A stretch of 64,000 nt of DNA, from positions 1 to 64,000 of the forward strand of contig NZ_BARF01000004.1 in NCBI RefSeq assembly GCF_000367365.1. Reading direction: 5' to 3'. Each line of letters opens with the position of its first letter. The first letter of the stretch is position 1. The position numbers and the translations under genes are program-made. The notes under the pieces were generated by a model that saw only the letters and a program-made list of their open reading frames with translations, searched no databases and had not been told where the DNA came from. The stretch comes from Streptomyces prunicolor NBRC 13075. Its GTDB lineage: Bacteria > Actinomycetota > Actinomycetes > Streptomycetales > Streptomycetaceae. Of the stretch, positions 1 to 64,000 are shown piece by piece.

Positions 1-202
1 ACTCACCGAGAAGTTCGAGGTCAGTGCCGAGAGCATTCGGCCGGAGGCCACCCTGGAGAGCCTCGATCTCGACTCGCTCGCGTTGGCCGAACTCGCCCTG
101 GCGCTCCAGGAGCAGTTGGGGGTTCCGGTTGCGGAGGAAGAGACCGCCAAGCAGAGCACCGTGGGTGGACTCGTCGCTGCGCTGAACGCCAAGCGGTCGT
201 GA
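1..202 (+). CDS. Acyl carrier protein, 3' part only
   Basis: The gene is cut by the left edge of the window; the last 66 codons are read from base 2 to the TGA at 200-202. The product carries the phosphopantetheine attachment motif LDLDSLALAEL, with the Ser codon at 74-76 followed by the usual hydrophobic helix. This is diagnostic for acyl/peptidyl carrier proteins, which hold the growing acyl chain as a thioester. The stop overlaps the start of the ketosynthase gene (TGATG), so the two are translationally coupled and the KS is its likely partner. A discrete ACP next to discrete KS genes suggests a type II fatty-acid-like or polyketide pathway. Whether the full protein is a single ACP or the end of a longer one cannot be seen. 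Confidence 0.85.
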   Translation, partial: LTEKFEVSAESIRPEATLESLDLDSLALAELALALQEQLGVPVAEEETAKQSTVGGLVAALNAKRS

Positions 203-1437
203 TGCGGGCACCCTGTACGCCCGTCTCCGTCACCGGCCTGGGGCTCATCACCCCGGCCGGGGTCGGCCGTGAGGCGACCTGGGAGGGGATGCTGAGCGGG
301 CGGTCCGCCGCCGCCACGGATCCCGAACTCAAGGGCTGCGCCGTGGACTTGTCGTGTCGTATCCCGCTCATGACCCCGGAGCAGGCGCGGATCGGCGGCG
401 GCAAGGCCTGGCGTATGGGCCGGTTCAGTCAGCTCGCCGTGCTCGCGGCGCGCGAGGCCGTCGCCGACGCCGGGCTGGATCCGGCCGGGTGGGACGGTGC
501 GCGGGTCGCCGTGGTGATCGGTTCGGGGCTGGCCGGAGCCGTGCACCTGGAGGACCAGACGATCCGCCATCACCAGGGCGGTCCCGAGCTGGTGTCGCCC
601 GCACTCGTGCCCATGCTGATCTCCAACATGGCCGCCGGGGAAGTGTCGTTGGACCTCGGCGCCCATGGCCCGTCCCTCGCGACCGAGACCGCGTGCGCGT
701 CCGGGGCCAGCGCCCTGGCCGTCGCACGGGGGCTGCTGTCTGCCGGGCTGTGCGACATCGCGGTGGCGGGCGGCGCGGAGGCGGCCGTCACCCCGGTCAT
801 CGCGTCCGGTTTCCAGCGGATGGGCGCGCTGTCGTCCCGGGTCGACGAACCCGGCGCCGCCTCACGGCCGTTCGCGGTGGACCGGGACGGGTTCGTGATC
901 TCCGAGGGGGCCGCGATCCTCGTCCTGGAACGGGAGGCGGACGCGCGCGCCCGTGGCCGGCGGCGGTACGCGCGGCTCGCGGGGGCCGGTCAGACCTCCG
1001 ACGCGTATCACCCGACCGCCCCTGCCCCGGGAGGAGTTCATGCCGAGGCCGCGCTGCGGTCGGCGCTCGCGGAGGCGGGGCTCGGCCCGGCCGACGTCGA
1101 TCACGTCAACGCGCACGGGACCTCGACCCCGCTCAACGACCTGACCGAGGCGGAGTTGATCGCTCGGGTGCTGCCGCACCGGCCAAGTGTCACCGCCGCC
1201 AAGGGAGTTCTCGGGCACAGTCTCGGCGCGGCCGGTGCGATCGAGGCGGCGCTCACCGCCCTCACCATCCATCGCTCCACCGTCCCGCCGATCGCCAACC
1301 TCACCCCGGACAACCTCCCCTTCGACCTGGACTGCGTCACGGGCGCACCCCGCGAGCAGCGCGTCCGGGCCGCCGCAAGCCACTCCTTCGGGTTCGGCGG
1401 ACACAACGTGGTGCTGCTCTTCACCACCGAGGACTGA
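202..1437 (+). CDS. Beta-ketoacyl-ACP synthase II-like (KS)
   Basis: Cytoplasmic condensing enzyme of 411 aa, expected to catalyse decarboxylative Claisen condensation on ACP-bound chains. The thiolase-fold triad is complete: Cys165 in ETACASG, His305 in NAHGTSTP and His339 in GVLGHSLGAAG. The glycine-rich C-terminal loop (FGFGGHN) is also present. Length fits FabF/KS-alpha. I chose the ATG at 202, which overlaps the ACP stop, rather than the GTG at 199. No chain-length-factor partner lies next to it, so it probably acts alone, like FabF or the KS of small aliphatic-chain pathways, unless a CLF lies left of the window. It sits in an operon-like run with the ACP, KAS III-like protein, ferredoxin fusion and P450. 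Family is certain; pathway is inferred. Confidence 0.9.
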   Translation: MRAPCTPVSVTGLGLITPAGVGREATWEGMLSGRSAAATDPELKGCAVDLSCRIPLMTPEQARIGGGKAWRMGRFSQLAVLAAREAVADAGLDPAGWDGARVAVVIGSGLAGAVHLEDQTIRHHQGGPELVSPALVPMLISNMAAGEVSLDLGAHGPSLATETACASGASALAVARGLLSAGLCDIAVAGGAEAAVTPVIASGFQRMGALSSRVDEPGAASRPFAVDRDGFVISEGAAILVLEREADARARGRRRYARLAGAGQTSDAYHPTAPAPGGVHAEAALRSALAEAGLGPADVDHVNAHGTSTPLNDLTEAELIARVLPHRPSVTAAKGVLGHSLGAAGAIEAALTALTIHRSTVPPIANLTPDNLPFDLDCVTGAPREQRVRAAASHSFGFGGHNVVLLFTTED

Positions 1438-1511
1438 CCACCGAGGACTGACGACCGAGGACTGACGACCCTGCGCACCGACCGAGCGCACCGACCGAGC
1501 GCACCGACCGA
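1426..1511 (+). repeat. Two adjacent short tandem arrays (3 x 14 bp, 3 x 13 bp)
   Basis: Three copies of accgaggactgacN run from 1426 to 1467; the first contains the KS stop codon. After a five-base joint, three perfect copies of gcgcaccgaccga run from 1473 to 1511 and end at the ribosome-binding site (gaggaggg) of the KAS III-like gene. The arrays fill the whole KS-KAS III gap. They look like replication-slippage expansions and may set the distance between the two genes. Confidence 0.9.
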
Positions 1512-1521
1512 GGAGGGACCG

Positions 1522-2517
1522 ATGACCGTTCACAGCACCATCGTTCACGCCACCGTCCACATCCCCGAGGGACGCCAGAGCGTGGCCGCCGTGGAGGACC
1601 GGTTCCGGGCGGGCAGCCCCGCCGTGCCTTTGTCGCGCGGGGTGCTCCAGCGGATGTACGGGCTGGCCGAACGCACCGTGGCCGACGACCTGGAGCAGCC
1701 CTCCGACCTGGCCGCGCACGCGGCCCGGCGCCTGTTCGAGGACACCGGTACCGATCCGGGCGAGGTGGACCTGCTCCTCTACGCCGGGATCCTCGCCGAC
1801 ATGGAGGAGCCGGCCACCGCCCATGTCGTCGCCGACAAACTCGGCCTGGGCTGCCCGGTGTTCGACCTGAAGAACGCCTGCAACGGAGTCCTCAACGCGC
1901 TGGAGGTCGCCGACGCGTTCATCCGCAGCGGGCAGTACCGGCGGGTGCTGGTGACCACCGCCGAGGTCAGCACCCGGGAGAGCCGCTGGCAACTGGACGA
2001 CCCGGCCGACCTGTTGACCGCGCTGCCCAGTCTCAGCACCGGTGACATGGGCTCGGCGCTGCTGGTGGCGGCGGGGGAGCGGCCCGGCATCCTCGGCTCC
2101 CGGTTCTTCGCCAACTCCTGGGGCTGGCGCGCGGCAACCCTGCCCAACCCGTACGCGCAGCACCGCACACTCGGCCATCTCCGCATCGACTCCGCCCAGT
2201 TGGTGGGGTCGTTCGAGGGGCTGCCCGGCAAAGTGCGGGGCGCGATGCGGGAGTTGGGCGTCGAGGCCGGCGACCTCGACCTCGTCTGTGTGCACCAGCC
2301 CTCGGTGCCGTTCACCAAGGTCGTCTGCGACTGGGTGGGCGTGGACCCGGACCGCATCCTGGCCACCTTCCCCACCCACGGCAACGTGGCGACCAACACC
2401 ATCCCGCTCCAACTCGCCGCCGCCCTCGACAGCGGACGTCTCCAACGCGGGGACCTGGTCGGCATGTTCGGCTTCGCGAGCGGGGCGAGTGCGGGGGTGG
2501 TCGTGTGCCGCTGGTGA
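1522..2517 (+). CDS. KAS III (FabH)-like condensing enzyme
   Basis: Protein of 331 aa with the Cys-His-Asn triad of the KAS III branch: Cys120 in KNACNG, His258 in CVHQPS and Asn288 in THGNVATN. KAS III enzymes load or prime a starter acyl-CoA onto ACP; some family members in secondary metabolism are instead acyl transferases or ester/ether-forming enzymes. A strong ribosome-binding site (gaggaggg) precedes ATG 1522. The C-terminal FGFASGASAG loop is typical. It overlaps or abuts the following gene, depending on the start chosen there. With the ACP and KS upstream it would supply the priming step of a small type II assembly line. Substrate is unknown. Confidence 0.88.
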   Translation: MTVHSTIVHATVHIPEGRQSVAAVEDRFRAGSPAVPLSRGVLQRMYGLAERTVADDLEQPSDLAAHAARRLFEDTGTDPGEVDLLLYAGILADMEEPATAHVVADKLGLGCPVFDLKNACNGVLNALEVADAFIRSGQYRRVLVTTAEVSTRESRWQLDDPADLLTALPSLSTGDMGSALLVAAGERPGILGSRFFANSWGWRAATLPNPYAQHRTLGHLRIDSAQLVGSFEGLPGKVRGAMRELGVEAGDLDLVCVHQPSVPFTKVVCDWVGVDPDRILATFPTHGNVATNTIPLQLAAALDSGRLQRGDLVGMFGFASGASAGVVVCRW

Positions 2518-2591
2518 ACGCCGCCGACCCATCACGACAACTCCCCAGCCCCCGACACCGACACCGTACGAACGTGAAGGCACAAGGCACC

Positions 2592-3377
2592 GTGACCACG
2601 ACCCGCACCCCCCACACCCCCCGCATCCCACCCCTCCCGCCCGCCCAATGGCCCCCGGTTCTCCGGTCGTTGCTCGCCGACTCCCGGCAGGACGGTCCCG
2701 GACGGGAGAACCTGTTCGGCACCCTCGCCCACCACCCCGTCCTCGCTCACGCCTGGCTCTCCCTCGCCCGGGTCCTCACCCACGAGGGCACCCTCGGCCA
2801 CCGCAGACGGGAGTTGATCGTCCTGCGCGTCGCGCACCGGCTCGACGCGCCCTACGTCCACGGTCGGCACCGCACCCCGGCCGCGGACGCGGGACTGACG
2901 GCCATGGAGATCGACGCGACGGCGGCCGACCTGGCCACCGCCACCCACCCCTGGCAGCCGGAGGACCGCGCGCTCCTGGAGGCGGCCGACCTGCTGGCCG
3001 TCAACTCCTCTGTCCCCGAGAAGCTTTGGGACCGCCTGGCCCACGCCCTCACCCCCGAGCAACTCGTCGAACTCCTGGTCCTGGCCGGCCAGACCGCCAC
3101 CATGTGCACCACGCTGAACACCCTCCGCACCCCCTCCGACAGTGCGGCCCGGCAGCCCTCGCTCACCGTGCTGCTGGACCGGGACCGCTGTTGCAGCGCG
3201 GGTCAGTGCGTCGGCGCCGCGCCCGAGGTGTTCGAGCAGGACGAGTCGGACGGTCGGGTCGCCCTGCTCGACCCGCACCCGGACGCGCGGTACGCCGACG
3301 AGGTGCGCTTCGCCGCCGACCTGTGCCCCGGCGGAGCCATCACGCTCCTCGACCCCGAGGAGACACCCCACCCATGA
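2592..3377 (+). CDS. Carboxymuconolactone-decarboxylase-type domain fused to a 3Fe-4S ferredoxin
   Basis: Two-domain protein of 261 aa from GTG 2592 (gaagg 11 nt upstream; an in-frame start at 2505 overlapping the KAS III gene is possible). The N-terminal two thirds read like the CMD/AhpD-like all-alpha family: LSLARVLTHEGTL, then REL-IVLRVAHRLDAPY-HGRH, then EQLVELLVLAGQTATMCTTLN. The usual CxxC of AhpD is absent. The C-terminal ~65 residues form a single-cluster bacterial ferredoxin of the type serving P450s: RCCSAGQCVGAAPEVF, then an acidic linker, then DLCPGGAITL, giving C-x5-C and a later CP. The stop overlaps the P450 start (ATGA), so this is almost certainly the electron donor to that P450. 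The fusion is unusual; the role of the CMD domain is unknown. Confidence 0.78.
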   Translation: MTTTRTPHTPRIPPLPPAQWPPVLRSLLADSRQDGPGRENLFGTLAHHPVLAHAWLSLARVLTHEGTLGHRRRELIVLRVAHRLDAPYVHGRHRTPAADAGLTAMEIDATAADLATATHPWQPEDRALLEAADLLAVNSSVPEKLWDRLAHALTPEQLVELLVLAGQTATMCTTLNTLRTPSDSAARQPSLTVLLDRDRCCSAGQCVGAAPEVFEQDESDGRVALLDPHPDARYADEVRFAADLCPGGAITLLDPEETPHP

Positions 3378-4567
3378 CCGTCACCACCAGCACCATTAAC
3401 CTCCCTTCCCCTTACGGCAGTTGCCCCTTCACTCCACCGCCCGCCTACACCGCCGCCGCCCGCGAGGCCGCCGTCATCCGTGCCGTGCTGCCGGACGGCA
3501 CCGCGTGCTGGCTGGTCACCGGGTACGACGAGGTGCGGGCGGTGCTGGCCGACGCCCGCTTCAGCGCGGACGCGCGCACGCCGGGGTTCCCGTTCCTCTC
3601 CGCCGGGCAGCGCGAACTGGCCACCGCCAAGCCGAGTTTCATCCGCATGGACGACCCCGAGCACGCCCGGCTGCGCCGGATGGTCACCAAGGACTTCCTG
3701 GTCAAGCGGATCGAGGAACTGCGCCCCGGCATCCAGGACATCGTGGACCGGGCCGTGGACCGCATGACCGAGGGCCGCAGCTCGGCCGACCTGGTGGCGG
3801 ACTTCGCGCTGCCGATCCCCTCGCTGGTCATCTGCCTGATGCTCGGGGTGCCGTACGAGGACCACGAGCTGTTCCAGTCGCTCAGCCGCACGCTCCTCGA
3901 CAACCGCACCACCCGACCGGAGGCGGAGCGGGCGCACGCCCAACTCATGGGCTATCTGGCGGAGTTGGCGGAGCGCAAACGGCAGCATCCCGGTGACGAC
4001 ATCCTCAGCAGGCTCGCCGCGCGCGAGGATCTGACCGACCAGGAGACCGCATCGCTCGGCTTCCTGCTGCTGGTCACCGGGCACGAGTCCACCGCGAACA
4101 TGACGGCCGTCAGCGTGCTCGCCCTGCTGCGCCGCCCCGACCAGGCCGAACTCCTGCGCCGGGACTCGGAGTTGGCGCGCGGTGCCGTGGACGAACTCCT
4201 GCGCCACCTCACGATCATCCACCTGGGCCTCGGCCGTGCGGCGACCGAGGCCGTGCGGGTGGGCGAGGTGACCGTCGAGGTCGGCGAGGGCGTGATCTGC
4301 ATGCTGTCCACGGCCAACCGCGACGAGCAACTCTTCGGCGCCGAGCCCGACTTGGACCTCACCCGGGACGCCCGCCGCCATGTCGCCTTCGGCTACGGCG
4401 TCCACCAGTGCCTGGGCCAGACCCTGGCCCGCGTGGAACTCCAGATCGTCCTCACCACGCTGCTGCGCCGCTTGCCCGCCCTGCGCCTCGTGGTCCCTGC
4501 GGACCAACTCACCTACAACCGGGACAACATCGTCTACGGCCTGCGGGAGCTTCCGGTGACCTGGTAG
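3374..4567 (+). CDS. Cytochrome P450
   Basis: Soluble bacterial class I P450 of 397 aa. It has the I-helix oxygen-activation motif (VTGHEST), the K-helix ExxR (ELLR), and the haem loop FGYGVHQCLGQ with Cys346 as thiolate ligand. The PERF region is weakly conserved (EPDLDLTRD). The start is ATG 3374, overlapping the preceding stop by 4 nt; the open frame extends far upstream but that extension is a shadow of other genes. Expected reaction is hydroxylation or epoxidation of a carrier-bound or free acyl product, using electrons from the ferredoxin domain encoded just upstream. It is the last gene of the cluster on this side and converges on the ANTAR gene with 13 bp between stops. Substrate unknown. 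Confidence 0.93.
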   Translation: MTVTTSTINLPSPYGSCPFTPPPAYTAAAREAAVIRAVLPDGTACWLVTGYDEVRAVLADARFSADARTPGFPFLSAGQRELATAKPSFIRMDDPEHARLRRMVTKDFLVKRIEELRPGIQDIVDRAVDRMTEGRSSADLVADFALPIPSLVICLMLGVPYEDHELFQSLSRTLLDNRTTRPEAERAHAQLMGYLAELAERKRQHPGDDILSRLAAREDLTDQETASLGFLLLVTGHESTANMTAVSVLALLRRPDQAELLRRDSELARGAVDELLRHLTIIHLGLGRAATEAVRVGEVTVEVGEGVICMLSTANRDEQLFGAEPDLDLTRDARRHVAFGYGVHQCLGQTLARVELQIVLTTLLRRLPALRLVVPADQLTYNRDNIVYGLRELPVTW

Positions 4568-4580
4568 CGGCGTGGCCGGT

Positions 4581-5312
4581 TCACTCCCCGGTCAGACCGG
4601 GATCGGCGTGCCCTTCGACCACCTCACGTGCCACGACGCTCACCAGCCGCTGACGTGAGCGCGCATGCGTGCGCAGGAGGGCGAAGGCGTCGTCCACGGT
4701 CATCTCCAGCCGAGCCGCGAGCACTCCCTTGGCCTGCTCGATGACGATGCGGCTGCTCAGGGCGAGTTCCAGCTGGGCCGCCAGGGTCCGGCTGCGGTCG
4801 GCCTCGCGCGCACGTTCCAGGGTGACGGCGGTGAAGTCCGCCATCGACTGGCCGAGCGTCAGTGTTCCCGGAGTGAGGACGCTCTGCCGGGCGTGGGAGA
4901 ACAGCACGAGCGCACCGCTGATCCCGGTGTGTCCGCGCAGGGGGAGGGCCACCACGCGGGCGTAGCCGAGACCGAGGGCTCTGGGGGCGTAGTGCGGCCA
5001 GCGCTGCCTGGCCGACCGGCCGTCGAGCGCCGCCTGGGTCGGGGGCGTGCGGGTACGGCGACAGTCGTTGCCGGGACCTTCGCGCCAGCCGACGGCGTCG
5101 TGTTCCAGCCGGGACACCGAAGGGTCGGAGCCCGCCACCTGCGCCGCCTCGTACTCGTCGGGGGCGAACACCACGGCCGCGGCTCCGACGCCGAGCAGGG
5201 ACGGGCTGCCGTGCGCGAGGACCTCAAGGGTTCCGGCAACGTCCGGGGGGCCGTCCGTCGTACAGCCGGCCAGGGCCACGAAGACGTCGGCCAGCCGCTG
5301 TTCGGGCGTCAT
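4581..5312 (-). CDS. GAF-ANTAR regulator (antiterminator-like)
   Basis: 243 aa. Residues ~20-170 form a GAF sensory domain (ending PLRGHTGISGALVLFS). The C-terminal ~60 residues form an ANTAR three-helix RNA-binding domain: LSSRIVIEQAKGVLAARL, then VDDAFALLRTHAR, then the final helix with LVSVVAREVV. ANTAR proteins bind paired hairpins in nascent RNA and prevent termination, usually after a signal reaches the sensor. The start has a good Shine-Dalgarno (gaggaagagg). It follows the second GAF-ANTAR gene by 12 bp and is the last gene of the CheB-CheR operon, so the two ANTAR proteins are likely outputs of that sensory module. The ligand of the GAF domain cannot be read from sequence. Confidence 0.85.
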   Translation of the reverse strand: MTPEQRLADVFVALAGCTTDGPPDVAGTLEVLAHGSPSLLGVGAAAVVFAPDEYEAAQVAGSDPSVSRLEHDAVGWREGPGNDCRRTRTPPTQAALDGRSARQRWPHYAPRALGLGYARVVALPLRGHTGISGALVLFSHARQSVLTPGTLTLGQSMADFTAVTLERAREADRSRTLAAQLELALSSRIVIEQAKGVLAARLEMTVDDAFALLRTHARSRQRLVSVVAREVVEGHADPGLTGE

Positions 5313-5324
5313 GGTGCCTCTTCC

Positions 5325-6179
5325 TCAGTCGAGTTCCGGGTCTCCGCGCAGGATCCGCAGGGAGACCGCGTCGAGAGACAGCTCCCCGGCGAACGCCCGG
5401 GCCTTGATGAGCGCCAGCGCGTCGTCGACGGGACAACCGAGCCGTGCGGAGAGCATGCCCGCCGCCTGCTGCACGGTCGCCCGGTGGTCGGTGCCGCCGT
5501 AGAGGTCCGGGTCGGCGTCGGGGCCGAGCAGCACGATACGGGTGAGGGCTTCGGCGACCGCCGCGAGATCGGCCGGTTCGGCGAGGACGGGCCGCGGGTC
5601 GAACACCGCCAGTGCGCCGATGCAACCGGCCGCCGTCCCCAGGGGAACGGCGGCCACGGAGGTGATGCCCAGGGACGCGAGGGCACGTCCGTAACCGGGC
5701 CAGCGTGTCTCGATCGCCGGGCCGGACGCGTGGACCGGGCGGTGTGCCGACGCTGCGTCCCGGGACGGCCCTTCGCCCAGGACGTACTCCAACTCCTGGG
5801 CGGCCCGGGACTGTTCGTCGGACACGGCGACCGCGAGCTGGTTCCGGCCGGAGTCGACCAGGGTGAGCGCCGCGCTGTCCGTACCGCACGCCTCCGCGAC
5901 ACCGGTCATGAACCTGGGCTCGGCCCCCTGCCCCGGAGTCCATTCCGCCGTGCGACGGGCGAATGCCTCCTGGAGGCTTGCCGAGGAGCGATGGCACGCG
6001 GCCGATCGCCGGTGCGTGGCCGCGATCCGCGCGTGGAACTCGCGTCCGGGCTTCGCCGCCAGAAGTTCGTGATGGTCGGCGGCGGCTTCGGCACGCTCCG
6101 CGCGCTCGAGCGCCCGGGCGGCACGGCCCAGTGCCACCGCTGCCAGACCGAGGGCTTCTTCGTGCCCCTGCGGGTTCAT
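5325..6179 (-). CDS. Coiled-coil GAF-ANTAR regulator
   Basis: 284 aa with three parts: an Ala/Glu/His-rich helical N-terminus (residues ~5-75, likely coiled coil), a GAF domain (~85-220, containing PLGTAAGCIGALAVF), and a C-terminal ANTAR domain (HRATVQQAAGMLSARLGC, then VDDALALIKARAFA). The ANTAR part is somewhat diverged (QQAAG in place of the common EQAKG) but keeps the spacing. It lies 22 bp downstream of the CheR-like gene and 12 bp upstream of the other ANTAR gene, so it belongs to the same operon. The ATG at 6179 has only a weak ribosome-binding site, consistent with coupling. Two tandem ANTAR regulators with different sensor parts may integrate two signals or form a heterodimer. Confidence 0.8.
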   Translation of the reverse strand: MNPQGHEEALGLAAVALGRAARALERAERAEAAADHHELLAAKPGREFHARIAATHRRSAACHRSSASLQEAFARRTAEWTPGQGAEPRFMTGVAEACGTDSAALTLVDSGRNQLAVAVSDEQSRAAQELEYVLGEGPSRDAASAHRPVHASGPAIETRWPGYGRALASLGITSVAAVPLGTAAGCIGALAVFDPRPVLAEPADLAAVAEALTRIVLLGPDADPDLYGGTDHRATVQQAAGMLSARLGCPVDDALALIKARAFAGELSLDAVSLRILRGDPELD

Positions 6180-6201
6180 GTCCGAAGCGTACGCCGCGGG
6201 G

Positions 6202-8067
6202 TCAGTCGGAGTCGCGGCTTCGACCTTCCTCCATCAGCAGGACGACGCCTCCGTTGTGGCTGTCGAACGGCGAGCAGAACACATCGCAGGTAATGGACCG
6301 GCCGATGCGGCTCAGGGCCTCCAGCGTGATCGGCCCGGTGCGTTCACGGGTCTCCATGCAGGTGCGCACTATGGGCAGCAGCACATCGGTGGGCAGTCCG
6401 AAGTCCAGCGCGAAGAACTCCTCGTCGAGGACCTCGTCCATCCGCAGCCCCCACAGGTCGACCGCGCCCCGGTTCCAGCTCTTGACCTTCAGGTCGTGGT
6501 CCAGGACCACCACACCGGCCTCGATGCTGGTCAGGACGGCCGTCAGGAAGGCCCTGGCCTCGTTCAGGTCCTCGGTGCGGATGCGCATCTCGTCGTTCAT
6601 GGTCTCCAGTTCCTCGTTGCCGGACTGGAGTTCTTCGTTGGTGGTCTCCAACTCCTCGTTGGTCGACTGGAGTTCCTCGTTGGTGGTCTCCAGTTCCTCG
6701 ACGCTGGACTGGAGTTCTTCGTTGGTGGTCTCCAACTCCTCGTTGGTCGACTGGAGTTCCTCGTAGGCCGTCTCCAGATCCTCGCGCACCCGCTTGACCT
6801 CGGCCTTCAACTGCGTGGCCACGGTGACGTCGATGAAGGAGACGCTGGTGGCGACATGCAGGCTGTTGGGCCCGGTCAGGGGCTGGACGAGGATGTCGAA
6901 GTACTGGAGGTCCTCGCCCACCCTGCGCTCGACCCTGTTGACCCGGAGGGTCCGGCGCTCATGCGTGGACTGGTCGATCAGGGAGCGGAGTTCGACCGGC
7001 CGGTAGGAGATCTCCAGGTCCTGGAGGGGGCGGCCGATGTCGGTGGGGGTGAGGGAGAACTGGACCCTCGCCTGACTGTTGATCACCACGACGACTCCGT
7101 CGTCGTCGACGGCGATCGACGGGGTCGGGCCCGCGTCGAGGACCAGGTCGCGCAGTTGGCGGCTGCGCGCGACCGAGTGCGCCACGACGCCCACGCCGGC
7201 TCTGATCTTCGCCGGAGCCGGATGGTACGGCAGCCCGGCGTCGCCCGGGCGGCGCCGGAAGACCCGCTGCCGCATGTTGACCACGTCGAACCGGTCGGCG
7301 TCGTTCAGCAGCATCTCCGCCTTGCCGAGGAACAGGAAGGCGTTCTTGCGCAGCGCGAAGTGGAACCGGTCGATGATCTGGGTCTGGGCCTCGACGTTGA
7401 AGTACATCAGTGTGTTGCGGCAGATCAGCAGGTCGAGCCGGGAGATCGGGGCGTCGCGGGTGATGTCGTGCCGCCCGAAGATCACCCGGCGTCGCAGGTC
7501 GGGGCGGAAACCGAACACCGCGCCGTTCTGCTCGAAGTACTTCTCGCGCAGCTCCGCGGGGATGGCCTCCAGGGACCTCTCCGGGTACTGGCCCGACCGG
7601 GCCTGGCGCAACGCCTCCTCGTCGATGTCCGTGGCGTAGATCTTGACGCGGCGCAGACACTCCTCCAGGCCGAGCGCCTCCGCGAACATGACGGCCAGGG
7701 AGTACGCCTCCTCGCCGCTGGAACAGCCGGCGCTCCACACCCTGATCTCCTGGTCGGGTGCGACGTCCGCGATCAGTTCTGGGACCACTTCCCGCTGCAG
7801 GAAGGTCCAGGCGTCCGGATCGCGGAAGAACGACGTGACGTTGATCAGGATCGTGTTGAAGAGGGCGTCGAACTCGCCCGCGCTGGTTTCGAGGAGATCC
7901 GGGTATTCGGTGTAGGTGTGGATGCCCACGTCGTTCATCCGCTTGTTGATGCGCCGGCTCAGGGTGGAGCGTTTGTAGCCCGTGAAGTCGAAGCCGCGGG
8001 CGTCCCTGATGAAGACGAGCAGCTCCTCCAGTGCCTCGTCGGTGGCGGTGTTCTGGGATTCGCTCAT
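6202..8067 (-). CDS. CheR methyltransferase-coiled coil-PAS protein
   Basis: 621 aa from ATG 8067, which overlaps the CheB stop (TGATG). The N-terminal ~280 residues are CheR, a SAM-dependent glutamate methyltransferase: FFRDPDAW, WSAGCSSGEEAYSLAM-like motif I, YATDIDEEAL, and the catalytic-domain signature LDLLICRNTLMYF. A PAS-like segment follows (residues ~320-430). Then comes a long coiled coil of 14-residue units (NEELQSTNEELETT type) and a second PAS domain (VLTSIEAGVVVLDHDLKVKSWN). This architecture is known from CheB/CheR-PAS signalling proteins outside classical flagellar chemotaxis. No methyl-accepting protein is encoded nearby, so the methylation substrate is unknown. Confidence 0.88.
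   Translation of the reverse strand: MSESQNTATDEALEELLVFIRDARGFDFTGYKRSTLSRRINKRMNDVGIHTYTEYPDLLETSAGEFDALFNTILINVTSFFRDPDAWTFLQREVVPELIADVAPDQEIRVWSAGCSSGEEAYSLAVMFAEALGLEECLRRVKIYATDIDEEALRQARSGQYPERSLEAIPAELREKYFEQNGAVFGFRPDLRRRVIFGRHDITRDAPISRLDLLICRNTLMYFNVEAQTQIIDRFHFALRKNAFLFLGKAEMLLNDADRFDVVNMRQRVFRRRPGDAGLPYHPAPAKIRAGVGVVAHSVARSRQLRDLVLDAGPTPSIAVDDDGVVVVINSQARVQFSLTPTDIGRPLQDLEISYRPVELRSLIDQSTHERRTLRVNRVERRVGEDLQYFDILVQPLTGPNSLHVATSVSFIDVTVATQLKAEVKRVREDLETAYEELQSTNEELETTNEELQSSVEELETTNEELQSTNEELETTNEELQSGNEELETMNDEMRIRTEDLNEARAFLTAVLTSIEAGVVVLDHDLKVKSWNRGAVDLWGLRMDEVLDEEFFALDFGLPTDVLLPIVRTCMETRERTGPITLEALSRIGRSITCDVFCSPFDSHNGGVVLLMEEGRSRDSD
6598..6768 (-). repeat. 42-bp repeat encoding 14-residue coiled-coil units
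   Basis: About four imperfect head-to-tail copies of a 42-bp unit encode NEELQSTNEELETT-like heptad pairs of the CheR-PAS linker. Such repeats are a recurrent property of this protein class and probably give a rigid signalling helix whose length can change by slippage. Confidence 0.8.
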
Positions 8068-8666
8068 CACTGCCTCGCGGCCCCGACGAGTCCGCGGACG
8101 ACCGTGGCGATCTCCGCGAGGGGAAGGACGTAGTCCGCCGCTCCCGTGTCCACCGCCGCCTGGGGCATTCCCTTGAACTCCGCCGACAGCGGGTCCTCGA
8201 CGATCACCGTGCCCCCGCGCGACTTGACGACGTCGACCCCCGTCGCGCCGTCGCTGCCGGTCCCGGTGAGCACGCAGGCGATCGCCCGCGGTCCGTAGGC
8301 CCCGGCGACCGATTCGAAGAGGAGGTCGGCGGAGGGCCGTACGAAGTGGACGAGCTTGGTGTCGGACAGTGTCATCACGCCGTCGGAGTCGATGAGGAGA
8401 TGCCGGTCGGGCGGGGCGATGTACACGGTGCCGGGCAGCGCGCGCTCCTCGGCCTCCGCGAGCTTGACCGGCATGTCGGTACGGCGGGAGAGGACGTCGG
8501 CGATCACCGTCCGGTGCCGTGGGTCGAGGTGCTGGACCACCAGGACCGGTACCGGGAGGTCGGGGTCCAGCATTCCGAGCAGCACGATCAGTCCGTGGAT
8601 GCCGCCCGCGGATGACGCGACAGCGACGATCGCGTATTGGTCCTCGTGGGACTGGTCGGCTGTCAC
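8067..8666 (-). CDS. CheB-type protein-glutamate methylesterase (no receiver domain)
   Basis: 199 aa, only the catalytic domain of CheB. It has Ser19 in ASSAGG, His46 in VVQHLD and Asp139 in TGTGSDGATG, which match the Ser-His-Asp triad of the family, plus the conserved YIAPPDRHLL strand. It would hydrolyse gamma-glutamyl methyl esters or deamidate glutamines, opposing the CheR encoded immediately downstream. No phosphoacceptor receiver domain is present, so it is not controlled by a CheA-type kinase in the classical way. It is the first gene of the operon; the upstream ~340 bp contain two direct copies of aggcgtgtgcat and the palindrome gcatatatgc (8776-8785), possible regulator sites. Confidence 0.87.
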   Translation of the reverse strand: MTADQSHEDQYAIVAVASSAGGIHGLIVLLGMLDPDLPVPVLVVQHLDPRHRTVIADVLSRRTDMPVKLAEAEERALPGTVYIAPPDRHLLIDSDGVMTLSDTKLVHFVRPSADLLFESVAGAYGPRAIACVLTGTGSDGATGVDVVKSRGGTVIVEDPLSAEFKGMPQAAVDTGAADYVLPLAEIATVVRGLVGAARQ

Positions 8667-8853
8667 GCGACGAGCCTAGCGGAGGCGCCACCAGGTGGCG
8701 GGGCCGTGAGGGGGTCGGCGGACGGACGGGAGAAGGGTTCCCGTCTCCTTTCTTTCAGCCGCCTCAGAGGCGTGTGCATATATGCGAGAAAGGCGTGTGC
8801 ATTCAACGTCAAGACCTCATCCCGAATATCACTCCAACGGGGCATCCTGCCCT

Positions 8854-8881
8854 ATGAATAAGGGCATACGTCCTTATTCAT
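8854..8881. promoter_or_regulatory. Perfect 10-bp AT-rich inverted repeat between cheB-like and STAS genes
   Basis: Arms atgaataagg (8854-8863) and ccttattcat (8872-8881) flank an 8-nt spacer. In this GC-rich genome such an AT-rich dyad is striking. It lies in the 337-bp divergent gap (8667-9003), ~120 bp upstream of the STAS gene, and lacks a T-run, so an operator is more likely than a terminator. The rest of the gap holds no gene I can support. Confidence 0.6.
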
Positions 8882-9003
8882 GATCTGCACTCGATCTAGG
8901 ATTCCCTTGTCTCGTCACCCCTGCTCCCGGTGGCCGTGAACCCCTGTCGTCATCCGCCCGGGGACCGGTGCGGACAGCCCGCTGAATTCACGGTGATGTC
9001 TCC

Positions 9004-9375
9004 ATGCCCCGGGAAACCCCTCCGCCCATTCGATACGTCCGCGTCTACCGGACACCAGGGCGCACCGTCGTCGAACTCCACGGCGCGATCGACATCGCCG
9101 CCGCCCTTCACCTCACTCCGGAACTCGACGCGGCGACGGACGGCCCGAATCCCTCGGTGGTGATCGACCTGACCCCCGTCGAGTTCATGGACTGCTCCGG
9201 GCTGAGGCTGCTGTGCCGTGCTCGGCTGCGCGTCGAGGAACGGGAGGGGCAACTGACGCTCGTCTGCCCCCAGCCCATGATCCGCAAGATGCTTCGGATC
9301 ACGGACCTCAGCCGGCTCTTCACCCTGGCGGCCGGCCTGGACGAGGCGCTCGGCCGGCATGCGTCCGCGAGCTGA
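9004..9375 (+). CDS. STAS-domain anti-sigma factor antagonist
   Basis: 123 aa, a single STAS domain. It has VVELHGAIDIAAA, the core strand VVIDLTPVEFMDCSGLRLL with the phosphoacceptor Ser in DCSGL, and a following helix. SpoIIAA/RsbV-type proteins bind and sequester an anti-sigma kinase when unphosphorylated, freeing a sigma factor. No anti-sigma kinase or sigma gene is adjacent, so its partner is encoded elsewhere. ATG 9004 is the only reasonable start, although the ribosome-binding site is weak. It is preceded by the AT-rich inverted repeat and followed by an oxidoreductase relic on the other strand. Confidence 0.85.
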   Translation: MPRETPPPIRYVRVYRTPGRTVVELHGAIDIAAALHLTPELDAATDGPNPSVVIDLTPVEFMDCSGLRLLCRARLRVEEREGQLTLVCPQPMIRKMLRITDLSRLFTLAAGLDEALGRHASAS

Positions 9376-9384
9376 CGCACCTTT

Positions 9385-9665
9385 CCTGCCGGTCGGGACA
9401 CCCGCCCGAGGTCCTGCCGCACGATCGTCCGCATGCTGTGTTCCGCCGGTGCGGCGATCGTCCTGGACGGATCGCACGCGCCGGTGGAGCCCGGGATGAG
9501 GGCGCCGTCCAGGACGTAGAGGCCCTTCTGGCCGAGGGCGCGGCCGGTGAGGTCGACGGCGTCTCCGAACGGAACACCGCCCGTCGAGTGCCGGGTGGAC
9601 TCCGCCTGCGCGAGACAGGTGACGTCGATGAAGTGCTTGCCGCCGCGCCGAGTGCGGTCGCGGCG
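9385..9665 (-). pseudogene. C-terminal relic of a GMC-type oxidoreductase
   Basis: Reading the minus strand gives GGVPFGDAVDLTGRALGQ, GLYVLDGALIPGSTGAC and DPSRTIAAPAEHSMRTIVRQD. This is the C-terminal signature of FAD-dependent GMC/cholesterol-oxidase-like enzymes (HPLGG, then LYVxDGALIPGSTG, then NPSxTIAALAE). The N-terminal FAD-binding part is absent. The frame has no start or natural stop and runs on into the antisense of the STAS gene. Consensus residues have changed (HS for HP before GG, D for N, R for M). It is a decayed fragment. Confidence 0.7.
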
Positions 9666-9818
9666 AGCGGTCTGCGGCGGCTGAGGCCGGGCGTGGGGAT
9701 GCGGCTGGGTGTGGCGGTTCGGGGTGAGTCCGCCTGATGTCCCGTGAATCCGATCACCCCCAAGTGCCGGATCTGTACACTCCGTTACCCGTCAGAACCG
9801 TGATCGAGGGGTGGGACG

Positions 9819-11768
9819 GTGCCGGTGACACCAGCGGCCGGGGACAGAGTCGACGGCCGGTATCTCCTGCACGAGCCCATCGGCACCGGCGGCATGGGCG
9901 TCGTGTGGCGGGCGTGGGACGAGCGGCTGCAACGGTGGGTCGCGGTCAAGTGCGCGCGCCTGGACGACGATCGGGCCACCCGACGGCTCATGGGTGAGGC
10001 GCGCAACGCGGGGCGGCTGCACCACCCGAACATCGTCGCCGTCTTCGACTTCGTCGACGAGGGTGCCATCTGCTGGATCGTCATGGAGTACGTCCCCTCC
10101 CGCAGCCTCGCCCAACTCATGGCGGAGCGCGGCCCGTTGGCGCCCGAGGAGGCCGGGTCGATCGGCTGCCAGATCGCGGACGCGCTGGTGAAGTCGCATC
10201 ACGCGGGCGTGGTGCACGGCGATGTGACCCCGGAGAACATCCTCGTCACCGACGAAGGCGTCGCCAGGCTCACCGACTTCGGGATCTCCCGTGCCCTGTG
10301 GAACGACGTCACGCAGAGCACGACGGGCAGCGTGCGCGGCAAACCCCGTTATCTGGCCCCCGAGGTGGCCAAGGGGCAGCCGCTCGGGCAGAAGGCGGAC
10401 GTGTTCTCCCTGGGCGCCTCGCTGTTCGCGGCGGTCGAGGGGCAGTCGCCGTACGGCGAGGCCGAGCACCTGATGACGTATCTGACCCGGGCCGTCCAGG
10501 GCCAGCTGGAGACCGCGCACCGGGCCGGGCAACTGACCGAGCCGCTGGCCGCGTTGCTGGAGGTGGAGCCCCGGAACAGACCCGAGGCCACGCGGGCGCT
10601 CGAACTGCTGCGGCAGGCCACCCCGCCGCCCGCGCACGTCCAGGACCGGCTCGACCGCAGCACGCTCGAACTCACCTCCCGGACCATGCGGTTGGGAGGC
10701 GTCGTACGCGCTGCCAAGGACGGCCTCACGGTCCCGGTGCCCCGCCGTCGCGCCCTGGCGATCGCGGCCGTGGCGGTGGTCACGGGCGGTGCGCTCGCGG
10801 CCGGGCTCGTCCTCCTCGCCCCCTGGGACTCGCGGGGCGCGGACGGCAAGGACACCGTCGGCTCCGACGCGAAGCCCTCGGCCACGGCATCGGCGCGGGC
10901 CGGAACCATCGGCGACGAACGTACCGCCGACCCCTGCGGACTGATCGACGCCGCCTCGCTGAGCCGCTTCGGTACCACCGTGCTGGACCCGGACTACGGC
11001 GACATCGACCGGTGCGACGTCATCCTGCTCAACAACGGCGGCAAGGACAACGCCGGCGTGCAGGTCAACCTCGACTCCGACAGGGACAAGTTCGACGACA
11101 TCGAGTCCACCCAGCTGGTCCCCGACACCGACCTCACGCGGGTGGCGATCAAGCGGAACGGGGTGTTCTGCGAACGGGCCGTCCTGACCCCCGACGGCAA
11201 GCAGATCCGCGTCATCGGGCAGCAGTTCGACACGAAGACGGCGCCCGACCCGTGCCAGATGGCCGACACCGCCACCGATCACGTGGTCAGCGTGCTGGCC
11301 CACGGTCCGGTGCCCCGGCGCACGGTGGCGTGGCCCAAGTGGTCCCTGGCCAACCTCAATGCCTGCTCGCTGCTCGACGCCGACGAACTCAAGCGGCTGC
11401 CCGGCGTCCAATTCGACAACGAGGACCACGGGTTCGGCTCCTGGAACTGCGACTGGTCCAGCGACGGCGACGGCGACCGCGAGGTGGAGATCCGGTTCAC
11501 CCGGGACAGCTCGCTGGACAGCGACGACGGAACGGTGGTGAACGTCGCCGGCACCAAGAGCTACTACCAACCGAACGACGAAGAGGACGACAGCTGCACC
11601 GTACGGACCCCACACCGCGTCTACACGGACTCCGTCGGCGAGCGGACCGTCGAGATCCTCCAGCTGATCGTCTACGCGCCGGAGTCGAGCAAGCAACTGT
11701 GCGACAGCGCGGCGGAGTTCGCGGCCGTTGTCGTGAAGAACATCGCGAAGGAACAGGCGGAGCGGTGA
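9819..11768 (+). CDS. Membrane Ser/Thr protein kinase (non-RD, HGD type)
   Basis: 649 aa from GTG 9819 (gagggg 7 nt upstream). Kinase domain covers residues ~12-265: Gly loop IGTGGMGVVW, VAVK Lys44, catalytic loop VVHGDVTPEN (His133, Asp135), DFG Asp153, and a P+1/APE region (RYLAPEV). The catalytic loop has Gly instead of Arg before Asp and Thr in place of the usual Lys (HGDVTPEN versus HRDLKPEN), so this is a non-RD kinase. A single membrane helix (~311-333) follows a basic RRR. The extracellular part (~335-649) is Cys- and Asp-rich with two related halves (PCGLIDAASLSRFG, NACSLLDADELKRL), resembling DUF3558-like sensor domains. It is coupled to the FHA gene (1-nt gap), the probable substrate or reader. 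Confidence 0.88.
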   Translation: MPVTPAAGDRVDGRYLLHEPIGTGGMGVVWRAWDERLQRWVAVKCARLDDDRATRRLMGEARNAGRLHHPNIVAVFDFVDEGAICWIVMEYVPSRSLAQLMAERGPLAPEEAGSIGCQIADALVKSHHAGVVHGDVTPENILVTDEGVARLTDFGISRALWNDVTQSTTGSVRGKPRYLAPEVAKGQPLGQKADVFSLGASLFAAVEGQSPYGEAEHLMTYLTRAVQGQLETAHRAGQLTEPLAALLEVEPRNRPEATRALELLRQATPPPAHVQDRLDRSTLELTSRTMRLGGVVRAAKDGLTVPVPRRRALAIAAVAVVTGGALAAGLVLLAPWDSRGADGKDTVGSDAKPSATASARAGTIGDERTADPCGLIDAASLSRFGTTVLDPDYGDIDRCDVILLNNGGKDNAGVQVNLDSDRDKFDDIESTQLVPDTDLTRVAIKRNGVFCERAVLTPDGKQIRVIGQQFDTKTAPDPCQMADTATDHVVSVLAHGPVPRRTVAWPKWSLANLNACSLLDADELKRLPGVQFDNEDHGFGSWNCDWSSDGDGDREVEIRFTRDSSLDSDDGTVVNVAGTKSYYQPNDEEDDSCTVRTPHRVYTDSVGERTVEILQLIVYAPESSKQLCDSAAEFAAVVVKNIAKEQAER

Positions 11769-11769
11769 C

Positions 11770-12636
11770 ATGACGCCACCGGGAAACCCCGACACCCCGC
11801 CGGGAACCCCCGACACCCCGCCGGGAACCCCCGACGCCCCGCGGGGAGCATCCGATCCCCTGGAGGGCGGCCGACGCCTGCCCGCCTCCCACGGCAGCCT
11901 CGCCCGGGGCGCGTCCGCGCCGCTGCCCGGCACGCTCTTCGCGCTCGCGCTGACCGGCGGCATGACGCTGGGTCCCGGCGACGGCCGCGAGGTCCTGTTC
12001 GGCCGCAACCGGCCCGAGGTACATGTCTGCGTCGGCGAGGACGACCCCCAAGTCAGCCGCCACCAGGGCACGTTGACCCACCGAGCCGGCCGCTGGTGGG
12101 TGAGCAACGTCGGACGGCTGCCGCTCCGCAGCGCCGGCGGCCGACTGCTGTTCCGGAACGAGGATCCCCTGCCGCTGGACACCGGCTACACTCCGCTGTT
12201 CGCCGGTGGTTCCCGTGGCCGCGAGCACCTGCTGGAGGTCTTCGTCACCGGCCCCGAGGGGCTACGGCCGCAGCCCCGGCACGAGGACGTCACCCGGCCG
12301 CCCCGGGTGTGGGTGCTCACCGAACAGGAGAAGCTCGCCCTCGTCGTCCTCGGCCGACGCTATCTGCTGCACGAACCCCGGCCGCAGCCGCTCACCTGGC
12401 GGCAGACCGCCGCCGAACTCGGCGAGGTGCAGCCCGGCGCCGGCTGGACCGACAAGCGCGTCGAGCACCTGGTCAACGGCGTGCGCACCCGCCTCTCCCG
12501 CGACGGCGTGCCCTGGCTGACCCGCGAGGAACTCGGCGAACCGGTCGGCAACGCCCTCAACGACCATCTGATCCGGGCCCTGTTGGCGTCGACGACGCTC
12601 GTCCCGATGGACCTGGCACTGATCGACGCCGCTTGA
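11770..12636 (+). CDS. FHA-domain protein with C-terminal winged-helix-like region
   Basis: 288 aa. The N-terminus has three 7-residue units (GTPDTPP) from a 21-bp tandem repeat at 11781-11843. Residues ~65-160 form a forkhead-associated fold: VLFGRNRPEVHV, DPQVSRHQGTL, WWVSNVGRLPL. FHA domains bind phosphothreonine. The C-terminal part has a helix-turn-helix-like stretch (TWRQTAAELGEV, then DKRVEHLVNGVRTRLSRDG) that could bind DNA or act as an effector. The start is 1 nt after the kinase stop, so the pair is co-translated. A simple model is a membrane kinase whose phosphorylated product is recognised by this cytoplasmic FHA regulator. Target genes are unknown. Confidence 0.82.
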   Translation: MTPPGNPDTPPGTPDTPPGTPDAPRGASDPLEGGRRLPASHGSLARGASAPLPGTLFALALTGGMTLGPGDGREVLFGRNRPEVHVCVGEDDPQVSRHQGTLTHRAGRWWVSNVGRLPLRSAGGRLLFRNEDPLPLDTGYTPLFAGGSRGREHLLEVFVTGPEGLRPQPRHEDVTRPPRVWVLTEQEKLALVVLGRRYLLHEPRPQPLTWRQTAAELGEVQPGAGWTDKRVEHLVNGVRTRLSRDGVPWLTREELGEPVGNALNDHLIRALLASTTLVPMDLALIDAA

Positions 12637-12783
12637 CGTCCGGTCCGGGCGGGGGCGGGCGGGGACGGGGGGCGGCGGCCGGTCCCCCGATCCGGCCGCC
12701 TGGTCTCTTCTCGCTCGTCCCCGCCATCGGCTGCTCCTCCCCGTCGTACCGGCAGCCGTCAGCTTGGTACGACCGGCCCGGGA

Positions 12784-12817
12784 CCCCTCCCGAGAGCAGG
12801 GGGCAGGGTGGGAGGGG
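12784..12817. terminator. Possible hairpin terminator between convergent genes
   Basis: Arms cccctccc (12784-12791) and gggagggg (12810-12817) with an 18-nt loop lie between the stops of the FHA gene and the lipase gene. GC-rich stem with no U-tract, as is common in Streptomyces. Weak evidence. Confidence 0.4.
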
Positions 12818-12826
12818 AGGGGAGGG

Positions 12827-14179
12827 TCAAGGCTGTACGGGCATGGTCCAGCAGTTGGAGCGGGTCGGCTTGCCCGCGAGGCGGTCGGTGAGCCAGGAGA
12901 TGGCGGCGCCCTGGTCGGTGAGGAGCGGCGCGAAGTGGTTGAGGAGCGCGCTGCCGACACCGGGCAGGACGACGGCCTTGTACGTGACGTCGGCGCCCTT
13001 CGCGCACCAGTCGAGGGCGAGTTGGCGGGCTTGGGCGTGCGGGACGAGGTTGTCGCTGACGCCGGTGGCGAGGCGGACGGGGCCGGACGGTTTCAGCGTG
13101 CCGATGCGCTGCTCGTCAAGGAAGGCCCGTAGCGCGGGAGTTGAGGCGATGATGTCGCTGATGGACTCCCCGTCGGTGGTCCAACTGCTGCTCTGTGTAT
13201 AGCCGTAGCCGAACAGTGCGTCGCCGACGCACATCGTCGACAGGTCGGTGAGCGCGGCCTTCCCGGCGTCGTTGAGATGCGCCTCGGCGAGTGGCTTCAG
13301 GGCCGGGTCGGACTGCAGGAACCCGTTGAGGGACCAGCCCAGCGCGCCCGCGAGTTCGCTGCCGTCGATGGCCTTGGTGACGGAGGTGAGATCGGCGGGC
13401 GGGGCTCCGGCGTAGGTCCCGGCGAGGGTGACGTCGGGGGCGTAGGAGGCCTGGAGTTCGGCGGCCGCGGCGGTGGCTCCGCCGCCCTGGCTGTACCCGT
13501 AGAGCCCGACGGGGGAGTCGGCGGTGACCGAGGCGCCGGTCACCGAACGGGCCGCGCGTACGGCGTCCAGCACCGCGTGCGCCTCGTCGATCCGGTTGAC
13601 GTAGGTGTGCAGCCGGTCCGTGGCGCCGAGTCCGACGTAGTCGGTGACGACGACGGCGACGCCCTTGGCGAGGAGGCGGTAGATCGCCAGATCCTCGTAA
13701 CCGACGGAAAGCGTCTGGCTGTTGAGGGACAGCGGATGCTCAAGCCCCATGGACGCGGAGCACTGGTCGCCCTGTCCGAGGGTGCCGGGGGCGAGGGCGA
13801 CGAGGGGGCGCGGGCCGTCGCCGGTCCAGTCGGCGGACGGCTCGATGTAGGCACCGGTGACGGCGACGGGCTGCCCGTTCGAGTCGGTGGACTTGTACAT
13901 CAGCCGGGTCGCGGTACCGGGCAGGGTGCTGCCGTCGAGTCCGGGCAGGCTCAGGGCGAGGGGGAGGGGCTCGCTGCGGATGAGGGTGCCGTCGGAGGTG
14001 GGGAGGGAGGTGGGCGAGTTGTAGAACTCGGGGATGGTGACGCCTCTGGAGACGATCTCGTCCGAGGCGGTTGCGGCGGTGGCGGTCGTGAGGGCGAGGC
14101 ACTGGGCGCCGAGACAGGCGGTGGCGGTGAGTGCGGCGGCGAGCAGGCTTCGTTTGCGTGCGGGCATGCGTGCGGGCAT
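12827..14179 (-). CDS. Secreted lipase / alpha-beta hydrolase (LIP family)
   Basis: 450 aa with a Sec signal peptide: basic MPARMPARKR, hydrophobic core, likely cleavage after TATAATA (~residue 37). The mature part is an alpha/beta hydrolase of the secretory-lipase (PF03583-like) type: VVVTDYVGLGATDRLHTY, nucleophile elbow GLYGYSQGGGA, acid region SDNLVPHAQA, and His in ALLNHFAPL. Several Cys residues could form disulfides. A strong Shine-Dalgarno (aggagg) precedes the ATG at 14179; a second in-frame ATG four codons on is an alternative. Expected to hydrolyse acylglycerols or other esters outside the cell. Stands alone, convergent with the FHA gene. Confidence 0.85.
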   Translation of the reverse strand: MPARMPARKRSLLAAALTATACLGAQCLALTTATAATASDEIVSRGVTIPEFYNSPTSLPTSDGTLIRSEPLPLALSLPGLDGSTLPGTATRLMYKSTDSNGQPVAVTGAYIEPSADWTGDGPRPLVALAPGTLGQGDQCSASMGLEHPLSLNSQTLSVGYEDLAIYRLLAKGVAVVVTDYVGLGATDRLHTYVNRIDEAHAVLDAVRAARSVTGASVTADSPVGLYGYSQGGGATAAAAELQASYAPDVTLAGTYAGAPPADLTSVTKAIDGSELAGALGWSLNGFLQSDPALKPLAEAHLNDAGKAALTDLSTMCVGDALFGYGYTQSSSWTTDGESISDIIASTPALRAFLDEQRIGTLKPSGPVRLATGVSDNLVPHAQARQLALDWCAKGADVTYKAVVLPGVGSALLNHFAPLLTDQGAAISWLTDRLAGKPTRSNCWTMPVQP

Positions 14180-14326
14180 GGCGAACCTCCTGTGGAGCGG
14201 CCGTCCGGAGAATGGTTCGCCTGGAACTTACCTGCGGGTAAGTTACTCGTGATACCTGTCGGTAGGTTACGTTTCGGTAATGTGACGGACTGTCGGCTGA
14301 TTCTGTGAGTCGCTACCGGTCGGCCA

Positions 14327-14560
14327 TCAGTCCGCCGCCGTTGCCACCGCCACCGCCACCGCCACCGCCACCGCCACCGCCACCGCCACCGCCACCGCCA
14401 CCGCCACCAGCTCCAGGAACCCGGCGACGGCCTGCGGCTCGCTCACCATCAGGTCGTGGCCGGTGTCGATGTCCCACAACCGCCCGGCCGCGCGCGCCGG
14501 TTCGAGGTCCGCCGGATCGCGGTACGGCAGCGTCGAGGTGCAGACGATCTGGGATCGGTC
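14327..14560 (-). pseudogene. C-terminal relic of an alpha/beta hydrolase ending in a VA repeat
   Basis: The minus strand reads STLPYRDPADLEPARAAGRLWD, DTGHDLMVSEPQAVAGFLE and then (VA)n. The TGHDLMxSEPxxVAxFL segment is the typical catalytic-His region and last helix of an alpha/beta hydrolase. No upstream body of the protein exists; the region upstream is the start of the epoxide-hydrolase-like gene on the other strand. The tail runs through a GCCACC microsatellite. A truncated, non-functional remnant. Confidence 0.6.
14343..14408 (+). repeat. Hexanucleotide microsatellite, 11 perfect GCCACC units
   Basis: Eleven uninterrupted copies of gccacc (66 bp). On + it gives Pro-rich/Ala-Thr-type reading, on minus a Val-Ala repeat at the end of the hydrolase relic. 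Perfect units imply recent slippage and predict length variation between strains. Confidence 0.95.
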
Positions 14561-14577
14561 GTCGTTACGGTGGGGGC

Positions 14578-15573
14578 ATGACCGACGCCGCCATCCCCCC
14601 GAACGGCTCGCCCGACGACCAGAACCGCATCGCCGACCCCGACCGTGACCCCGACCCTGACCACGTCCCCGGGCTACCACTGCGCGACCTCCCCGGCTTC
14701 ACCCACCGCTGGGTCGACGCGGACGGAATCCGGCTGCACGCCGTGGAAGGCGGACAGCCGAGCGCTCCTACGGTCGTGCTGCTCGCCGGATTCCCGCAGA
14801 CCTGGTGGGCCTGGCACAAGGTGATGCCGCGCCTCGCCGAGCGCTTCCACGTGATCGCGGTCGACCTGCCGGGACAGGGCCACTCCGACCGACCCCAGCA
14901 GGGCTACGACACCCACACCCTCGCCTCGCGCGTCCAGGCCGCGCTGACCGCGCTCGACGTGCCGAAGTACTGGCTCGCCGCCCATGACATCGGAGCCTGC
15001 GTCGCCTTCTCGCTCGCCGTGAAGTACCAGGACCGCCTGCACGGCGTCGCCCTGCTCGACGCCGGCATCCCCGGGATCACCCTCCCGGACAGCATCCCCA
15101 CGGACCCCGAACGAGCCTGGAAAACCTGGCACTTGGCGTTCCACCTGGTGCCCGACCTGCCCGAGACCCTGATCACCGGCCGCGAACGGGACTACGTGGG
15201 CTGGTTCTTGAGGGCCAAGACGCTGTCCCCGGACACGTTCGACAGCGCCGACATCGACCACTACGCCGCGTCGATCGCAGCTGAGGGAGGCCTCCGAGCA
15301 GCCCTCGGCTACTTCCGCGAAGCCGAGGAATCGGGCCGCAAGAACCGTGCCGCCCTCACCTCCGCGGACGGGCAGGGCCACTTGACCCTCCCGGTCCTGG
15401 GGATCTCCAGCTCCCACGGCTCGATCCCCGACATGGCCGCCTCCCTCAGCCCCTGGGCGGACAACGTCACCGGCGTCGTCATCCCGCAGGCCGGCCACTT
15501 CATCCCCGATGAGCAACCTGACGCGGTCGCGGGGGCGTTGAGCGCGTTCATCGATCATGTGGGGGGAGAGTAG
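14578..15573 (+). CDS. Epoxide-hydrolase-like alpha/beta hydrolase
   Basis: 331 aa from ATG 14578 (gggg just upstream); the longer in-frame extension reads through the microsatellite and is rejected. Core fold: LLAGFPQTWWAWHKVMPRLA (oxyanion region), VIAVDLPGQGHSDRP, and nucleophile elbow WLAAHDIGACVA. The elbow carries Asp instead of Ser, as in epoxide hydrolases and haloalkane dehalogenases. The catalytic His lies in QAGHFIPDEQP. The first ~30 residues are an Asp/Pro-rich tail. Likely cytoplasmic; opens an epoxide or cleaves a C-halogen bond by an alkyl-enzyme ester. Monocistronic by position. Substrate unknown; fold and nucleophile type are well supported. Confidence 0.82.
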   Translation: MTDAAIPPNGSPDDQNRIADPDRDPDPDHVPGLPLRDLPGFTHRWVDADGIRLHAVEGGQPSAPTVVLLAGFPQTWWAWHKVMPRLAERFHVIAVDLPGQGHSDRPQQGYDTHTLASRVQAALTALDVPKYWLAAHDIGACVAFSLAVKYQDRLHGVALLDAGIPGITLPDSIPTDPERAWKTWHLAFHLVPDLPETLITGRERDYVGWFLRAKTLSPDTFDSADIDHYAASIAAEGGLRAALGYFREAEESGRKNRAALTSADGQGHLTLPVLGISSSHGSIPDMAASLSPWADNVTGVVIPQAGHFIPDEQPDAVAGALSAFIDHVGGE

Positions 15574-15641
15574 AAGGGGTTCCAGCGCGGCACGGCTCTC
15601 GGTCCGCCGGTTTGTCAGTGGCGTCGAATACGTTGTTGAGC

Positions 15642-16193
15642 ATGACTAGTTGGATCCGCTACGGCGTCATGGCATGGATGGCAGAGGACCGGTACGGGGA
15701 AGACGAAACGGTCCTGGTCTACTTCAAGGGGACCGACCGGGCCGCCCTGGCCGAAGGACTGACCGCGCAACACCGCCCGCCCTTCGCCTACGGCAACGCC
15801 ACGGCACCCGGCGACTGGGGCGTGATCGTGCACCACATGTTCAACCCCGCCCGCAACGACTACGAAGGCGTCGACTACCGCAAACTCTGCCCCCAGGGCA
15901 CGGAGTTGATGGTGTTCGTCCCCAACCCGTCCATCGCCAAGGGCCACGGACCGCACGCGTACCACTACAAGGACGGCGAGACCTCGTCCTGCATCGACTA
16001 CGAGGATCCCGGCTACGTCGGGGAGTTCTGGCCCAACAAGATGGCCCCCGTCATCACGGCGGCCGGACTGGACCACAGGAGCGAGACCTACGAGGAGCAG
16101 CTGACCCAGCTGATCAGTGACCACCTGGGGCTGCCCGCGCTGGACCGCGCCACCTTCACGGTGTTCCGCGACCTGATGGACTCCTACTTCTAG
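15642..16193 (+). CDS. Conserved-looking hypothetical protein
   Basis: 183 aa from ATG 15642; TTG 15612 and GTG 15618 are in-frame alternatives. I do not recognise the family. Visible features are a soluble, acidic, aromatic-rich sequence (RYGVMAWMAEDRYGEDETVLVYF; APGDWGVIVHHMFNP; EFWPNKMAPVITAAGLDH), no signal peptide and no membrane helix. GC-ending codon use is typical, so the gene is real. It follows the epoxide-hydrolase-like gene by ~70 bp and is followed by a decayed region. No function is proposed. Confidence 0.65.
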   Translation: MTSWIRYGVMAWMAEDRYGEDETVLVYFKGTDRAALAEGLTAQHRPPFAYGNATAPGDWGVIVHHMFNPARNDYEGVDYRKLCPQGTELMVFVPNPSIAKGHGPHAYHYKDGETSSCIDYEDPGYVGEFWPNKMAPVITAAGLDHRSETYEEQLTQLISDHLGLPALDRATFTVFRDLMDSYF

Positions 16194-16232
16194 AGATCCC
16201 GGCCACACGGCCACGCTCGTCCGCTCAACCCG

Positions 16233-16874
16233 TCAGACCGTAAGCGCACACACCACCGACGCCACGGCGACCACCACCTCCGCCTCCACCAACGACCCGT
16301 CCTCCGAAACCCCCAACGCCGCGACAGTCCCGCTGTGTTGGTTGGCCACCAGCAGACACCCCGGCGCCGGAGTCAGCCCGCGAGGCCAGTTCCCCCGCTC
16401 GGAACCTCACCGAGCGGTTCAAGCTCCGTGCCCGCGATCCGGAACGCCGCCACCGTGTCCGCACCCCGGTTGGTGACCCAGACGTAGCGTCCGCACTCCG
16501 AAGTCACGATCTCGCCCGGCTGGTTGGGGATGTCCGTTACGGCTGTCGCCCGGCTTCAACTTGCCCGCATCGCTGTCGAGTTGGTACGTGAACACCGTGT
16601 CCGCGCCCAGGTCGGTGGCCAGGACGCAACGGCCGGCCGGGTCCGAGATGACCTGGTGGGCGTGGGTGCCCTCCTGGCGGCCGACCACCGGGCCCGAACC
16701 CTTGTGCTCGACCACGTCCGTCAGGTCCGCGAGCCTGCCGTCGCCGTCCAGGCGGTGTACCGCCAGCCGCGCCTCGTGCGGGCCCGCGAACACACCAGGT
16801 CGCTGTCCCGCAGGAGAGGCAGGACGGCCTCCCTCGCCTCGCCCTCGTTCCACAGCAGGGAACGGAAGTTGATG
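16233..16874 (-). pseudogene. Lactonase (beta-propeller, PF10282-like) relic
   Basis: Minus-strand pieces in different frames match a 7-bladed lactonase. One reads PHEARLAVHRLDGDG, THAHQVISDPAGRCVLATDL and ADTVFTYQLDSDAGKL. A second, after a frameshift near 16530, reads DIPNQPGEIVTSECGRYVWV and TNRGADTVAAFRIAGTELE. A third, after a stop and shift near 16385, reads CLLVANQHSGTVAALGVSED and ends at a TGA (16233-16235). The N-terminal blades are missing. At least two frameshifts and an internal loss make it non-functional. Confidence 0.75.
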
Positions 16875-17554
16875 TCGAGCGAGACCAACACCCCCGCGCT
16901 CCTCTTCTACGGCAACCACCCGTCCCGCGAGCCCGCGGACGCGGCCAAGGTGACGACGGACCCGGAGTTCCGCAACGCGGGCAACGCCAACACGTCCTCG
17001 TCGCACACCGGCAAGAACACGTACCAGGTCCACCCGTCGTCCCCGGTGATCAGGGCGGGCGCGGTCGTAGCCTCCAACGGCGGCTACGACGCATACGGCA
17101 ACACGGTGTCGGCTACGGCGGCCCCCAACATCGGCGCGTACAAGGGCACCGGCGGCAACCTGCTGTCCAACGCGGGCTTCGAGACGGGCAGTTTGTCCCC
17201 GTGGACGCAGGCGAGCGGTACGGCGTCCTCGGTGACGGCGTCCAACTCCCGTACGGGAGCTGACACGTTGACGACAGCGGCGCGAACCAGGCGCTGACCG
17301 GCCTGACGCCGTCGACGACGTACCTGCTGACGGGCTGGGGCAAGGTGGCCACGGCCGGCGAGACCCTCGCCATCGGCGTGAAGAGCTTCGGCGGCACGGA
17401 GATGTACCTGCGGGGCTCGACGACGACGTACGCACAGCAGCCGATCTTCTTCACGACGGGCGTCTTCAACACCTCGGCGTCGGTGTACTGCTACAAGAAC
17501 TCCGGTTCGGCGGCGGGGTATTGCGACGACTTCACGGTGGTGAAGCTGCCCTGA
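16845..17554 (+). pseudogene. 3' relic of a secreted polysaccharide-active protein
   Basis: Plus-strand reading gives ALLFYGNHPSREPADAAKVT, HPSSPVIRAGAVVASNGGYD, SATAAPNIGAYKGTGGNLL and NAGFETGSLSPWTQASGTAS. A shift near 17262-17275 then leads to NQALTGLTPSTTYLLTGWGK and YCDDFTVVKLP with a stop. This is the end of a right-handed beta-helix enzyme (lyase/glycosidase-like) followed by a carbohydrate-binding-type beta-sandwich. The catalytic front is replaced by the lactonase relic, which meets it tail to tail around 16800-16870. Broken by the frameshift and 5' loss. Confidence 0.7.
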
Positions 17555-17724
17555 TCCCTGCACTTCAGCATGGGCTCCCGGGTCATGGACCCGGGGGTTC
17601 GTGGTGCAGTCCCTCCGCGTCGGGCAGAGGGGAGCCGGGGTGAAGCGCGCTCGGCCCGGCTTGTACTGTTCCGCCTGCGCAACGCCCAGACGGGCCACAG
17701 AACCTGAACCTCTCCGGAGAAACC

Positions 17725-18381
17725 GTGCAGACGCAGATATCGACCCGACGCTCCCCTTCTTCCTGGCGCAGACCGTCCGCCATCGCGACGACGGCCGCCG
17801 TGACGCTGCTCGGGCTCGGTACGGCGGCCGCCCCGGCCTCGGCCTCGACGTACGACTGGTCGGTGTCGTGCTCGCAGGTGACCGTCGATCTCACGGGCTA
17901 CAACGTGATTGTCGTGCAGTCCGTCGACGTGACGGCGGACGGCACGGCGCTGGGAACGAGGCTGAATTTCCGCGACGACTTCCACCACACGTACACCATC
18001 CCGAGCCACAGCAAGCCGGTCTCGATCCGTCTCGTGGTGACGCCGGGCAGCGAGGACGGCCAGGCTGTCGACGAGACGAAGACGTCTCCGGTGTGCGGGG
18101 AGGAGAGTGCGTCGCCGACTCCGTCCGCTACGCCTACGGGTGCTACGGGTACGGGTACGGCCGAGCCGACCCCTACCGCGTCGAGTGGAACGCCGTCGGA
18201 CGCGTCCTCCGCGTCCACGCTGTCGTCGCCGAGTGCATCGCCCTCCGTCTCCGCACCTCCGCTCGCCGAGACGGGTGCCTCCGGCTCCACCCCGCTGATC
18301 GCCGGGACGGCCGGTGCGGTTGTTCTGGCCGGCGCCGCCCTGCTGGTCGTCACACGGCGACGCCGGTCCGCCCAGCACTGA
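17725..18381 (+). CDS. LAETG-anchored cell-wall surface protein (sortase E substrate)
   Basis: 218 aa from GTG 17725 (ccggag 6-7 nt upstream). The N-terminal signal peptide is MQTQISTRRSPSSWRRPSAI followed by a hydrophobic stretch ending APASAS. The mature domain (~40-130) has three Cys and reads as a small beta domain. A Ser/Thr/Pro-rich stalk (~130-185) follows. The C-terminus is a sorting signal: LAETG, a hydrophobic helix (TPLIAGTAGAVVLAGAALLV) and a basic RRRR tail. The LAxTG motif is the form used by class E sortases in Streptomyces. The protein would be covalently linked to peptidoglycan. No sortase gene is in the window. Ligand or role unknown. Confidence 0.85.
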   Translation: MQTQISTRRSPSSWRRPSAIATTAAVTLLGLGTAAAPASASTYDWSVSCSQVTVDLTGYNVIVVQSVDVTADGTALGTRLNFRDDFHHTYTIPSHSKPVSIRLVVTPGSEDGQAVDETKTSPVCGEESASPTPSATPTGATGTGTAEPTPTASSGTPSDASSASTLSSPSASPSVSAPPLAETGASGSTPLIAGTAGAVVLAGAALLVVTRRRRSAQH

Positions 18382-19015
18382 CCCGGACGCACGCACCGAC
18401 TTGGCGGAGACCGGGGCGCGACAAGTGCCCTGTATGCGCTGCCCACATGACGAGCGACCAGGACGGCCGGTACCCGGGCCGTCCTGGCGCGATGATCCGG
18501 ATCCTGGGTCTGGGTCTGGGTCTGGGGCTAGGTCTGAGGGGGGAGCTGCCTCGTACCCAAGGCAGCTGCGCTGCGGGCGTTCAGAGCAGCACTCCCTGTG
18601 AGGCGACGCCTGGGGCCGGGAAGGGGAACCAGCCGGTGAGGGAAACCGCCCTGAGAGGGCCTTCGCCCTGCGCCCCCGCTGGGACACGAACGTCAGGACT
18701 CGAACCTGCGATACCCGTTTGTGGGAGCCCGGTGAGAGTCCGAGAGGAGTTCGATTCAAGCCCGCTCCGACGGCAGCTTCTTACGGCTTCTTACCGCTTC
18801 CTGCGCGGCGGCGCAGTCCGGTTCGGGGACTCAAGTGCGTTGGTATCCGCAGCCGTTGATGCCATCGGTGGATGCCACCCGGGCTAGCGCTTCTTACGTA
18901 TCTTGCACTTCTTCGCCGTGGTTCCCCGGCCCCTTCTGGTGCTCTTGTGGCGCGGTCTCGTTGGTGCGCGCCCTGTGATGGACCTCCTGTGCCAACAAGT
19001 CCATCGGGATGCGTC
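18382..19015. other. Gene-poor stretch with tRNA-like scraps and a GGTCTG repeat
   Basis: No convincing gene in 634 bp. A short gggtct repeat lies around 18505-18540. On the minus strand 18694-18708 reads CAGGTTCGAGTCCTG, a T-arm-like hairpin. On the plus strand 18747-18769 reads gagttcgattc-aag-cccgctcc, resembling the 3' end of an actinobacterial tRNA-Gly (T-loop plus acceptor) with an internal deletion. Neither folds into a full tRNA. They could be remnants of an integration site, since the accessory region begins here. Confidence 0.4.
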
Positions 19016-19480
19016 TCAGAGGTGGTGTTTTGATGCTTTCACCAGTCGGCTGACGTCGTCGCGAGTGGTGACTCTGCGCTGGTCAAGATCGGTTCTGGTA
19101 TCAGACTTGGACAGTGCCGTGATGTCCGTGAGTACGGTTTCCGCAGTCTGGGCCAGGGTTTCGTCATCTGTGAGCATCTGCACCCGGAACAGTGCCTCTT
19201 GGGCGTTGGAGCGCAGATCGTAGGCGCGGATCCGCACAGCGTCGGGGTTCTCCGGCGGCGGCTGTTCGTGCTCGCAGAACCAGAGGTGTACCAGGCAGCG
19301 GCGGTAGTTGATGAGCGCGCCGGCGTAGGCGGAGTAGGCATCCAGTCGCTCCTGCCGGAGCTTCTCGCGGCGGGTGAACTGGTGCCCCTTGTCGGTGGTG
19401 CGCTGCTGAAACGCCAGGGTGAGCCCCGAACCGAGCAGGGTTCCCAGAACGGCTATGGCACTGGCGATGATGGTCTCCAC
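19016..19480 (-). CDS. Small membrane-anchored hypothetical protein
   Basis: 154 aa. A single N-terminal hydrophobic helix (residues ~3-24, IIASAIAVLGTLLGSGLTLA) is followed by a long charged, helical, probably coiled-coil cytoplasmic part (FTRREKLRQERLDAYSAYAG, then NAQEALFRVQMLTDDETLA). Proteins of this shape are common in actinobacterial accessory DNA and lack a known function. Codon use is less extreme than in the flanking core genes. It stands alone. No function is proposed. Confidence 0.6.
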   Translation of the reverse strand: METIIASAIAVLGTLLGSGLTLAFQQRTTDKGHQFTRREKLRQERLDAYSAYAGALINYRRCLVHLWFCEHEQPPPENPDAVRIRAYDLRSNAQEALFRVQMLTDDETLAQTAETVLTDITALSKSDTRTDLDQRRVTTRDDVSRLVKASKHHL

Positions 19481-19880
19481 GTTCCCAGCTGATCACGTGT
19501 CGTGGATCCCGGTGTGGCGCCCACCCAACTCGACCGTCACCAACACGCTTTCCAACTGTGGGGGTGGGGTGTCGAGGTTCGTACGAGGGCGTTCACCTGG
19601 GGTCATGAGCGGATGGGCTATGTCTATGAAGCGACGCTCGGTCTCGCCTGAACGCCATGAACGGCGCTGAATGAGACGGAAACGTAGACGGCCTCGAAGA
19701 CGGTGTTGCGTCTCCCCTGCTCCAGGGAACGGATGTTGATCACGCCTATTGAATCGTTCCGACTCTGTGGGTGACCCTGAAGATCGCAGAATGGTTCACA
19801 GAGAGTGCTGGTGTGCACCCTCGGGCACGCTGCGGCATATCCAGTACAGGACGACCGTCGTGTTGCGTATCGTCTGACCC
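19481..19880. other. 400-bp gap with a possible XRE-type HTH remnant
   Basis: No intact gene. On the minus strand, 19640-19760 reads IGVINIRSLEQGRRNTVFEA, which resembles the recognition helix and following turn of an XRE/HTH_3 domain (SRLEQGRRNPxxET). It lacks the start of the domain and any good start codon. Treated as a probable relic only. Confidence 0.3.
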
Positions 19881-20579
19881 ATGGCAAGCACAGTCTGCGG
19901 TTGGTGTGGCCACCTCACACACATGACGCTCGTGGCTCCGGTCGTAGAGCTTCCCAACGAACACACGGCGTCCGGGCACTCAGTGTTCACTGCTGCGTTT
20001 CGGTGCGACAACGAGCACTGTCACCAACTGTCCATTGCGCAGGCGGAGATGTACGTCAGCTCTGCACCCAGGAACCAGACAGATTTGGGCAGCAGGTTGC
20101 AGCAGCAGCCGGATCTGGTGTGGACACCCAGCAAGGTGAGTCGACCGGAGTTTCCGGACGTCCCTCAACAGATCGCAGACACAGCTAGCGAGGCTCACGC
20201 CTGCCTATCTATTCATGCCTACCGCGGCGCTGTAGGGCTCGCGCGGGCTGTGGTAGAGGCGACGGCCAAGGACCAGGGCATCAGCCGTGGCCCGCTGGTA
20301 CAGAAGATCGATGATCTTCATAGCCAGGGCCTGATCAGAGATATCACTCGTGAGCTGGCGCATGAGATCCGTGAGGGCGGTAACGAAATTGCGCACGGCG
20401 ACCTGGCGGATGAGCTGATGCCGTCAGAGGACGCGAACGCCATCGTAGCCCTGATGGATGAGATCTTGGAGGAGGTGTACCAGGGGCCGGCTCGCATGAT
20501 GGCGCTCAAGAAGAGCCGCCTAGACCGCCAGCAGCGCAATGCGACGGAAAAGGTCGGAGCGCAGGCAGCCTCTTCGTAG
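19881..20579 (+). CDS. DUF4145-like protein with zinc-ribbon N-terminus
   Basis: 232 aa from ATG 19881. The N-terminus has CGWC (Cys6, Cys9) and later RCDNEHC, a CxxC/CxxxxC set suited to a small zinc ribbon. The centre and C-terminus read like the DUF4145 family: AHACLSIHAYRGAVGLARAV, LVQKIDDLHSQGLI, and EIREGGNEIAHGD with the typical GN-H element. DUF4145 domains occur alone and attached to restriction or other nucleic-acid enzymes, and are, as I recall, placed near the HEPN fold. Codons are less GC-biased than in core genes. Its neighbour at 21130-22506 also has a HEPN-like motif, which hints at a defence role (inference). Confidence 0.65.
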   Translation: MASTVCGWCGHLTHMTLVAPVVELPNEHTASGHSVFTAAFRCDNEHCHQLSIAQAEMYVSSAPRNQTDLGSRLQQQPDLVWTPSKVSRPEFPDVPQQIADTASEAHACLSIHAYRGAVGLARAVVEATAKDQGISRGPLVQKIDDLHSQGLIRDITRELAHEIREGGNEIAHGDLADELMPSEDANAIVALMDEILEEVYQGPARMMALKKSRLDRQQRNATEKVGAQAASS

Positions 20580-21129
20580 GATTACCCGTTGCTTCTGCTC
20601 CATCAGCCCCGCTAGGACGTGTGGGTACTGGACCATCAGCTTGGGTTTCTTGACGGCGGTTGCTGCACTGACCTGGAGCGGAGTGGGGTTGGAGCCCTGA
20701 TCGCACTTGGGGTTGGCCCCCGTGGTTCCCCGCTGGATCTGGCAGGCGAATGGCACGGCTCCTGCGTCGAACTGTCCGGGCGGGGGCTATGCCTTGGAAC
20801 GTTTGAGCCTCAGCCCACGACAGTCAGCCACGATGGCGGGTGCAGTGACGGATCAGGCGCGCGTGTGCCAGGGCACCCCTCCCGGGCCTCAGCCACGCTG
20901 CTCGGTGGTATCCATCAGAGCAAGATCCGACGGCCGAAGCGCAGCGGTAGGACTTCGGATGATGTCCTCTTTGTCCTGCAGCAACTTGAGCAAGTGCCAG
21001 GTATTGTCCCAATGTGGGTTTTACCTGCTGCGATGGTCCAGCAGGTGTGCTCGCACGCCCGGTATTGTTTGCCGCGATTGTCACGCAGTTAGACAATCAG
21101 GCCATCGCGAGGGTCGAAGCAGGCTACGC
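20580..21129. other. 550-bp gap without a supported gene
   Basis: Several short frames are open on both strands, but none has a ribosome-binding site together with a recognisable or composition-consistent product. Base composition is mixed and less GC-rich than the core. I see no repeats or hairpins of note. Confidence 0.4.
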
Positions 21130-22506
21130 CTATGAAGCCTGGCTATCGACGATGACTTCGGAAGCGAGAAGTCTTGCAAGAGCAATGTCTGGCCCTAGCG
21201 CGTCGGCTTCCTCGCTTTGCGGCAAGAGTGCTGGTACGTCCTCAAATCTCGGATCATCCTTGGCGTGAACAATTCGGTTTCTGATCTTGTAAATGCGATC
21301 GGCGACTTGGGTAGCCAACGGAGTTTGCGTATTCTTTGGATTTACGATGCCTACCCCTTGAATTGGGCCGCCTTTGGCGAAATGATCGCCCCAGCCCCCC
21401 TTCTGGAAGAAATCCTCGATCCTCTCATGTCGCACGCATTCTGTGATTAGAGTGCGCAACTGACTTGACTCTGTCGCGTTCAGGGAACGCTCGCCAATTT
21501 TCAGAACGCGTAGCAGATCCTCTCTGTCTGACCTGCTGAATCTCGGGTCTGAGAGTTCTTTGCCGAGTTGCCTGAGCGCGGTTCGCTTGACCGCTGCCGG
21601 GAAATAGAACTCAAGGACCTGATAGTAGGACAGGAAAGAGAGTGGCGGATTTTCAAGGACGCTTCCAGCGAATCCAAATAGTGTCGACATCTCTGCGTTG
21701 ACGCGAGTTTCAGGATAACGTGCAAAGCTGTCCAAGTCTTCGCGCGCGAGGCCTTGGTTTCGATTATTTGAAGGCCACCTTACGGTTCTCAATCTCACGC
21801 CATTGCGGACATCGAGCTCATAAAAGAATGAGCTGGTAATTTCCCTCGCTTGATCTTCCATGGATTGCTGATCTAGCGGGCTGGGAAAATGCAATTTAAG
21901 ACTATATGGCGTGTTGAAAGTTGCGATGTTTGGTCGAGCACGGCCTGGTGTGATCCACAGTAATGCAGCTGGAGACACGCTCGACAACTCAAGGCAAGGT
22001 GCGCTCGCTGTTCCCTGGATGTGCAGAACTGCCCGTGCTGCCCTGGGGCCCAGGTCGCATCGAGGTAGGGTTACTTCGCCATTCGAATGTCGACAGTCTG
22101 GAACACCCTCAGGCGACAGGCCCGAGATGGCGTTTGACAGGCTTGTCGCGTACAGCCCGTTGACTTGCGTTAAGATTTCCAAATATCCGAGACTGGGAAT
22201 TGCGATGCCGAGGATTTCAGGATGTGGTTGAATTCCCTCTTCGAGCTGGGATCGCAGCTCGCGCACCTCTGAGCGAGGGAGGAAAACTCCACGGCTTCCC
22301 GGAGGCTGGCGCCGACTGGTGATGAATTTTGGATTAGCGGAGAACTTCAGGGAGTCACCAGATATCTCAATGAATCGAATCCCGGATTCGGATAGGCTCT
22401 TTGCAATGCTCTTTTCTTCGTCTGTTAGTACGGCGGCTTGGATTTCGCCTTCTGTTTTCTCTTGAATCTCTCCTTCGAATACCTCAAAGGATTCCTCTTC
22501 TTCCAT
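21130..22506 (-). CDS. AT-richer hypothetical protein with C-terminal HEPN-like RxxxxH motif
   Basis: 458 aa. Codon use is clearly unlike the rest of the window (many A/T third positions), indicating recent acquisition. The N-terminus is very acidic (MEEEESFEVFEGEIQEKTEG). The middle is unrecognised. The C-terminal ~90 residues are helical and contain IYKIRNRIVHAKDDPRFEDV, with Arg409-x4-His414, the catalytic-type motif of HEPN ribonucleases. A following Asp/Glu-rich helix (EEADALGPDIALARLLASEVI) fits the last HEPN helix. The preceding stretch DFFQKGGWGDHFAKGGPIQG is Gly-rich. HEPN domains are RNases in many toxin and phage-defence systems. Function here is inferred, not shown. Confidence 0.6.
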   Translation of the reverse strand: MEEEESFEVFEGEIQEKTEGEIQAAVLTDEEKSIAKSLSESGIRFIEISGDSLKFSANPKFITSRRQPPGSRGVFLPRSEVRELRSQLEEGIQPHPEILGIAIPSLGYLEILTQVNGLYATSLSNAISGLSPEGVPDCRHSNGEVTLPRCDLGPRAARAVLHIQGTASAPCLELSSVSPAALLWITPGRARPNIATFNTPYSLKLHFPSPLDQQSMEDQAREITSSFFYELDVRNGVRLRTVRWPSNNRNQGLAREDLDSFARYPETRVNAEMSTLFGFAGSVLENPPLSFLSYYQVLEFYFPAAVKRTALRQLGKELSDPRFSRSDREDLLRVLKIGERSLNATESSQLRTLITECVRHERIEDFFQKGGWGDHFAKGGPIQGVGIVNPKNTQTPLATQVADRIYKIRNRIVHAKDDPRFEDVPALLPQSEEADALGPDIALARLLASEVIVDSQAS

Positions 22507-22548
22507 CGCGCTGCCCTCATCCTCCCTGACGACCTGTTTCGGAGGATC

Positions 22549-23247
22549 TCATGAAGGGGTGGCTCGCGGTGGCGTTTTCGTGAACCTGGGAACTTGACGC
22601 TCGAAGGCCGCTAGAACGGCTTTGGGGTCATGATCTTCGAGGTGCGCGCCAAAGTGGCTGCGTAAAGCTGTGGAGGCGACAACCCCAGCCACGGCGGGCC
22701 GCTTCTCTTGCATCAGGTGGCTGATTGCCATATGCGCGGTCCGGGCGCCGGGCGGGCTGGAGCGGAGCGGAGACGGGAGCGCAGGCCTGGCCGGCACCCG
22801 GACCGCGCGCGGGGAGCGGAGCGAGCCGCCTTGAACCAGTAGAGAAAGTTGTAACTCACTCGATCGGTTGGGGCGGTGGGGCTTGAAGTCGTACGCGCAT
22901 GTGGGGAGTTCTGCGGCCTGACGGTGCGCCAGCGGCAGGAAGGTCACTGGGCTTACGGTCCAGGTGATGAGTGTGCGGGCGTGGATGACGGACACCGTCC
23001 AGGGCACGCGGCGCAACAGGGCCCGTCGGGTGTTGATGCGGTGGTCGTAGAGCCGTTCCCATGCCTCTTGGGAGGCGTCGGAGTCGAGTGCCGGTGCGAT
23101 GGTGCGCAGGATCTCGGAGACCCAGTTGTTCGCCTCGGTCTCTGTGTAGGCGTCGTAGGAGCCGAAGAGCGTTGGCGGCTGGCCGTCGTCCAAGTGTCGA
23201 GTCCAGCATTCGCACCAAAAGCCTGGGTCGATCGTCGTGCTCAGCAC
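22549..23247 (-). CDS. Hypothetical protein coupled to a HATPase gene
   Basis: 232 aa from GTG 23247, which overlaps the upstream HATPase stop by a few bases, so the two are co-translated. The first ~145 residues (FWCECWTRHLDDGQPPTLFG, WVSEILRTIAPALDSDASQE, WTVSVIHARTLITWTVSPVT) have normal Streptomyces codon use and look conserved in kind; I do not recognise a named family. The last ~85 residues (from SLRSPRAVR onward) are encoded by a repetitive gagcggagcg-type sequence and look unlike the front part. The original C-terminus may have been replaced by fusion to downstream DNA. No function is proposed. Confidence 0.55.
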   Translation of the reverse strand: MLSTTIDPGFWCECWTRHLDDGQPPTLFGSYDAYTETEANNWVSEILRTIAPALDSDASQEAWERLYDHRINTRRALLRRVPWTVSVIHARTLITWTVSPVTFLPLAHRQAAELPTCAYDFKPHRPNRSSELQLSLLVQGGSLRSPRAVRVPARPALPSPLRSSPPGARTAHMAISHLMQEKRPAVAGVVASTALRSHFGAHLEDHDPKAVLAAFERQVPRFTKTPPRATPS

Positions 23248-23669
23248 GGGTGCCCTCCTTGTCGTACGTCCGTGAAGAGCTCCGCGGTGACTGTGTGACC
23301 GCCGTCGCTGTCGTGGACCACGACCCGGTGCGCGATGGCGCTGACCATGCCCAACCCCCGGCCGTGTTCCGCCTCCTGGTCCTGGTGCTCGACCTTCGGA
23401 GCCGTACCGGCGCCCCCGCCATCCGTCACCGACAGAGCGACCACCTGCGACGACACCGCAAGCGCCAGATGGAAACTGCCGGCCTCCCGCCCACTCGCCG
23501 TGTGCAGGATCGCGTTCGCGCTCAACTCGCTCACGATCAGTTCCGCGTCCTCGGCCAACGGCGACCCGCGCAGGATGTCCCGCGTCCAGCGCCGCGCCCT
23601 GCTGACCTCTTCCGGGAAACCTGGGCAAGTGAGCCCCCAGACCCGCGCAGTGCTCGTATACTCGTGCAT
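23241..23669 (-). CDS. RsbW-like ATP-binding (HATPase) protein
   Basis: 142 aa. I chose ATG 23669 because gaagga lies 6-7 nt upstream; ATG 23699 is the longer alternative. Single GHKL/HATPase_c_2 domain: N-box ELIVSELSANAILHT, G1 box LSVTDGGGAG, G2 box GRGLGMV. Streptomyces encodes many such stand-alone anti-sigma/serine kinase-like proteins; most partners are unknown. The gene is coupled to the hypothetical at 22549-23247 and lies in a run with NUDIX, GntR and DUF1152 genes, a grouping often seen with actinobacterial accessory elements. Confidence 0.8.
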   Translation of the reverse strand: MHEYTSTARVWGLTCPGFPEEVSRARRWTRDILRGSPLAEDAELIVSELSANAILHTASGREAGSFHLALAVSSQVVALSVTDGGGAGTAPKVEHQDQEAEHGRGLGMVSAIAHRVVVHDSDGGHTVTAELFTDVRQGGHPC

Positions 23670-23715
23670 ACAAGTTCCTTCGTGCTGGTAGGCCGCCATG
23701 TGCAGCGGGTTCGGG

Positions 23716-24156
23716 CTAGACGAGTTTCACGCCGTCGTGGGCGCGGATGGCCGGCGGAGATGTCCCGTCGGCGGAGTCGAGTGCGTCGGTGACGCGGATC
23801 GCGTATGCCTCGTCGGCGAGTTCGGATACTTCTTCGCGGGTGGCCCAGCGCAGTGCGCGGGTCTCGTCCCCGGTGGTGGGTGTGCCGTTGGCGGCCTGGC
23901 AGCGGAAGACCAGGGAGACGATCAGCCCGGTCATGTTCTTGTAGACGCCGGTGAGGGTCGCGGGGAGTGCGATCTTGATGCCGGTTTCTTCGAGGACTTC
24001 GCGCTGGAGGGCCTCGGGGAGGGTTTCGTCTCGCTCGACGACGCCACCCGGGGGTTCCCACTTGCCGTTGTCGCGGCGCTTGATCAGGAGGGCGCGGCCG
24101 TGGTCGTCGACGATGACTCCGGCGACGCTCACGGAGTGCGGACGGTCAGTGCTCAC
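23716..24156 (-). CDS. NUDIX hydrolase
   Basis: 146 aa from GTG 24156 (ccgagg upstream); ATG 24213 would add an unlikely Cys/Gly-rich leader. The Nudix box is complete: GGVVERDETLPEALQREVLEETGI fits G-x5-E-x7-REUxEExGU. It hydrolyses a nucleoside-diphosphate-linked compound to a phosphate-linked product; substrate not predictable. Divergent from the GntR gene at 24243, sharing an 86-bp gap with a HutC-type operator, so it is a candidate target of that regulator. Confidence 0.85.
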   Translation of the reverse strand: MSTDRPHSVSVAGVIVDDHGRALLIKRRDNGKWEPPGGVVERDETLPEALQREVLEETGIKIALPATLTGVYKNMTGLIVSLVFRCQAANGTPTTGDETRALRWATREEVSELADEAYAIRVTDALDSADGTSPPAIRAHDGVKLV

Positions 24157-24211
24157 GTTCCTCGGCCCTCCCGGCTGGCTAGGCTCTCCACCGTAGCAAC
24201 AACACTCGCCC

Positions 24212-24227
24212 ACTCGTCTAGATACCT
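24212..24227. promoter_or_regulatory. HutC/GntR-type operator
   Basis: actcgTCTAGAtacct, centred on TCTAGA, resembles the family consensus ACTNGTCTAGACNNGT. It sits 15 bp upstream of the GntR start and 55 bp upstream of the divergent NUDIX start. Autoregulation is the natural inference. Confidence 0.5.
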
Positions 24228-24242
24228 AAAGGAGTACTCGAC

Positions 24243-25031
24243 GTGAGCCCTCTCCGTTCCGGCCTGCTCGGCGATCTCGACCCCACGAGTGATCGTGCGG
24301 TCTTCCGGCAGATCGCCGACCAACTGCGCGAGGCCATCGACCGTGGGCGGTTCAAGGAGGGCGAGAAGCTGCCCTCCGAAGCTGACCTGGTCGAGCACTA
24401 CGGGGTTTCCCGGATGACCGTCCGCAACTCCTTCTCCGTCCTCCAGGGCGAGGGCCTGGTGCATGCCGAGCACGGCAAGGGCGTCTTTGTCCGGCCCCGG
24501 CCGCCCGTCCGGCGGCTCGCCTCCGACCGGTTCGCCCGCCGTCACCGCGAGCAGGGCAAGTCCGCGTTCATCGTCGAGGCCGACGCCGCCGGCAGTCATC
24601 CCCAGGTCGACAGTCTGGAGGTCAAGGAGGAGAAGGCCAGTCAGGACATCTCCACCCGGCTCGGCTCCGTGCGGAGGGTGCTCGCCCGCAGGCGCCGGTA
24701 TCTCCTCGACGGGAAGCCGGTCGAGTTCGCCACCTCCTACCTGCCCCTCGACATCGCCCGCGGGACACCGATCGCCGAACCCAACCCGGGCCCCGGCGGC
24801 ATCTACGCCCGCCTTGAAGAACTCGGTCACCACCTCGACCACTTCGAGGAGGAGATCCGCGCCCGGATGCCCTCGCCCACCGAGGTCAAGACGCTCCGGC
24901 TGGCCTCCGGCGTGCCCGTGATCCACCTCATCCGCACCGCGTACGACACCGAAGGGCGGGCCGTGGAAGTCTGCGACACCGTCATGGCAGCTGACGCTTA
25001 CGTTCTTGCTTATCAGCTTCCGGCGACGTGA
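24243..25031 (+). CDS. GntR-family (HutC/UTRA) transcription regulator
   Basis: 262 aa from GTG 24243 (aggag 9 nt upstream). N-terminal wHTH ~residues 18-85: VFRQIADQLREAIDRGRF, GEKLPSEADLVEHYGVSRMT, FSVLQGEGLVHAEHGKGVF. The C-terminal UTRA ligand domain is ~100-255 (ISTRLGSVRRVLARRRRYLL, IYARLEELGHHLDHFEEEIR, VIHLIRTAYDTEGRAVE). HutC-type proteins repress their own operon until a small ligand binds. A matching TCTAGA-centred operator lies just upstream. Its 3' end overlaps the 3' end of the convergent small gene by 50 bp. Resembles regulators carried by integrative elements, but none is recognisable here. Confidence 0.85.
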   Translation: MSPLRSGLLGDLDPTSDRAVFRQIADQLREAIDRGRFKEGEKLPSEADLVEHYGVSRMTVRNSFSVLQGEGLVHAEHGKGVFVRPRPPVRRLASDRFARRHREQGKSAFIVEADAAGSHPQVDSLEVKEEKASQDISTRLGSVRRVLARRRRYLLDGKPVEFATSYLPLDIARGTPIAEPNPGPGGIYARLEELGHHLDHFEEEIRARMPSPTEVKTLRLASGVPVIHLIRTAYDTEGRAVEVCDTVMAADAYVLAYQLPAT

Positions 25032-25299
25032 ACGTGGGCCGTGCCGTGTCTGGTGGGAGCGTGGGTGGGGGATGGCTGCGCGCACGGCGGGCCGACTCCA
25101 TGGTTCGGGATTCCGCTGCTGCTCGCTGAAGGGCCTGGGCCACCTGCTCGGCGTCCTCCGGGGAGAGTTGCATCTCCTGGGTCCAGAGGATCGACAGCCT
25201 GATGTTGCCGGTCATTAGGTTCAGGGCAACGTCGGCTTCGGCTCCGGTGCCGGTGGCGTCCTGTACGGCCAAGTCGAGATCGCTTCTGAACACGCTCAT
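24982..25299 (-). CDS. Small protein coupled to DUF1152
   Basis: 105 aa from ATG 25299, overlapping the DUF1152 stop (ATGA). It starts SVFRSDLDLAVQDATGTGAE and continues LNLMTGNIRLSILWTQEMQL, then DAEQVAQALQRAAAES, then a charged Arg/Pro-rich tail. I do not recognise a family. Soluble, probably alpha/beta. Tight coupling suggests it acts with the DUF1152 protein. The last 50 bp overlap the GntR 3' end on the other strand. Confidence 0.55.
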   Translation of the reverse strand: MSVFRSDLDLAVQDATGTGAEADVALNLMTGNIRLSILWTQEMQLSPEDAEQVAQALQRAAAESRTMESARRARSHPPPTLPPDTARPTFTSPEADKQERKRQLP

Positions 25300-26411
25300 G
25301 GTGAGGAGGTCCCAGGGTCGGTGGCGGTGAGATCCCACAGCGGAGCCGCGTACTGCTCTGGCGTGGTCTCCATGAGCAGGGTCCGTAGGGTTTCGCGCTG
25401 GCTGCCGGGAAGGTTCAGGGCTTCGGTTAGGCGGCGGAACGTCGTGTGAGTGATTCCGCGACTGCGTGCTTCGTCCTCGAACTTGTCGAGTTGGGACAGC
25501 ACGATGCCGGGCTCTAGTTCCTCCGCCAGCTGGTCCTCGAGTTGCGCGGCCTTGTTCCGTTCGTAGTCGATTTCCGAGTAGCCGCAGACTTCGCGGCTGT
25601 GAGTCTCCGCCTCGGTCAGAGTCGTCGTGGACAGGATGGCGCCGGCCAACTCGTTGCGCCTCAGGGCGGTTTCCAAGTCGACCTCGTGGGCTGTCGGGCT
25701 GTCGTTCGTGAGGGAGATGGGGAGCCCTGCGTCCCGTACTTCGCAGATGCCTCTTACCCCTCGTGCAGTTGCGGCGAGCATCCCGGTTGCCTCGGAGGGG
25801 TGCCATTCCAGGATCGCGCTGACGGGTTCCACGTCCTTCTCCGTGAAGGTGTGGACCAGAGGGCCGAGGACGCTGAGTACCTCATTGACGGGGAGTTCGC
25901 CGTCCAGGCCGGGGCCGGCGACCAGGAGGCGGATCGGTGCGTTCACTTGGCAGCATGCGGCCAGGGTCAGGGCGTCGGCGAGTGGGCTCTTCAGTGTTGG
26001 TTCGTTGCCTCGCGCGAGGATGTCGCCGCCTACATCCAGGAGGTCGATCGACGTCGGCTCCAAGTGGCTTACCAGCTCTTCGAGTTGGCGAACCAGGCCC
26101 TCGACACCGTTGTACGGGTTGATCAGTGCGAAGGTGTGTGGGAGTTCTGCCGCGAGTCGGGGGAGCGTCGAGCCTGCCGGAGCGATCGGGTGGGCCTCCG
26201 GCGGCACTGACCACACCGACCGAGTGAGTGGTTCGAGGCCCGTGAAGTCGGAGGGGCTTCGGGGGCCCGGGACGGGGTCGACCAGCAGGCGGTCCCAGGC
26301 GTACGTGAGGATCACCGCCGCCCGGGTCTCGTCGCCGTACAGCGCTGCGGCAAGCATCGCGGCGGCGACCGCGTCGCCGCCTCCTCCTGCTGCGACGATC
26401 AACCTCGTCAT
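25296..26411 (-). CDS. DUF1152-like protein
   Basis: 371 aa. N-terminal nucleotide-binding-like glycine loop LIVAAGGGGDAVAAAMLAAA, then LLDVGGDILARGNEPTLKSP (a G-G-D element) and LLVAGPGLDGELPVNEVL, which are the hallmarks of DUF1152. The biochemical function is unknown in the family. The C-terminal ~100 residues contain Glu-rich helices (AQLEDQLAEELEPGIVLSQL). Divergent from the second GntR gene with an 85-bp gap holding a palindromic operator, so it is a likely target of that GntR. Coupled by ATGA to the 105-aa protein. Confidence 0.7.
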   Translation of the reverse strand: MTRLIVAAGGGGDAVAAAMLAAALYGDETRAAVILTYAWDRLLVDPVPGPRSPSDFTGLEPLTRSVWSVPPEAHPIAPAGSTLPRLAAELPHTFALINPYNGVEGLVRQLEELVSHLEPTSIDLLDVGGDILARGNEPTLKSPLADALTLAACCQVNAPIRLLVAGPGLDGELPVNEVLSVLGPLVHTFTEKDVEPVSAILEWHPSEATGMLAATARGVRGICEVRDAGLPISLTNDSPTAHEVDLETALRRNELAGAILSTTTLTEAETHSREVCGYSEIDYERNKAAQLEDQLAEELEPGIVLSQLDKFEDEARSRGITHTTFRRLTEALNLPGSQRETLRTLLMETTPEQYAAPLWDLTATDPGTSSP

Positions 26412-26454
26412 GCGCCCAAGACTACGAGGTCGGGCAGGGGGCCGCTCACCCTAT

Positions 26455-26477
26455 AGTGGCTAGAGGCCATAGCCACT
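26455..26477. promoter_or_regulatory. GntR operator site 1 (8-bp inverted repeat)
   Basis: AGTGGCTA-N7-TAGCCACT, perfect 8-bp arms, between the divergent DUF1152 and GntR starts and ~20 bp before the GntR ATG. The same half-site recurs twice downstream of the GntR gene. Confidence 0.7.
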
Positions 26478-26496
26478 TGGGGCGAGGAGGGTGCAC

Positions 26497-27237
26497 ATGC
26501 CGCAGATCGAAGAGGCCCAGCCGAAGTATCTGCAGATCGCTCACTACATCCGGGATCAGATTCTTCGGGGCGACCTGAGGCCCGGGGACGAGGTGCCCTC
26601 GGAACGGCAGCTGGCGGCGAACTGGAAGGTGTCCAGGCCGACCGCCGCGCGGTCGTTGGAGGCGCTGAGTCATCAGGGGCTCGTCGAGAAGCGGCAGGGG
26701 TCGGGCACGTATGTGCGCAGCCTTGAAGTCAACCGGCGGGCGCGGGAGTTGTACGGGCGGGCGCGGCAGACCGGGAAGATCTACACCCCTGGTGAGTACG
26801 CGGTGATCACCTCGGCCGGTTGGCGGGAAGCTCCTGGTTATGTCGCTGAGGCGCTTGGTCTGGTGAGGGAACGCCGAGCCGTGCAGCGGCGGCGCGTGAC
26901 CAACAACCAGGACGGGCCCCTCAGTCTGTCCATTTCGTGGTTCGCGCCGGACGTGGGCGAGCGGGCGCCGAAGTTGCTGGAGCCGGAGCGGATCCAAGAG
27001 GGCACCTTGATGTACGTCGAGAACATGACGGGTCGGCAAGGGAGTTACGCCGAAGACCGCATGTGTGCTCGGCAGGGGACCGAGGAGGAGGCTGCTGATC
27101 TCCAACTGGAGCCCGGATCAGCCGTCTTGGTCGTGCATCACGTCGTATTCGATCTCCAGGACCGGCCGTTGGAGTTCGCTGAAGCCACTTATCCGCCGCA
27201 CCGTTGGGCGTTCGAGCAGGGGTACCCGCTCACCTGA
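26497..27237 (+). CDS. GntR-family (UTRA) regulator
   Basis: 246 aa from ATG 26497 (ggagg 7-10 nt upstream; GTG 26491 is in frame but worse placed). wHTH ~10-80: KYLQIAHYIRDQILRGDLRP, DEVPSERQLAANWKVSRPTA, LEALSHQGLVEKRQGSGTYV. The UTRA domain fills the rest (QEGTLMYVENMTGRQGSYAE, SAVLVVHHVVFDLQDRPLE). Operators of one motif (AGTGGC..GCCACT) lie in front of it and between it and the following HATPase gene, so it probably controls itself, the divergent DUF1152 operon and the HATPase gene. Ligand unknown. Confidence 0.85.
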   Translation: MPQIEEAQPKYLQIAHYIRDQILRGDLRPGDEVPSERQLAANWKVSRPTAARSLEALSHQGLVEKRQGSGTYVRSLEVNRRARELYGRARQTGKIYTPGEYAVITSAGWREAPGYVAEALGLVRERRAVQRRRVTNNQDGPLSLSISWFAPDVGERAPKLLEPERIQEGTLMYVENMTGRQGSYAEDRMCARQGTEEEAADLQLEPGSAVLVVHHVVFDLQDRPLEFAEATYPPHRWAFEQGYPLT

Positions 27238-27273
27238 TGGGTCGGTGTTTCGGCGAACCGGTTGCATAGCGTA

Positions 27274-27314
27274 AGTGGCTAATGCCACTATCCAGTAAGT
27301 GGCTAAGGCCACTT
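27274..27314. promoter_or_regulatory. GntR operator sites 2 and 3
   Basis: Site 2 is AGTGGC-taat-GCCACT (27274-27289) and site 3 is AAGTGGC-taag-GCCACTT (27297-27314); both are perfect inverted repeats 23 bp apart. They lie upstream of the HATPase gene at 27383 and share the half-site of site 1. This region (27238-27382) holds no gene I can support. Confidence 0.7.
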
Positions 27315-27382
27315 GGGAGGGATGTGCCGTACCGCGACGGTGCTGCCTCTTCTGCGACGGCAACGGCAAGGAGTGAGCACGG

Positions 27383-27823
27383 ATGATCTGCACGATCGAC
27401 CGCCATCCTTCTGAGGACTCACCACGACTCGGAGCGATGACCCTGCATCCCTTACCTGAGTCGGTGGGGATCGCGCGGCGCTGGTTCCGGAAGTTCATCG
27501 CTCCGTACGACCCTGCCTGTTCGGTCGACGACTGCGTGCTGATGATCTCGGAGTTGGTCACCAACGCCATCGTCTACGGGTGGTCGGAGGACCCATGGGT
27601 CGTGCGAGTGGAATGGTTCCGTGAGGGGACTTCGCTCCGGGTCGATGTGCACAACCCAGGGTTCCCGGCGGGTGTGTTGCTGCGGTGCCCCGACGCCGAC
27701 GATGCGCACGGGCGCGGGTTGCTCCTCGTCGACTCCATCGCCGAGTCCTGGCATTCCGGGCCCAGTTGTTTTGGTGGGACGGTTGTTTCCTTTGTGGTGG
27801 CCGATGCTTGGGGAGCGGACTGA
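27383..27823 (+). CDS. RsbW-like ATP-binding (HATPase) protein
   Basis: 146 aa from ATG 27383 (aaggag ~8-13 nt upstream). GHKL fold: N-box VLMISELVTNAIVYG, then LRVDVHNPGF (degenerate G1, Asn-Pro in place of Asp-x-Gly), then HGRGLLLVDSIAESW (G2). Such proteins are anti-sigma or serine-kinase-like regulators. The altered G1 box may reduce ATP binding. It follows two operators of the upstream GntR protein and is probably under its control. It converges with the hydrolase gene across a strong hairpin. Confidence 0.78.
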   Translation: MICTIDRHPSEDSPRLGAMTLHPLPESVGIARRWFRKFIAPYDPACSVDDCVLMISELVTNAIVYGWSEDPWVVRVEWFREGTSLRVDVHNPGFPAGVLLRCPDADDAHGRGLLLVDSIAESWHSGPSCFGGTVVSFVVADAWGAD

Positions 27824-27855
27824 TCTCGGTACGTCGCCGATCATCGGGTACGGCA

Positions 27856-27888
27856 GTCAGGGCCCAGGTCGATGACCCGGGCCCTGAC
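27856..27888. terminator. Bidirectional hairpin terminator
   Basis: Perfect 10-bp arms gtcagggccc (27856-27865) and gggccctgac (27879-27888); inside the loop ggtc/gacc can extend the stem. Lies between two convergent stops (27823 and 27910). Confidence 0.8.
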
Positions 27889-27909
27889 TGCGTTGTGGTT
27901 GAAGCAGCC

Positions 27910-28740
27910 TCAGTCCGTCTCCCCCGGCTTCACCACCGTGCTCACGAAGTCGCCGATCGCCCCCAGCGTCGCCCCCAGCGCCTCGATCTGCGGGAAGTGG
28001 GCCGCGTTCGCGATCGGGGCGAAGTGGCCGTTGGGGAAGGCGTCGGCGTAGCCGCGGCCGTACTTGAGGGGGGCTATGCCGTCCTCCTCGCCCCAGACGA
28101 CCAGGACCGGAACCGTGACCCGGTGGAGGCGGCCGCGGAGCTTCGGGTCGTAGGTGAAGTGGTCGCCGCCGTAGATCGCGAGGGTCTTCTGGTTGGCGCC
28201 GGCCGCGGCTCGCTGTTCGTCAGTGAAGGAGGCGAAGTCGGGGCGGAACTTGGCGTTGGCGAAGGAGAGTTGGCTGATGTCGGAGGGGGCCATGGTGCGC
28301 GGGTCTACGACGCGGTTCTCGACCATGTGGGCGTGGATGCCTACCGCGTTCAGGAGGGTCAGGGCGCCGATGCGGTTCTGGTTGTCGCGGAGGGCCATCT
28401 CTGCCGCGATCCAGCCGCCGACCGAGTTGCCGATCACCATGACGCCCTTGAGGTCCAGCGTGTCGAGCAGGTCCAGGTAGGCGATGGCCAGGTCGGCGAC
28501 CGTGTCGAAGTGCTCCGGGCGGGGCGTGCCGTCGAAGCCGGGGTGGGTCGGTGTGACGACGTATGCGTGCTCGGAGAGGGCGGAGGAAATGCCCGCGACC
28601 GTGCGCGGGCCGGCGCCGCCGTGCAGTACCAGTACGCCCGTGCCCTCGGTGTTCTCGCCGAACTCCTGGACGGTGACGGTGAGTCCGCCGGGGAGGGCGA
28701 TGGTGCGAGCGGGGGTGGGGGTGGAGACAGGGGTGGTCAT
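27910..28740 (-). CDS. Alpha/beta hydrolase
   Basis: 276 aa, cytoplasmic. GVLVLHGGAGPR (oxyanion loop), YVVTPTHPGFDGTPRP, nucleophile elbow VMVIGNSVGGW with Ser in GNSVGG, acid VVWGEEDGIAP, and catalytic His in NAAHFPQIE. Typical length for single-domain esterase/hydrolases of the MhpC type. The ATG at 28740 follows aaggactcctcaccatg-type sequence (ggactcct). A plausible promoter lies 50-80 bp upstream. Monocistronic. Substrate unknown. Confidence 0.83.
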   Translation of the reverse strand: MTTPVSTPTPARTIALPGGLTVTVQEFGENTEGTGVLVLHGGAGPRTVAGISSALSEHAYVVTPTHPGFDGTPRPEHFDTVADLAIAYLDLLDTLDLKGVMVIGNSVGGWIAAEMALRDNQNRIGALTLLNAVGIHAHMVENRVVDPRTMAPSDISQLSFANAKFRPDFASFTDEQRAAAGANQKTLAIYGGDHFTYDPKLRGRLHRVTVPVLVVWGEEDGIAPLKYGRGYADAFPNGHFAPIANAAHFPQIEALGATLGAIGDFVSTVVKPGETD

Positions 28741-28791
28741 GGTGAGGAGTCCTTGTCGCTTGTTCTCGCTTGCTGAGAGCTGGCTCTCATT

Positions 28792-28820
28792 AAGGTAGGG
28801 GGTGGACTCTCTTTATGCAA
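28792..28820 (-). promoter_or_regulatory. Possible sigma-70-type promoter with nearby dyads
   Basis: On the minus strand TTGCAT (28820-28815), 17-nt spacer, TACCTT (28797-28792). A near-palindrome (gagagctggctctc) lies just downstream of the -10 and ctcatGatgag just upstream of the -35, possible repressor sites. The promoter would serve the alpha/beta hydrolase gene. Confidence 0.4.
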
Positions 28821-28935
28821 GTTCACTCTCATGATGAGGGTTGTGTAGTGGTGAGGGTGGGTGCGCGAACGCTCTTGGGGTTCGATGACAAGTACTGGGT
28901 GAGACCGTCGTCCGGCGGTCGGAAACGGAGACTCG

Positions 28936-29640
28936 GTGAAACCGGATGAACCAGCTGAACCGGGTGACCGGCGACGTGGCGGACTCCGCCGTCGCCACCG
29001 TCGCGACAACGACCAGCGCGGCACCACTGCCGAACGCGGTCACGACGCCGCCGAATACGGCCACGATGCCCAACACGGTGACAGCGACGCCCAGTTGACC
29101 CGGTCCGCGCACGGCGACTCTGCGGCCTTCACCCACCTCGTGAAGACCCACTCCTCCGCCCTGCACGGCTACTTCGCCCGGCGTATGCCCGCCGTGTCGG
29201 AGGATCTGCTCGCCGAGACCTGGTTGCAGGCGTTCGCCGCGCGGCGCACGTTCGACCCCGCGCGGGGTTCGGCCCGGGGCTGGCTGTTCGGGGTGGCCCA
29301 CAACGTGCTCGCCCAGCATCTGCGGCGGGCGGGGCGGACGGAGCCTGTGCCGGGGCCGGATGTCACCGACCCCTGGCAGGTGGTGGACCAGCGGTTGGAT
29401 GCCGCCGCGATGGCCCCCGCGCTACGCCGGGCGCTCGCCGAACTGCCTGTCGAGGAACGGGAGTTGCTGCTCCTGATCAGTTGGGAGCAGCTCACCCCGA
29501 GTGAGGCCGCCGCTGTGGTGGGCATACCGGCGGGCACCGCCCGTTCGCGGCTGCACCGGGCCCGCGGCCGACTGCGCGACCGGCTCACGCTGCCCCGCCC
29601 GGCGGGACGGAACCTGACCGCGACAGGAGACCTCGCATGA
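28936..29640 (+). CDS. ECF-type RNA polymerase sigma factor
   Basis: 234 aa from GTG 28936 (ggag 6-7 nt upstream). After a ~55-residue charged leader, sigma region 2 (GDSAAFTHLVKTHSSALHGY, then AVSEDLLAETWLQAFAARRT) and region 4 (LAELPVEERELLLLISWEQL, then TPSEAAAVVGIPAGTARSRL) are clear. The leader is longer than usual. The gene is coupled (ATGA) to a membrane partner with an N-terminal region before its helix, the normal layout for ECF/anti-sigma pairs. No conserved ECF promoter was identified with confidence upstream. Confidence 0.88.
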   Translation: MKPDEPAEPGDRRRGGLRRRHRRDNDQRGTTAERGHDAAEYGHDAQHGDSDAQLTRSAHGDSAAFTHLVKTHSSALHGYFARRMPAVSEDLLAETWLQAFAARRTFDPARGSARGWLFGVAHNVLAQHLRRAGRTEPVPGPDVTDPWQVVDQRLDAAAMAPALRRALAELPVEERELLLLISWEQLTPSEAAAVVGIPAGTARSRLHRARGRLRDRLTLPRPAGRNLTATGDLA

Positions 29641-30557
29641 CCACGTACGACGACACGGAGGCGAACGGTATGAACGAGCGAGGCGCACTGCTGGACTTCC
29701 CCGGTGCCGATGAACTGGCGACGGCGGGTCACGTCGAGCCGCTGTCGGAGCGGGCGTTGGCCAGGGTGCTGGCGGAGGTCGAGGCGGCGGTGGCCACGGA
29801 GGGGACGACGGCCGGCGTTGCCACCGTGACGCCGATCCGGCGGCTGACCGGGCGCCGCCGGGCCCTGATCGGGCTGCTGACCACAGCCGCGGTGGCGACC
29901 GGCGTGGTGACGTACGCGAACAACGGCACGACCTCGGCGAGCACCGGCACGCACAGCGAGGCGCGTGCGAACACCGCGTCCGTCTTCCTGGACGACATCT
30001 CCACGGTGGCCGCCAGCCAGTCGGCTTCCTCGGGGAAGTACTGGAAGATGCGGACGACGGTCGGGGACGAGTACATCTCGCAGTCCATGGACGAGTACGT
30101 CGTCAGCGGTGGCAAGGCCGCCAAGAAGGGGCGGCACCCCGACTGGCAGCTCGGGCCGAAGGACCTCGACTGGAACGGGCTGAACCAACTCACCACCGAC
30201 CCGGCGAAGTTGCTCGCGCTGCTGCAGACTCCGCCGCGGCCCAAGAGCATCTCGCCCTTCGACCAGGCGAGCAGCCTGCTCACCGAGTCCCCGGCGAGCC
30301 CGAAACTGCGGGCCGGACTCTTCAAGGCGATGGCCGGACTGAAGGGCGTCAAGCTGGTCGGCCAGGTCAAGGACAGTACTGGGCGCGGTGGTACGGCAGT
30401 TGAGTTCGCCGAGGCCAAGAGCGTCGGCCGGGTGATCGTCGACCCGAAGACCAGCGCGATCCTGGAGTACACCTTCACGTGGACCGCGGGGCCCAGCAAG
30501 GGCAAGGTCACCCACCACACGGTCCTGTCGGCGGGCTTCACCGACAAGATCGGCTGA
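29637..30557 (+). CDS. Membrane partner of the ECF sigma factor (CU044_5270-like)
   Basis: 306 aa; ATG overlaps the sigma stop. N-terminal cytoplasmic region (~1-75, LLDFPGADELATAGHVEPLS), a single helix (~78-97, ALIGLLTTAAVATGVVTYAN) after RRLTGRRR, then an extracellular domain with GKYWKMRTTVGDEYISQSMD and TSAILEYTFTWTAGPSKGKV. This resembles the CU044_5270 family found after Streptomyces ECF sigma genes, assumed to act as an anti-sigma factor or sensor, although the classical zinc-binding anti-sigma motif is absent. Confidence 0.75.
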   Translation: MTTYDDTEANGMNERGALLDFPGADELATAGHVEPLSERALARVLAEVEAAVATEGTTAGVATVTPIRRLTGRRRALIGLLTTAAVATGVVTYANNGTTSASTGTHSEARANTASVFLDDISTVAASQSASSGKYWKMRTTVGDEYISQSMDEYVVSGGKAAKKGRHPDWQLGPKDLDWNGLNQLTTDPAKLLALLQTPPRPKSISPFDQASSLLTESPASPKLRAGLFKAMAGLKGVKLVGQVKDSTGRGGTAVEFAEAKSVGRVIVDPKTSAILEYTFTWTAGPSKGKVTHHTVLSAGFTDKIG

Positions 30558-30563
30558 TGCGGA

Positions 30564-30600
30564 ACGGGTGGGCGGGGGCGTCTTCTCCTCGCCCACCCGT
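30564..30600. terminator. Bidirectional hairpin terminator
   Basis: Perfect 11-bp arms acgggtgggcg (30564-30574) and cgcccacccgt (30590-30600), 15-nt loop, between the convergent stops at 30557 and 30645. Confidence 0.8.
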
Positions 30601-30644
30601 GTCGGTTGGCATGGTCGCCTACATGTTCCGACTGCTCCGAGGGC

Positions 30645-31268
30645 TCAGCCGGTGAATTCGTCGACGCCGAGGGCGAAGTCCCAGTGGCCGACCCCGTTGT
30701 TGGCGAGGCTCACCGTGACCAGGCCCATTCCTTCCAGCCAGTGCGCCATCTTCAGGCCGCCGGCGTCCAGCGGGCGCAGCCCGAGGCTCTCGATGAATGC
30801 CGCCACGTCCGTCTTGGCCTGGGCGTTGTCACCGGCGATGAAGACGCTGGGCCGGCCCTTCTCCAGGACATTGCGGAAGATGGTGTTGAACCCCTTCACC
30901 ACGCTGGCGCCGGCCGGGGCCACCTTGGCGACCTCCTGCGCGATCGAGGTCTCCTCGCTGTGGGCCAGCCCGTCGAACGTGGCGTTGAAGGGGTTGCTGA
31001 TGTCGACGATGACCTTGCCCGCGAGGGCGTCCCCGTACTCGGTGACGACCGGGACGACACCGTCGGCCAACAGGGCCGTGATGACGATGTCCCCGGCCGG
31101 GACGGCGCCCCACTTGCCCGTCGTCGCGCCGCCGCCCAGGGCCTTGGCCAGGTCGGCGGCCTTGGACTGATCGCGTCCCATGACCTCGACGGTGTTGCCG
31201 CCCGCCACCGCGAGCGTGCCGATGGCACGGGCCATGTTCCCCGTACCGATGAGGGTGATGCTGCTCAT
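30645..31268 (-). CDS. NADPH-dependent F420 reductase-like (NAD(P)-binding) protein
   Basis: 207 aa. Rossmann N-terminus ITLIGTGNMARAIGTLAVAG with GxGxxA and a following VEVMGRD, then VIVDISNPFN and VVKGFNTIFRNVLEKGRP, the pattern of the F420-dependent NADP oxidoreductase (PF03807) family. Cofactor use cannot be decided by eye; many members in actinobacteria are NAD(P)H-linked but not F420-dependent. Last gene of a minus-strand set of four oxidoreductases and a clear paralogue of the first gene of that set (33175-33807). Confidence 0.8.
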   Translation of the reverse strand: MSSITLIGTGNMARAIGTLAVAGGNTVEVMGRDQSKAADLAKALGGGATTGKWGAVPAGDIVITALLADGVVPVVTEYGDALAGKVIVDISNPFNATFDGLAHSEETSIAQEVAKVAPAGASVVKGFNTIFRNVLEKGRPSVFIAGDNAQAKTDVAAFIESLGLRPLDAGGLKMAHWLEGMGLVTVSLANNGVGHWDFALGVDEFTG

Positions 31269-31307
31269 GAGGTGTGCTCTCTTCCTGTTGCGTTCCCGGT
31301 GTGTGGT

Positions 31308-32042
31308 TCAGATGGCGGTGGTGCCGCCGTCGGTGACCAGTTCCAGGCCGTTGACGTAGCTGGAGTCGTCGGAGGCGAGGAAGAGGGCGACGGTGGCGAT
31401 TTCTTCGGGGCGGCCCATCTCTCCGCGGGGGATGAGGGACTCGAACGCGGCCCTGGTCGCCTCGTCGAACAGTTCTTCCTGCTTGGCGGTGGCGACCTGG
31501 CCGGGGGTCAGGACGTTGACCCGGATCTTGCGGTCGCGCAGTTCGTTGAGCCAGACGCGGGCCCAGGCCTGCTGGACGGCCTTGCTTCCCGCGTAGAGGC
31601 TCCAGCCGGGGAAGGCGCCGAGGGAGGCGTTGGATCCGGTCATGAGGATCGAGCCGTTGTCGTTCATCAGCGGCAGTGCCTTCTGCACGGTGAACAGGGT
31701 GCCGCGGGCGTTGAGCCAGAAGGCGCGGTGGAACTGCTCTTCGGTGATCTCGCCGAGGGTGGCGGGTTCGCCCATCCCGGCGCTGGCCCACAGCACGTCG
31801 ATCGAGCCCTTTTCCCGCTTGACGGTGTCGAACAGGCGGTCCAGGTCCTCCAGATCGGCCGCGTCACCCTGGACGGCGGTGACGTTGCGGCCGATCAGCT
31901 TGACGGCGTCGTCCAGTGCTTCCTGCCGCCGGGCCTGGATGAAGACGTGCGCTCCTTCCTCGACGAACAGCTTGGCGCCGGCCAGTGCCATGCCGGTGGA
32001 TCCACCGGTGATCACCGCTACCTTGCCATCGAGCTTTCCCAT
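31308..32042 (-). CDS. Short-chain dehydrogenase/reductase
   Basis: 244 aa from ATG 32042; ATG 32048 adds two residues. Classical SDR: cofactor loop ITGGSTGMALAGAKLF (TGGSxGM in place of the usual TGGSxGIG), Asp in GDAADLEDL, NAG-equivalent WASAGMG, catalytic Ser in LMTGSNAS and YAGSK (Tyr-x3-Lys), and a C-terminal VNGLELVTDGGTTA. The missing second Gly of the glycine motif is tolerated in some members. Substrate unknown. In the LysR-divergent oxidoreductase set, 39 bp before the F420-reductase-like gene. Confidence 0.85.
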   Translation of the reverse strand: MGKLDGKVAVITGGSTGMALAGAKLFVEEGAHVFIQARRQEALDDAVKLIGRNVTAVQGDAADLEDLDRLFDTVKREKGSIDVLWASAGMGEPATLGEITEEQFHRAFWLNARGTLFTVQKALPLMNDNGSILMTGSNASLGAFPGWSLYAGSKAVQQAWARVWLNELRDRKIRVNVLTPGQVATAKQEELFDEATRAAFESLIPRGEMGRPEEIATVALFLASDDSSYVNGLELVTDGGTTAI

Positions 32043-32171
32043 GACCACTCCATTGAATTGATAGGTATCCGAATCGGCTATCCGAATGAATTGACGATGG
32101 TCCGAAACGATAAACCGGTGTAATTTGAACCCTTGTCATTTCCCGACTCGTTGCGATTCGGGTCCCAGAAG

Positions 32172-33113
32172 TCAGCCGGCGGGGAAATAATGGCCGTTGT
32201 CCAAATCGGCGAGCAGGCCGGGCTGAGCGGGTTCCCAGCCGAGGGTCCGGCGGGTGATGAGATTCGACGCCGGGTAGCTCTGCGTGACTATGTTCGCGAG
32301 GAATCCGAAATATCCCGGCACCATCAGGATGTCCGCGGGAACGCTTACGACGGGCAGGCCCAGACGGCTGCCGATGGCCTCGGCGATCTCGCGGAACGGG
32401 ATGCCCCCGTCCCCGTCCCCGACTGCGTGCCAGTACTTGCCGGCCGGCCCCTTCTCCAGCGCCAAGCGGAACAAGGAGGCGACATCGCGGATGTGCACGG
32501 CGTTCCACAGGTTCGCGCCGTCGCCGGGGTAGCCGACGTAACCCTTCTCCTTCGCGAGCGCGATCAGTACGGGGAGGAAGCCGGCACGGTCGGTCGTGCC
32601 GTGCGCGATGTTGGCGATCCGCACGATCGAGGACCGCACCCCCTGCTCGGCGAGGCCGATCACGGTGGTTTCCACGATGTTGCGAATCCGCAGGGTGCCC
32701 TTGTACTCGTCGCCGCTGGGAAGGGCCGGGTCCTCCTCGGTGACCGGCCGGCCCAGGTCCCCGCCCGAGCCTATGCTTCCCGCTGCGACCAGCGGCTTTC
32801 CGGTTCCCGCGAGTGCCTCGCCGTACGCGAGCATGATCGGGAGTTCCGCCGCGGCCACGGCGTCGAGCCCGCCGGAGGGAAGCAGGTCCTGCCGGTGCGC
32901 GACGTGGATGACGCCGTCGGAGTCCGCGGCCGCTTCCTTGAGTCCGTCGAGATCCTGGAGGCTGCCGCGACGCACCTTCGCGCCGAGCGCGGACAGCGCC
33001 GCCGCGGCGGTGTCCGACCGGGCCAGGCCGGTGACCTCGTGCCCGGCGGCGATGAGTTCGGGGACGATGTGCGAACCGGAATGGCCGGTCCCGCCAGTGA
33101 CGAAAACGCGCAT
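32172..33113 (-). CDS. NAD-dependent epimerase/dehydratase-like (extended SDR)
   Basis: 313 aa. Rossmann loop VFVTGGTGHSGSHIVPELIA, GLARSDTAA after the second strand, GVIHVAHRQD, then a degenerate active site (YKGTLRIRN: Tyr with no clear Lys at +4) and the C-terminal substrate lobe (WHAVGDGDGGIPFREIAEAI). Members act on nucleotide sugars or on small carbonyls; this one lacks obvious sugar-nucleotide signatures and is more like NmrA/atypical SDRs. A 123-bp gap separates it from the following SDR gene. Confidence 0.78.
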   Translation of the reverse strand: MRVFVTGGTGHSGSHIVPELIAAGHEVTGLARSDTAAAALSALGAKVRRGSLQDLDGLKEAAADSDGVIHVAHRQDLLPSGGLDAVAAAELPIMLAYGEALAGTGKPLVAAGSIGSGGDLGRPVTEEDPALPSGDEYKGTLRIRNIVETTVIGLAEQGVRSSIVRIANIAHGTTDRAGFLPVLIALAKEKGYVGYPGDGANLWNAVHIRDVASLFRLALEKGPAGKYWHAVGDGDGGIPFREIAEAIGSRLGLPVVSVPADILMVPGYFGFLANIVTQSYPASNLITRRTLGWEPAQPGLLADLDNGHYFPAG

Positions 33114-33174
33114 GGTGCTGCTCCTTGTGGGTGCGGTCAGTTGAGGCGAGGGCGGTCAGTTGAAGCGAGCGCGG

Positions 33175-33807
33175 TCAGCTGAGAATGCTGACGCCGAGGG
33201 AGAAGTCGGTGTGCTTGACGGAGTGGGCGACGAGGCCCAGTTGCAACAGGGCGACGTTCTCCAGCGCCCGCGCCATCGGCAGTTCCCCGGTGTCCATCGG
33301 GCGTAGCCCCAGGCTCTCGATGAACGCCGACACGCGTGCTTTTGCCTGTGCGTCGTCGCCGGCGATGAACACGTCCAAGGTGCGACCCTCGGCCGGGCCG
33401 GCCGCCAGAACATGGGAGAACAGGGCGTTGAACGCCTTGACGACCTGCGCGCCGACGGGGGCCGCCTTGGCGATCTCCTGCGCGCCGGAAGTGCCGGTGG
33501 GGGTGACGAAGCTCTGGAAATCGGGGGTGATGGGGTTGGTGATGTCGATGATGACCTTGCCGCGCAGGGTGTCCCCGTACTCGCTCACCACCGCCGCCGC
33601 GGCGCCGTACGGCACGGCGAGGACCACGAAGTCGCCGGCCGGGGCGGCGCCGGCCGGCCCGACAATGGCGCCGTCGAGCGCGACGGCCAATTCCTTGGCC
33701 TTGGCCGGGTCGCGGCCGATGATCTCGACGGCGTTGCCGCCGGCCAGCGCCCGGCCGGCCAGGGCGCTGGCCATGTTCCCCAGGCCGATAATGCTGATGC
33801 TGCTCAT
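33175..33807 (-). CDS. NADPH-dependent F420 reductase-like protein (paralogue)
   Basis: 210 aa with ISIIGLGNMASALAGRALAG, VEIIGRDPAKAKEL, VIIDITNPITPDFQ and VVKAFNALFSHVLAAGPAEG, ending HTDFSLGVSILS. It is collinear with the 30645-31268 product over its whole length, including the C-terminal FALGV/FSLGV. First gene after the divergent promoter region shared with the LysR gene, so probably LysR-controlled. Two paralogues flanking two SDRs suggest a small reductive pathway or a duplicated module. Confidence 0.8.
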   Translation of the reverse strand: MSSISIIGLGNMASALAGRALAGGNAVEIIGRDPAKAKELAVALDGAIVGPAGAAPAGDFVVLAVPYGAAAAVVSEYGDTLRGKVIIDITNPITPDFQSFVTPTGTSGAQEIAKAAPVGAQVVKAFNALFSHVLAAGPAEGRTLDVFIAGDDAQAKARVSAFIESLGLRPMDTGELPMARALENVALLQLGLVAHSVKHTDFSLGVSILS

Positions 33808-33884
33808 TGGTGTGCCTGCTTTCCGGAACTGGACAGGACGCTGTGCCCACCCCGCTATTGCTTACGGTTGTGTCGTCGACGCCG

Positions 33885-33932
33885 CCGAATTCTTGTGCCA
33901 AATTCCTGTGCCGAATTTCTGTGCCGAATTCG
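33885..33932. repeat. 13-bp tandem repeat (about 3.7 copies) in the LysR divergent gap
   Basis: ccgaattcttgtg, ccaaattcctgtg, ccgaatttctgtg and a partial ccgaattcg, head to tail. Each unit has a GAATT core. AT-rich against its surroundings; iteron-like. Lies 78 bp upstream of the reductase gene start. Confidence 0.85.
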
Positions 33933-34003
33933 CTTCGGTCTCATCAGGTACTTATTCAGGCTGCCACTGGCCCGAGTCGGTGTCCAAGACTTCTTTTAGG
34001 CAT

Positions 34004-34026
34004 GGTGATACCCTGAATGCATCACC
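34004..34026. promoter_or_regulatory. LysR box
   Basis: GGTGAT-N11-ATCACC, a perfect dyad of the T-N11-A form recognised by LysR-type regulators, ending 15 bp before the LysR start codon. Indicates autoregulation and control of the divergent oxidoreductase genes. Confidence 0.7.
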
Positions 34027-34041
34027 GGACCGGGAGGCGCT

Positions 34042-34950
34042 ATGGATCTGGATCTGGACCTGCGCAAACTGCGTTACTTCGTCGCCGTGGCCGACCGGTT
34101 GCACTTCGGCCGCGCCGCCGATGAGCTGCACATCGCGCAGCCGGTGCTCAGCCGGCAGATCCGTGCGCTGGAGCAGGATCTCGGCGCCTCGCTGTTCATC
34201 AGGGATCGGCACGGCGTGGCGCTGACCGACGCGGGCCGACAGCTGCTGGCCGACGCCGGTCCGCTGCTCGCCTCCACGCACGCGGTCCGCCGCCGGGTGT
34301 CCGTGGCCGCTCGCGGCAGCCGGCGGCTGATGGTCGGTTTCCGGGCCGGTATCCCGGTCATCCCGGCGGCGCGGGCGTTCGAGGCCCGGCACCCGGATGT
34401 GATCGTGGACGTGCAGCGGATCGAAGGGGACGAGCAGGCCCCGATGCTGCTCGACGGCCGCATCGACGTCGCCTATGTACGGCTGCCCATCGACGAGACC
34501 GGCCTGCGCGTCACCCCGCTGTACACCGAGCCGCGGGTGGCGGTGCTGCCCGCCGGCCACCGGTTGGCCGGCAAGGAGGAGCTCACCGAGGCCGACCTGG
34601 CCGGCGAACCGCTGGTCTGGCATGCCGACCCGAGCACGCAGCCCACCAGGCGCCCGCACCCCAACGCCGGGTATCTGGTGCGCGGGGTGGACGAGACGCT
34701 CGAGCATGTCGCGGCCGGCCGGGGCATCTCGTTCCTGGCCCGTTCGGCGTCCGTGTTCTCCTCACATCCGGACGTCGTCTATGTGCCCATCCCGGATCTG
34801 GCGCCCGACCAGGTGTGCCTCGCGGCGGCGGCCTCGCGCACCTCGCCGGTGGTCGATGACTTCTTCAGCGCGGCTCAGTCGACGGCCGAGATCACGGCAG
34901 AGTGCGGGAACTATGAAATGTGGCAGCTCGGAGGCGATGCCGTTTCCTAG
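34042..34950 (+). CDS. LysR-family transcription regulator
   Basis: 302 aa from ATG 34042 (gggagg 8 nt upstream). N-terminal wHTH (LRYFVAVADRLHFGRAADEL, then VLSRQIRALEQDLGASLFIR) and a periplasmic-binding-protein-like co-inducer domain (~90-290; LMVGFRAGIPVIPAARAFEA, RIDVAYVRLPIDETGLRVTP, AAGRGISFLARSASVF). Normal length. Divergent from the F420-reductase-like/SDR set with a LysR box and iteron-like repeats between them. Likely activates the divergent genes in response to a small carbonyl or redox-related ligand (inference). Confidence 0.9.
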   Translation: MDLDLDLRKLRYFVAVADRLHFGRAADELHIAQPVLSRQIRALEQDLGASLFIRDRHGVALTDAGRQLLADAGPLLASTHAVRRRVSVAARGSRRLMVGFRAGIPVIPAARAFEARHPDVIVDVQRIEGDEQAPMLLDGRIDVAYVRLPIDETGLRVTPLYTEPRVAVLPAGHRLAGKEELTEADLAGEPLVWHADPSTQPTRRPHPNAGYLVRGVDETLEHVAAGRGISFLARSASVFSSHPDVVYVPIPDLAPDQVCLAAAASRTSPVVDDFFSAAQSTAEITAECGNYEMWQLGGDAVS

Positions 34951-34970
34951 TGCCAGGCGTCTTTCATGGT

Positions 34971-35078
34971 GCCAGGCGTCAGGGAGCGAAGTCGCCAGAT
35001 CCTCGCGCCAGGCGTCAGGGAGCGAAGCCGCCAGATCCCCGCGCTAGGCGTCCGGCAGCGAAGCCGCCAGATCCTCCC
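34971..35078 (-). repeat. Three 36-bp tandem repeats across the stop codon of the HemS-like gene
   Basis: Copies at 34971-35006, 35007-35042 and 35043-35078, over 85% identical. On the minus strand each encodes a 12-residue unit of the type W-x-DLAASLPDA. In the coding copy the Trp TGG of the unit boundary is TAG, giving the stop; the two downstream copies keep TGG and are in frame but untranslated. A partial fourth copy begins at ~34951. Confidence 0.85.
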
Positions 35079-35970
35079 ACGCCGCGTGCACGTCCTCCCC
35101 GACCATCCCGAACTGCGTGATGACAGCCACGCATTGACCGTCCGCGTCGTCGAGTTCGAGCGCCGAGGTCGGACCGTGCGCCGCCATCGAGCGGACGAGA
35201 TGGCACGCCCGGACACCCGCCAGGTCGATCTCCACCGAACTCTCCGCGAGCGCCGCGAACACCCGCCCGCCCACGGTCCGATCGGTGACGTGGACGCGGC
35301 CGGCGCACGCCTGCATGGCCGCCGGGGCGAACACCGCCACCCCGATGGGCAGTCCGACGGAGCAGACGTGGTCGAGCACCGACGCCACCACGTCGATCTC
35401 GAGCGGCCGGTGTTCACCACCGCGATAGCGGTGGAACGCAGCGCGCCGGGCCACCCCGCCGTCCGTCAACACCGCGTCCAGCTGGGCGAGTTGATCACCG
35501 TCCTCCCACGCCGGAACCTCGGGAGGCGCGGACTCTACGGCGGTCCGCGCGCCGGCGTGGACCGTGGGCGCCAGGCCGACCAGCAGCCGGTCACCCTCGG
35601 ACAGCAACCGCCCCTGATGTACGGTCCGGCCCGACGCGTCGAGCAGGCGCAGCGTGACCGAGTCCGTGTCGCCGTCCCGCGCGACCACCGCCGTGTCGAT
35701 CCCGGCGCCGTCGATCCGCAGCGCGATCGAACCCGGCCGGACGGCGAACGCCTCGCCGCGCAGGCTCGGTTGGGCGTAGCTGCCCGCCTGGTCGATCCGG
35801 GCGACCGGCCCGCCGGTGACCGCCTGGACGTACTGGAACAGCGTCAGGCAGCGCGCCAACTCCGGCATCCGCGCGTCGATCAACCGCGAACTGCCGCTAC
35901 GGCCACCGCTGTTGTTGCCGCCCCGCCGCCCGCAGCATCCCTCGAACCTACAGCCCTGCTGGTCGGTCAT
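35044..35970 (-). CDS. HemS/HmuS-like haem-utilisation protein
   Basis: 308 aa from ATG 35970, 2 nt after the diflavin reductase stop. Two structural repeats match the HemS/ChuS/HmuS family. The first half has VTLRLLDASGRTVHQGRLL (family: RSLQFFDxxGxAVHKIYL). The second has GLPIGVAVFAPAAMQACAGR, VHVTDRTVGGRVFAAL and SALELDDADGQCVAVITQFG, then AWEDLAASL (family: GLPIMVFVGNxGxIQIHxG, TSLELFDADGELIAQFFG, AWRxLL). These proteins bind haem and, in some members, open it with an external electron donor. The N-terminus is Cys-rich (CRFEGCCGRRGG), unusual for the family. The C-terminus ends in a 36-bp tandem repeat. With a diflavin reductase upstream this fits reductive haem degradation or iron release. 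Confidence 0.72.
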   Translation of the reverse strand: MTDQQGCRFEGCCGRRGGNNSGGRSGSSRLIDARMPELARCLTLFQYVQAVTGGPVARIDQAGSYAQPSLRGEAFAVRPGSIALRIDGAGIDTAVVARDGDTDSVTLRLLDASGRTVHQGRLLSEGDRLLVGLAPTVHAGARTAVESAPPEVPAWEDGDQLAQLDAVLTDGGVARRAAFHRYRGGEHRPLEIDVVASVLDHVCSVGLPIGVAVFAPAAMQACAGRVHVTDRTVGGRVFAALAESSVEIDLAGVRACHLVRSMAAHGPTSALELDDADGQCVAVITQFGMVGEDVHAAWEDLAASLPDA

Positions 35971-35972
35971 CC

Positions 35973-37712
35973 TCAGTACACGTCCCGTACATAGCGCTTG
36001 GCCCGCCGCAGATCCGCGAGGTACTCCGCCGCGTCGTCGTCGCCTCGCCCGCGCTGCTCGGCCACGACACCCAACAGCGCCGTCTCCACGTCCTTCGCCA
36101 TCCGCGAGGCGTCGCCGCAGACGTACACATGCGCGCCGTCCTCCAGCCAGCCGTACAACTCCCTTGAGCGTTCCCGCATTCGGGTCTGTACGTACACCTT
36201 CTCGGCCTGGTCGCGGGAGAACGCGAGGTCGAGTTCGGTGAGCACGCCGCGCGTCCGGAGTTCGCTCAGCTCGTCCTCGTAGACGAAGTCCGTCTCGCGG
36301 TTGCGGTCGCCGAAGAACAGCCAGTTGCGGCCGGACGCGCCCCGTGCGGCGCGCTCGTGCAGGAAGCCGCGGAACGGTGCGATGCCCGTGCCGGGGCCGA
36401 TCATCACCATCGGGGCGTCGTCGTCCGCCGGGACGCCGAACGAGGCGTTGGGCTGCACATATATGCCTACGGTCGCGTCCTCGCCGCCGACCCGATCCGC
36501 GAGGTACGTCGACGCGACGCCCTCGTACCGGCGCTGCCCGGCGCCGTAGCGCACCGACGCGACCGTGAGGTGGATGCGGTCCGGGTGGGCGAGCGGGCTC
36601 GACGAGATCGAGTACTGGCGGGCCTGCAACGGCCGTAGAAGAGGGAGGAGTTCGGGCAGGGTTGGTGCGGTGGCGGGGTCGGTGGTGCGGAGGAGGTCGA
36701 GGACGTCTCGGCCCCACAGCCAGGAGTCCAGGTCGGAGCGGGTACCTTGCGCCACCACCGCCGCCAGTTCGCCGGACGGGGCGCGTTCGGCCAGCTCGGC
36801 TATCAACTCCTTTGACGGGGTGCGGATTTCGCGTTCCGTGCGCAGGAGCCGCGCAGCCTCCTCGTCGCCGGTCGCGCCGAGGTGCTCCAGCAGGGCGCCG
36901 ACCAATTCCTCGTCGTTCAGCGGTACGACGGCCAGCGCGTCCCCCGCCTCGTACGTGATGCCGCTGTCGCCGAGGTCGAACTCGTAGTGGCGGATCTCCT
37001 TCGCGCTGTGCGGGGCGGAGAGGAGCCGGTTCACCGCGAGGCGGGAGCGGTACGGGTTGCGCTTGTTCCATGGGGAACGGGTCGGGGCGGCGGCCGTATC
37101 CACCTCCACGTCCGTGCTCTTCGCGCCGGTCTCCGCCACCAGTCGGTCCAGGACTGTCGTCGTCCATTCCGCCGCCGGGTCCTCGAAGTCGACGTCGCAG
37201 TCGACGCGTTCGTGGAGTCGGCCCGCCCCGAGTTGTTCGAGGCGGGTGTCGATGAGTTTCGCCGCCTGGCAGAAGTCGTCGTAGCCGCGGTCGCCGAGGC
37301 CGAGGACGGCGTAGCGCACTCCTTCGAGGCGCGGGGCCGTGTCGGACTGGAGGGATTCCCAGAACAGGGCCGCGTTGTCCGGGAGCTCGCCCTCGCCGTA
37401 GGTCGAGGTGATCACCAACACGTGGGACATGGCGGCCAGTTGGTCGGGGGTGACCTCGTCGAGCGCGGTGGCGGTGCCGCCGAGGCCGCGGGTGCGGGCA
37501 GCGGCGACCAACTCACCTGCCAGGAACTCCGCGTTGCCGGTCTGGGTGCCGAACAGGACGTCGATCGTGGCCGTGGGCGCGGTGGCCGACGCGCTCTCCC
37601 GGCGGCCCGCGGCCGCGATGCCGGCGATGAACCCGGCCAGCCAGGACTCCTGTTGGGCGGAGAACGGTGCGTCGGCCGGGATGAGGGCACCGGTCGGGGG
37701 CATGAGGGTCAC
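35973..37712 (-). CDS. CysJ-like NADPH diflavin reductase
   Basis: 579 aa from GTG 37712, which overlaps the upstream stop (GTGA). Flavodoxin-like FMN domain (~50-190: LFGTQTGNAEFLA, ITSTYGEGELPDNA, AVLGLGDRGYDDFC), connecting domain, FAD-binding (RQYSISSSPLAH, then GVASTYLADR), and NADPH-binding (MIGPGTGIAPFRGFL, WLFFGDRNRETDF, YVCGDASRMAKDVE). It ends in DVY with the aromatic C-terminal residue typical of CysJ. Length is close to CysJ (~600). No sulfite reductase haemoprotein is next to it, so it is unlikely to be the housekeeping sulfite reductase subunit. Its neighbours make it the likely electron supplier of the GOGAT-like and/or HemS-like protein. Confidence 0.85.
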   Translation of the reverse strand: MTLMPPTGALIPADAPFSAQQESWLAGFIAGIAAAGRRESASATAPTATIDVLFGTQTGNAEFLAGELVAAARTRGLGGTATALDEVTPDQLAAMSHVLVITSTYGEGELPDNAALFWESLQSDTAPRLEGVRYAVLGLGDRGYDDFCQAAKLIDTRLEQLGAGRLHERVDCDVDFEDPAAEWTTTVLDRLVAETGAKSTDVEVDTAAAPTRSPWNKRNPYRSRLAVNRLLSAPHSAKEIRHYEFDLGDSGITYEAGDALAVVPLNDEELVGALLEHLGATGDEEAARLLRTEREIRTPSKELIAELAERAPSGELAAVVAQGTRSDLDSWLWGRDVLDLLRTTDPATAPTLPELLPLLRPLQARQYSISSSPLAHPDRIHLTVASVRYGAGQRRYEGVASTYLADRVGGEDATVGIYVQPNASFGVPADDDAPMVMIGPGTGIAPFRGFLHERAARGASGRNWLFFGDRNRETDFVYEDELSELRTRGVLTELDLAFSRDQAEKVYVQTRMRERSRELYGWLEDGAHVYVCGDASRMAKDVETALLGVVAEQRGRGDDDAAEYLADLRRAKRYVRDVY

Positions 37713-40700
37713 GCGGTCACCGTCTCGGTCGGGGCCTGCGGGATGCGGGTGTGGCGGGCGGCGAGGTCGTCGAGCGCCGCCGTGGCGAGCAACTCGTCGA
37801 AGCGGGCGGCGCGTACGCGGTCGGCGTTCTTCGTGTGCTGGTGGATGATCCAGCCGTAGGTGCCGGGGGCGTCGACGCTGAGGTTGTTGCGCTGGCGGAG
37901 GGCGCGCTTGTAGTCGTCGAGGCGCTTGCTCGCGATCAGGGTCGCCAACTCGCCGTCGTCGAACCGCTCCAGCGTGCCGCGCAGGTACTTCACCACCCGC
38001 TGCTTGACGAAGAAGTCCTCGGTGAGGACGAGGTTGCGGACGGCCTCGGTGACCCGTGGATCATCCGGTCCGCTCGCGCCCGGCACCCGCTGGAGCGCCA
38101 GGTCCTGTGCGACGCCGAGCACCGTGTACGACGACAGGAGCGAGAACATGTCGTCGCTGCCCTGGTCGCCGAACGCCGGTGCACGGCCGCCGAGTACGGT
38201 CCGGTGGTCGCGGTAATCGACCTTGAACGCACGGAGTTTGTCGGTGGCGATCGAGGTCGCCAGCTCGTCGAGCAACTCGTTGCGGGTCGCGGCGGCGAGG
38301 ATCTCACCGGCGTCCTGGTAGAGGAGCAGCGACCTGGGCATCCCGCAGTACACGTACTGCCGTTGAGCCTCCCAGTCCTCCAACAGGCGCGCCGCGAGGG
38401 GGGAGTTGGTCGCCTCGACGTGCCACGCCAGGAGCAGTCGTACGGCCTCCTCGTGGAAGGCGCCGTGCGCGGTGTCGGTCACCGGGAACACGAGCAGGGA
38501 GTCGGCGCTGACGCGGTCGGCCAGTTCGCCCGACGGGTCGTACTGGTACAGGAATCCGCCGCTCATGCCGTTGCCCAGGCCCTTGCCGAAGCCGCCGAGG
38601 TTGAGGACCGTACCGCCGGTCATGTACTCGCAGCCGAAGTCGCCCAGGCCCTCAACCACCGCCGTGGCACCGGAGTTTCGGACAGCGAAGCGGTCACCGG
38701 CCTCTCCCTGTACGAAGGTTCGCCCGCCCGTCGCGCCGAACAGCGCGAAGTTCCCGACGAGGACGTTGCCGCCGCGCTCGGTGCTGCCGCCGCCGGGGGC
38801 GCGGACCACGATCCGGCCGCCGCTCTGGCTCTTGCCGACGCCGTCGTTCGCGGTGCCGGTGTGTTCGAGGGTGATGCCGTCGTTGCAGAAGACGCCGTAC
38901 GACTGTCCGGCGGAGCCGGTGGTGCGGATGCGGACCGCGTCGTCGACGAGGCGGCGCCGGCCCCGGTCGTCGGTCGTGAACGCGGGTGAATCGGGGGCCT
39001 GTTGGTGGTTGAGCAGGCGTTCGACGTCGATGGAGAGCTGGCCGCCGACCGACTTGTCGCTGTTGCGGAGGTGGATGTTCTCGACGAGGAGGGCCGGTTC
39101 GCGGCGGTCGACGAGTGCGGTGCGGACGCGTTCGATCAGGGCGTCGTCCGTGGTGAAGTCCTTCTCCAGGTACTCCGGTTCGGCTATGACCTTCTCGGGC
39201 ACGCGGGCGAGCAGGTGCCGTACGTCGAGGCGGCCGACGCTCGCCGGGTGGTCGAGGAGTTGGAGCAGGTCGGTGCGGCCCCGGGCCTCGCGCAGGGAGC
39301 GCAGGCCGAGGCGGGCGAGGATCTGGCGGACGTCGTGCGCGATGTTGAGCAGGTACTGCGCAAGGGCTCGCGGATCGCCCTCGAACGCCTCGGAGTTGGT
39401 GGTGAGACCGGCCGGGCACTTCACGTTGCAGTTCTTCGCCATGACGCAGCCGAGCATCATGAGTGCCGTCGTACCGAACTCGAAGCTGTCACCGCCGAGG
39501 AGCGCGGACGTGACGACGTCGCTGCCCGTCTGGTGGGCGCCGGAGCAGCGCAGGACGACCTTCTGCCGCAACCCGTTCGCTACGAGGGCCTGGTGGACCT
39601 CGGCGACGCCGATCTCGGCCGAACGGCCCGCGTACTTGAGGCTGGTGACGGCCGCCGCACCCGTACCGCCGGTGTTTCCGGCGACGTTGATGACGTCCGC
39701 GCCCGCCTTCGCGACACCGACCGCGATGGTGCCGATGCCCTCCGAGGACACCAGCTTCACGATGACCCGGACGCGCGCGGCCTTGCAGTCGTGGATGAGC
39801 TGGGCCAAGTCCTCGATGGAGTACGTGTCGTGGTGCGGGGGAGGGGAGATGAGCTCGATGCCGGGGGTGCCGCCGCGGGCCGCCGCGATGTCGACGGTGA
39901 CCTTCGGCGCGGGCAACTGGCCGCCCTCGCCCGGCTTCGCGCCCTGCCCGATCTTGATCTCCAGCTCCTGGAGCATCGGGTCGGCGAGATAGCCCGCCCA
40001 GATCCCGAACCGTCCCGACGCGAACTGCTTGATCCGGGAGCCGCGGATGGTGCCGTAGCGGGAGCGATGCTCGCCGCCCTCACCGCTGTTGGACATCGCG
40101 CCGACCATGTTGGTGCCGTGCGCGACGGCCTCGTGCGCGGTCGCGACGAGCGCGCCGTGACTCATCGCGCCGGAGGCGAGGGCGCGGGTGATCTCGTGCG
40201 CCGGTTGGACGTCGGGGAGTTGGCGGCTGGGGGGTGCGCCGCGGAGGAGGGTGAGGAGGCGGGCGGCGGTGCCGGTGGCGGTGACCTCGATGCCTTCAGT
40301 ACTTACGGCGACCGTCTCGACCTCGCCCAGGTGCGCGAGCCCCTCGGCGAGGGCGGCATGACGCCCGGCGCCGTCGGGACCCGGTGTGGTGAGGCGCAGC
40401 CGGAAGGTCGAGTTGGCAACGGCCTCCGCGGTGACCCCGCGAACTGTGATGCTGGCGTTGCCCGTTGTGGAGAACCGGCCCAGCTCGCGCGCGAACTCCT
40501 CCGCCGTACGCAGCCCCGTCACATCGGCCGGCAGCGCGAGCACGTCACGCAGTGCGGACGGGCGGCGCGAGCGCTCTTCGTACGTGGTCCGGAGGAAGGC
40601 GCGGTACCCGGGCGTGATCCGGAACGCGTCGATCTCGGCGTCGCTGAGCGCGTCGTAGCCCGTGTTGCGATAGGCGGCGTCGGTGATGCCGAAGGCGTCG

Positions 40701-43231
40701 TCGAGCTGGCCCAGGGTGAGGAGGCGGAGGCCCTCCGGGTCGCTCTCGCGCCCGAACTCCGGGCGCTCCTCGGCCATGTCGCCGAAGCCGCGCACCGCCG
40801 AGACCCCGAAGGAGTGCCCGGCGCCGTCCGACCGTTCCTTGAACAGGCCCAGCAGCGGCACCTGTTGCTCGGTCTCGTCGGCGCGGGCCCGCTCGTGCCA
40901 CTCGGTCGCGGCCTGCGCGATCCGCGTGAACCCGACCCCGCCGACCGGGGCGTCCATGTGCGGGAAGGCCCGTGCGAAGACGTCGTCGCGGGTGTCGAGG
41001 TAGTTCGGTTCGAAGAACGCGCCGCCGATGTAACTCTCGGCCGTGCACAGCCCGACCCGCCCCATGGTCTTGGCGAGCGCCTTCTCGGCGGCCTTGCGGA
41101 ACCGTGCCAACGCCCGGTCGGTCCCGGTGACTTCGCCCGCGGGCGCCGGTGCGCTGGGGTGCTTCTCCTCGGCGCGCAGTCGCGCGCTGAGGCTGTAGAC
41201 GGCGGAGGCGCCGAAGCCGAGCGCGGTGGCGACATGGTGCGAGGACGGCAGCTGCCCGCTCTCCGCGACGATCGAGACGCGCAGCCGCAGCCCGGTCTCG
41301 ATGAGCCGCTGGTTCACGGCGGCGACGGCGAGGACGACGGGGAGGGGCGCGCGAGTGGAGGAGATCGCCCGGTCGGTGAGGACGGCGATGCCGCCCTGCC
41401 GGGTCGCGAACTGCTCGACGTCGTCGCAGAGTTGGGTGAGCGCGGTGCGCAAGGCGTCGGCGTTGGCGGTCTCGTCGCCGACGACCGGGTCGTAGAGCAT
41501 GTCGAACCGTTCCAGCGGGACGATGCGCTGGTCCCGTAGCCGCACCATGTCGAGGTGGCCCAACACGGGCGAGGACACGACGAGTTGGCGTCCGCCGACG
41601 CTGTCGGCACTCCCCGTGCCGTCGGGCTTGGGACCGAGGGCGACGCGCATGCTCATGCCGTCGGCCTCGCGGATGCTGTCGAGCGGTGGGTTGGTGACCT
41701 GGGCGAAGCGCTGCGAGAAGTACTTCGCCATGCCGCCCTCGGTGTCGCTGAGCGCGTTGATGGCGTTGCCGTAGCCCATCGCGGAGATGCGTTCCGAGCC
41801 GTTGGCGAGCATCGGGTCGAGCAGGAAGCGGAAGCTCTCCTGGTTCAGCGAGTACGCCACGTACCGTCCGGCGAGGGCGAGATCGCCGTCGTAGCCGAGG
41901 GTGGTCGTGCCGCGGTAGTAGTCGGGGGCGGGCAGGTCGTCGAGGTTCACCCGTGCGGCGTCGAGGAGTTGGGAGTACGGGCGGCGGGTGGCGAGGGCGT
42001 CGAGGACCTCGCGGGTCCGCATCCGGCGCCCGGTGCGGTGGTCGACGACGAGCATGCCGCCGGCCTCGATGCGCCCGCGGTGCACAACTTCGCTGTCGGG
42101 GAAGGCGACTTGACCGGCCTCCGAGGCCACCATCAGGTACTCGGCGGTCTCGACGGTACGGAGTGGGCGCAGCCCGAGCCGGTCGAGGCGGGCGCCGATG
42201 ACGTCGCCGTCGCTGAAGATGACAGCGGCGGGCCCGTCGTTCTTCTCCTCGTAGAGGGAGAAGTACTCGAGCATGTCCCGTACGGCGGCGGGCAGGTTGC
42301 GATCGTTCTCCCAGGCGGGCGGCATGAGCGACACGACGGCCTCGACAAGGTCCAGGCCGTCGTCGAACACCCGGCTCTGGAGCGTCTGATCGAGCCGACT
42401 GGAGTCTGATTGCCCGGGTGGCCGCACGATGCTCCGGGTCCGGGCGCGCGCGAGGGCCTCGTCGCTGAGGCGGTTCTTGCGGTCGGTGTTGAGCTCGCCG
42501 TTGTGCGCCATGAGGCGGAAGGGCTGCGCCATGGTGGGGTGCGGCTCGGTGTTGGTGGAGAACCGGGTGTGGAAGTAGAGGGAGCGGACGGAGTGCCGGG
42601 GGTCGAGCAGATCGCGGAAGTACCCAACGATCTCACCGGAGTTGAGGCGCCCCTTGAGCACCTGGGTACGAGCGCTCAGTGACAGCGGGTACAACCCTGC
42701 GTAGGTGTCGTCGGCGTAGGCGACGGCCTCGATCGCGAGCAGGGCGCGGTGGGCGGCGGCGTCGACGTCGGCGCGTGTCCAGTCGTCCGGGGCGCGGAAC
42801 ACCCACTGCACGATGGGTAGTTGATGCGGCTCGGCGGCGGGGCGGGCGACGCTGTGGTCCACGGGTACGTCGCGGACGAGTAGTACGTCGAAGCCCTGGT
42901 CGGCGATGCTGCGGCCGACGAGGTGCAGGGCGGCTTCGGGACGGTCGGCGTCGGTCGGCACGAAGCAGTTGGCGACGCCGAAGTGCCCGGCGCGCAGCGC
43001 CTTTCCGGTGAGCGCGCTGAAGAACTCCACCGACAGGTCGACGCTCACCCCCGCGCCGTCGCCGACGCCCTCGGCGGATTTCCCGCCCCGGTGCGGGATG
43101 GCGCGGAGTGCCTCGTCGCCCTTGACGATGACGTCGTGGCTCGGCACACCGTCGAGACGGGTGAGGAAGCCGACGCCGCAGTCGCTGTGGTCGCGGGCAG
43201 GGTCGTACAGACCGAAGGTGGAGTGATTCAC
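37709..43231 (-). CDS. Glutamate-synthase large-subunit-like flavoprotein, extended
   Basis: 1840 aa, longer than GltB (~1500). Class II glutaminase domain: Cys18 in SDCGVGF after a 17-residue leader, [34 protein letters not shown]. FMN-domain motifs: [70 protein letters not shown]. The 3Fe-4S loop is [11 protein letters not shown] (C-x5-C-x3-C; GltB normally has C-x5-C-x4-C). The GltB C-terminal beta-helix follows ([20 protein letters not shown]). About 280 extra C-terminal residues ([20 protein letters not shown] onward) have no counterpart in ordinary GltB that I know. No GltD subunit is encoded next to it; a CysJ-like reductase is coupled instead. Probably a specialised GOGAT-related enzyme. 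Confidence 0.85.
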   Translation of the reverse strand: [1840 protein letters not shown]

Positions 43232-43345
43232 GGGCCCGTCCTGTGAGCGGTTTCGGCGGAGGACGGCCAGGCTGCGTCGGTGGAGCGCTTGCCGCGGGCG
43301 GGCCGGTGAGGTGGTCTGGGCCCTGGGTGGTGCGAGGGTCTACGG

Positions 43346-43386
43346 TAAGGGTTACCTAACTTACTCTGCAAGTGTGCAGCCTGCAC
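43346..43386. promoter_or_regulatory. Iron-box-like site plus inverted repeat upstream of the GOGAT-like operon
   Basis: On the minus strand 43364-43346 reads GTAAGTTAGGTAACCCTTA, agreeing at 12 of 19 positions with the DmdR/IdeR iron-box consensus as I recall it (TTAGGTTAGGCTCACCTAA). It contains TTAGG and CCTTA halves. It is followed upstream by a perfect dyad GTGCAG-c-CTGCAC (43374-43386). Both lie 115-155 bp before the GOGAT-like start. The 226-bp gap holds nothing else I can support. Confidence 0.45.
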
Positions 43387-43457
43387 ATATCTGGCGGCCG
43401 AGCCCGGCGGCCGGGGCCGGTCTCGGCATCCTTCGGAGCTCTGGCACCCCTCGGAGC

Positions 43458-43763
43458 TCAGGCGCGGGGACACCGTTCGCCGCTCTTCACCACGGTCACC
43501 GCGACAAGGGCGGTCACGGCATGCGTTCCGGGCCCCGGTATCTGGGAGCACACCGTCCAGTCGCCGGCGAGCAACTGGGGCCGGTCTTCAGGGCCGGCGT
43601 CCTGGGACTCGACGCGGTTGAAGCCCTGGGCGCGGGCCCGGTCCAGCGCGTGGGACAGCGTGAGGCCGCGCAGGTCGGGCAGGGCGGCCCGTTGGCGCTT
43701 GCTGTGGTTCGACAGGGCCAGCAGAGCGGCGATGATCACGACCGCGACGAGAAACTTGCGCAT
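43458..43763 (-). CDS. Small exported PASTA-like protein
   Basis: 101 aa. An N-terminal hydrophobic helix (FLVAVVIIAALLALSN) serves as signal anchor. The rest resembles one PASTA domain: LPDLRGLTLSHALDRARAQG, WTVCSQIPGPGTHAV, LVAVTVVKSGERCP. PASTA domains bind peptidoglycan stems or beta-lactams and usually occur in kinase or PBP tails; single-domain exported forms are common in Streptomyces. Two Cys could form a disulfide. It is divergent from nothing and follows a 24-bp palindrome that may control it. Confidence 0.7.
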   Translation of the reverse strand: MRKFLVAVVIIAALLALSNHSKRQRAALPDLRGLTLSHALDRARAQGFNRVESQDAGPEDRPQLLAGDWTVCSQIPGPGTHAVTALVAVTVVKSGERCPRA

Positions 43764-43857
43764 CGGGCGCTCTCCCGGTGTTCATCCGGCGGGTGACTTC
43801 GACACTACGAGTCGGGCGGGCCGGATCTCTGGGTCCGAGGGCGGCACTTCGCGGTGC

Positions 43858-43881
43858 TCACCGGTACCGCGGTACCGGTGA
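43858..43881. promoter_or_regulatory. 24-bp perfect palindrome
   Basis: The sequence from 43858 to 43881 equals its own reverse complement; the core is ggtaccgcggtacc. It lies ~95 bp upstream of the PASTA-like gene and ~105 bp downstream of the Ohr fragment. A TetR- or MarR-type operator is possible; so is a symmetric cleavage or recombination site. Confidence 0.75.
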
Positions 43882-43987
43882 CTCTCATCCTTGAGGACAT
43901 ACGACAGCGCCCGGCGGCGGGAGACACCGTCGGGCACCGGCTCTGCGGGGCGACTCCGCAAGTCGCTCAAGGGACCGAAGTCCCTTG

Positions 43988-44299
43988 TCACACCGTGGTT
44001 TTGAGGGTCACCTCGATGTTGCCCCGGGTGGCGTTGGAGTACGGGCACACCTCGTGTGTGGCCTTGACCAGCTGGCCGGCGGTGGACCAGTCGAGGCCGG
44101 GGAGGTGGACGGCCAGGGTCACGGCGAGGGTGAAGGCGCCGGTGTCCACGGCGAGGAGGGTGACCTTCGACCGGACTGTGGAGGCGCCGGGTCGGACGCC
44201 CTGCTGCGCGGCGACGAGGCGGAGGCCGTTGTGGAAGCAGGCCGCGTATCCGGCGGCGAAGAGCTGCTCGGGGTTGGTCCTGTAGCCGCCGGGCAGCAT
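43988..44299 (-). CDS. N-terminally truncated Ohr/OsmC-family peroxidase
   Basis: 103 aa, against ~140 in intact Ohr. TNPEQLFAAGYAACFHNGLR carries the peroxidatic Cys, and HEVCPYSNATRGNIEVTLK the resolving Cys, so both active-site cysteines are kept. The family's N-terminal beta strands (about 40 residues up to the GGPGG-TNPEQ region) are not encoded in any frame upstream; only RMLPGGYRTNPEQ remains. It may be a decayed gene or a recent truncation. Ohr reduces organic hydroperoxides. No OhrR regulator is adjacent. Confidence 0.6.
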   Translation of the reverse strand: MLPGGYRTNPEQLFAAGYAACFHNGLRLVAAQQGVRPGASTVRSKVTLLAVDTGAFTLAVTLAVHLPGLDWSTAGQLVKATHEVCPYSNATRGNIEVTLKTTV

Positions 44300-44394
44300 C
44301 CGGATTCCCCGCTGGCCGCACTCATCGGCCCGGTACGGCGTCGGAGGCGGCGCTGCGACTTCTCGTACAGGTGGCTGCCGAGACCGAACACCGA

Positions 44395-44430
44395 AGAACA
44401 GAACCCATCGACAGAACAGAACCCATCGAC
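44395..44430 (-). repeat. 18-bp perfect tandem duplication
   Basis: agaacagaacccatcgac occurs twice head to tail (44395-44412, 44413-44430), ten bases beyond the ABC-transporter stop, in the gap before the Ohr fragment. Confidence 0.9.
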
Positions 44431-44440
44431 GTCGCCGAAC

Positions 44441-45946
44441 TCACGCGGCGCTGATCGCCGCGAAGAACCGTTCCAGGCGCGGTTCCCCCGAGTTGTCGAA
44501 GACGGTCTCGGGCGGGCCCTGGACGACGACGCGGCCCTGGTCCATGAAGACCACCCAGTCCGCGACCTCCCGTGCGAAGCGCATCTCGTGGGTGACGACG
44601 ACCATCGTCGTGCCGTCGGCGGCGAGTTCGCTCATCACCGAGAGGACCTCGCCGACGAGTTCGGGGTCGAGGGCCGAGGTCGGTTCGTCGAAGAGGAGGA
44701 CGCTGGGGTCCATCGCCAACGCGCGGGCGATGGCGACCCGTTGCTGCTGACCCCCGGAGAGCTGGTGGGGGTACTTGTGCGCGTGGGCGTCCATGCCGAC
44801 CTTCCGGAGCAGTTCCCGCGCCCGGCCTTCGGCCGCCAACCGGCCGTCGTACAGCCGTTGTTGGAGTGGGGCGAGGGTGATGTTCTGGAGGGCTGTCCTG
44901 TGCGGGAAGAGGTTGAAGCGCTGGAAGACCATGCCCACGCGGCGGCGCTGGGCGGTGAGTTCGCGGTCCCGGCCGCCCATCGGCCGGCCGTCGATCTCCA
45001 CGCTGCCGGCGTCGGGCTGTTCGAGGTGGTTGAGGGTGCGGACGAGGGTCGTCTTGCCCGAGCCGGAGGGGCCGATGACGGCGACCACCTCGCCGCGGTG
45101 CACATCGAGGTCCACGCCGTTCAGGACGGACACCGTGCCGAACGACTTCCGCAGGCCCCGGGCGCGTACGACCGCCTCGCCCTCGTGCGGGGTGCGGGGG
45201 CGGGTCCGCCTCGGTGCGGCCAGGACCTCGCCGCCCTCGGGGGTGGTGTCAACTGCCGCTTTCGTACGGCGTTTTCGCACGTCGAGGCGGCGTTCGAGCA
45301 GGGCCCTGAGCCGGTCGAAGAGGGTGACCAGGAGGACGTAGTAGACCGCTACGGCCAGCAGGGTCTCCAGGACCAGGAAGTTCTGGGTGTAGAGGCGTTG
45401 GCCGACCAGCAGGAGTTCGGCGAGCGAGATGGAGCTGACCAGGGAGGTCAGTTTGAGGATGCTGATGAACTCGTTGCCCAGCGCGGGGAGCGCGACGCGG
45501 AACGCCTGCGGCACCACCACATGGCGTTGGACTCCCGCGTAGGGGATGCCCAGTGCCTGCGCCGCCTCGCCCTGGTCCTTGCCCACGGCGAGCAGGCCGC
45601 CGCGGTGGATCTCGGCGATGTACGCGGTCTCGCTGAGCACGAGCGCGACCAGGCCGGCGGCGAAGGGGCTGGAGAGCAGGGGCCTCAAGTCGGGGAAGAG
45701 TTGCGGGGAGTTGTAGACGAAGATCAGCAGAACCAGCAGCGGCAGGCTGCGGAAGAACCAGACGTATCCGGCGGCGAACAGGCGTAGCGGACGTAGGCGG
45801 GACTGTTGGGCGAGGGCCACCAGGAGGCCCAGTGCCGTGGAGATCACCCAGGCGGAGACGGCCAGTTCGACGACGAGCAGGGCCGCCCGCCACAGGTCGG
45901 CGTCCGCGAACAGACCGAACGTGTAACTCCAGTCGAAGCTGCCCAT
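44441..45946 (-). CDS. Polar amino-acid-type ABC transporter, permease fused to ATPase
   Basis: 501 aa. N-terminal permease (~15-215; HisM/GlnP type, several helices, LSETAYIAEIHRGGLLAVGK, GEAAQALGIPYAG loop). A linker and a GlnQ-type ATPase follow: Walker A GPSGSGKTT, signature LSGGQQQRVAIARAL, Walker B VLLFDEPTSALDP, and the switch His in VVVTHEMRFA. Most such transporters have separate subunits, so the fusion is notable though known in actinobacteria. The solute-binding lipoprotein is encoded just upstream (6-nt gap). The divergent FCD-GntR and DUF1989 genes suggest a nitrogenous amino acid, urea-like or guanidino substrate. Confidence 0.9.
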   Translation of the reverse strand: MGSFDWSYTFGLFADADLWRAALLVVELAVSAWVISTALGLLVALAQQSRLRPLRLFAAGYVWFFRSLPLLVLLIFVYNSPQLFPDLRPLLSSPFAAGLVALVLSETAYIAEIHRGGLLAVGKDQGEAAQALGIPYAGVQRHVVVPQAFRVALPALGNEFISILKLTSLVSSISLAELLLVGQRLYTQNFLVLETLLAVAVYYVLLVTLFDRLRALLERRLDVRKRRTKAAVDTTPEGGEVLAAPRRTRPRTPHEGEAVVRARGLRKSFGTVSVLNGVDLDVHRGEVVAVIGPSGSGKTTLVRTLNHLEQPDAGSVEIDGRPMGGRDRELTAQRRRVGMVFQRFNLFPHRTALQNITLAPLQQRLYDGRLAAEGRARELLRKVGMDAHAHKYPHQLSGGQQQRVAIARALAMDPSVLLFDEPTSALDPELVGEVLSVMSELAADGTTMVVVTHEMRFAREVADWVVFMDQGRVVVQGPPETVFDNSGEPRLERFFAAISAA

Positions 45947-45952
45947 CGTCCG

Positions 45953-46786
45953 TCAACTCCCCTGAGCCTGGCCGAGGTTGTACTTCTTCAGCAGCTCGGC
46001 GTACGTGCCGTCCTTCTTGAGCTCCGCGAGCGCGGTGGTGAGGGTCTTCTTCAGGGCGGTGTCGCCGCGCTTGACCGCCAACCCGGACTGGACCGGGTAG
46101 ATCAGGGACGTGGAGGAGATGGCGAGCCGGCCGTTCGTCTTGTCGGCGGCGGCCTTCGCCACGGCGCCGTCGGTGACCTGGGCGTCGACCTGGCCGGACA
46201 GCAGCGCCTGAGTTCCCTCGGGGTCGGTGCCGAACTCCCTTACGTCCACGGCCTTTTCACCCTTGGCCTTGCACTGGGTGCTCGCCTCGCCGCGCAGCTT
46301 CTCGACGATCTGGCCGCCCTTGATCACCGCGACGGACTTCCCGCACAGGTCGGTGACCACGGTCGGCCGGTAGCTGCCCGAGCTCTGCACCACGATCGAG
46401 TTGCCGGTGGTGAAGTACGGGATGAAGTCGACCTGCTTCTTGCGCGCGTCGGTGATGTACAGGTCGGACGCGATCACGTCGAAGTGACCGGTCCCGAGCC
46501 CGGCGATGAGCTGCTCGAAGCGGGTGTCGACGAACGTGGACTTCAGCCCCGACGCCTTCGCCAGGGCGCGCGAGATGTCCGGGTCGAAGCCCGCCGGGGT
46601 CTTGCCGTCGAGATAGGCGTACGGCGGATAGGTCAGGTCCGATCCCACGGTCAGGGTGCCGGCGGTCATCGTGCCCGAGCCGTCCGTCCCGCCGGCCGAG
46701 GAGGAACCGCTCGAACAGCCGGAGAGGGCGAGGAGCAGGCCTGCGGCGCCGAGGGCGGTGGTGGAGCGGAAGAGGGTCACGTGCAT
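45953..46786 (-). CDS. ABC transporter solute-binding lipoprotein
   Basis: 277 aa from ATG 46786. Lipobox LALSGC (Cys ~ residue 24) after a hydrophobic helix. SBP_bac_3-type fold: TLTVGSDLTYPPYAYLDGKT, GFDPDISRALAKASGLKS, HFDVIASDLYITDARKKQVD, GKSVAVIKGGQIVEKLRGEA. It captures the solute outside the membrane for the fused permease-ATPase encoded downstream. The conserved Arg that binds the amino-acid carboxylate (here in ITDARKKQ) is present. Likely regulated by the divergent FCD-GntR protein through the TGTTGAACA sites. Confidence 0.9.
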   Translation of the reverse strand: MHVTLFRSTTALGAAGLLLALSGCSSGSSSAGGTDGSGTMTAGTLTVGSDLTYPPYAYLDGKTPAGFDPDISRALAKASGLKSTFVDTRFEQLIAGLGTGHFDVIASDLYITDARKKQVDFIPYFTTGNSIVVQSSGSYRPTVVTDLCGKSVAVIKGGQIVEKLRGEASTQCKAKGEKAVDVREFGTDPEGTQALLSGQVDAQVTDGAVAKAAADKTNGRLAISSTSLIYPVQSGLAVKRGDTALKKTLTTALAELKKDGTYAELLKKYNLGQAQGS

Positions 46787-46827
46787 GAGGAGGCCTCTCG
46801 ACCGGGAGACTGAGACGGGCAGCAAAA

Positions 46828-46939
46828 CTGTTGAACAATCTGGCTGCTGATGATGGTGACGGGTTGGTGTTTCAGTCAAGTAAAAGGTCGGAATTTCCTG
46901 GATATCGCAGATGAGGCACGCTCCTGTTTTGTTCAACAG
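46828..46939. promoter_or_regulatory. Paired operators in the divergent transporter/GntR gap
   Basis: CTGTTGAACAA at 46828-46838 and its exact reverse complement at 46929-46939. Each contains the dyad TGTT-g-AACA. One lies 42 bp from the lipoprotein start, the other 22 bp from the GntR start. Confidence 0.65.
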
Positions 46940-46960
46940 ATCGTGCGCTAGGGTGGGGGC

Positions 46961-47683
46961 ATGTCGACTCTGAACGGCGCGGCGGCAGCCGCCGGACGGC
47001 CTGTCCTGGTGACCGATGTGCTGCGTGAACGCATCGTCGAGGGTGAGCTGCCGCCCGGCACCCCACTGCGGGACGTGGCGCTCTCCGCCGAGCTGGGGGT
47101 GTCCCGCAACACCCTGCGGGAGGCCCTGCGCACCCTGCACGACGAGGGTCTCGTGGTGCAGCAGCTGCACAAGGGCACCGCGGTGAAGACGCTGGCCGCC
47201 GAGGACGTGACGGACATCTACCTCGCCCGCCGCACGCTCGAACTCAGCGCCGTCGACGCGAGCCCGCTCGCCCCGGAACCCCTGCTCGACGCGATGGAGG
47301 CCAAGGTCGCCGCCGCCGAACTCGCCGTCGACGCCGAGGCGTGGGACAAGGTCGGCACCGCGTCCCTGCGCTTCCACCAGTCGCTGGTGGCCCTGCTGGG
47401 CAGCGCCCGCCTCGACGGCTTCTTCCGGGTGACGATCGCCCAACTCCGCCTGGCCTTCGCGGTGATGGCGGACCAGGGCGCCTTCCAGGCACCGTGGGTC
47501 GCCCGCGACCGCGAGATCTGCGACCTGATCCGCGGCGGCCGGCGTATGGATGCCACGGCCGCGCTGCGGCTCTACCTCGACGAATCCGAGCGGATGGTGC
47601 TGGATGCCGTACGCGCCGGCTCCCGTACGACTTCTACGACCCGTACAACCCCTACGACCACGGCAGCGAAAGGCAAGCGATGA
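46961..47683 (+). CDS. FCD-type GntR (FadR) regulator
   Basis: 240 aa from ATG 46961. wHTH (~17-75: VLVTDVLRERIVEGELPPGT, LRDVALSAELGVSRNTLREA, LHDEGLVVQQLHKGTAVKTL), then a helical FCD ligand domain (~85-215) with the metal/ligand histidine region SLRFHQSLVALLG. A Thr-rich C-terminal tail is present. It is coupled (ATGA) to the DUF1989 gene and divergent from the transporter, with matched operators between. It probably represses both units until the transported compound or its breakdown product binds. Confidence 0.88.
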   Translation: MSTLNGAAAAAGRPVLVTDVLRERIVEGELPPGTPLRDVALSAELGVSRNTLREALRTLHDEGLVVQQLHKGTAVKTLAAEDVTDIYLARRTLELSAVDASPLAPEPLLDAMEAKVAAAELAVDAEAWDKVGTASLRFHQSLVALLGSARLDGFFRVTIAQLRLAFAVMADQGAFQAPWVARDREICDLIRGGRRMDATAALRLYLDESERMVLDAVRAGSRTTSTTRTTPTTTAAKGKR

Positions 47684-48591
47684 CCTCCCGCACAGCGCCC
47701 CCCGCGACCGCCGCGCCCCCCGCGCCCGCGACCGCCGCGACCGCCCCGTCCAAGGCGGCGGCCGCATACCAGGCCACCCAGGGCGGAGCCCTCGACGTCG
47801 ACCGCGCCTTCTACGACCGTTTCGCCGGGGTGCGCCACGAACTCGTGGACTCCTTCGAGATACCGATCCGCTCCGGCCGCGCCTGGACCGTCCCCGAGGG
47901 ACACCTGTGCCGGATCGTCACCGTCGAGGGCCCCCAGGTCGGCGACCTCAACGTGTGGAACCTGCACGACCCGCGCGAGCGCATGTGGGCCGCCCGCACC
48001 CGCCAGTTGCAGCGCGCGCACATCTCCACCTACGACCGGATCTGGTCCACCCTGCCATTCCTGCGCCCCCTGCTGACAGTCACCGACGACACCCTCTCCG
48101 ACTACGGTGTGGACGGCGACGGCGGACGCGTGCACGACCTGCTGGGCACCCGCTGCGACCCGTACGTCAACCGCATGCTCACCGGCGAGGACTTCGACTT
48201 CCACTGCCACTCGAACCTGGTCCGGGCCGTACTGCCGTACGGGCTCACGGAGTTCGACGTGCACGACGTGCTCAACGTGTTCCAGTGCACCGGTCTCAAC
48301 GACGACGACCAGTACTTCATGAAGGACTGCCCGGCGCGCGTGGGCGACCACTTCGAGTTCTTCGCCGAGACCGACCTGCTGTGCGCGCTGTCCACCTGCC
48401 CCGGCGGCGATCTATCTGTCCCGCTCTGGGGCCCGGACGCCCGCGATCCGTTGGACGTCTGCCGTCCGCTGGGTGTCGAGGTGTACCGGCCCGATCCCGC
48501 GCTGCTGGAGGGCTGGAGCTCGCCGGGGAGGGCCGCGTACCAGGGGCTGCACGGCATGCGGCGCCCCGATTCCGTGGACGCCGCCGGCTGA
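47680..48591 (+). CDS. DUF1989 / urea-carboxylase-associated-type protein
   Basis: 303 aa. An Ala/Pro/Thr-rich leader, then EGHLCRIVTVEGPQVGDLNV, MWAARTRQLQRAHISTYDRI, GTRCDPYVNRMLTGEDFDFH, CHSNLVRAVLPYGLTEFDVH, VFQCTGLNDDDQYFM and RVGDHFEFFAETDLLCALST, the typical order of the DUF1989 family (urea-carboxylase-associated, and some guanidine-related amidohydrolase partners). Conserved Cys and His residues could bind a metal. It overlaps the GntR stop. With the transporter it suggests uptake and use of a nitrogen-rich small molecule. Exact reaction is not established for the family at large. Confidence 0.78.
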   Translation: MTSRTAPPATAAPPAPATAATAPSKAAAAYQATQGGALDVDRAFYDRFAGVRHELVDSFEIPIRSGRAWTVPEGHLCRIVTVEGPQVGDLNVWNLHDPRERMWAARTRQLQRAHISTYDRIWSTLPFLRPLLTVTDDTLSDYGVDGDGGRVHDLLGTRCDPYVNRMLTGEDFDFHCHSNLVRAVLPYGLTEFDVHDVLNVFQCTGLNDDDQYFMKDCPARVGDHFEFFAETDLLCALSTCPGGDLSVPLWGPDARDPLDVCRPLGVEVYRPDPALLEGWSSPGRAAYQGLHGMRRPDSVDAAG

Positions 48592-48645
48592 GCCTGTTCC
48601 TCTGTTTCCCGGTACTTCCCTCTGCTTCCTTCTACCTGCTTCCTT

Positions 48646-49833
48646 CTACTTCCTTGCCCCGGCGCAGAGTTCGGTGTCGATCAGGGCGTTCTGCGTCATC
48701 TCCGTCGACAGGTCGGGCGCGCCGTCGCCCGTCGCCTCCAGGACCACGGTCCGGCGGCCGTCCGCGCTGACTCCGTCGCGGGTGGTGTAGCCCATCAGGT
48801 CGCCGGCGTGGCTGTAGTAGACGCCGCCGCAGGACAGGGGGATCTCCATTAGGCCGAGGCCGTAACGGGCGCCGGGCCAGACGGGGTCGAGGGAGGCGGC
48901 TCGCACCGTCGTCTTCATCTCGGCGAGTTGGGCCGGGCGCAGGAGCTTGCCGCCCAGGAGGGCCGAGAAGAAGCGGGTGAGGTCGCCGGTCGTGCTGATC
49001 ATCGCGCCGGCCGAACCGGCGGCCGTCGGGTTGAGGTCGGTGACGTCGATGGTCGGGCCGCTGTCGCCGAAGTCCGAGTAGCCGTGCAGGTGTTGGCCGG
49101 GGATACGGGCCGAGGTGTCGGGCGCGGAGGTGTCACGCAGGCCCAGCGGGCGGATGATGCGCCGGGTCACCTCCTGCTGCCAGGTGTGGCCGGTGGCCTT
49201 CTGGACGATCATTCCGGCCAGGATGTAGTTGGTGTTGGAGTACTCCCACTCGGTGCCCGGCGCGAAGTCCGGGGCGTGCCGCATCGCGATGCCGACCAGC
49301 TGTTGTGGGGTCCAGGTGGTGTAGCGGTCCGCCTCGAAGTCCGCCACCGAGCTGATCGCGGGGAAGTCGGCGGTGTAGTTGAAGAGTCCGCTGGTGTGGT
49401 TCAGCAACTGCCTTACGGTGATGGCGTTTCCGTCGTTGCCGTTCCCGGACACCACGCCGGGCAGCCAGTGTTCGACCGTGTCATCCAGGGATACCCGTCC
49501 CTCGCCCACCAGTTGGAGCATCACCGTCGACACGAAGGTCTTGGTGCTGCTCGCGATCCGGAACTTGTCGGTGACCCGGGCCGCGCGGCCGGTCGTGGTG
49601 TCGGAGACTCCGGTGGCGGCGTAACGCCGTCCGCCCGGGCCCGTCGATTGGGCCACGACAGCGACGGTTCCCGTCTTCTGGATGGCGTCCACGCTCCGCT
49701 GGAGCGTCGTGGTGCGCTGCCGGGATTCCGTGGTGCGCTGTCGGGACTCCGTGGCGCTCGCCATGGGCGTCGCGAGGCCGAGGCCTACGGCGGCCAGTGC
49801 GGCCGCGGCGGTGAGCTGACGGAACGTCATCAT
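48646..49833 (-). CDS. Secreted serine hydrolase (class C beta-lactamase/DD-peptidase fold)
   Basis: 395 aa from ATG 49833 (gggaga ~10 nt upstream); 49830 is a second ATG. Sec signal MMTFRQLTAAAALAAVGLGL, then PMASA. Active-site motifs: SSTK (nucleophile Ser and Lys), YSNTNY (Tyr-x-Asn), and HAG near the end. A TESRQRTTESRQRTT duplication follows the signal, from a 21-bp DNA repeat. Beta-lactamase-family (PF00144) proteins of this kind include D-alanyl-D-alanine carboxypeptidases and esterases; no evidence favours true beta-lactamase activity. Ends 54 bp from the convergent DUF1989 stop across a pyrimidine-rich tract. Confidence 0.85.
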   Translation of the reverse strand: MMTFRQLTAAAALAAVGLGLATPMASATESRQRTTESRQRTTTLQRSVDAIQKTGTVAVVAQSTGPGGRRYAATGVSDTTTGRAARVTDKFRIASSTKTFVSTVMLQLVGEGRVSLDDTVEHWLPGVVSGNGNDGNAITVRQLLNHTSGLFNYTADFPAISSVADFEADRYTTWTPQQLVGIAMRHAPDFAPGTEWEYSNTNYILAGMIVQKATGHTWQQEVTRRIIRPLGLRDTSAPDTSARIPGQHLHGYSDFGDSGPTIDVTDLNPTAAGSAGAMISTTGDLTRFFSALLGGKLLRPAQLAEMKTTVRAASLDPVWPGARYGLGLMEIPLSCGGVYYSHAGDLMGYTTRDGVSADGRRTVVLEATGDGAPDLSTEMTQNALIDTELCAGARK

Positions 49834-49975
49834 GGGCTGTCTCCCGGGGAGTTGGTGATCGCTCGCACCGGCTTGCGGTGTGTTCACCAACCTAGGGAGA
49901 CGGCACGCGGTGATCGATCCAGCCCGCAGGCCGGTCCGCCGTACAGCCAGCTGTACCAAGGGTCGGGGGAGAGCC

Positions 49976-50635
49976 TCAGGTCAGCCGCCGTAAATCCTCC
50001 AAGTACCGCAGGACCGCCGCGACCCGGCGGTCCACCTGGTCGGTCGGGGACAGGTCGAGCTTGGCGAAGATGCTGCGGATGTGTTTGTGGACGGCGCCGT
50101 CGGTGACGACGAGCTTCTCGGCGATGGCGGAGTTGCCCAAGCCCTCGGCCATCAGGGCGAGTACGTCGCGTTCGCGGGGGCTGAGCCGTTCCAGGCGGGT
50201 GTCCTGGCGGGAGCGGGTGAAGAGTTGGGCGACGACCTCCGGGTCGATGGCGGTGCCGCCCGCCGCCACGCGGTGCAGCGCGTCGAGGAACTCCTCGACG
50301 CGGCCCACCCGTTCCTTGAGCAGATAGCCGAGACCGCTCACCCCGCCGCCGAGCAGTTCGGTCGCGAAGCTCTGCTCCACGTATGCCGACAGCACGAGCA
50401 CCGCCAGGTCGGGGCGCCGACGCCGGGCCTCGACCGCGGCGACGATCCCCTCGTCGGTGTGGGTCGGCGGCATCCGTACGTCGAGGATGGCGACGTCCGG
50501 CTTGTGTACGTCGATGGCGTCCAGGGCCTCGTCCGGGGTGCCCGCGGTGGCCACCACGTCCAGCCCCTCGGCACGCAGCAGCAGGGCGAGCCCCTCGCGC
50601 AGCAACGCGTCGTCCTCGGCGATCACGATCCGCAT
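49976..50635 (-). CDS. NarL/LuxR-type response regulator
   Basis: 219 aa from ATG 50635 (ggag 10 nt upstream); GTG 50644 adds three residues. Receiver domain: VIAEDDALLREGLALLL with acidic pair, phosphoacceptor Asp in VAILDVRMPP, Lys in LLKERV. C-terminal LuxR HTH: LSPRERDVLALMAEGLGNSA, then VVTDGAVHKHIRSIFAKLDL. A partner of the histidine kinase 74 bp upstream on the same strand (50710). The pair probably controls the divergent ABC exporter operon through the 20-bp direct repeats at 52006-52045. Confidence 0.9.
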   Translation of the reverse strand: MRIVIAEDDALLREGLALLLRAEGLDVVATAGTPDEALDAIDVHKPDVAILDVRMPPTHTDEGIVAAVEARRRRPDLAVLVLSAYVEQSFATELLGGGVSGLGYLLKERVGRVEEFLDALHRVAAGGTAIDPEVVAQLFTRSRQDTRLERLSPRERDVLALMAEGLGNSAIAEKLVVTDGAVHKHIRSIFAKLDLSPTDQVDRRVAAVLRYLEDLRRLT

Positions 50636-50709
50636 CGCAGTCACGCTCCACAGCTCAAGTAGCTCAAGTTCCGCATTGCAGGCTCCGGTTGCTCGTCACG
50701 ATCCCCAAC

Positions 50710-51993
50710 TCACCGACCACAGGGGAGATCCACCGTCAGGACGGTCGGTCCGCCGGGCGGGCTGGTCAGGGTGAGGTCGCCGTCGTGGGCCGCGATCCGG
50801 CGGCGGATGCCGGTGAGCCCGGAGCCGCCGTCCGCGTCGGCACCGCCCCGGCCGTCGTCTTCCACGGACAGCACCAGCCGCCCGCCACTGCCGCGTGCCG
50901 TGACGACGGCGTGCTCGGCCCCGCTGTGCTTGGCGATGTTGGTCAGGGCCTCGGCGACGACGAAGTAGGCGGTCGCCTCGACGGAGGCGGCGCAGCGTTC
51001 GGGTACGTCCACGTCGATCCGGCACGGCACCGCGCAGTCCGCCGCGAGACCGGAGAGCGCGCCCGCGAGCCCCCGGTCGGCCAGCACCGGCGGCAGGATG
51101 CCGCGCGCGACCGTCCGCAGCTCGGCCAGCGCCGTCTCGGCGGCGGACTGGGCGCGTTCGAGGAGTTCGTCGGCGCCGGCCGGGTCGCGGGCCACCATGC
51201 GGCGGGCCGCGCCGAGCAACACGGCCACGGAGACGAGCCGGTTCTGCGCACCGTCGTGCAACGAGCGCTCGATACGCCGTAGTTCGGTGGCGTGAGCGTC
51301 GAGGGCGGCGGCGCGGGTGGCGGTCAACTCCGCCACGCGCAGGGAGAGATCGACGTCCGGACCGGCCGCGAGGAGCCGCCGTCCGGGGCCCGACTGGAGC
51401 CGCGCCATGCCGGGTGCCAGCCCCAGGATGATGGCGATCCAGCCCACGCCCAGCAGCGCCACGGCGAGGGCGTCCGGCCAGGTCTGCGCGTTGCCGATGC
51501 CCAGGGACGTGGCCGTCGTGTTCTCCGGCATGAACGTCCAGTACAGCGGGAACGCGGTGTCCCGTACGGCGGTGATCGGCAGCAGCACGCCGAGCAGGCC
51601 GAGCAGCAGCCCGAGGGTGGAGTGCCGTACCAGCCAGCGCAGTTCGCGGTGGGTGGTGGCGTCGACGAGGGCGGCCCGCAGCCGGGTGGGCGGGGGCTGC
51701 GGGGCGACGACCTCGGGGCCCCGGCGAGCGAGCCGGGCGCGTTCCCGGCCGGCCAGGGCGTGCAGGGCGCGCAGCGGCGCGGGTGCCATCAGCAGCCCCA
51801 CCCCGACCACGCTCGTCACGGCGGTGAGGGCCAGCCACAGCAGCAACAGCGCTGCGAGCACAGCTGTGTTGAGGCCGGAGGCGAGCTGGGCGATGGCCTG
51901 GCCGGCGGTGCTCAGGGTCCGTAGCGCGATGTCCTTGAAGCTCTCGCGTTGGACGGCCGCTCCACCGCCCGCCTCGCTCGCGCTCGTTGTCAT
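50710..51993 (-). CDS. NarL-type sensor histidine kinase (HisKA_3)
   Basis: 427 aa. Four hydrophobic helices (~45-75, ~122-142, ~180-200), a membrane sensor without an obvious extracellular ligand domain. HisKA_3: RRIERSLHDGAQNRLVSVAV with phosphorylated His in LHDGAQ. HATPase: VAEALTNIAKHSGAEHAVV, LSVEDDGRGGADADGGSGL, GIRRRIAAHDGDLTL. Such intramembrane-sensing kinases often respond to envelope stress or antimicrobial peptides and pair with MacB/BceAB-type exporters, as here. Divergent from the exporter operon. Confidence 0.9.
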   Translation of the reverse strand: MTTSASEAGGGAAVQRESFKDIALRTLSTAGQAIAQLASGLNTAVLAALLLLWLALTAVTSVVGVGLLMAPAPLRALHALAGRERARLARRGPEVVAPQPPPTRLRAALVDATTHRELRWLVRHSTLGLLLGLLGVLLPITAVRDTAFPLYWTFMPENTTATSLGIGNAQTWPDALAVALLGVGWIAIILGLAPGMARLQSGPGRRLLAAGPDVDLSLRVAELTATRAAALDAHATELRRIERSLHDGAQNRLVSVAVLLGAARRMVARDPAGADELLERAQSAAETALAELRTVARGILPPVLADRGLAGALSGLAADCAVPCRIDVDVPERCAASVEATAYFVVAEALTNIAKHSGAEHAVVTARGSGGRLVLSVEDDGRGGADADGGSGLTGIRRRIAAHDGDLTLTSPPGGPTVLTVDLPCGR

Positions 51994-52005
51994 GCGAACG
52001 ACCCT

Positions 52006-52045
52006 ATGCCGTACGGGAGTTCTTCATGCCGTACGGGAGTTCTCC
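52006..52045. repeat. Two adjacent 20-bp direct repeats in the kinase/exporter promoter gap
   Basis: atgccgtacgggagttctYc at 52006-52025 and 52026-52045 (identical but for one base), each holding the palindrome CCGTACGG. They lie just upstream of the kinase start and ~145 bp before the exporter operon; candidate sites for the response regulator. Confidence 0.75.
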
Positions 52046-52187
52046 GTGAGCGGAGGAAGCGGGGAGTACAGCCTGCTGTACCCCGAACCGGGTGGGCTGC
52101 GGGATCGGCCGCGAGGGGTGCCGATCCATAGCGTCGGTGACGACAGCAGGAACGGCACCAGACCCACCTGACCTCGGGAGACACCCC

Positions 52188-52433
52188 ATGCCGCAGCCGA
52201 CGATCCATCCGACGACCCATCCGATGACCGAGCCGACGGCCACCGATCCCGACCGCCTCACCCCCGGGGACATCGCCCGCACCCTGCTCTGGATCGTGGT
52301 GGTGGCCAGCGCGCTCACCAACATGGCGGCCTCCTTCGGCGGCGCCGACACCTGGGTGCACCTGGTGTGCGGCGCGGTCACCGTCCTGTGCGCGGGCACC
52401 CTCGTCGTACGCAACCTGCGGGGCCGACGATGA
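52188..52433 (+). CDS. Small two-helix membrane protein
   Basis: 81 aa from ATG 52188 (gggaga upstream). Two hydrophobic segments (ARTLLWIVVVASALTNMAAS and LVCGAVTVLCAGTLVVRNLR) and a Thr/Pro-rich N-terminus. ATGA overlap with the ABC ATPase gene makes it the first gene of the exporter operon. I do not recognise a family; it may be an accessory subunit or sensor of the exporter. Confidence 0.7.
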   Translation: MPQPTIHPTTHPMTEPTATDPDRLTPGDIARTLLWIVVVASALTNMAASFGGADTWVHLVCGAVTVLCAGTLVVRNLRGRR

Positions 52434-53182
52434 ACACCACAGCCACCACAGCCACAGCCACGACCACCGCCGCCATCGCCCTGGAGGGCGTCGGCAAGGC
52501 CTACCCCGGAGGCGTACGCGCCCTGGACGACGTGTCGTTGACCGTGGAACGCGGCACCTTCCTCGCCGTGATGGGCCCCTCGGGCTCCGGCAAGAGCACG
52601 CTGATGCACTGTGCCGCCGGGCTCGACTCCCCGACGTCGGGCAGTGTCCGTATCGACGGGCACGAGATCGCCGGGCTGAACGAGACCAAGCGCACCCAAC
52701 TGCGCCGCGAGCGCGTCGGGTTCGTGTTCCAGGCGTACAACCTGATCCCCTCCCTCTCCATCGAGGACAACATCACCCTGCCGCTCCGGCTGGCGGGCCG
52801 CACCGCCGACCGCGACTGGCTGCGCACGCTGGTGGAGCGGGTGGGTCTGGCCGACCGGCTGACCCACCGCCCGGCCGAGCTCTCCGGCGGGCAGCAGCAA
52901 CGGGCCGCCGTGGTACGGGCGTTGGTGGCCCGCCCGGCGGTCGTGTTCGCCGACGAACCGACCGGCGCGCTCGATCTGCGCAGCGCCCACGAGGTCCTGG
53001 ACCTCCTCCGCGACCTCGTGAACGACCTGCGCCAGACGGTCGTGATGGTCACCCACGACCCGGCAGCCGCCGCCCGCGCGCACCACGTGCTGGTGATGGC
53101 CGACGGCCGCGTGGTCGACGCCCTCAAGGCCCCGACCGCCGACGAACTCGCCGCCCGTCTCGTCGAGTTGGGAAGGGTCTGA
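52430..53182 (+). CDS. MacB/LolD-type ABC transporter ATPase
   Basis: 250 aa. Walker A GPSGSGKST, Q-loop VFQAYNLIPSLSIEDNI, signature LSGGQQQRAAVVRALVARPA, Walker B VVFADEPTGALDL (the EPTGALD form is typical of the MacB/LolD/BceA class), switch His MVTHDPAAA. Partner permease encoded 3 nt downstream. Energises extrusion of a hydrophobic or peptide compound, or mechanotransmission, depending on subtype. Confidence 0.93.
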   Translation: MNTTATTATATTTAAIALEGVGKAYPGGVRALDDVSLTVERGTFLAVMGPSGSGKSTLMHCAAGLDSPTSGSVRIDGHEIAGLNETKRTQLRRERVGFVFQAYNLIPSLSIEDNITLPLRLAGRTADRDWLRTLVERVGLADRLTHRPAELSGGQQQRAAVVRALVARPAVVFADEPTGALDLRSAHEVLDLLRDLVNDLRQTVVMVTHDPAAAARAHHVLVMADGRVVDALKAPTADELAARLVELGRV

Positions 53183-53185
53183 GCC

Positions 53186-55729
53186 ATGTTCCGTCTCGCG
53201 ATACAGATGGTCGGACACCGCGTCACCGCGCTGATCGCCGTGGCCTGCGCGGTCCTCGGCGGCGCGGCCCTGATCACCGGCACCGGCGTCCTCGCCGAGT
53301 CCGGCCTCCGTTCCCACCTGCCCGCCGGCCGCCTCGCCGGAGCGTCGGTCGTGGTCGCCGCCGACCAGGAGTTCCACCCGCCCGGCGACCTTCCGCTCGC
53401 GCTCCCGGAACGCCGTCGGGTCGCGGCTCAACTGGTAGGTGAACTGGGCCGGTTGCCGGGCGTGACCGCGTCGGTCGGCGACATCAGCTTCCCGGCCGCG
53501 CTCGTCGACGCACACGGTCGGGTCGTGGCGTCGCCGTCCGGAGACCCTCAGGTGTCGGGGCACGGGTGGTCCTCGACGAAGCTGCTGGCAACGGGTGCGC
53601 AGGTCACCGGCAGCGCGCCGACCTCTTCCGGCGAGGTCGCGGTGGACAGCGCGACCGCCGCCGCGGCCGGTGTCAAGCCGGGCGACCGCGTCCAGGTCGT
53701 CGTCAACTCCCGCCCCGCGAGCGGCTATCGCGTGTCGGCCGTGGTCAACGCACCGGGCGCCGGTGTCTACTTCGCCGACAAGACGGCCGTAGAAATATCA
53801 GATCTGGCCGCCCACTCCGGCCGTGTCGACCTGGTCGGCCTCCGCACCGCGCCCCGTGCCGAGGAGCGGGTGGCCGCCGAAGCCCGTACGAAGCTGAAGG
53901 GCACCGGACTTCTGGCCGTCACCGGAGCCGAGCGGGGCGACACCGCCGCACCCGGCGCCGGAGCCTCGCGCTCGCTGCTGGTGCTGCTCGCCGGTTCGCT
54001 GTCCGGGATCGTGCTGCTGATCACCGGGTTCGTGATGGCGAGCGCGTTGGCCGTGGCGATCGGCGGGCAGCGACGGGACCTGGCGTTGATGCGGGCCGTC
54101 GGGGCAACTCCCAAGCAGATCCGGCGGTTGGCCGCCGCGCAGTCCACCGTCGTCGCGGCGGTGGCCGTGGCACCCGGGGTGGGACTCGGCTATCTGCTGG
54201 CCGGACAGTTCCGCGGACTGCTCGCGGACCGGGGCGTCATCCCGGCCGAACTGCCCCTGACCTTCAGCCCGTTGCCCGCGCTCGCGGCCGTCGTGCTGAT
54301 GCTCCTCGCCGTTCAGGCGTCGGCCCGCTGCTCGGCCTGGCGCACCTCGCGGATGCCGGCCACCGAGGCGGTCGCCGAGTCGCGCAGCGAGCCGCGTGAT
54401 CCGTCGCGGGCCCGGACCCGTATCGGCGTGGCCGTGATGGTCGTAGCGACTGTGATGTCGGCCCTGCCGCTCTTCTCCCGCACGGTCATCGGCGCCACGG
54501 CCACCTCGCTCGCCGGGATCATCGGGGCGATCGGCCTGGCCTTGGCGGGCCCTGCGCTGGTGCGGGGCGTCGGCGGTGCGGCGGCACGAGTGACGAGGTC
54601 GGGGGCTTCCGCGCCGACCTGGCTGGCGATGGCCAACCTGCGCGCCTACGCCCTGCGCAACGCGGGGATCGTCTCCACGCTGGCCATGGCGGTCGTGTTC
54701 GTGCTGACGTACACCTTCACCCAGACCACCGTGCTGGCCGCGACCGCGCAGGACACCAGTACCGGGACTCTCGCTCAACTGCGCCTGAGCGCACCGGGGT
54801 TGGGTGGGCTGCCCGACGACACGCTCGGGGCCGTACGGAAGACGGCCGGAGTGCAGGCCGCCGCTCCTGTCGGGACGACCACTGTGGTGTGGGAGTACAA
54901 GCAGTTCGGTGACCCGGCGGCCGATTCGGGTTCGGCGACGATCCTCACGCCGGACGCGGCGGGCGTTCTCGATCTCGACGTGCGGGACGGCAGCCTGAGT
55001 CGGCTGTCCGGTAGGACAGTTGCTGTCAGCAGTGAGGTGGCGCGGACGCGTTCCGCGACGGTGGGGCACACGGTGAATCTGGTCCTCGGGGACGGAACTC
55101 GCCTCGCTGCCAAGGTTGTTGCCGTATACGGGCGGGGGCTCGGCTTCGGCGCGGTGGTGCTGTCCCACGACCTGGCCGCCGGGCACACGACCACGGCCCT
55201 CGACCAGTCCCTCCTGATCCGTACGGACGGCTCGGCGAAGGCCCGGCAAAACCTCACGACCCTCGCCGCCGCCCGCCCCGGGCTGACCCTCGGACCCGCC
55301 AACTCCCCTTCCACCGGCGGACTTAAGAACGCCCCACCCGAGGTGTGGATCAACCTCGCGACGATCGTGGTCCTGCTCGTCTATCTGCTGCTCAGCATCG
55401 CCAACAAGCTGGTCGCGGCCACCGCGCAGAGGCGGGTCGAATTGGGCGCCCTGCGCCTCAACGGCACGACCCCGCGCCAGATCCGCGCGATGATGCGCCG
55501 CGAGGCGGCGATGACGGCGGCCACCGCGCTCACCACCGCCCTGCTGCTCTCCGCGATCCCGCTCGCCCTCCTGGGCCAGGCCTTCCTCGGCCACCCCTGG
55601 CCGGCGGGGCCGGTCTGGCTGCTGCCGGGGCTTGCGGCGACGGTCACCGGTATCGCCTTCCTCACCATCGAACTGCCCACGCGGCAGGCGTTGCGGACCT
55701 CGCCGGCGGATGCGATTCGGGCGCAGTGA
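53186..55729 (+). CDS. FtsX/MacB-type ABC permease
   Basis: 847 aa. One N-terminal helix (ALIAVACAVLGGAALITGTG), an extracellular domain (~30-250), then three helices of a first FtsX core (LAGSLSGIVLLITGFVMASA, then ALMRAVGATPKQIRRLAAAQ), a middle three-helix segment, a second extracellular part, and a second FtsX core at the C-terminus (YLLLSIANKLVAATAQRRVE, then LRLNGTTPRQIRAMMRREAA). The LRxxGxTPxQI element occurs in both halves. Length fits actinobacterial permeases with two FtsX units. Partner of the ATPase upstream. Confidence 0.9.
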   Translation: MFRLAIQMVGHRVTALIAVACAVLGGAALITGTGVLAESGLRSHLPAGRLAGASVVVAADQEFHPPGDLPLALPERRRVAAQLVGELGRLPGVTASVGDISFPAALVDAHGRVVASPSGDPQVSGHGWSSTKLLATGAQVTGSAPTSSGEVAVDSATAAAAGVKPGDRVQVVVNSRPASGYRVSAVVNAPGAGVYFADKTAVEISDLAAHSGRVDLVGLRTAPRAEERVAAEARTKLKGTGLLAVTGAERGDTAAPGAGASRSLLVLLAGSLSGIVLLITGFVMASALAVAIGGQRRDLALMRAVGATPKQIRRLAAAQSTVVAAVAVAPGVGLGYLLAGQFRGLLADRGVIPAELPLTFSPLPALAAVVLMLLAVQASARCSAWRTSRMPATEAVAESRSEPRDPSRARTRIGVAVMVVATVMSALPLFSRTVIGATATSLAGIIGAIGLALAGPALVRGVGGAAARVTRSGASAPTWLAMANLRAYALRNAGIVSTLAMAVVFVLTYTFTQTTVLAATAQDTSTGTLAQLRLSAPGLGGLPDDTLGAVRKTAGVQAAAPVGTTTVVWEYKQFGDPAADSGSATILTPDAAGVLDLDVRDGSLSRLSGRTVAVSSEVARTRSATVGHTVNLVLGDGTRLAAKVVAVYGRGLGFGAVVLSHDLAAGHTTTALDQSLLIRTDGSAKARQNLTTLAAARPGLTLGPANSPSTGGLKNAPPEVWINLATIVVLLVYLLLSIANKLVAATAQRRVELGALRLNGTTPRQIRAMMRREAAMTAATALTTALLLSAIPLALLGQAFLGHPWPAGPVWLLPGLAATVTGIAFLTIELPTRQALRTSPADAIRAQ

Positions 55730-55747
55730 GGGAGCTGCTCGGCAGCG

Positions 55748-55776
55748 GGGCAAGGGTGTTGCAAGACGCCTGCAAG
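55748..55776 (+). promoter_or_regulatory. Three GCAAG heptamers at 11-bp spacing (SARP-type site)
   Basis: gggcaag (55748-55754), ttgcaag (55759-55765) and ctgcaag (55770-55776) start exactly 11 bp apart, the periodicity of SARP-family direct-repeat binding sites. They precede the GT-B-like gene by 68 bp. A good -10 box at the expected distance was not seen. Confidence 0.5.
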
Positions 55777-55843
55777 GAAAGCGCCGTGCGCACCGGGAAC
55801 CCCCCTTCTCGTCTGAACGAAACGACGAACGACGGGGGATCAC

Positions 55844-57088
55844 GTGTCTGTCGGAACGACGAGACCAGCACTGATCGAACAGGGACACTGGCTGACCGTC
55901 CGGGACTGCAAACGAGTCCTGGTGGTCGTGCACACGGTGACCTTCGCCCAACGCCTGCGCGAGGTCTTCGAGTTGCTGGAGACCGACCTGCGCGTCCAAC
56001 TGGTCTTCACGATCGCGCCTCATGCCTTCGGCACCGGAGTGAGCGAGTACCTGCACACCCTGGGCATCACCACGGTGCCCTGGGAAGAGGCCCTGCGCGC
56101 CGAGTTCGACCTCGCCCTCGCTGCGGGCTTGCGCGGAGTGCACGAACTCCGGGCTCCGATCGTCCGCATCTCGCACGGGGCGGGACACATCAAACTGCTC
56201 ACCGACGTCAGCCTGTTGGCGCCGGGAGAGCGGAGGTCACCGGGGATGCTCAGCCGCCAACACCTGTTGAACGAGGGGCGGCTGGTCCCGGCGGCGATCG
56301 TCTACGCCCATGACCAGGCGCTGGAGGAACTCGCCCTGTCCTGCCCGGAGGCGCTCCCGGTGGCTCACGTGGTGGGCGATCCGTGCGTCGACCGGATCCT
56401 GGCCGACCGGCCGAGGCGCGATGCCCACCGCCGTGCGCTGGGGATCGAGGACGGACAGCGGCTCGTGGTCGTCACGTCCACCTGGGGACCGACCTCGACG
56501 TTCGGGCGGCTCGACTCCCTGCTGCCGCAACTGCTGAGCCAACTCCCCGGCGACGACTACCGCGTCGCGATCCTGGTCCACCCCAATGTGTTCGCGGGGC
56601 ACGGCACCCGACAGGTGCACGGCTGGCTGTCCGGCTGCCAGAGCCGGGGCATCGCGGTCGTCCCGCCGGAGGCCGACTGGCAGACGCTGCTGATCGCCGC
56701 CGACGTCATCGTCGGTGACCACGGGTCACTGACCGCGTACGGCACGCTCACGGACGCGGCGATGCTGCTGACGGCCGGATCCCGCCGTGAGGTGTCGGCC
56801 ACCTCCCCCGCGGCCCTGCTGTCCGCCGTAGCACCCGTGCTCTCTCCGGTGTACCCGCTGGCGGAGCAACTCGACTACGCGGCACAGCTGCACCGCCCCG
56901 GTCAGTACGACCAGGTCGCCGCCTCGCTGTCGTCGGCGCCGGGCCAGTTCCACCGGCGGATGCGGTCGGTCGTCTACCGGATGCTCGGGCTGGGCGAACC
57001 GGCCCGTCCGCCGTTCGTCGCGCCGCTCCCGCTGCCACCGGCACTGACGCGCTGGCAGATCGCCGCCGGAAGCGGGGCGGCTCGGTGA
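55844..57088 (+). CDS. GT-B-fold protein, CDP-glycerol glycerophosphotransferase-like
   Basis: 414 aa from GTG 55844. Two Rossmann-like halves. The N half has RVLVVVHTVTFAQRLREVFE and PIVRISHGAGHIKLL. The C half has VVGDPCVDRILADRPRRDAH, LVVVTSTWGPTSTFG, VAILVHPNVFAGHG, and IAADVIVGDHGSLTAYGTLT with the H-G-S near the donor site. This resembles the TagF/GT28-type GT-B enzymes that transfer glycerophosphate or sugars, but key acceptors are not evident, so it could be a non-catalytic homologue. Coupled (GTGA) to the next gene. SARP-like repeats lie in front. Confidence 0.6.
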   Translation: MSVGTTRPALIEQGHWLTVRDCKRVLVVVHTVTFAQRLREVFELLETDLRVQLVFTIAPHAFGTGVSEYLHTLGITTVPWEEALRAEFDLALAAGLRGVHELRAPIVRISHGAGHIKLLTDVSLLAPGERRSPGMLSRQHLLNEGRLVPAAIVYAHDQALEELALSCPEALPVAHVVGDPCVDRILADRPRRDAHRRALGIEDGQRLVVVTSTWGPTSTFGRLDSLLPQLLSQLPGDDYRVAILVHPNVFAGHGTRQVHGWLSGCQSRGIAVVPPEADWQTLLIAADVIVGDHGSLTAYGTLTDAAMLLTAGSRREVSATSPAALLSAVAPVLSPVYPLAEQLDYAAQLHRPGQYDQVAASLSSAPGQFHRRMRSVVYRMLGLGEPARPPFVAPLPLPPALTRWQIAAGSGAAR

Positions 57089-57726
57089 GCGAGGGGATCG
57101 CGGCCCCGGCCCCGGCCCCGGGACCGGACGCAGCGTGGGCCACCGTGTGCTTCTCCGCGCAACCGCCCTGTGCGGCACTGCGGGGTGGCGGGCCGGCCGA
57201 CCGGGTGTCCTTCGTCGGCTGGCGTTCGGACGCGGCGGACGGTTCGGCTCTCGTACGATCCGACCCGCTGCCCTCGCCCGCGGACTCGTCCGTGGAGCGG
57301 CACGGGTATCGGCATCCGTATCCGTATCCGGCGCCCTGCCCGCACGCGGACGGCCCGCTCGGCTGCGATGTGCACCTGTGGGTGGACGCGGACAGCCCGG
57401 AACGGACCGGGCTCATGGAACACGCCGATGTGCTCGTGAGCCGTGTGCCGCTGCCGCTCGCGTCGGCTCAACGGCGGGTGCGCTGGCTGCTGTTGGGCCA
57501 TCCCGGATGTCGTGCGGCCGCCGTGCCCGACACGGCCTCGACGTGTGTCGTCGGCATACGGGAACGGACCGGTGCCGTGTCGTTCGTGTCGTTCGCACGG
57601 CTGGAGCGGGGCGGGTCCGACGACCCGCTCCCCGCGCACGTCGTCGTGTCGGTCGTCCACGCCTGGCTGGTGAACGGAGGATCGCCGGGCGCGCTGTGTT
57701 CCCTCGTACCGATGCCGCGTAGTTGA
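57085..57726 (+). CDS. Hypothetical protein, unrecognised
   Basis: 213 aa from GTG 57085, overlapping the GT-B-like stop. I do not recognise the family. It has a short low-complexity element (RHGYRHPYPYPAPCPH) from a local gtatccg repeat, seven or more Cys, and alternating hydrophobic strands (RRVRWLLLGHPGCRAAAVPD, VVGIRERTGAVSFVSFARL, PAHVVVSVVHAWLVNGGSPG). No signal peptide or membrane helix. Translational coupling indicates a joint role with the GT-B-like protein. Confidence 0.6.
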   Translation: MSEGIAAPAPAPGPDAAWATVCFSAQPPCAALRGGGPADRVSFVGWRSDAADGSALVRSDPLPSPADSSVERHGYRHPYPYPAPCPHADGPLGCDVHLWVDADSPERTGLMEHADVLVSRVPLPLASAQRRVRWLLLGHPGCRAAAVPDTASTCVVGIRERTGAVSFVSFARLERGGSDDPLPAHVVVSVVHAWLVNGGSPGALCSLVPMPRS

Positions 57727-57753
57727 CGGAGGGAGGACCGGCCGCGGTGGCTG

Positions 57754-60204
57754 TCACGGCTGCCGCAGCCGGTCGTCCAGACGCTGAGCGTCCTCGGGGC
57801 TCAGCCGGCGGAAGAGCTCCCGGGCGGCCTCGTAGTGCCGTATCGATTCCGCATGATCACCACGTGACTCGGCGGCCTCGCCGAGCCACTCCAGACAGCG
57901 CGCCTCCCAGTGCTCGGACCGGGCGTCACCCGCGCGGAAGCGCGTGAGGCACTCCCGCAACAGCTCGACGCCGCCGGCACCGTCCCCGGCGCGGTCCAGG
58001 ACATGGCCGAGCAGCGCCAGGACGCGGGTCGCCTCGTACGTCTCGCCCAGCGCGTCCAGTTCGGTGCCGGCCCGGCGCAAGTGCTCGGTGGCCGTGGCCA
58101 GGTCGTCGGCGGCCAGCGCGGTCTCGCCGAGGCGTCGCCGGGAGAGGGCGGCCCCGCGCCGGTAACCGATCGACTCCCGCAGCCGCAGGGCGTGTTCGAA
58201 GTGATCGCGGGCGTCGTCGAGTTGGTGGTCCAGGAGACCGACGTGCCCCAACCCGCTGAGCGCCTGCGCCTGTTGGCGTATGTCGTGGTCGGCGATGGCC
58301 AGCTCCAGCGCCTGCCGGTACCAGTCGGCCGCTTCCGGATACCGCCCGGCGTTGCGCAGACCGATCGCGCCGGAGGTGAGCATGCGGCCCTCGCCCTGTC
58401 TCGATCCGCTCCGGCGCGCCGCGTCGAGACCGAGACGGTGCGCCTCGATCCCCATCTCGGACGGCCGTAATCGTAGGAAAAGCGGCCATATGAGGTCCGT
58501 CAAACGCCAACAGGAGAAGTCCCAGCCGACCTCGGCCGAGTGCCGTACGGCGCCCATCAGGCCGTTGCGGTACGTGTCCAGCCAGACGAGCGCCTCCTCG
58601 GCACCGTCCAACGGGGCCGGGGCCACGGTCCCCGCCGGGAGGTCGTGCCCCGGCAGCCGGTGGCTGGGGGTGAGGATGTGCTCCGCCGCAGCCGCGCTGA
58701 CCAGGCACCAGTCTACGAAACAGCGCAGCGTGCGCTCCTGCCGCCCCGGATCCTCCAACTCCTCGCCGAGCCGACGGGCATGCGGCCGCACCAGGTCGTG
58801 GAAGCGGTAGGTGGTCGGTCCCGTCTCCTCCAGCAGATTCGCCTCCACGAGAGCGTGCACCGCGATGTCGGAGGCGGGCCCGCTGCCACGCGCTCCCTCC
58901 ACGTCGGCCGCGAGGGCGGTCAGCAACGAGAGGTCGTGACGATCCGCGGGCAGCAGCCCCATCCGCCGGTACAGCGCCCGGCTCTCGTCCGGCAGGATCT
59001 CGTACGACAGGTCGAGCGCGGTACGCATCACGGCCTCGCCGTCTACGCGGAGGCCGTCGACGGCACCCTGCCCCAGGGAGAGGCTCTCGGCCAGGGCGGA
59101 CACGGAGCGGTGCGGGCGCAGGGCGAGTTGGGCCGAGGCCAGCGCCACCGTCAGCGGCAGCCGTCCGCACAGTCTGACCACCTCGCGCGCGGCGGCCGGC
59201 TCCCGCGCCACGCGCGTCCCACCGCCGACGGCGAGAAGCTCGACGGCCGACTCCGCGGAGAGCCCCTCCAGCCGGTGGACGGACGCGCCGTCGACGCGCA
59301 GCCCGGTCAGGTTGGTCCGGCTGGTCACCACGGTGAGACCGGTCGGCGCCCCGATCAGGAGCGGGCGTACCTGAGCGGCCGTGAACGCGCTGTCCAGGAG
59401 GACGGCCAGGCGCAGCCCCGAGGTCATCGAACGCCACAGCGCGCTCCGTTGCGCGATCCCGGCCGGTACCGAGGAGGCGCCGAGCGCGACCAGGAACGCT
59501 TCCAGGACGACGGCCGGGGAGGTGGGACCCGGTTCCCCGTCGGTGGCCCGTCCGCCCAGGTCGGCGTAGAGCTGGCCGTCGGGAAAGCTGTCGGCGTGCT
59601 CGTACAGCCAGTGGGTGGCCAGGGTGGTCTTGCCGACGCCCGCGAGCCCGCTGACCACCAGGACCTGCGCCGAGTGCGCCGCACGTCCGGCGCGCAGCAG
59701 GTTCAGGCCCCGCCGGTCCGCCTCCCGGCCGATGAACCGGGCTGCCACCGGGGGCAGTTGACGGGGCACGGGGTGGCGTGACGCGGGCGCCGGTGCGGGC
59801 GGGTGGAAGTGGACGCCCCCGTGGATGTCCCGGGCCTGCACGGTGGGCCCGTGGAGTACGGAATCGCCGCCGATGACGTTGGAGGTCTCCGCCGCCGCCG
59901 GGTCGGGCGGTGTGCGGGCGGGGCCGGGATGGCGGCGCAGCCACGCGGCCAGCGCGTCCCGGGTCGCCGTGTCGTGCGCGGCCAACGTGCACAACTCCAG
60001 GGCCAGTTGGCGCCGGATCGCCGCCTCGACAGGGTGCTCGCCCGGTGCGTTCGGAGGCCAGAGCCGGATCACCGCGGGGTCGGCACGGGCCGCCGTGTCC
60101 AGTACCCGGGCCAGATCGCGCCACGCGGGGGATTCCGGGTCGGCGCCGCAGACGGTGATGGCCGACAGTAATGCTTCCTGTCCGTCCGAGGAGAAAGCGC
60201 GCAC
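57754..60204 (-). CDS. STAND (NB-ARC-type) NTPase with TPR C-terminus
   Basis: 816 aa from GTG 60204 (aaaggag 8 nt upstream); the frame is open further but lacks a site. The N-terminal ~100 residues are helical (effector-associated-like). A Gly/His-rich joint (NVIGGDSVLHGPTVQARDIH) of a kind often seen before NB-ARC modules follows. NTPase: P-loop VVSGLAGVGKTTLATHWLY, Walker B LAVLLDSAF, sensor VVTSRTNL, and GLPL-like CGRLPLTVALASAQLAL. C-terminal TPR repeats (AADWYRQALELAIADH, ARDHFEHALRLRESIG, SIRHYEAARELFRRLS). STAND proteins act as ligand- or stress-triggered switches in regulation and defence. Divergent from the SARP-STAND gene (103-bp gap). Confidence 0.85.
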   Translation of the reverse strand: MRAFSSDGQEALLSAITVCGADPESPAWRDLARVLDTAARADPAVIRLWPPNAPGEHPVEAAIRRQLALELCTLAAHDTATRDALAAWLRRHPGPARTPPDPAAAETSNVIGGDSVLHGPTVQARDIHGGVHFHPPAPAPASRHPVPRQLPPVAARFIGREADRRGLNLLRAGRAAHSAQVLVVSGLAGVGKTTLATHWLYEHADSFPDGQLYADLGGRATDGEPGPTSPAVVLEAFLVALGASSVPAGIAQRSALWRSMTSGLRLAVLLDSAFTAAQVRPLLIGAPTGLTVVTSRTNLTGLRVDGASVHRLEGLSAESAVELLAVGGGTRVAREPAAAREVVRLCGRLPLTVALASAQLALRPHRSVSALAESLSLGQGAVDGLRVDGEAVMRTALDLSYEILPDESRALYRRMGLLPADRHDLSLLTALAADVEGARGSGPASDIAVHALVEANLLEETGPTTYRFHDLVRPHARRLGEELEDPGRQERTLRCFVDWCLVSAAAAEHILTPSHRLPGHDLPAGTVAPAPLDGAEEALVWLDTYRNGLMGAVRHSAEVGWDFSCWRLTDLIWPLFLRLRPSEMGIEAHRLGLDAARRSGSRQGEGRMLTSGAIGLRNAGRYPEAADWYRQALELAIADHDIRQQAQALSGLGHVGLLDHQLDDARDHFEHALRLRESIGYRRGAALSRRRLGETALAADDLATATEHLRRAGTELDALGETYEATRVLALLGHVLDRAGDGAGGVELLRECLTRFRAGDARSEHWEARCLEWLGEAAESRGDHAESIRHYEAARELFRRLSPEDAQRLDDRLRQP

Positions 60205-60307
60205 GTGGCAACTCCTTTCGATCCTGCCGGAGTTACTCCCCACTGCGGACAAGAAGCGAACTAATGCAGATGTTTATCGGTCAATTTTGAGCTCATAGTG
60301 TCCTGTC

Positions 60308-63300
60308 GTGCTCGATTCTGCGGTGTCCATGACATTCTCGAATGCTCGGCAATCGCAGGCCCTACCGGCGGGGAGGACGCTGGTGGACTTCGAGATCAGG
60401 CTTTCGGGATCGGTGGAGATTCGGGCAGCGAGTCGCCGTAGCGATCTCGGCTCGACAAAAACCAGGACGGCGCTCGCCTGCCTAGCCTGGGATGCGGGTC
60501 GCACGGTGAGCGTGGACGCCCTGATCCACCGTATCTGGGACGACCATCCGCCGGGCAAGCCGCGGGAAGCGCTGCACGTCCACATCTCCCGCATACGGAG
60601 CTCGCTGCGGATCGCCGGGGGTGACGCGCCCGCGATCGTCAGCCGTACGAACTCGTACTCCCTGGAGGTCGATCCGGACCGGGTGGACCTGCGCTGTTAC
60701 ACCGGCTGCGTCGAGCGAGCCCGGTCCCTGGGGGAGCGCGGGGACGAGGAAGCCGCCCTGCGCCAGCTGGACCGCGCGGACGGCCTCTGGCACGGCGAGC
60801 CGCTGGCCGGGATCACCGGGTCCTGGGCCGAGCATCTGCGGGCCTCGGTCGAGGAGACCGGTCTCGCGGCGGCGATGACCCGGGCCGAGATCCTGCTCCG
60901 CGGCGGCAGGTTCACCGACGCCGTTCCGGTGCTCCTGCCCTTGGCCGAGGCGCATCCGGTGGACGAGGCCCTGGCCGAACGGCTGGCCATCGCCCTCTAC
61001 GGCAGCAACCGGACGGCCGAGGCGACCCGACTGCTGCAGCGGACGCGGCAACGGGTCGTCCGGGACATCGGTCTCGACGCGGGCCGAGGGCTGCACCGGG
61101 TCCACCAGGGAATCCTGGCGGGGACGCCCGCGGAGGAACTGTCCCCCCGCGCCGGGGCCGGGGCCAGGGCCGGTGCCGGGGCCGGGAAGAAGGCGTCCCA
61201 CCGGCCGCCGCGCCGGGTGCCGGACAATCTGCCCCGCGATGTTCCGTGGGCCGGCCGGCGCGATGAGGTGCGGCGGCTCACCGCGGCGCTCTGCGAGGGA
61301 CAGGGATCCTCGGACGTGGTCACCGTCGAAGCGATCCACGGCATGGGAGGCGTGGGCAAATCGAGCCTCGCCGTCCACCTGGCGCATCGATTACGGGACC
61401 GGTTCCCGGACGGCAGGATTTTTCTGCATCTGGGTGGATATGCCGCCGACCGGACGCCACCGACCGCCACCCGGGCACTGACCGAACTGCTGCGGCTGGT
61501 CGGTATGGCCAGCAAGGAACTACCGCCTGAGCTGGACGAGTTGGTCGCGCTGTGGCGCTCGGTGACGCATGACCGCCGGATGCTGGTGATCCTCGACGAC
61601 GCGACCTCCTCGGACCAGATCCGCCCGCTGCTGCCGGGCTCCTCCCCGACAGCGGTCATCGTGACCAGCCGCCGTCGGCTGCCGGGACTGCCCGGAGTAC
61701 GGCCCGTCTCCCTGGACGTGCTGCCGGCCGAGGACGCGGCGGCGCTCTTCGCTCAGCGACTGGGGAGGGAGCGGGACACCGACCCGGCCGAGGTGGCCGA
61801 GATTGTCCGGATTTGCGGTTACCTTCCGCTGGCCATCGAGATCGCTGCGAGCCGACTGCTCGCCCGCCCTTCGTGGGCCACGTCGGACCTGTTGCGCCAG
61901 CTGAGCGGTACGGGCGGGCATCTTGCCCAACTTCGTGACGTGGACCGGACGTTGACACATGTCTTCGCCGTCTCGTACGACGCACTGAATATCGAACAGC
62001 GGCTGGTCTTCCGCCGTATCGGACTGCATGTGGGGGTGGAGTTCAGGCCGCCGGCGATTGCCGCGCTCACAGGATTCTCCTTGGAAACGGCCGAACGCGT
62101 ACTCGAGGAGCTACTCGCTCACTATCTTGTGACAGAGCCTGTTCCGCTTCGTTTCGCCATGCATGATCTGTTGCGCGACTATGCGCGATCTTTGATCGAA
62201 GCCGGTGGTGGCGATTCGGATGACGATGTTCGGCAGGCCGGACAAAGGTTGGTGGATCACTACGTCCGGACCGCGGATCGGGCGGACCGGCTGGCCTATC
62301 CCTTTCGTTCGCGCACAGATCTCGACGTCGGCGATTCGGCCACTCGGCCGTCTCCGGAAATCGTCGACCCGCAGTTGGCTGAACAGTGGTTGATTGCCGA
62401 GTCGGCCAATCTTCTCGACACGCTGGACTGGCTTGAAAAGCATGGTACGGAACGTCAACTAGCCCTTTCTGTCCATGTGTTGGCGGGATTCCTGGACATG
62501 GAGGGGCACCTCGTCGAGGCCGAGCCGCTGCTGCGCCGCGCCGCCGCCCACTGGGACGCCGCAGGTGACAGCGTGGCCAGGGCGCGAGCGCTGCTCGACC
62601 TCTGCGCCGTGCACACCCACGGCTCCCGCTACGACGAGGCGATCGCGGCCGGGCGTGAGGCGCGGGACATCGCGCGGTCTCTCGGGGACAGGGAACTGGA
62701 GGGCGAGTGCGTTCACCAGATCTCGATCTCGCTGTGGCAGACGGGGCAGTACACGCTGGCCCGATCACTCCAGAAAGAATCTCTGGATTCTCTCCTGCAA
62801 ACAGGCAATCGTCTCCGGATCGCGCGCTGTCGAAACCTGCTCGGCATCATCCATCTGCATCTGGCGGAGTATGACGAAGCATGGGCATGCTTCACTTCGG
62901 CCCTCGCTGATTTCACGGCAATAGAGTCTGAGCGCGGAAGGTATAGCGCGCTCAATAATTTGGCGGAAGTGAGTAAGAAAACCGGGCATCCAGAAGATGC
63001 CGAAATGGCTTATCGTCAGGCGATGGTCGTCGCGGATCGGATGGGTAATCCGAGGGACAAAGCGACGATCCGAATGAATATTGCTTCCGTCATGGACGAG
63101 CTCGGCAGAACCGATGAGGCTCTTGCCGTGTACGGAATGGCGCTGCCGATACTGCGAGACGTCAAAGACCGGCGGGCGGAGGCCATCGCCCTCACTCGAA
63201 TCGGCAGGGCGCACCGTGCGGCAGGCCGTGTTGACGAGGCCCTGCGACACCATGTCGCCGCACTTGAAGTGGCACGTGCCATCCATGCGGCGGGCGAAGA

Positions 63301-63481
63301 GGTGGACGTCCTCTTCGACCTCGCCCTCGCGGAGCGGGACGCTGGGCTCGTGGCCCAGGCCGTGGCCCACCTTGAGGAGAGCCTCGCCGGCAGCAGAAAC
63401 GTATCGGCCCCGGCCGAAGAGGCCCGGGCCACAGCGGCATTGTCCGCTCTTCGGGGCGACGTTACTGACGAGTCCAATTAG
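60308..63481 (+). CDS. AfsR-type SARP-STAND-TPR regulator
   Basis: 1057 aa; GTG 60308 or ATG 60329 are both possible. N-terminal OmpR-like wHTH of the SARP family (TALACLAWDAGRTVSVDALI, HRIWDDHPPGKPREALHVHI, RIRSSLRIAGGD) and bacterial transcriptional activation domain (~120-290). An Ala/Gly linker follows, then NB-ARC: P-loop GMGGVGKSSLAVHLA, LVILDDATSSDQIRPL, VIVTSRRRLPGL, CGYLPLAIEIAASRL. C-terminal TPRs (~770-1040). Architecture equals AfsR, an activator of secondary metabolism that binds 11-bp-spaced heptamers; such heptamers lie at 55748-55776. No AfsS-like small gene is visible directly downstream. Confidence 0.9.
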   Translation: MLDSAVSMTFSNARQSQALPAGRTLVDFEIRLSGSVEIRAASRRSDLGSTKTRTALACLAWDAGRTVSVDALIHRIWDDHPPGKPREALHVHISRIRSSLRIAGGDAPAIVSRTNSYSLEVDPDRVDLRCYTGCVERARSLGERGDEEAALRQLDRADGLWHGEPLAGITGSWAEHLRASVEETGLAAAMTRAEILLRGGRFTDAVPVLLPLAEAHPVDEALAERLAIALYGSNRTAEATRLLQRTRQRVVRDIGLDAGRGLHRVHQGILAGTPAEELSPRAGAGARAGAGAGKKASHRPPRRVPDNLPRDVPWAGRRDEVRRLTAALCEGQGSSDVVTVEAIHGMGGVGKSSLAVHLAHRLRDRFPDGRIFLHLGGYAADRTPPTATRALTELLRLVGMASKELPPELDELVALWRSVTHDRRMLVILDDATSSDQIRPLLPGSSPTAVIVTSRRRLPGLPGVRPVSLDVLPAEDAAALFAQRLGRERDTDPAEVAEIVRICGYLPLAIEIAASRLLARPSWATSDLLRQLSGTGGHLAQLRDVDRTLTHVFAVSYDALNIEQRLVFRRIGLHVGVEFRPPAIAALTGFSLETAERVLEELLAHYLVTEPVPLRFAMHDLLRDYARSLIEAGGGDSDDDVRQAGQRLVDHYVRTADRADRLAYPFRSRTDLDVGDSATRPSPEIVDPQLAEQWLIAESANLLDTLDWLEKHGTERQLALSVHVLAGFLDMEGHLVEAEPLLRRAAAHWDAAGDSVARARALLDLCAVHTHGSRYDEAIAAGREARDIARSLGDRELEGECVHQISISLWQTGQYTLARSLQKESLDSLLQTGNRLRIARCRNLLGIIHLHLAEYDEAWACFTSALADFTAIESERGRYSALNNLAEVSKKTGHPEDAEMAYRQAMVVADRMGNPRDKATIRMNIASVMDELGRTDEALAVYGMALPILRDVKDRRAEAIALTRIGRAHRAAGRVDEALRHHVAALEVARAIHAAGEEVDVLFDLALAERDAGLVAQAVAHLEESLAGSRNVSAPAEEARATAALSALRGDVTDESN

Positions 63482-64000
63482 AGCGGCCCGATGCGCTGAT
63501 CAACTCGTGCCGCCTCAAGGCTTCCATTCAGTCGCGGCATCGGTATTGTTGCTCCCCCGCGGAGGCGCTGGGTCCGTCACCTTGGACCGGAGCCCCACCT
63601 CTCCCCACCTCGCCTGCGCATCAGACGTTGTCCGAGCTAGCTGAGAGAATGTAATGCCAGTAATTATCGCGAAATGCATTCTGGGTATTCACGCGCTCAC
63701 TTGCATTGCGTACGTAATAATATCCGGGCTGAGTGCAAACGGCTTGACGCTGTAAGGGACCCGGTGTCCGGTGCCTACCGCCGACGTGCGGTCGGGTGCC
63801 GGACATCGGCCCCGGACGCGGCCGCCGGGCGGTAACTCCGGGTGGCGCTGCATGGGTTGGTACGGAGGAGCCCGCCGGTTGACTCGACCGTTGATCGACT
63901 CGTTACGCGAGAGCCGGCGCCCGCGTCGAGAACATCGCCCGCATCGAGGTCGCGTGCCGCAGGCGAACATCGGTCCGAACGAGTGGACTCGCCGGGAGGC
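63482..64000. other. Terminal gap with a possible short relic
   Basis: 519 bp without a supported gene up to the window edge. On the minus strand 63740-63621 reads CTQPGYYYVRNASERVNTQN and continues FRDNYWHYILSASSDN to a TGA. Composition is AT-richer than the surroundings and the peptide looks protein-like, but no start or ribosome-binding site supports a gene. Possibly a 3' remnant. Confidence 0.3.

Follow-up and report, generated by a model that had tools for sequence, protein, structure and literature searches.

The 3' end of an acyl carrier protein (ACP) gene, two ketosynthase (KS) genes, a gene that joins a domain of the carboxymuconolactone decarboxylase (CMD)/AhpD fold to a ferredoxin, and a cytochrome P450 gene follow one another at the beginning of the window, by which we mean the whole 64,000-nucleotide stretch analysed (Streptomyces prunicolor NBRC 13075, contig NZ_BARF01000004.1). 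The window opens inside the ACP gene because the contig starts there. The features are as follows:

1..196 (+): 3' part of an ACP gene with an LDSL phosphopantetheine site (tblastn 95% to the ACP of the related locus L005, which has the PF00550 match)
199..1437 (+): FabF-type ketosynthase (KSII) with Cys-His-His motifs (PF00109/PF02801, FabF-type models)
1522..2517 (+): second FabH/OleA-type ketosynthase (KS3B) with Cys, His and Asn motifs (PF08541/PF08545; PDB relatives 4ryb, 3fk5 and 3row)
2592..3377 (+): CMD-ferredoxin fusion gene of 261 residues (open frame, recurring at 13 distinct loci)
2592..3131 (+): CMD/AhpD-fold domain, residues 1-180, with E74, Y88 and H93 kept and A86 and V89 at the CxxC positions (PF02627, model and fold match, alignment with 29 stand-alone relatives)
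3132..3161 (+): variable linker, residues 181-190 (alignment; the intact ferredoxin-less relatives L025, L027 and L028 end about there)
3162..3350 (+): single-cluster ferredoxin domain, C200-x2-A203-x2-C206...C245-P, of the [3Fe-4S] sequence type (Fer4_15/13/19; motif class of PMC6237146)
3357..3362 (+): GAGGAG, Shine-Dalgarno-like, within the last codons of the fusion and 11 bases before the P450 ATG (read from the sequence)
3374..4567 (+): CYP105-like cytochrome P450 with GHEST and heme FGYGVHQCLG motifs (PF00067; best PDB matches 2z36, 5y1i and 8swl)

The ketosynthase operon

The start of the ACP gene and the first ketosynthase are seen only in relatives and not on the contig of the window, and relatives with longer flanks have the full order FabH-type KS (KS3A), ACP, FabF-type KS, KS3B, CMD-ferredoxin and P450. 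KS3A has Cys and His motifs and its best PDB relative is 2x3e, while those of KS3B are the FabH entry 4ryb and the 3-oxoacyl synthase III entries 3fk5 and 3row, the last two of which we take to be OleA. The stretch from the first KS to the P450 contains no reductase, cyclase or thioesterase gene. Judged by its genes the operon should condense acyl units on the ACP, and we found no product assigned to it.

Some related gene arrangements deserve mention. In Streptomyces sp. P3 (L012, 6034-11919) the matches to the ACP, the FabF-type KS and KS3B are fragmented, which suggests indels, and those to the CMD-ferredoxin and P450 parts are unbroken. A possible cousin of the operon is present in G223 (L112, 4297-5750), where a FabF-type KS 66% like that of the operon lies beside an ACP (51%) and a few kb from a KS3B-like gene (38%), with no CMD or P450 match. 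KS3B-like genes of another actinobacterial family stand behind a KS-matching frame of about 2,560 residues in L109 (2094-13556) and L110 (1839-12400), and this frame is, by its length and start, like a type I polyketide synthase (PKS). By eye, an AMP-ligase-like gene comes after the KS3B-like gene in both loci, and in L109 then an SDR-like gene, which makes an OleA/OleC/OleD-like cassette linked to a PKS possible. Downstream of the operon, on the reverse strand of the window, there are an ANTAR protein that matches GAF weakly (4581-5312), a 284-residue protein matched by no NCBIfam model (5325-6179), and frames resembling chemotaxis-type methyltransferase/methylesterase that contain a run of ELETTNEELQS-like repeats, seen in the sequence only (6202-8691).

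The fusion gene and its recurrence

The fusion is read as one uninterrupted frame from a GTG at 2592 to a TGA at 3375-3377, and the Pfam matches to CMD in its front part and to Fer4 families at its end bear out the preliminary description of this DNA, which had proposed a CMD-like domain fused to a P450 ferredoxin and had suggested looking for it in other genomes. In a related-locus search of genome contigs the fusion was one open frame at 10 of 11 loci, and a profile search of the genus, with a profile built from 11 rows and a threshold of E <= 1e-40, gave the same open fusion in two more genomes (L026 and L030). The profile matched 9 of 392 genomes, five of which carry the fusion (the window's own, G068, G183, G284 and G312) and four the CMD only (G012, G074, G083 and G257). 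A draw of 150 relatives had five with a match, all within the same nine genomes. With duplicates counted once (L063 with L005, L032 and L016 with L007, L031 and L019 with L013, which were taken as the same genomes), the total is 17 loci, namely 13 with the fusion (the window, L005-L014, L026 and L030) and four without the ferredoxin (L025, L027, L028 and L029). L006 and L011 start at the fusion, with the upstream genes outside the sequence, and L014 is truncated within KSII. Separate, split genes for the CMD and the ferredoxin were found at none of these 17 loci. A sequencing frameshift, which the preliminary description had considered, or a missed stop codon, either of them a known source of false fusions in GC-rich drafts, is ruled out as the origin of the fusion by the open frame at 13 distinct loci from separate assemblies.

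The fusion is rare and was found in a small group of Streptomyces. In a profile search of the class, 129 of 394 genomes matched at E <= 1e-15, and among the matches listed only the window's own extended through the ferredoxin to position 253, the rest reaching position 208 of 253 at most; none of the 29 loci retrieved with this search had a ferredoxin motif. On plasmids, none of 57 matching records covers 80% of the query in one place.

Both parts of the protein look constrained when the window is compared with L005, L010 and L026, with dN/dS values by a simple Nei-Gojobori calculation of 0.15-0.29 for the CMD and 0.14-0.52 for the ferredoxin. The same calculation against the distant L013 and L030 gives 0.41-0.43 for the CMD and, from few sites, 0.84 and 0.41 for the ferredoxin. 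The linker between the two varies in length among the fused copies. A conserved internal start of the ferredoxin at Val193 is ruled out, as L010 and L030, among six loci compared, have a GTA there, and no Shine-Dalgarno-like stretch was seen by eye ahead of this codon in any of the six.

The ferredoxin, the P450 and P450s outside the operon

Fer4_15 (41 bits), Fer4_13 and Fer4_19 all match above their cut-offs between residues 189 and 253. The full motif, C200-CS-A203-GQ-C206 ... C245-P246, agrees with CXX(A/G)XXC(X)nCP, which in the available part of PMC6237146 is the common motif of P450-associated [3Fe-4S] ferredoxins.

The P450 gene follows the fusion at all 13 fused loci. In the window its ATG at 3374 overlaps the stop codon of the fusion (ATGA), as had been noted from the start, and the overlap is found at 11 of the 13, with the GAGGAG in place at nine. 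The best PDB matches of the P450 are 2z36 (compactin hydroxylase), 5y1i and CYP105Q4 (8swl); under the naming rule, membership of CYP105 requires an identity of 40% or more to named members. The fused ferredoxin probably reduces this adjacent P450.

We compared 29 P450 loci outside the operon, 28 from a family search (L064-L091) and L015 from the genome contigs, L015 and L090 being identical. The P450s of L064-L091 are 58-67% like that of the operon and are its closest relatives found outside it. A ferredoxin gene lies upstream of the P450 in 26 of the 29, downstream in two (L072 and L082), and none was found in one (L081); within the flanks, all 28 ferredoxins found are on the same strand as the P450. 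That P450 ferredoxins normally are stand-alone proteins, as the preliminary description stated, thus holds at 28 of these 29 loci. In 27 of the 28 family-search loci the ferredoxin is 47-61% like the fused one, and many of the stand-alone genes have their start codon at the point where, in the fused copies, the frame simply continues out of the linker. The flanks of the 28 family-search P450s, about 1.5 kb long, contain no CMD match, and five ferredoxin-P450 pairs with wide flanks have neither a KS nor a CMD match. It is therefore most likely that the operon acquired ferredoxin and P450 together, with the CMD belonging to the ketosynthase operon.

The CMD domain

The CMD match to PF02627 covers residues 50-116 with 28.8 bits against a gathering cut-off of 23, and no NCBIfam model scores above its cut-off for the fusion protein. 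An AlphaFold2 model of the whole fusion, made from 11 alignment rows, has a pLDDT of 65.2, with the ferredoxin part below 50 and residues 1-60 at low confidence, and the CMD core (residues 71-160) is predicted confidently, with block pLDDT values of 84-95. The model aligns to structures of the AhpD fold, best to 2gmy (Z 15.8, 2.4 A over 119 residues, residues 59-179) and 7xw1 (Z 15.6), the AhpD-like structures ranging from Z 11.6 to 15.8; the gamma-CMD entries 4g9q and 2q0t score lower (Z 11.2 and 10.3), which does not in itself decide the function. The Pfam score and the all-helical AhpD-like fold of the model place the domain in the CMD family, so that this part of the preliminary description stands, including the structure prediction it had proposed as a check. 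A gamma-carboxymuconolactone decarboxylase proper would act on gamma-carboxymuconolactone, and the other genes of the operon (KS, ACP, KS, KS and P450) do not look like the beta-ketoadipate pathway.

The hairpin of the presumed active site, E74-x11-A86-x2-V89-x3-H93, has the same spacing as Glu36, Cys48, Cys51 and His55 of PA0269, which are its active-site residues in the available part of PMC3141380, where AhpD combines a Cys-X-X-Cys with a Glu/His proton relay. We counted residues in an alignment of 45 CMD rows, 16 from operons (the frameshifted L029 was left out) and 29 stand-alone relatives. E74 and H93 are invariant in all 45 and Y88 is kept in 28 of the 29 relatives. The CxxC, already reported missing from the window, is absent from all 16 operon copies and from all 29 relatives, so the Glu/His pair of AhpD is present and its dithiol is gone. 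Position 86 is Ala in 11 operon copies, Gly in three, Ser in one and Cys in one (L030), and a lone Cys is found there in 17 of the 29 relatives; at position 89 all 16 operon copies have Val, and 22 of the 29 relatives have Glu. Stand-alone actinobacterial relatives are 32.7-39.8% identical, and on this alignment the operon CMD is a branch of the ordinary CxxC-less actinobacterial CMD proteins.

P450s can leak peroxide, and it had been suggested that the CMD part scavenges it and so guards the P450 against its own uncoupling products. The likeness of the fold to AhpD structures, the Cys86 of L030, where single-thiol chemistry is conceivable, and a C172 that is invariant in the operon would speak for such a role, but with no CxxC at the AhpD spacing in any operon copy or relative, a Val at position 89 throughout the operon copies and a C172 that lies outside this motif, chemistry of the AhpD type is very improbable.

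Six residues (H64, V89, R92, T110, Q167 and C172) are found in all 16 operon copies and in between none and two of the 29 stand-alone relatives, H64, T110 and C172 being exclusive to the operon. As they are alike in fused and ferredoxin-less copies, the CMD of the operon has become specialised for a task that does not depend on the ferredoxin. H64, R92 and C172 could also be interface residues and not residues of the active site.

Operons without the ferredoxin

Four operons (L025, L027, L028 and the frameshifted L029) have the order KS3A, ACP, KSII, KS3B, CMD and P450, which is the same as in the fused operons, and no ferredoxin match within the 18-19 kb examined. In L025, L027 and L028 the CMD stops within the linker (...TPSG-stop) and the P450 likely starts with an ATG 10-11 bases further on; an ATGA noted at these three loci is not the P450 start. 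In L029 (G257) the CMD and the P450 are each split between frames, and this locus is either decayed or badly sequenced. Each of the four genomes has 5-6 Fer4_15 sites elsewhere; in G012 the ferredoxin nearest to the missing one is 53% like it, and G074 has none that reaches E 1e-5. Presumably a different ferredoxin serves the P450 in these genomes.

In a tree of 45 P450 rows the P450s of the operon group as a single clade (100/99) within the outside P450s, whose group of 29 rows ('separateFd') includes L081, L072, L082 and the identical pair L015 and L090. The ferredoxin-less clade is nested among the fused copies, and the starred branches force two changes. It also lies inside the fused copies in the tree of the FabF-type KS, with branches of 92/90 and weaker, and in a P450 tree of 27 of the 45 rows the deciding branch reaches only 89/92. 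The outgroups of KS3B are too distant to be of use. All trees leave out L029, the KS trees also L006, L011 and L012, and the KSII tree the partial L014. Taken by itself the nesting would mean that the fusion came first and that the ferredoxin was lost later. AU tests, however, do not reject trees in which all fused copies group together (p 0.117 for the P450, 0.075 for KSII and 0.16 for KS3B), so that a loss in one branch together with a fusion in the other also fits. Given the outgroup, a loss of the ferredoxin in the ferredoxin-less clade, in either order, is the simpler reading.

The tether to the ferredoxin is in any case dispensable in the ferredoxin-less clade. Related operons in which the ferredoxin is fused or absent, together with outside P450s that have a stand-alone ferredoxin, make a natural comparison in which the effect of tethering on the efficiency of a P450 can be tested.

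Function of the fused protein

The preliminary description also considered that the CMD part positions the ferredoxin. As a non-catalytic dock, it would keep the ferredoxin attached to the P450 or to the ketosynthase complex. A dock would account for a CMD fused to a ferredoxin, and the conserved residues specific to the operon need not be catalytic. We still regard it as unlikely, since the four operons without the ferredoxin, one of them frameshifted, retain the CMD and the P450, so that the CMD must do more than hold the ferredoxin, and since E74 and H93 are kept in every row of the alignment.

Harder to dismiss, even if we consider it doubtful, is that a neutral read-through joined two neighbouring genes, with each part working as it would on its own and the tether having no effect. 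The linker is variable in length, the ferredoxin is absent in one clade, and the genes would be adjacent anyway. There is also a precedent in the gibberellin operon of Paraburkholderia mimosarum, where, according to the available part of PMC6278637, an in-frame fusion of a ferredoxin and a short-chain dehydrogenase (Fd-SDR) supports CYP114 and is active both fused and split. Against neutrality, no split arrangement was found at the 17 loci, a weak indication that selection maintains the fusion.

The explanation that we prefer, with a probability of roughly 0.55, is that the CMD is a non-redox enzyme of the pathway that is tethered to the electron donor of the operon's P450. Having the Glu/His pair and lacking the AhpD dithiol, it would carry out acid-base chemistry; in an operon with no reductase, cyclase or thioesterase gene from its first KS to its P450, the natural guess for such a protein is a decarboxylation, an isomerisation or a cyclisation (ring closure) of a beta-keto intermediate that the ketosynthases of the operon produce. 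The ferredoxin, of the [3Fe-4S] type, would feed electrons to the CYP105-like P450 encoded next, which may act before or after the CMD step. The fusion, the ATGA overlap and the internal ribosome site may together ensure that the donor is made in step with the P450 and in matched amounts, and the tether would keep the donor near the enzyme that handles the neighbouring intermediate. We infer that the CMD is catalytic, that the ferredoxin reduces the P450 and that the tether matters, and the reaction assigned to the CMD is guessed from its fold, from the name of its family and from the operon around it. The earlier suggestion that the CMD binds the substrate would fit best when widened to an action on a pathway intermediate. 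That CMD and P450 are kept without the ferredoxin in four operons suggests that the two halves of the protein do separate jobs, and as the Fd-SDR fusion works fused and split (PMC6278637, available part), the tether may be helpful without being essential.

We propose only tentatively, as the odds are rather against it, that the CMD is a new type of non-redox enzyme (a decarboxylase, isomerase or cyclase) acting on the KS-derived intermediate of a minimal six-gene pathway, where one two-headed protein would both prepare the substrate and power the P450, a metabolon encoded by the operon. The usual electron donors of P450s are separate proteins and often interchangeable. CMD proteins without the CxxC are poorly understood, and here one of them has a conserved pathway context in a small ketosynthase operon of Streptomyces.

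Comparison with known systems

AhpD and PA0269-like proteins have the fold and the spacing of the active site in common with the operon CMD, and the Cys-X-X-Cys is theirs only. The stand-alone actinobacterial CMDs without CxxC are of the same fold family and have the same E74/Y88/H93 pattern, but most of them have Glu at position 89, and they are without the H64, T110 and C172 of the operon. In the CYP105-type pairs of Streptomycetaceae the ferredoxin is a gene of its own, whereas in the operon it is fused to the CMD. Among PDB sequences, the ferredoxin part is matched best by a chain (6mcw/7snm), presumably the CYP51-ferredoxin of Methylococcus, which likewise has a fused single-cluster ferredoxin, although it is there joined to the P450 itself.

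The closest parallel in design is the Fd-SDR protein, which in the available part of PMC6278637 likewise joins a P450 ferredoxin, in one frame, to an enzyme of the pathway that its operon encodes, a likeness that holds if the CMD is such an enzyme and the ferredoxin serves the adjacent P450; it also has an unfused relative. It differs in that the partner is a short-chain dehydrogenase, in another pathway and in other bacteria, while here a CMD-fold protein precedes the ferredoxin. A CMD-ferredoxin fusion was described by none of the matches listed in a search of the titles and abstract openings of open-licence papers. The fusion of a ferredoxin with a pathway enzyme is as such known already, and what would be new is the CMD as the fusion partner of a P450 ferredoxin.
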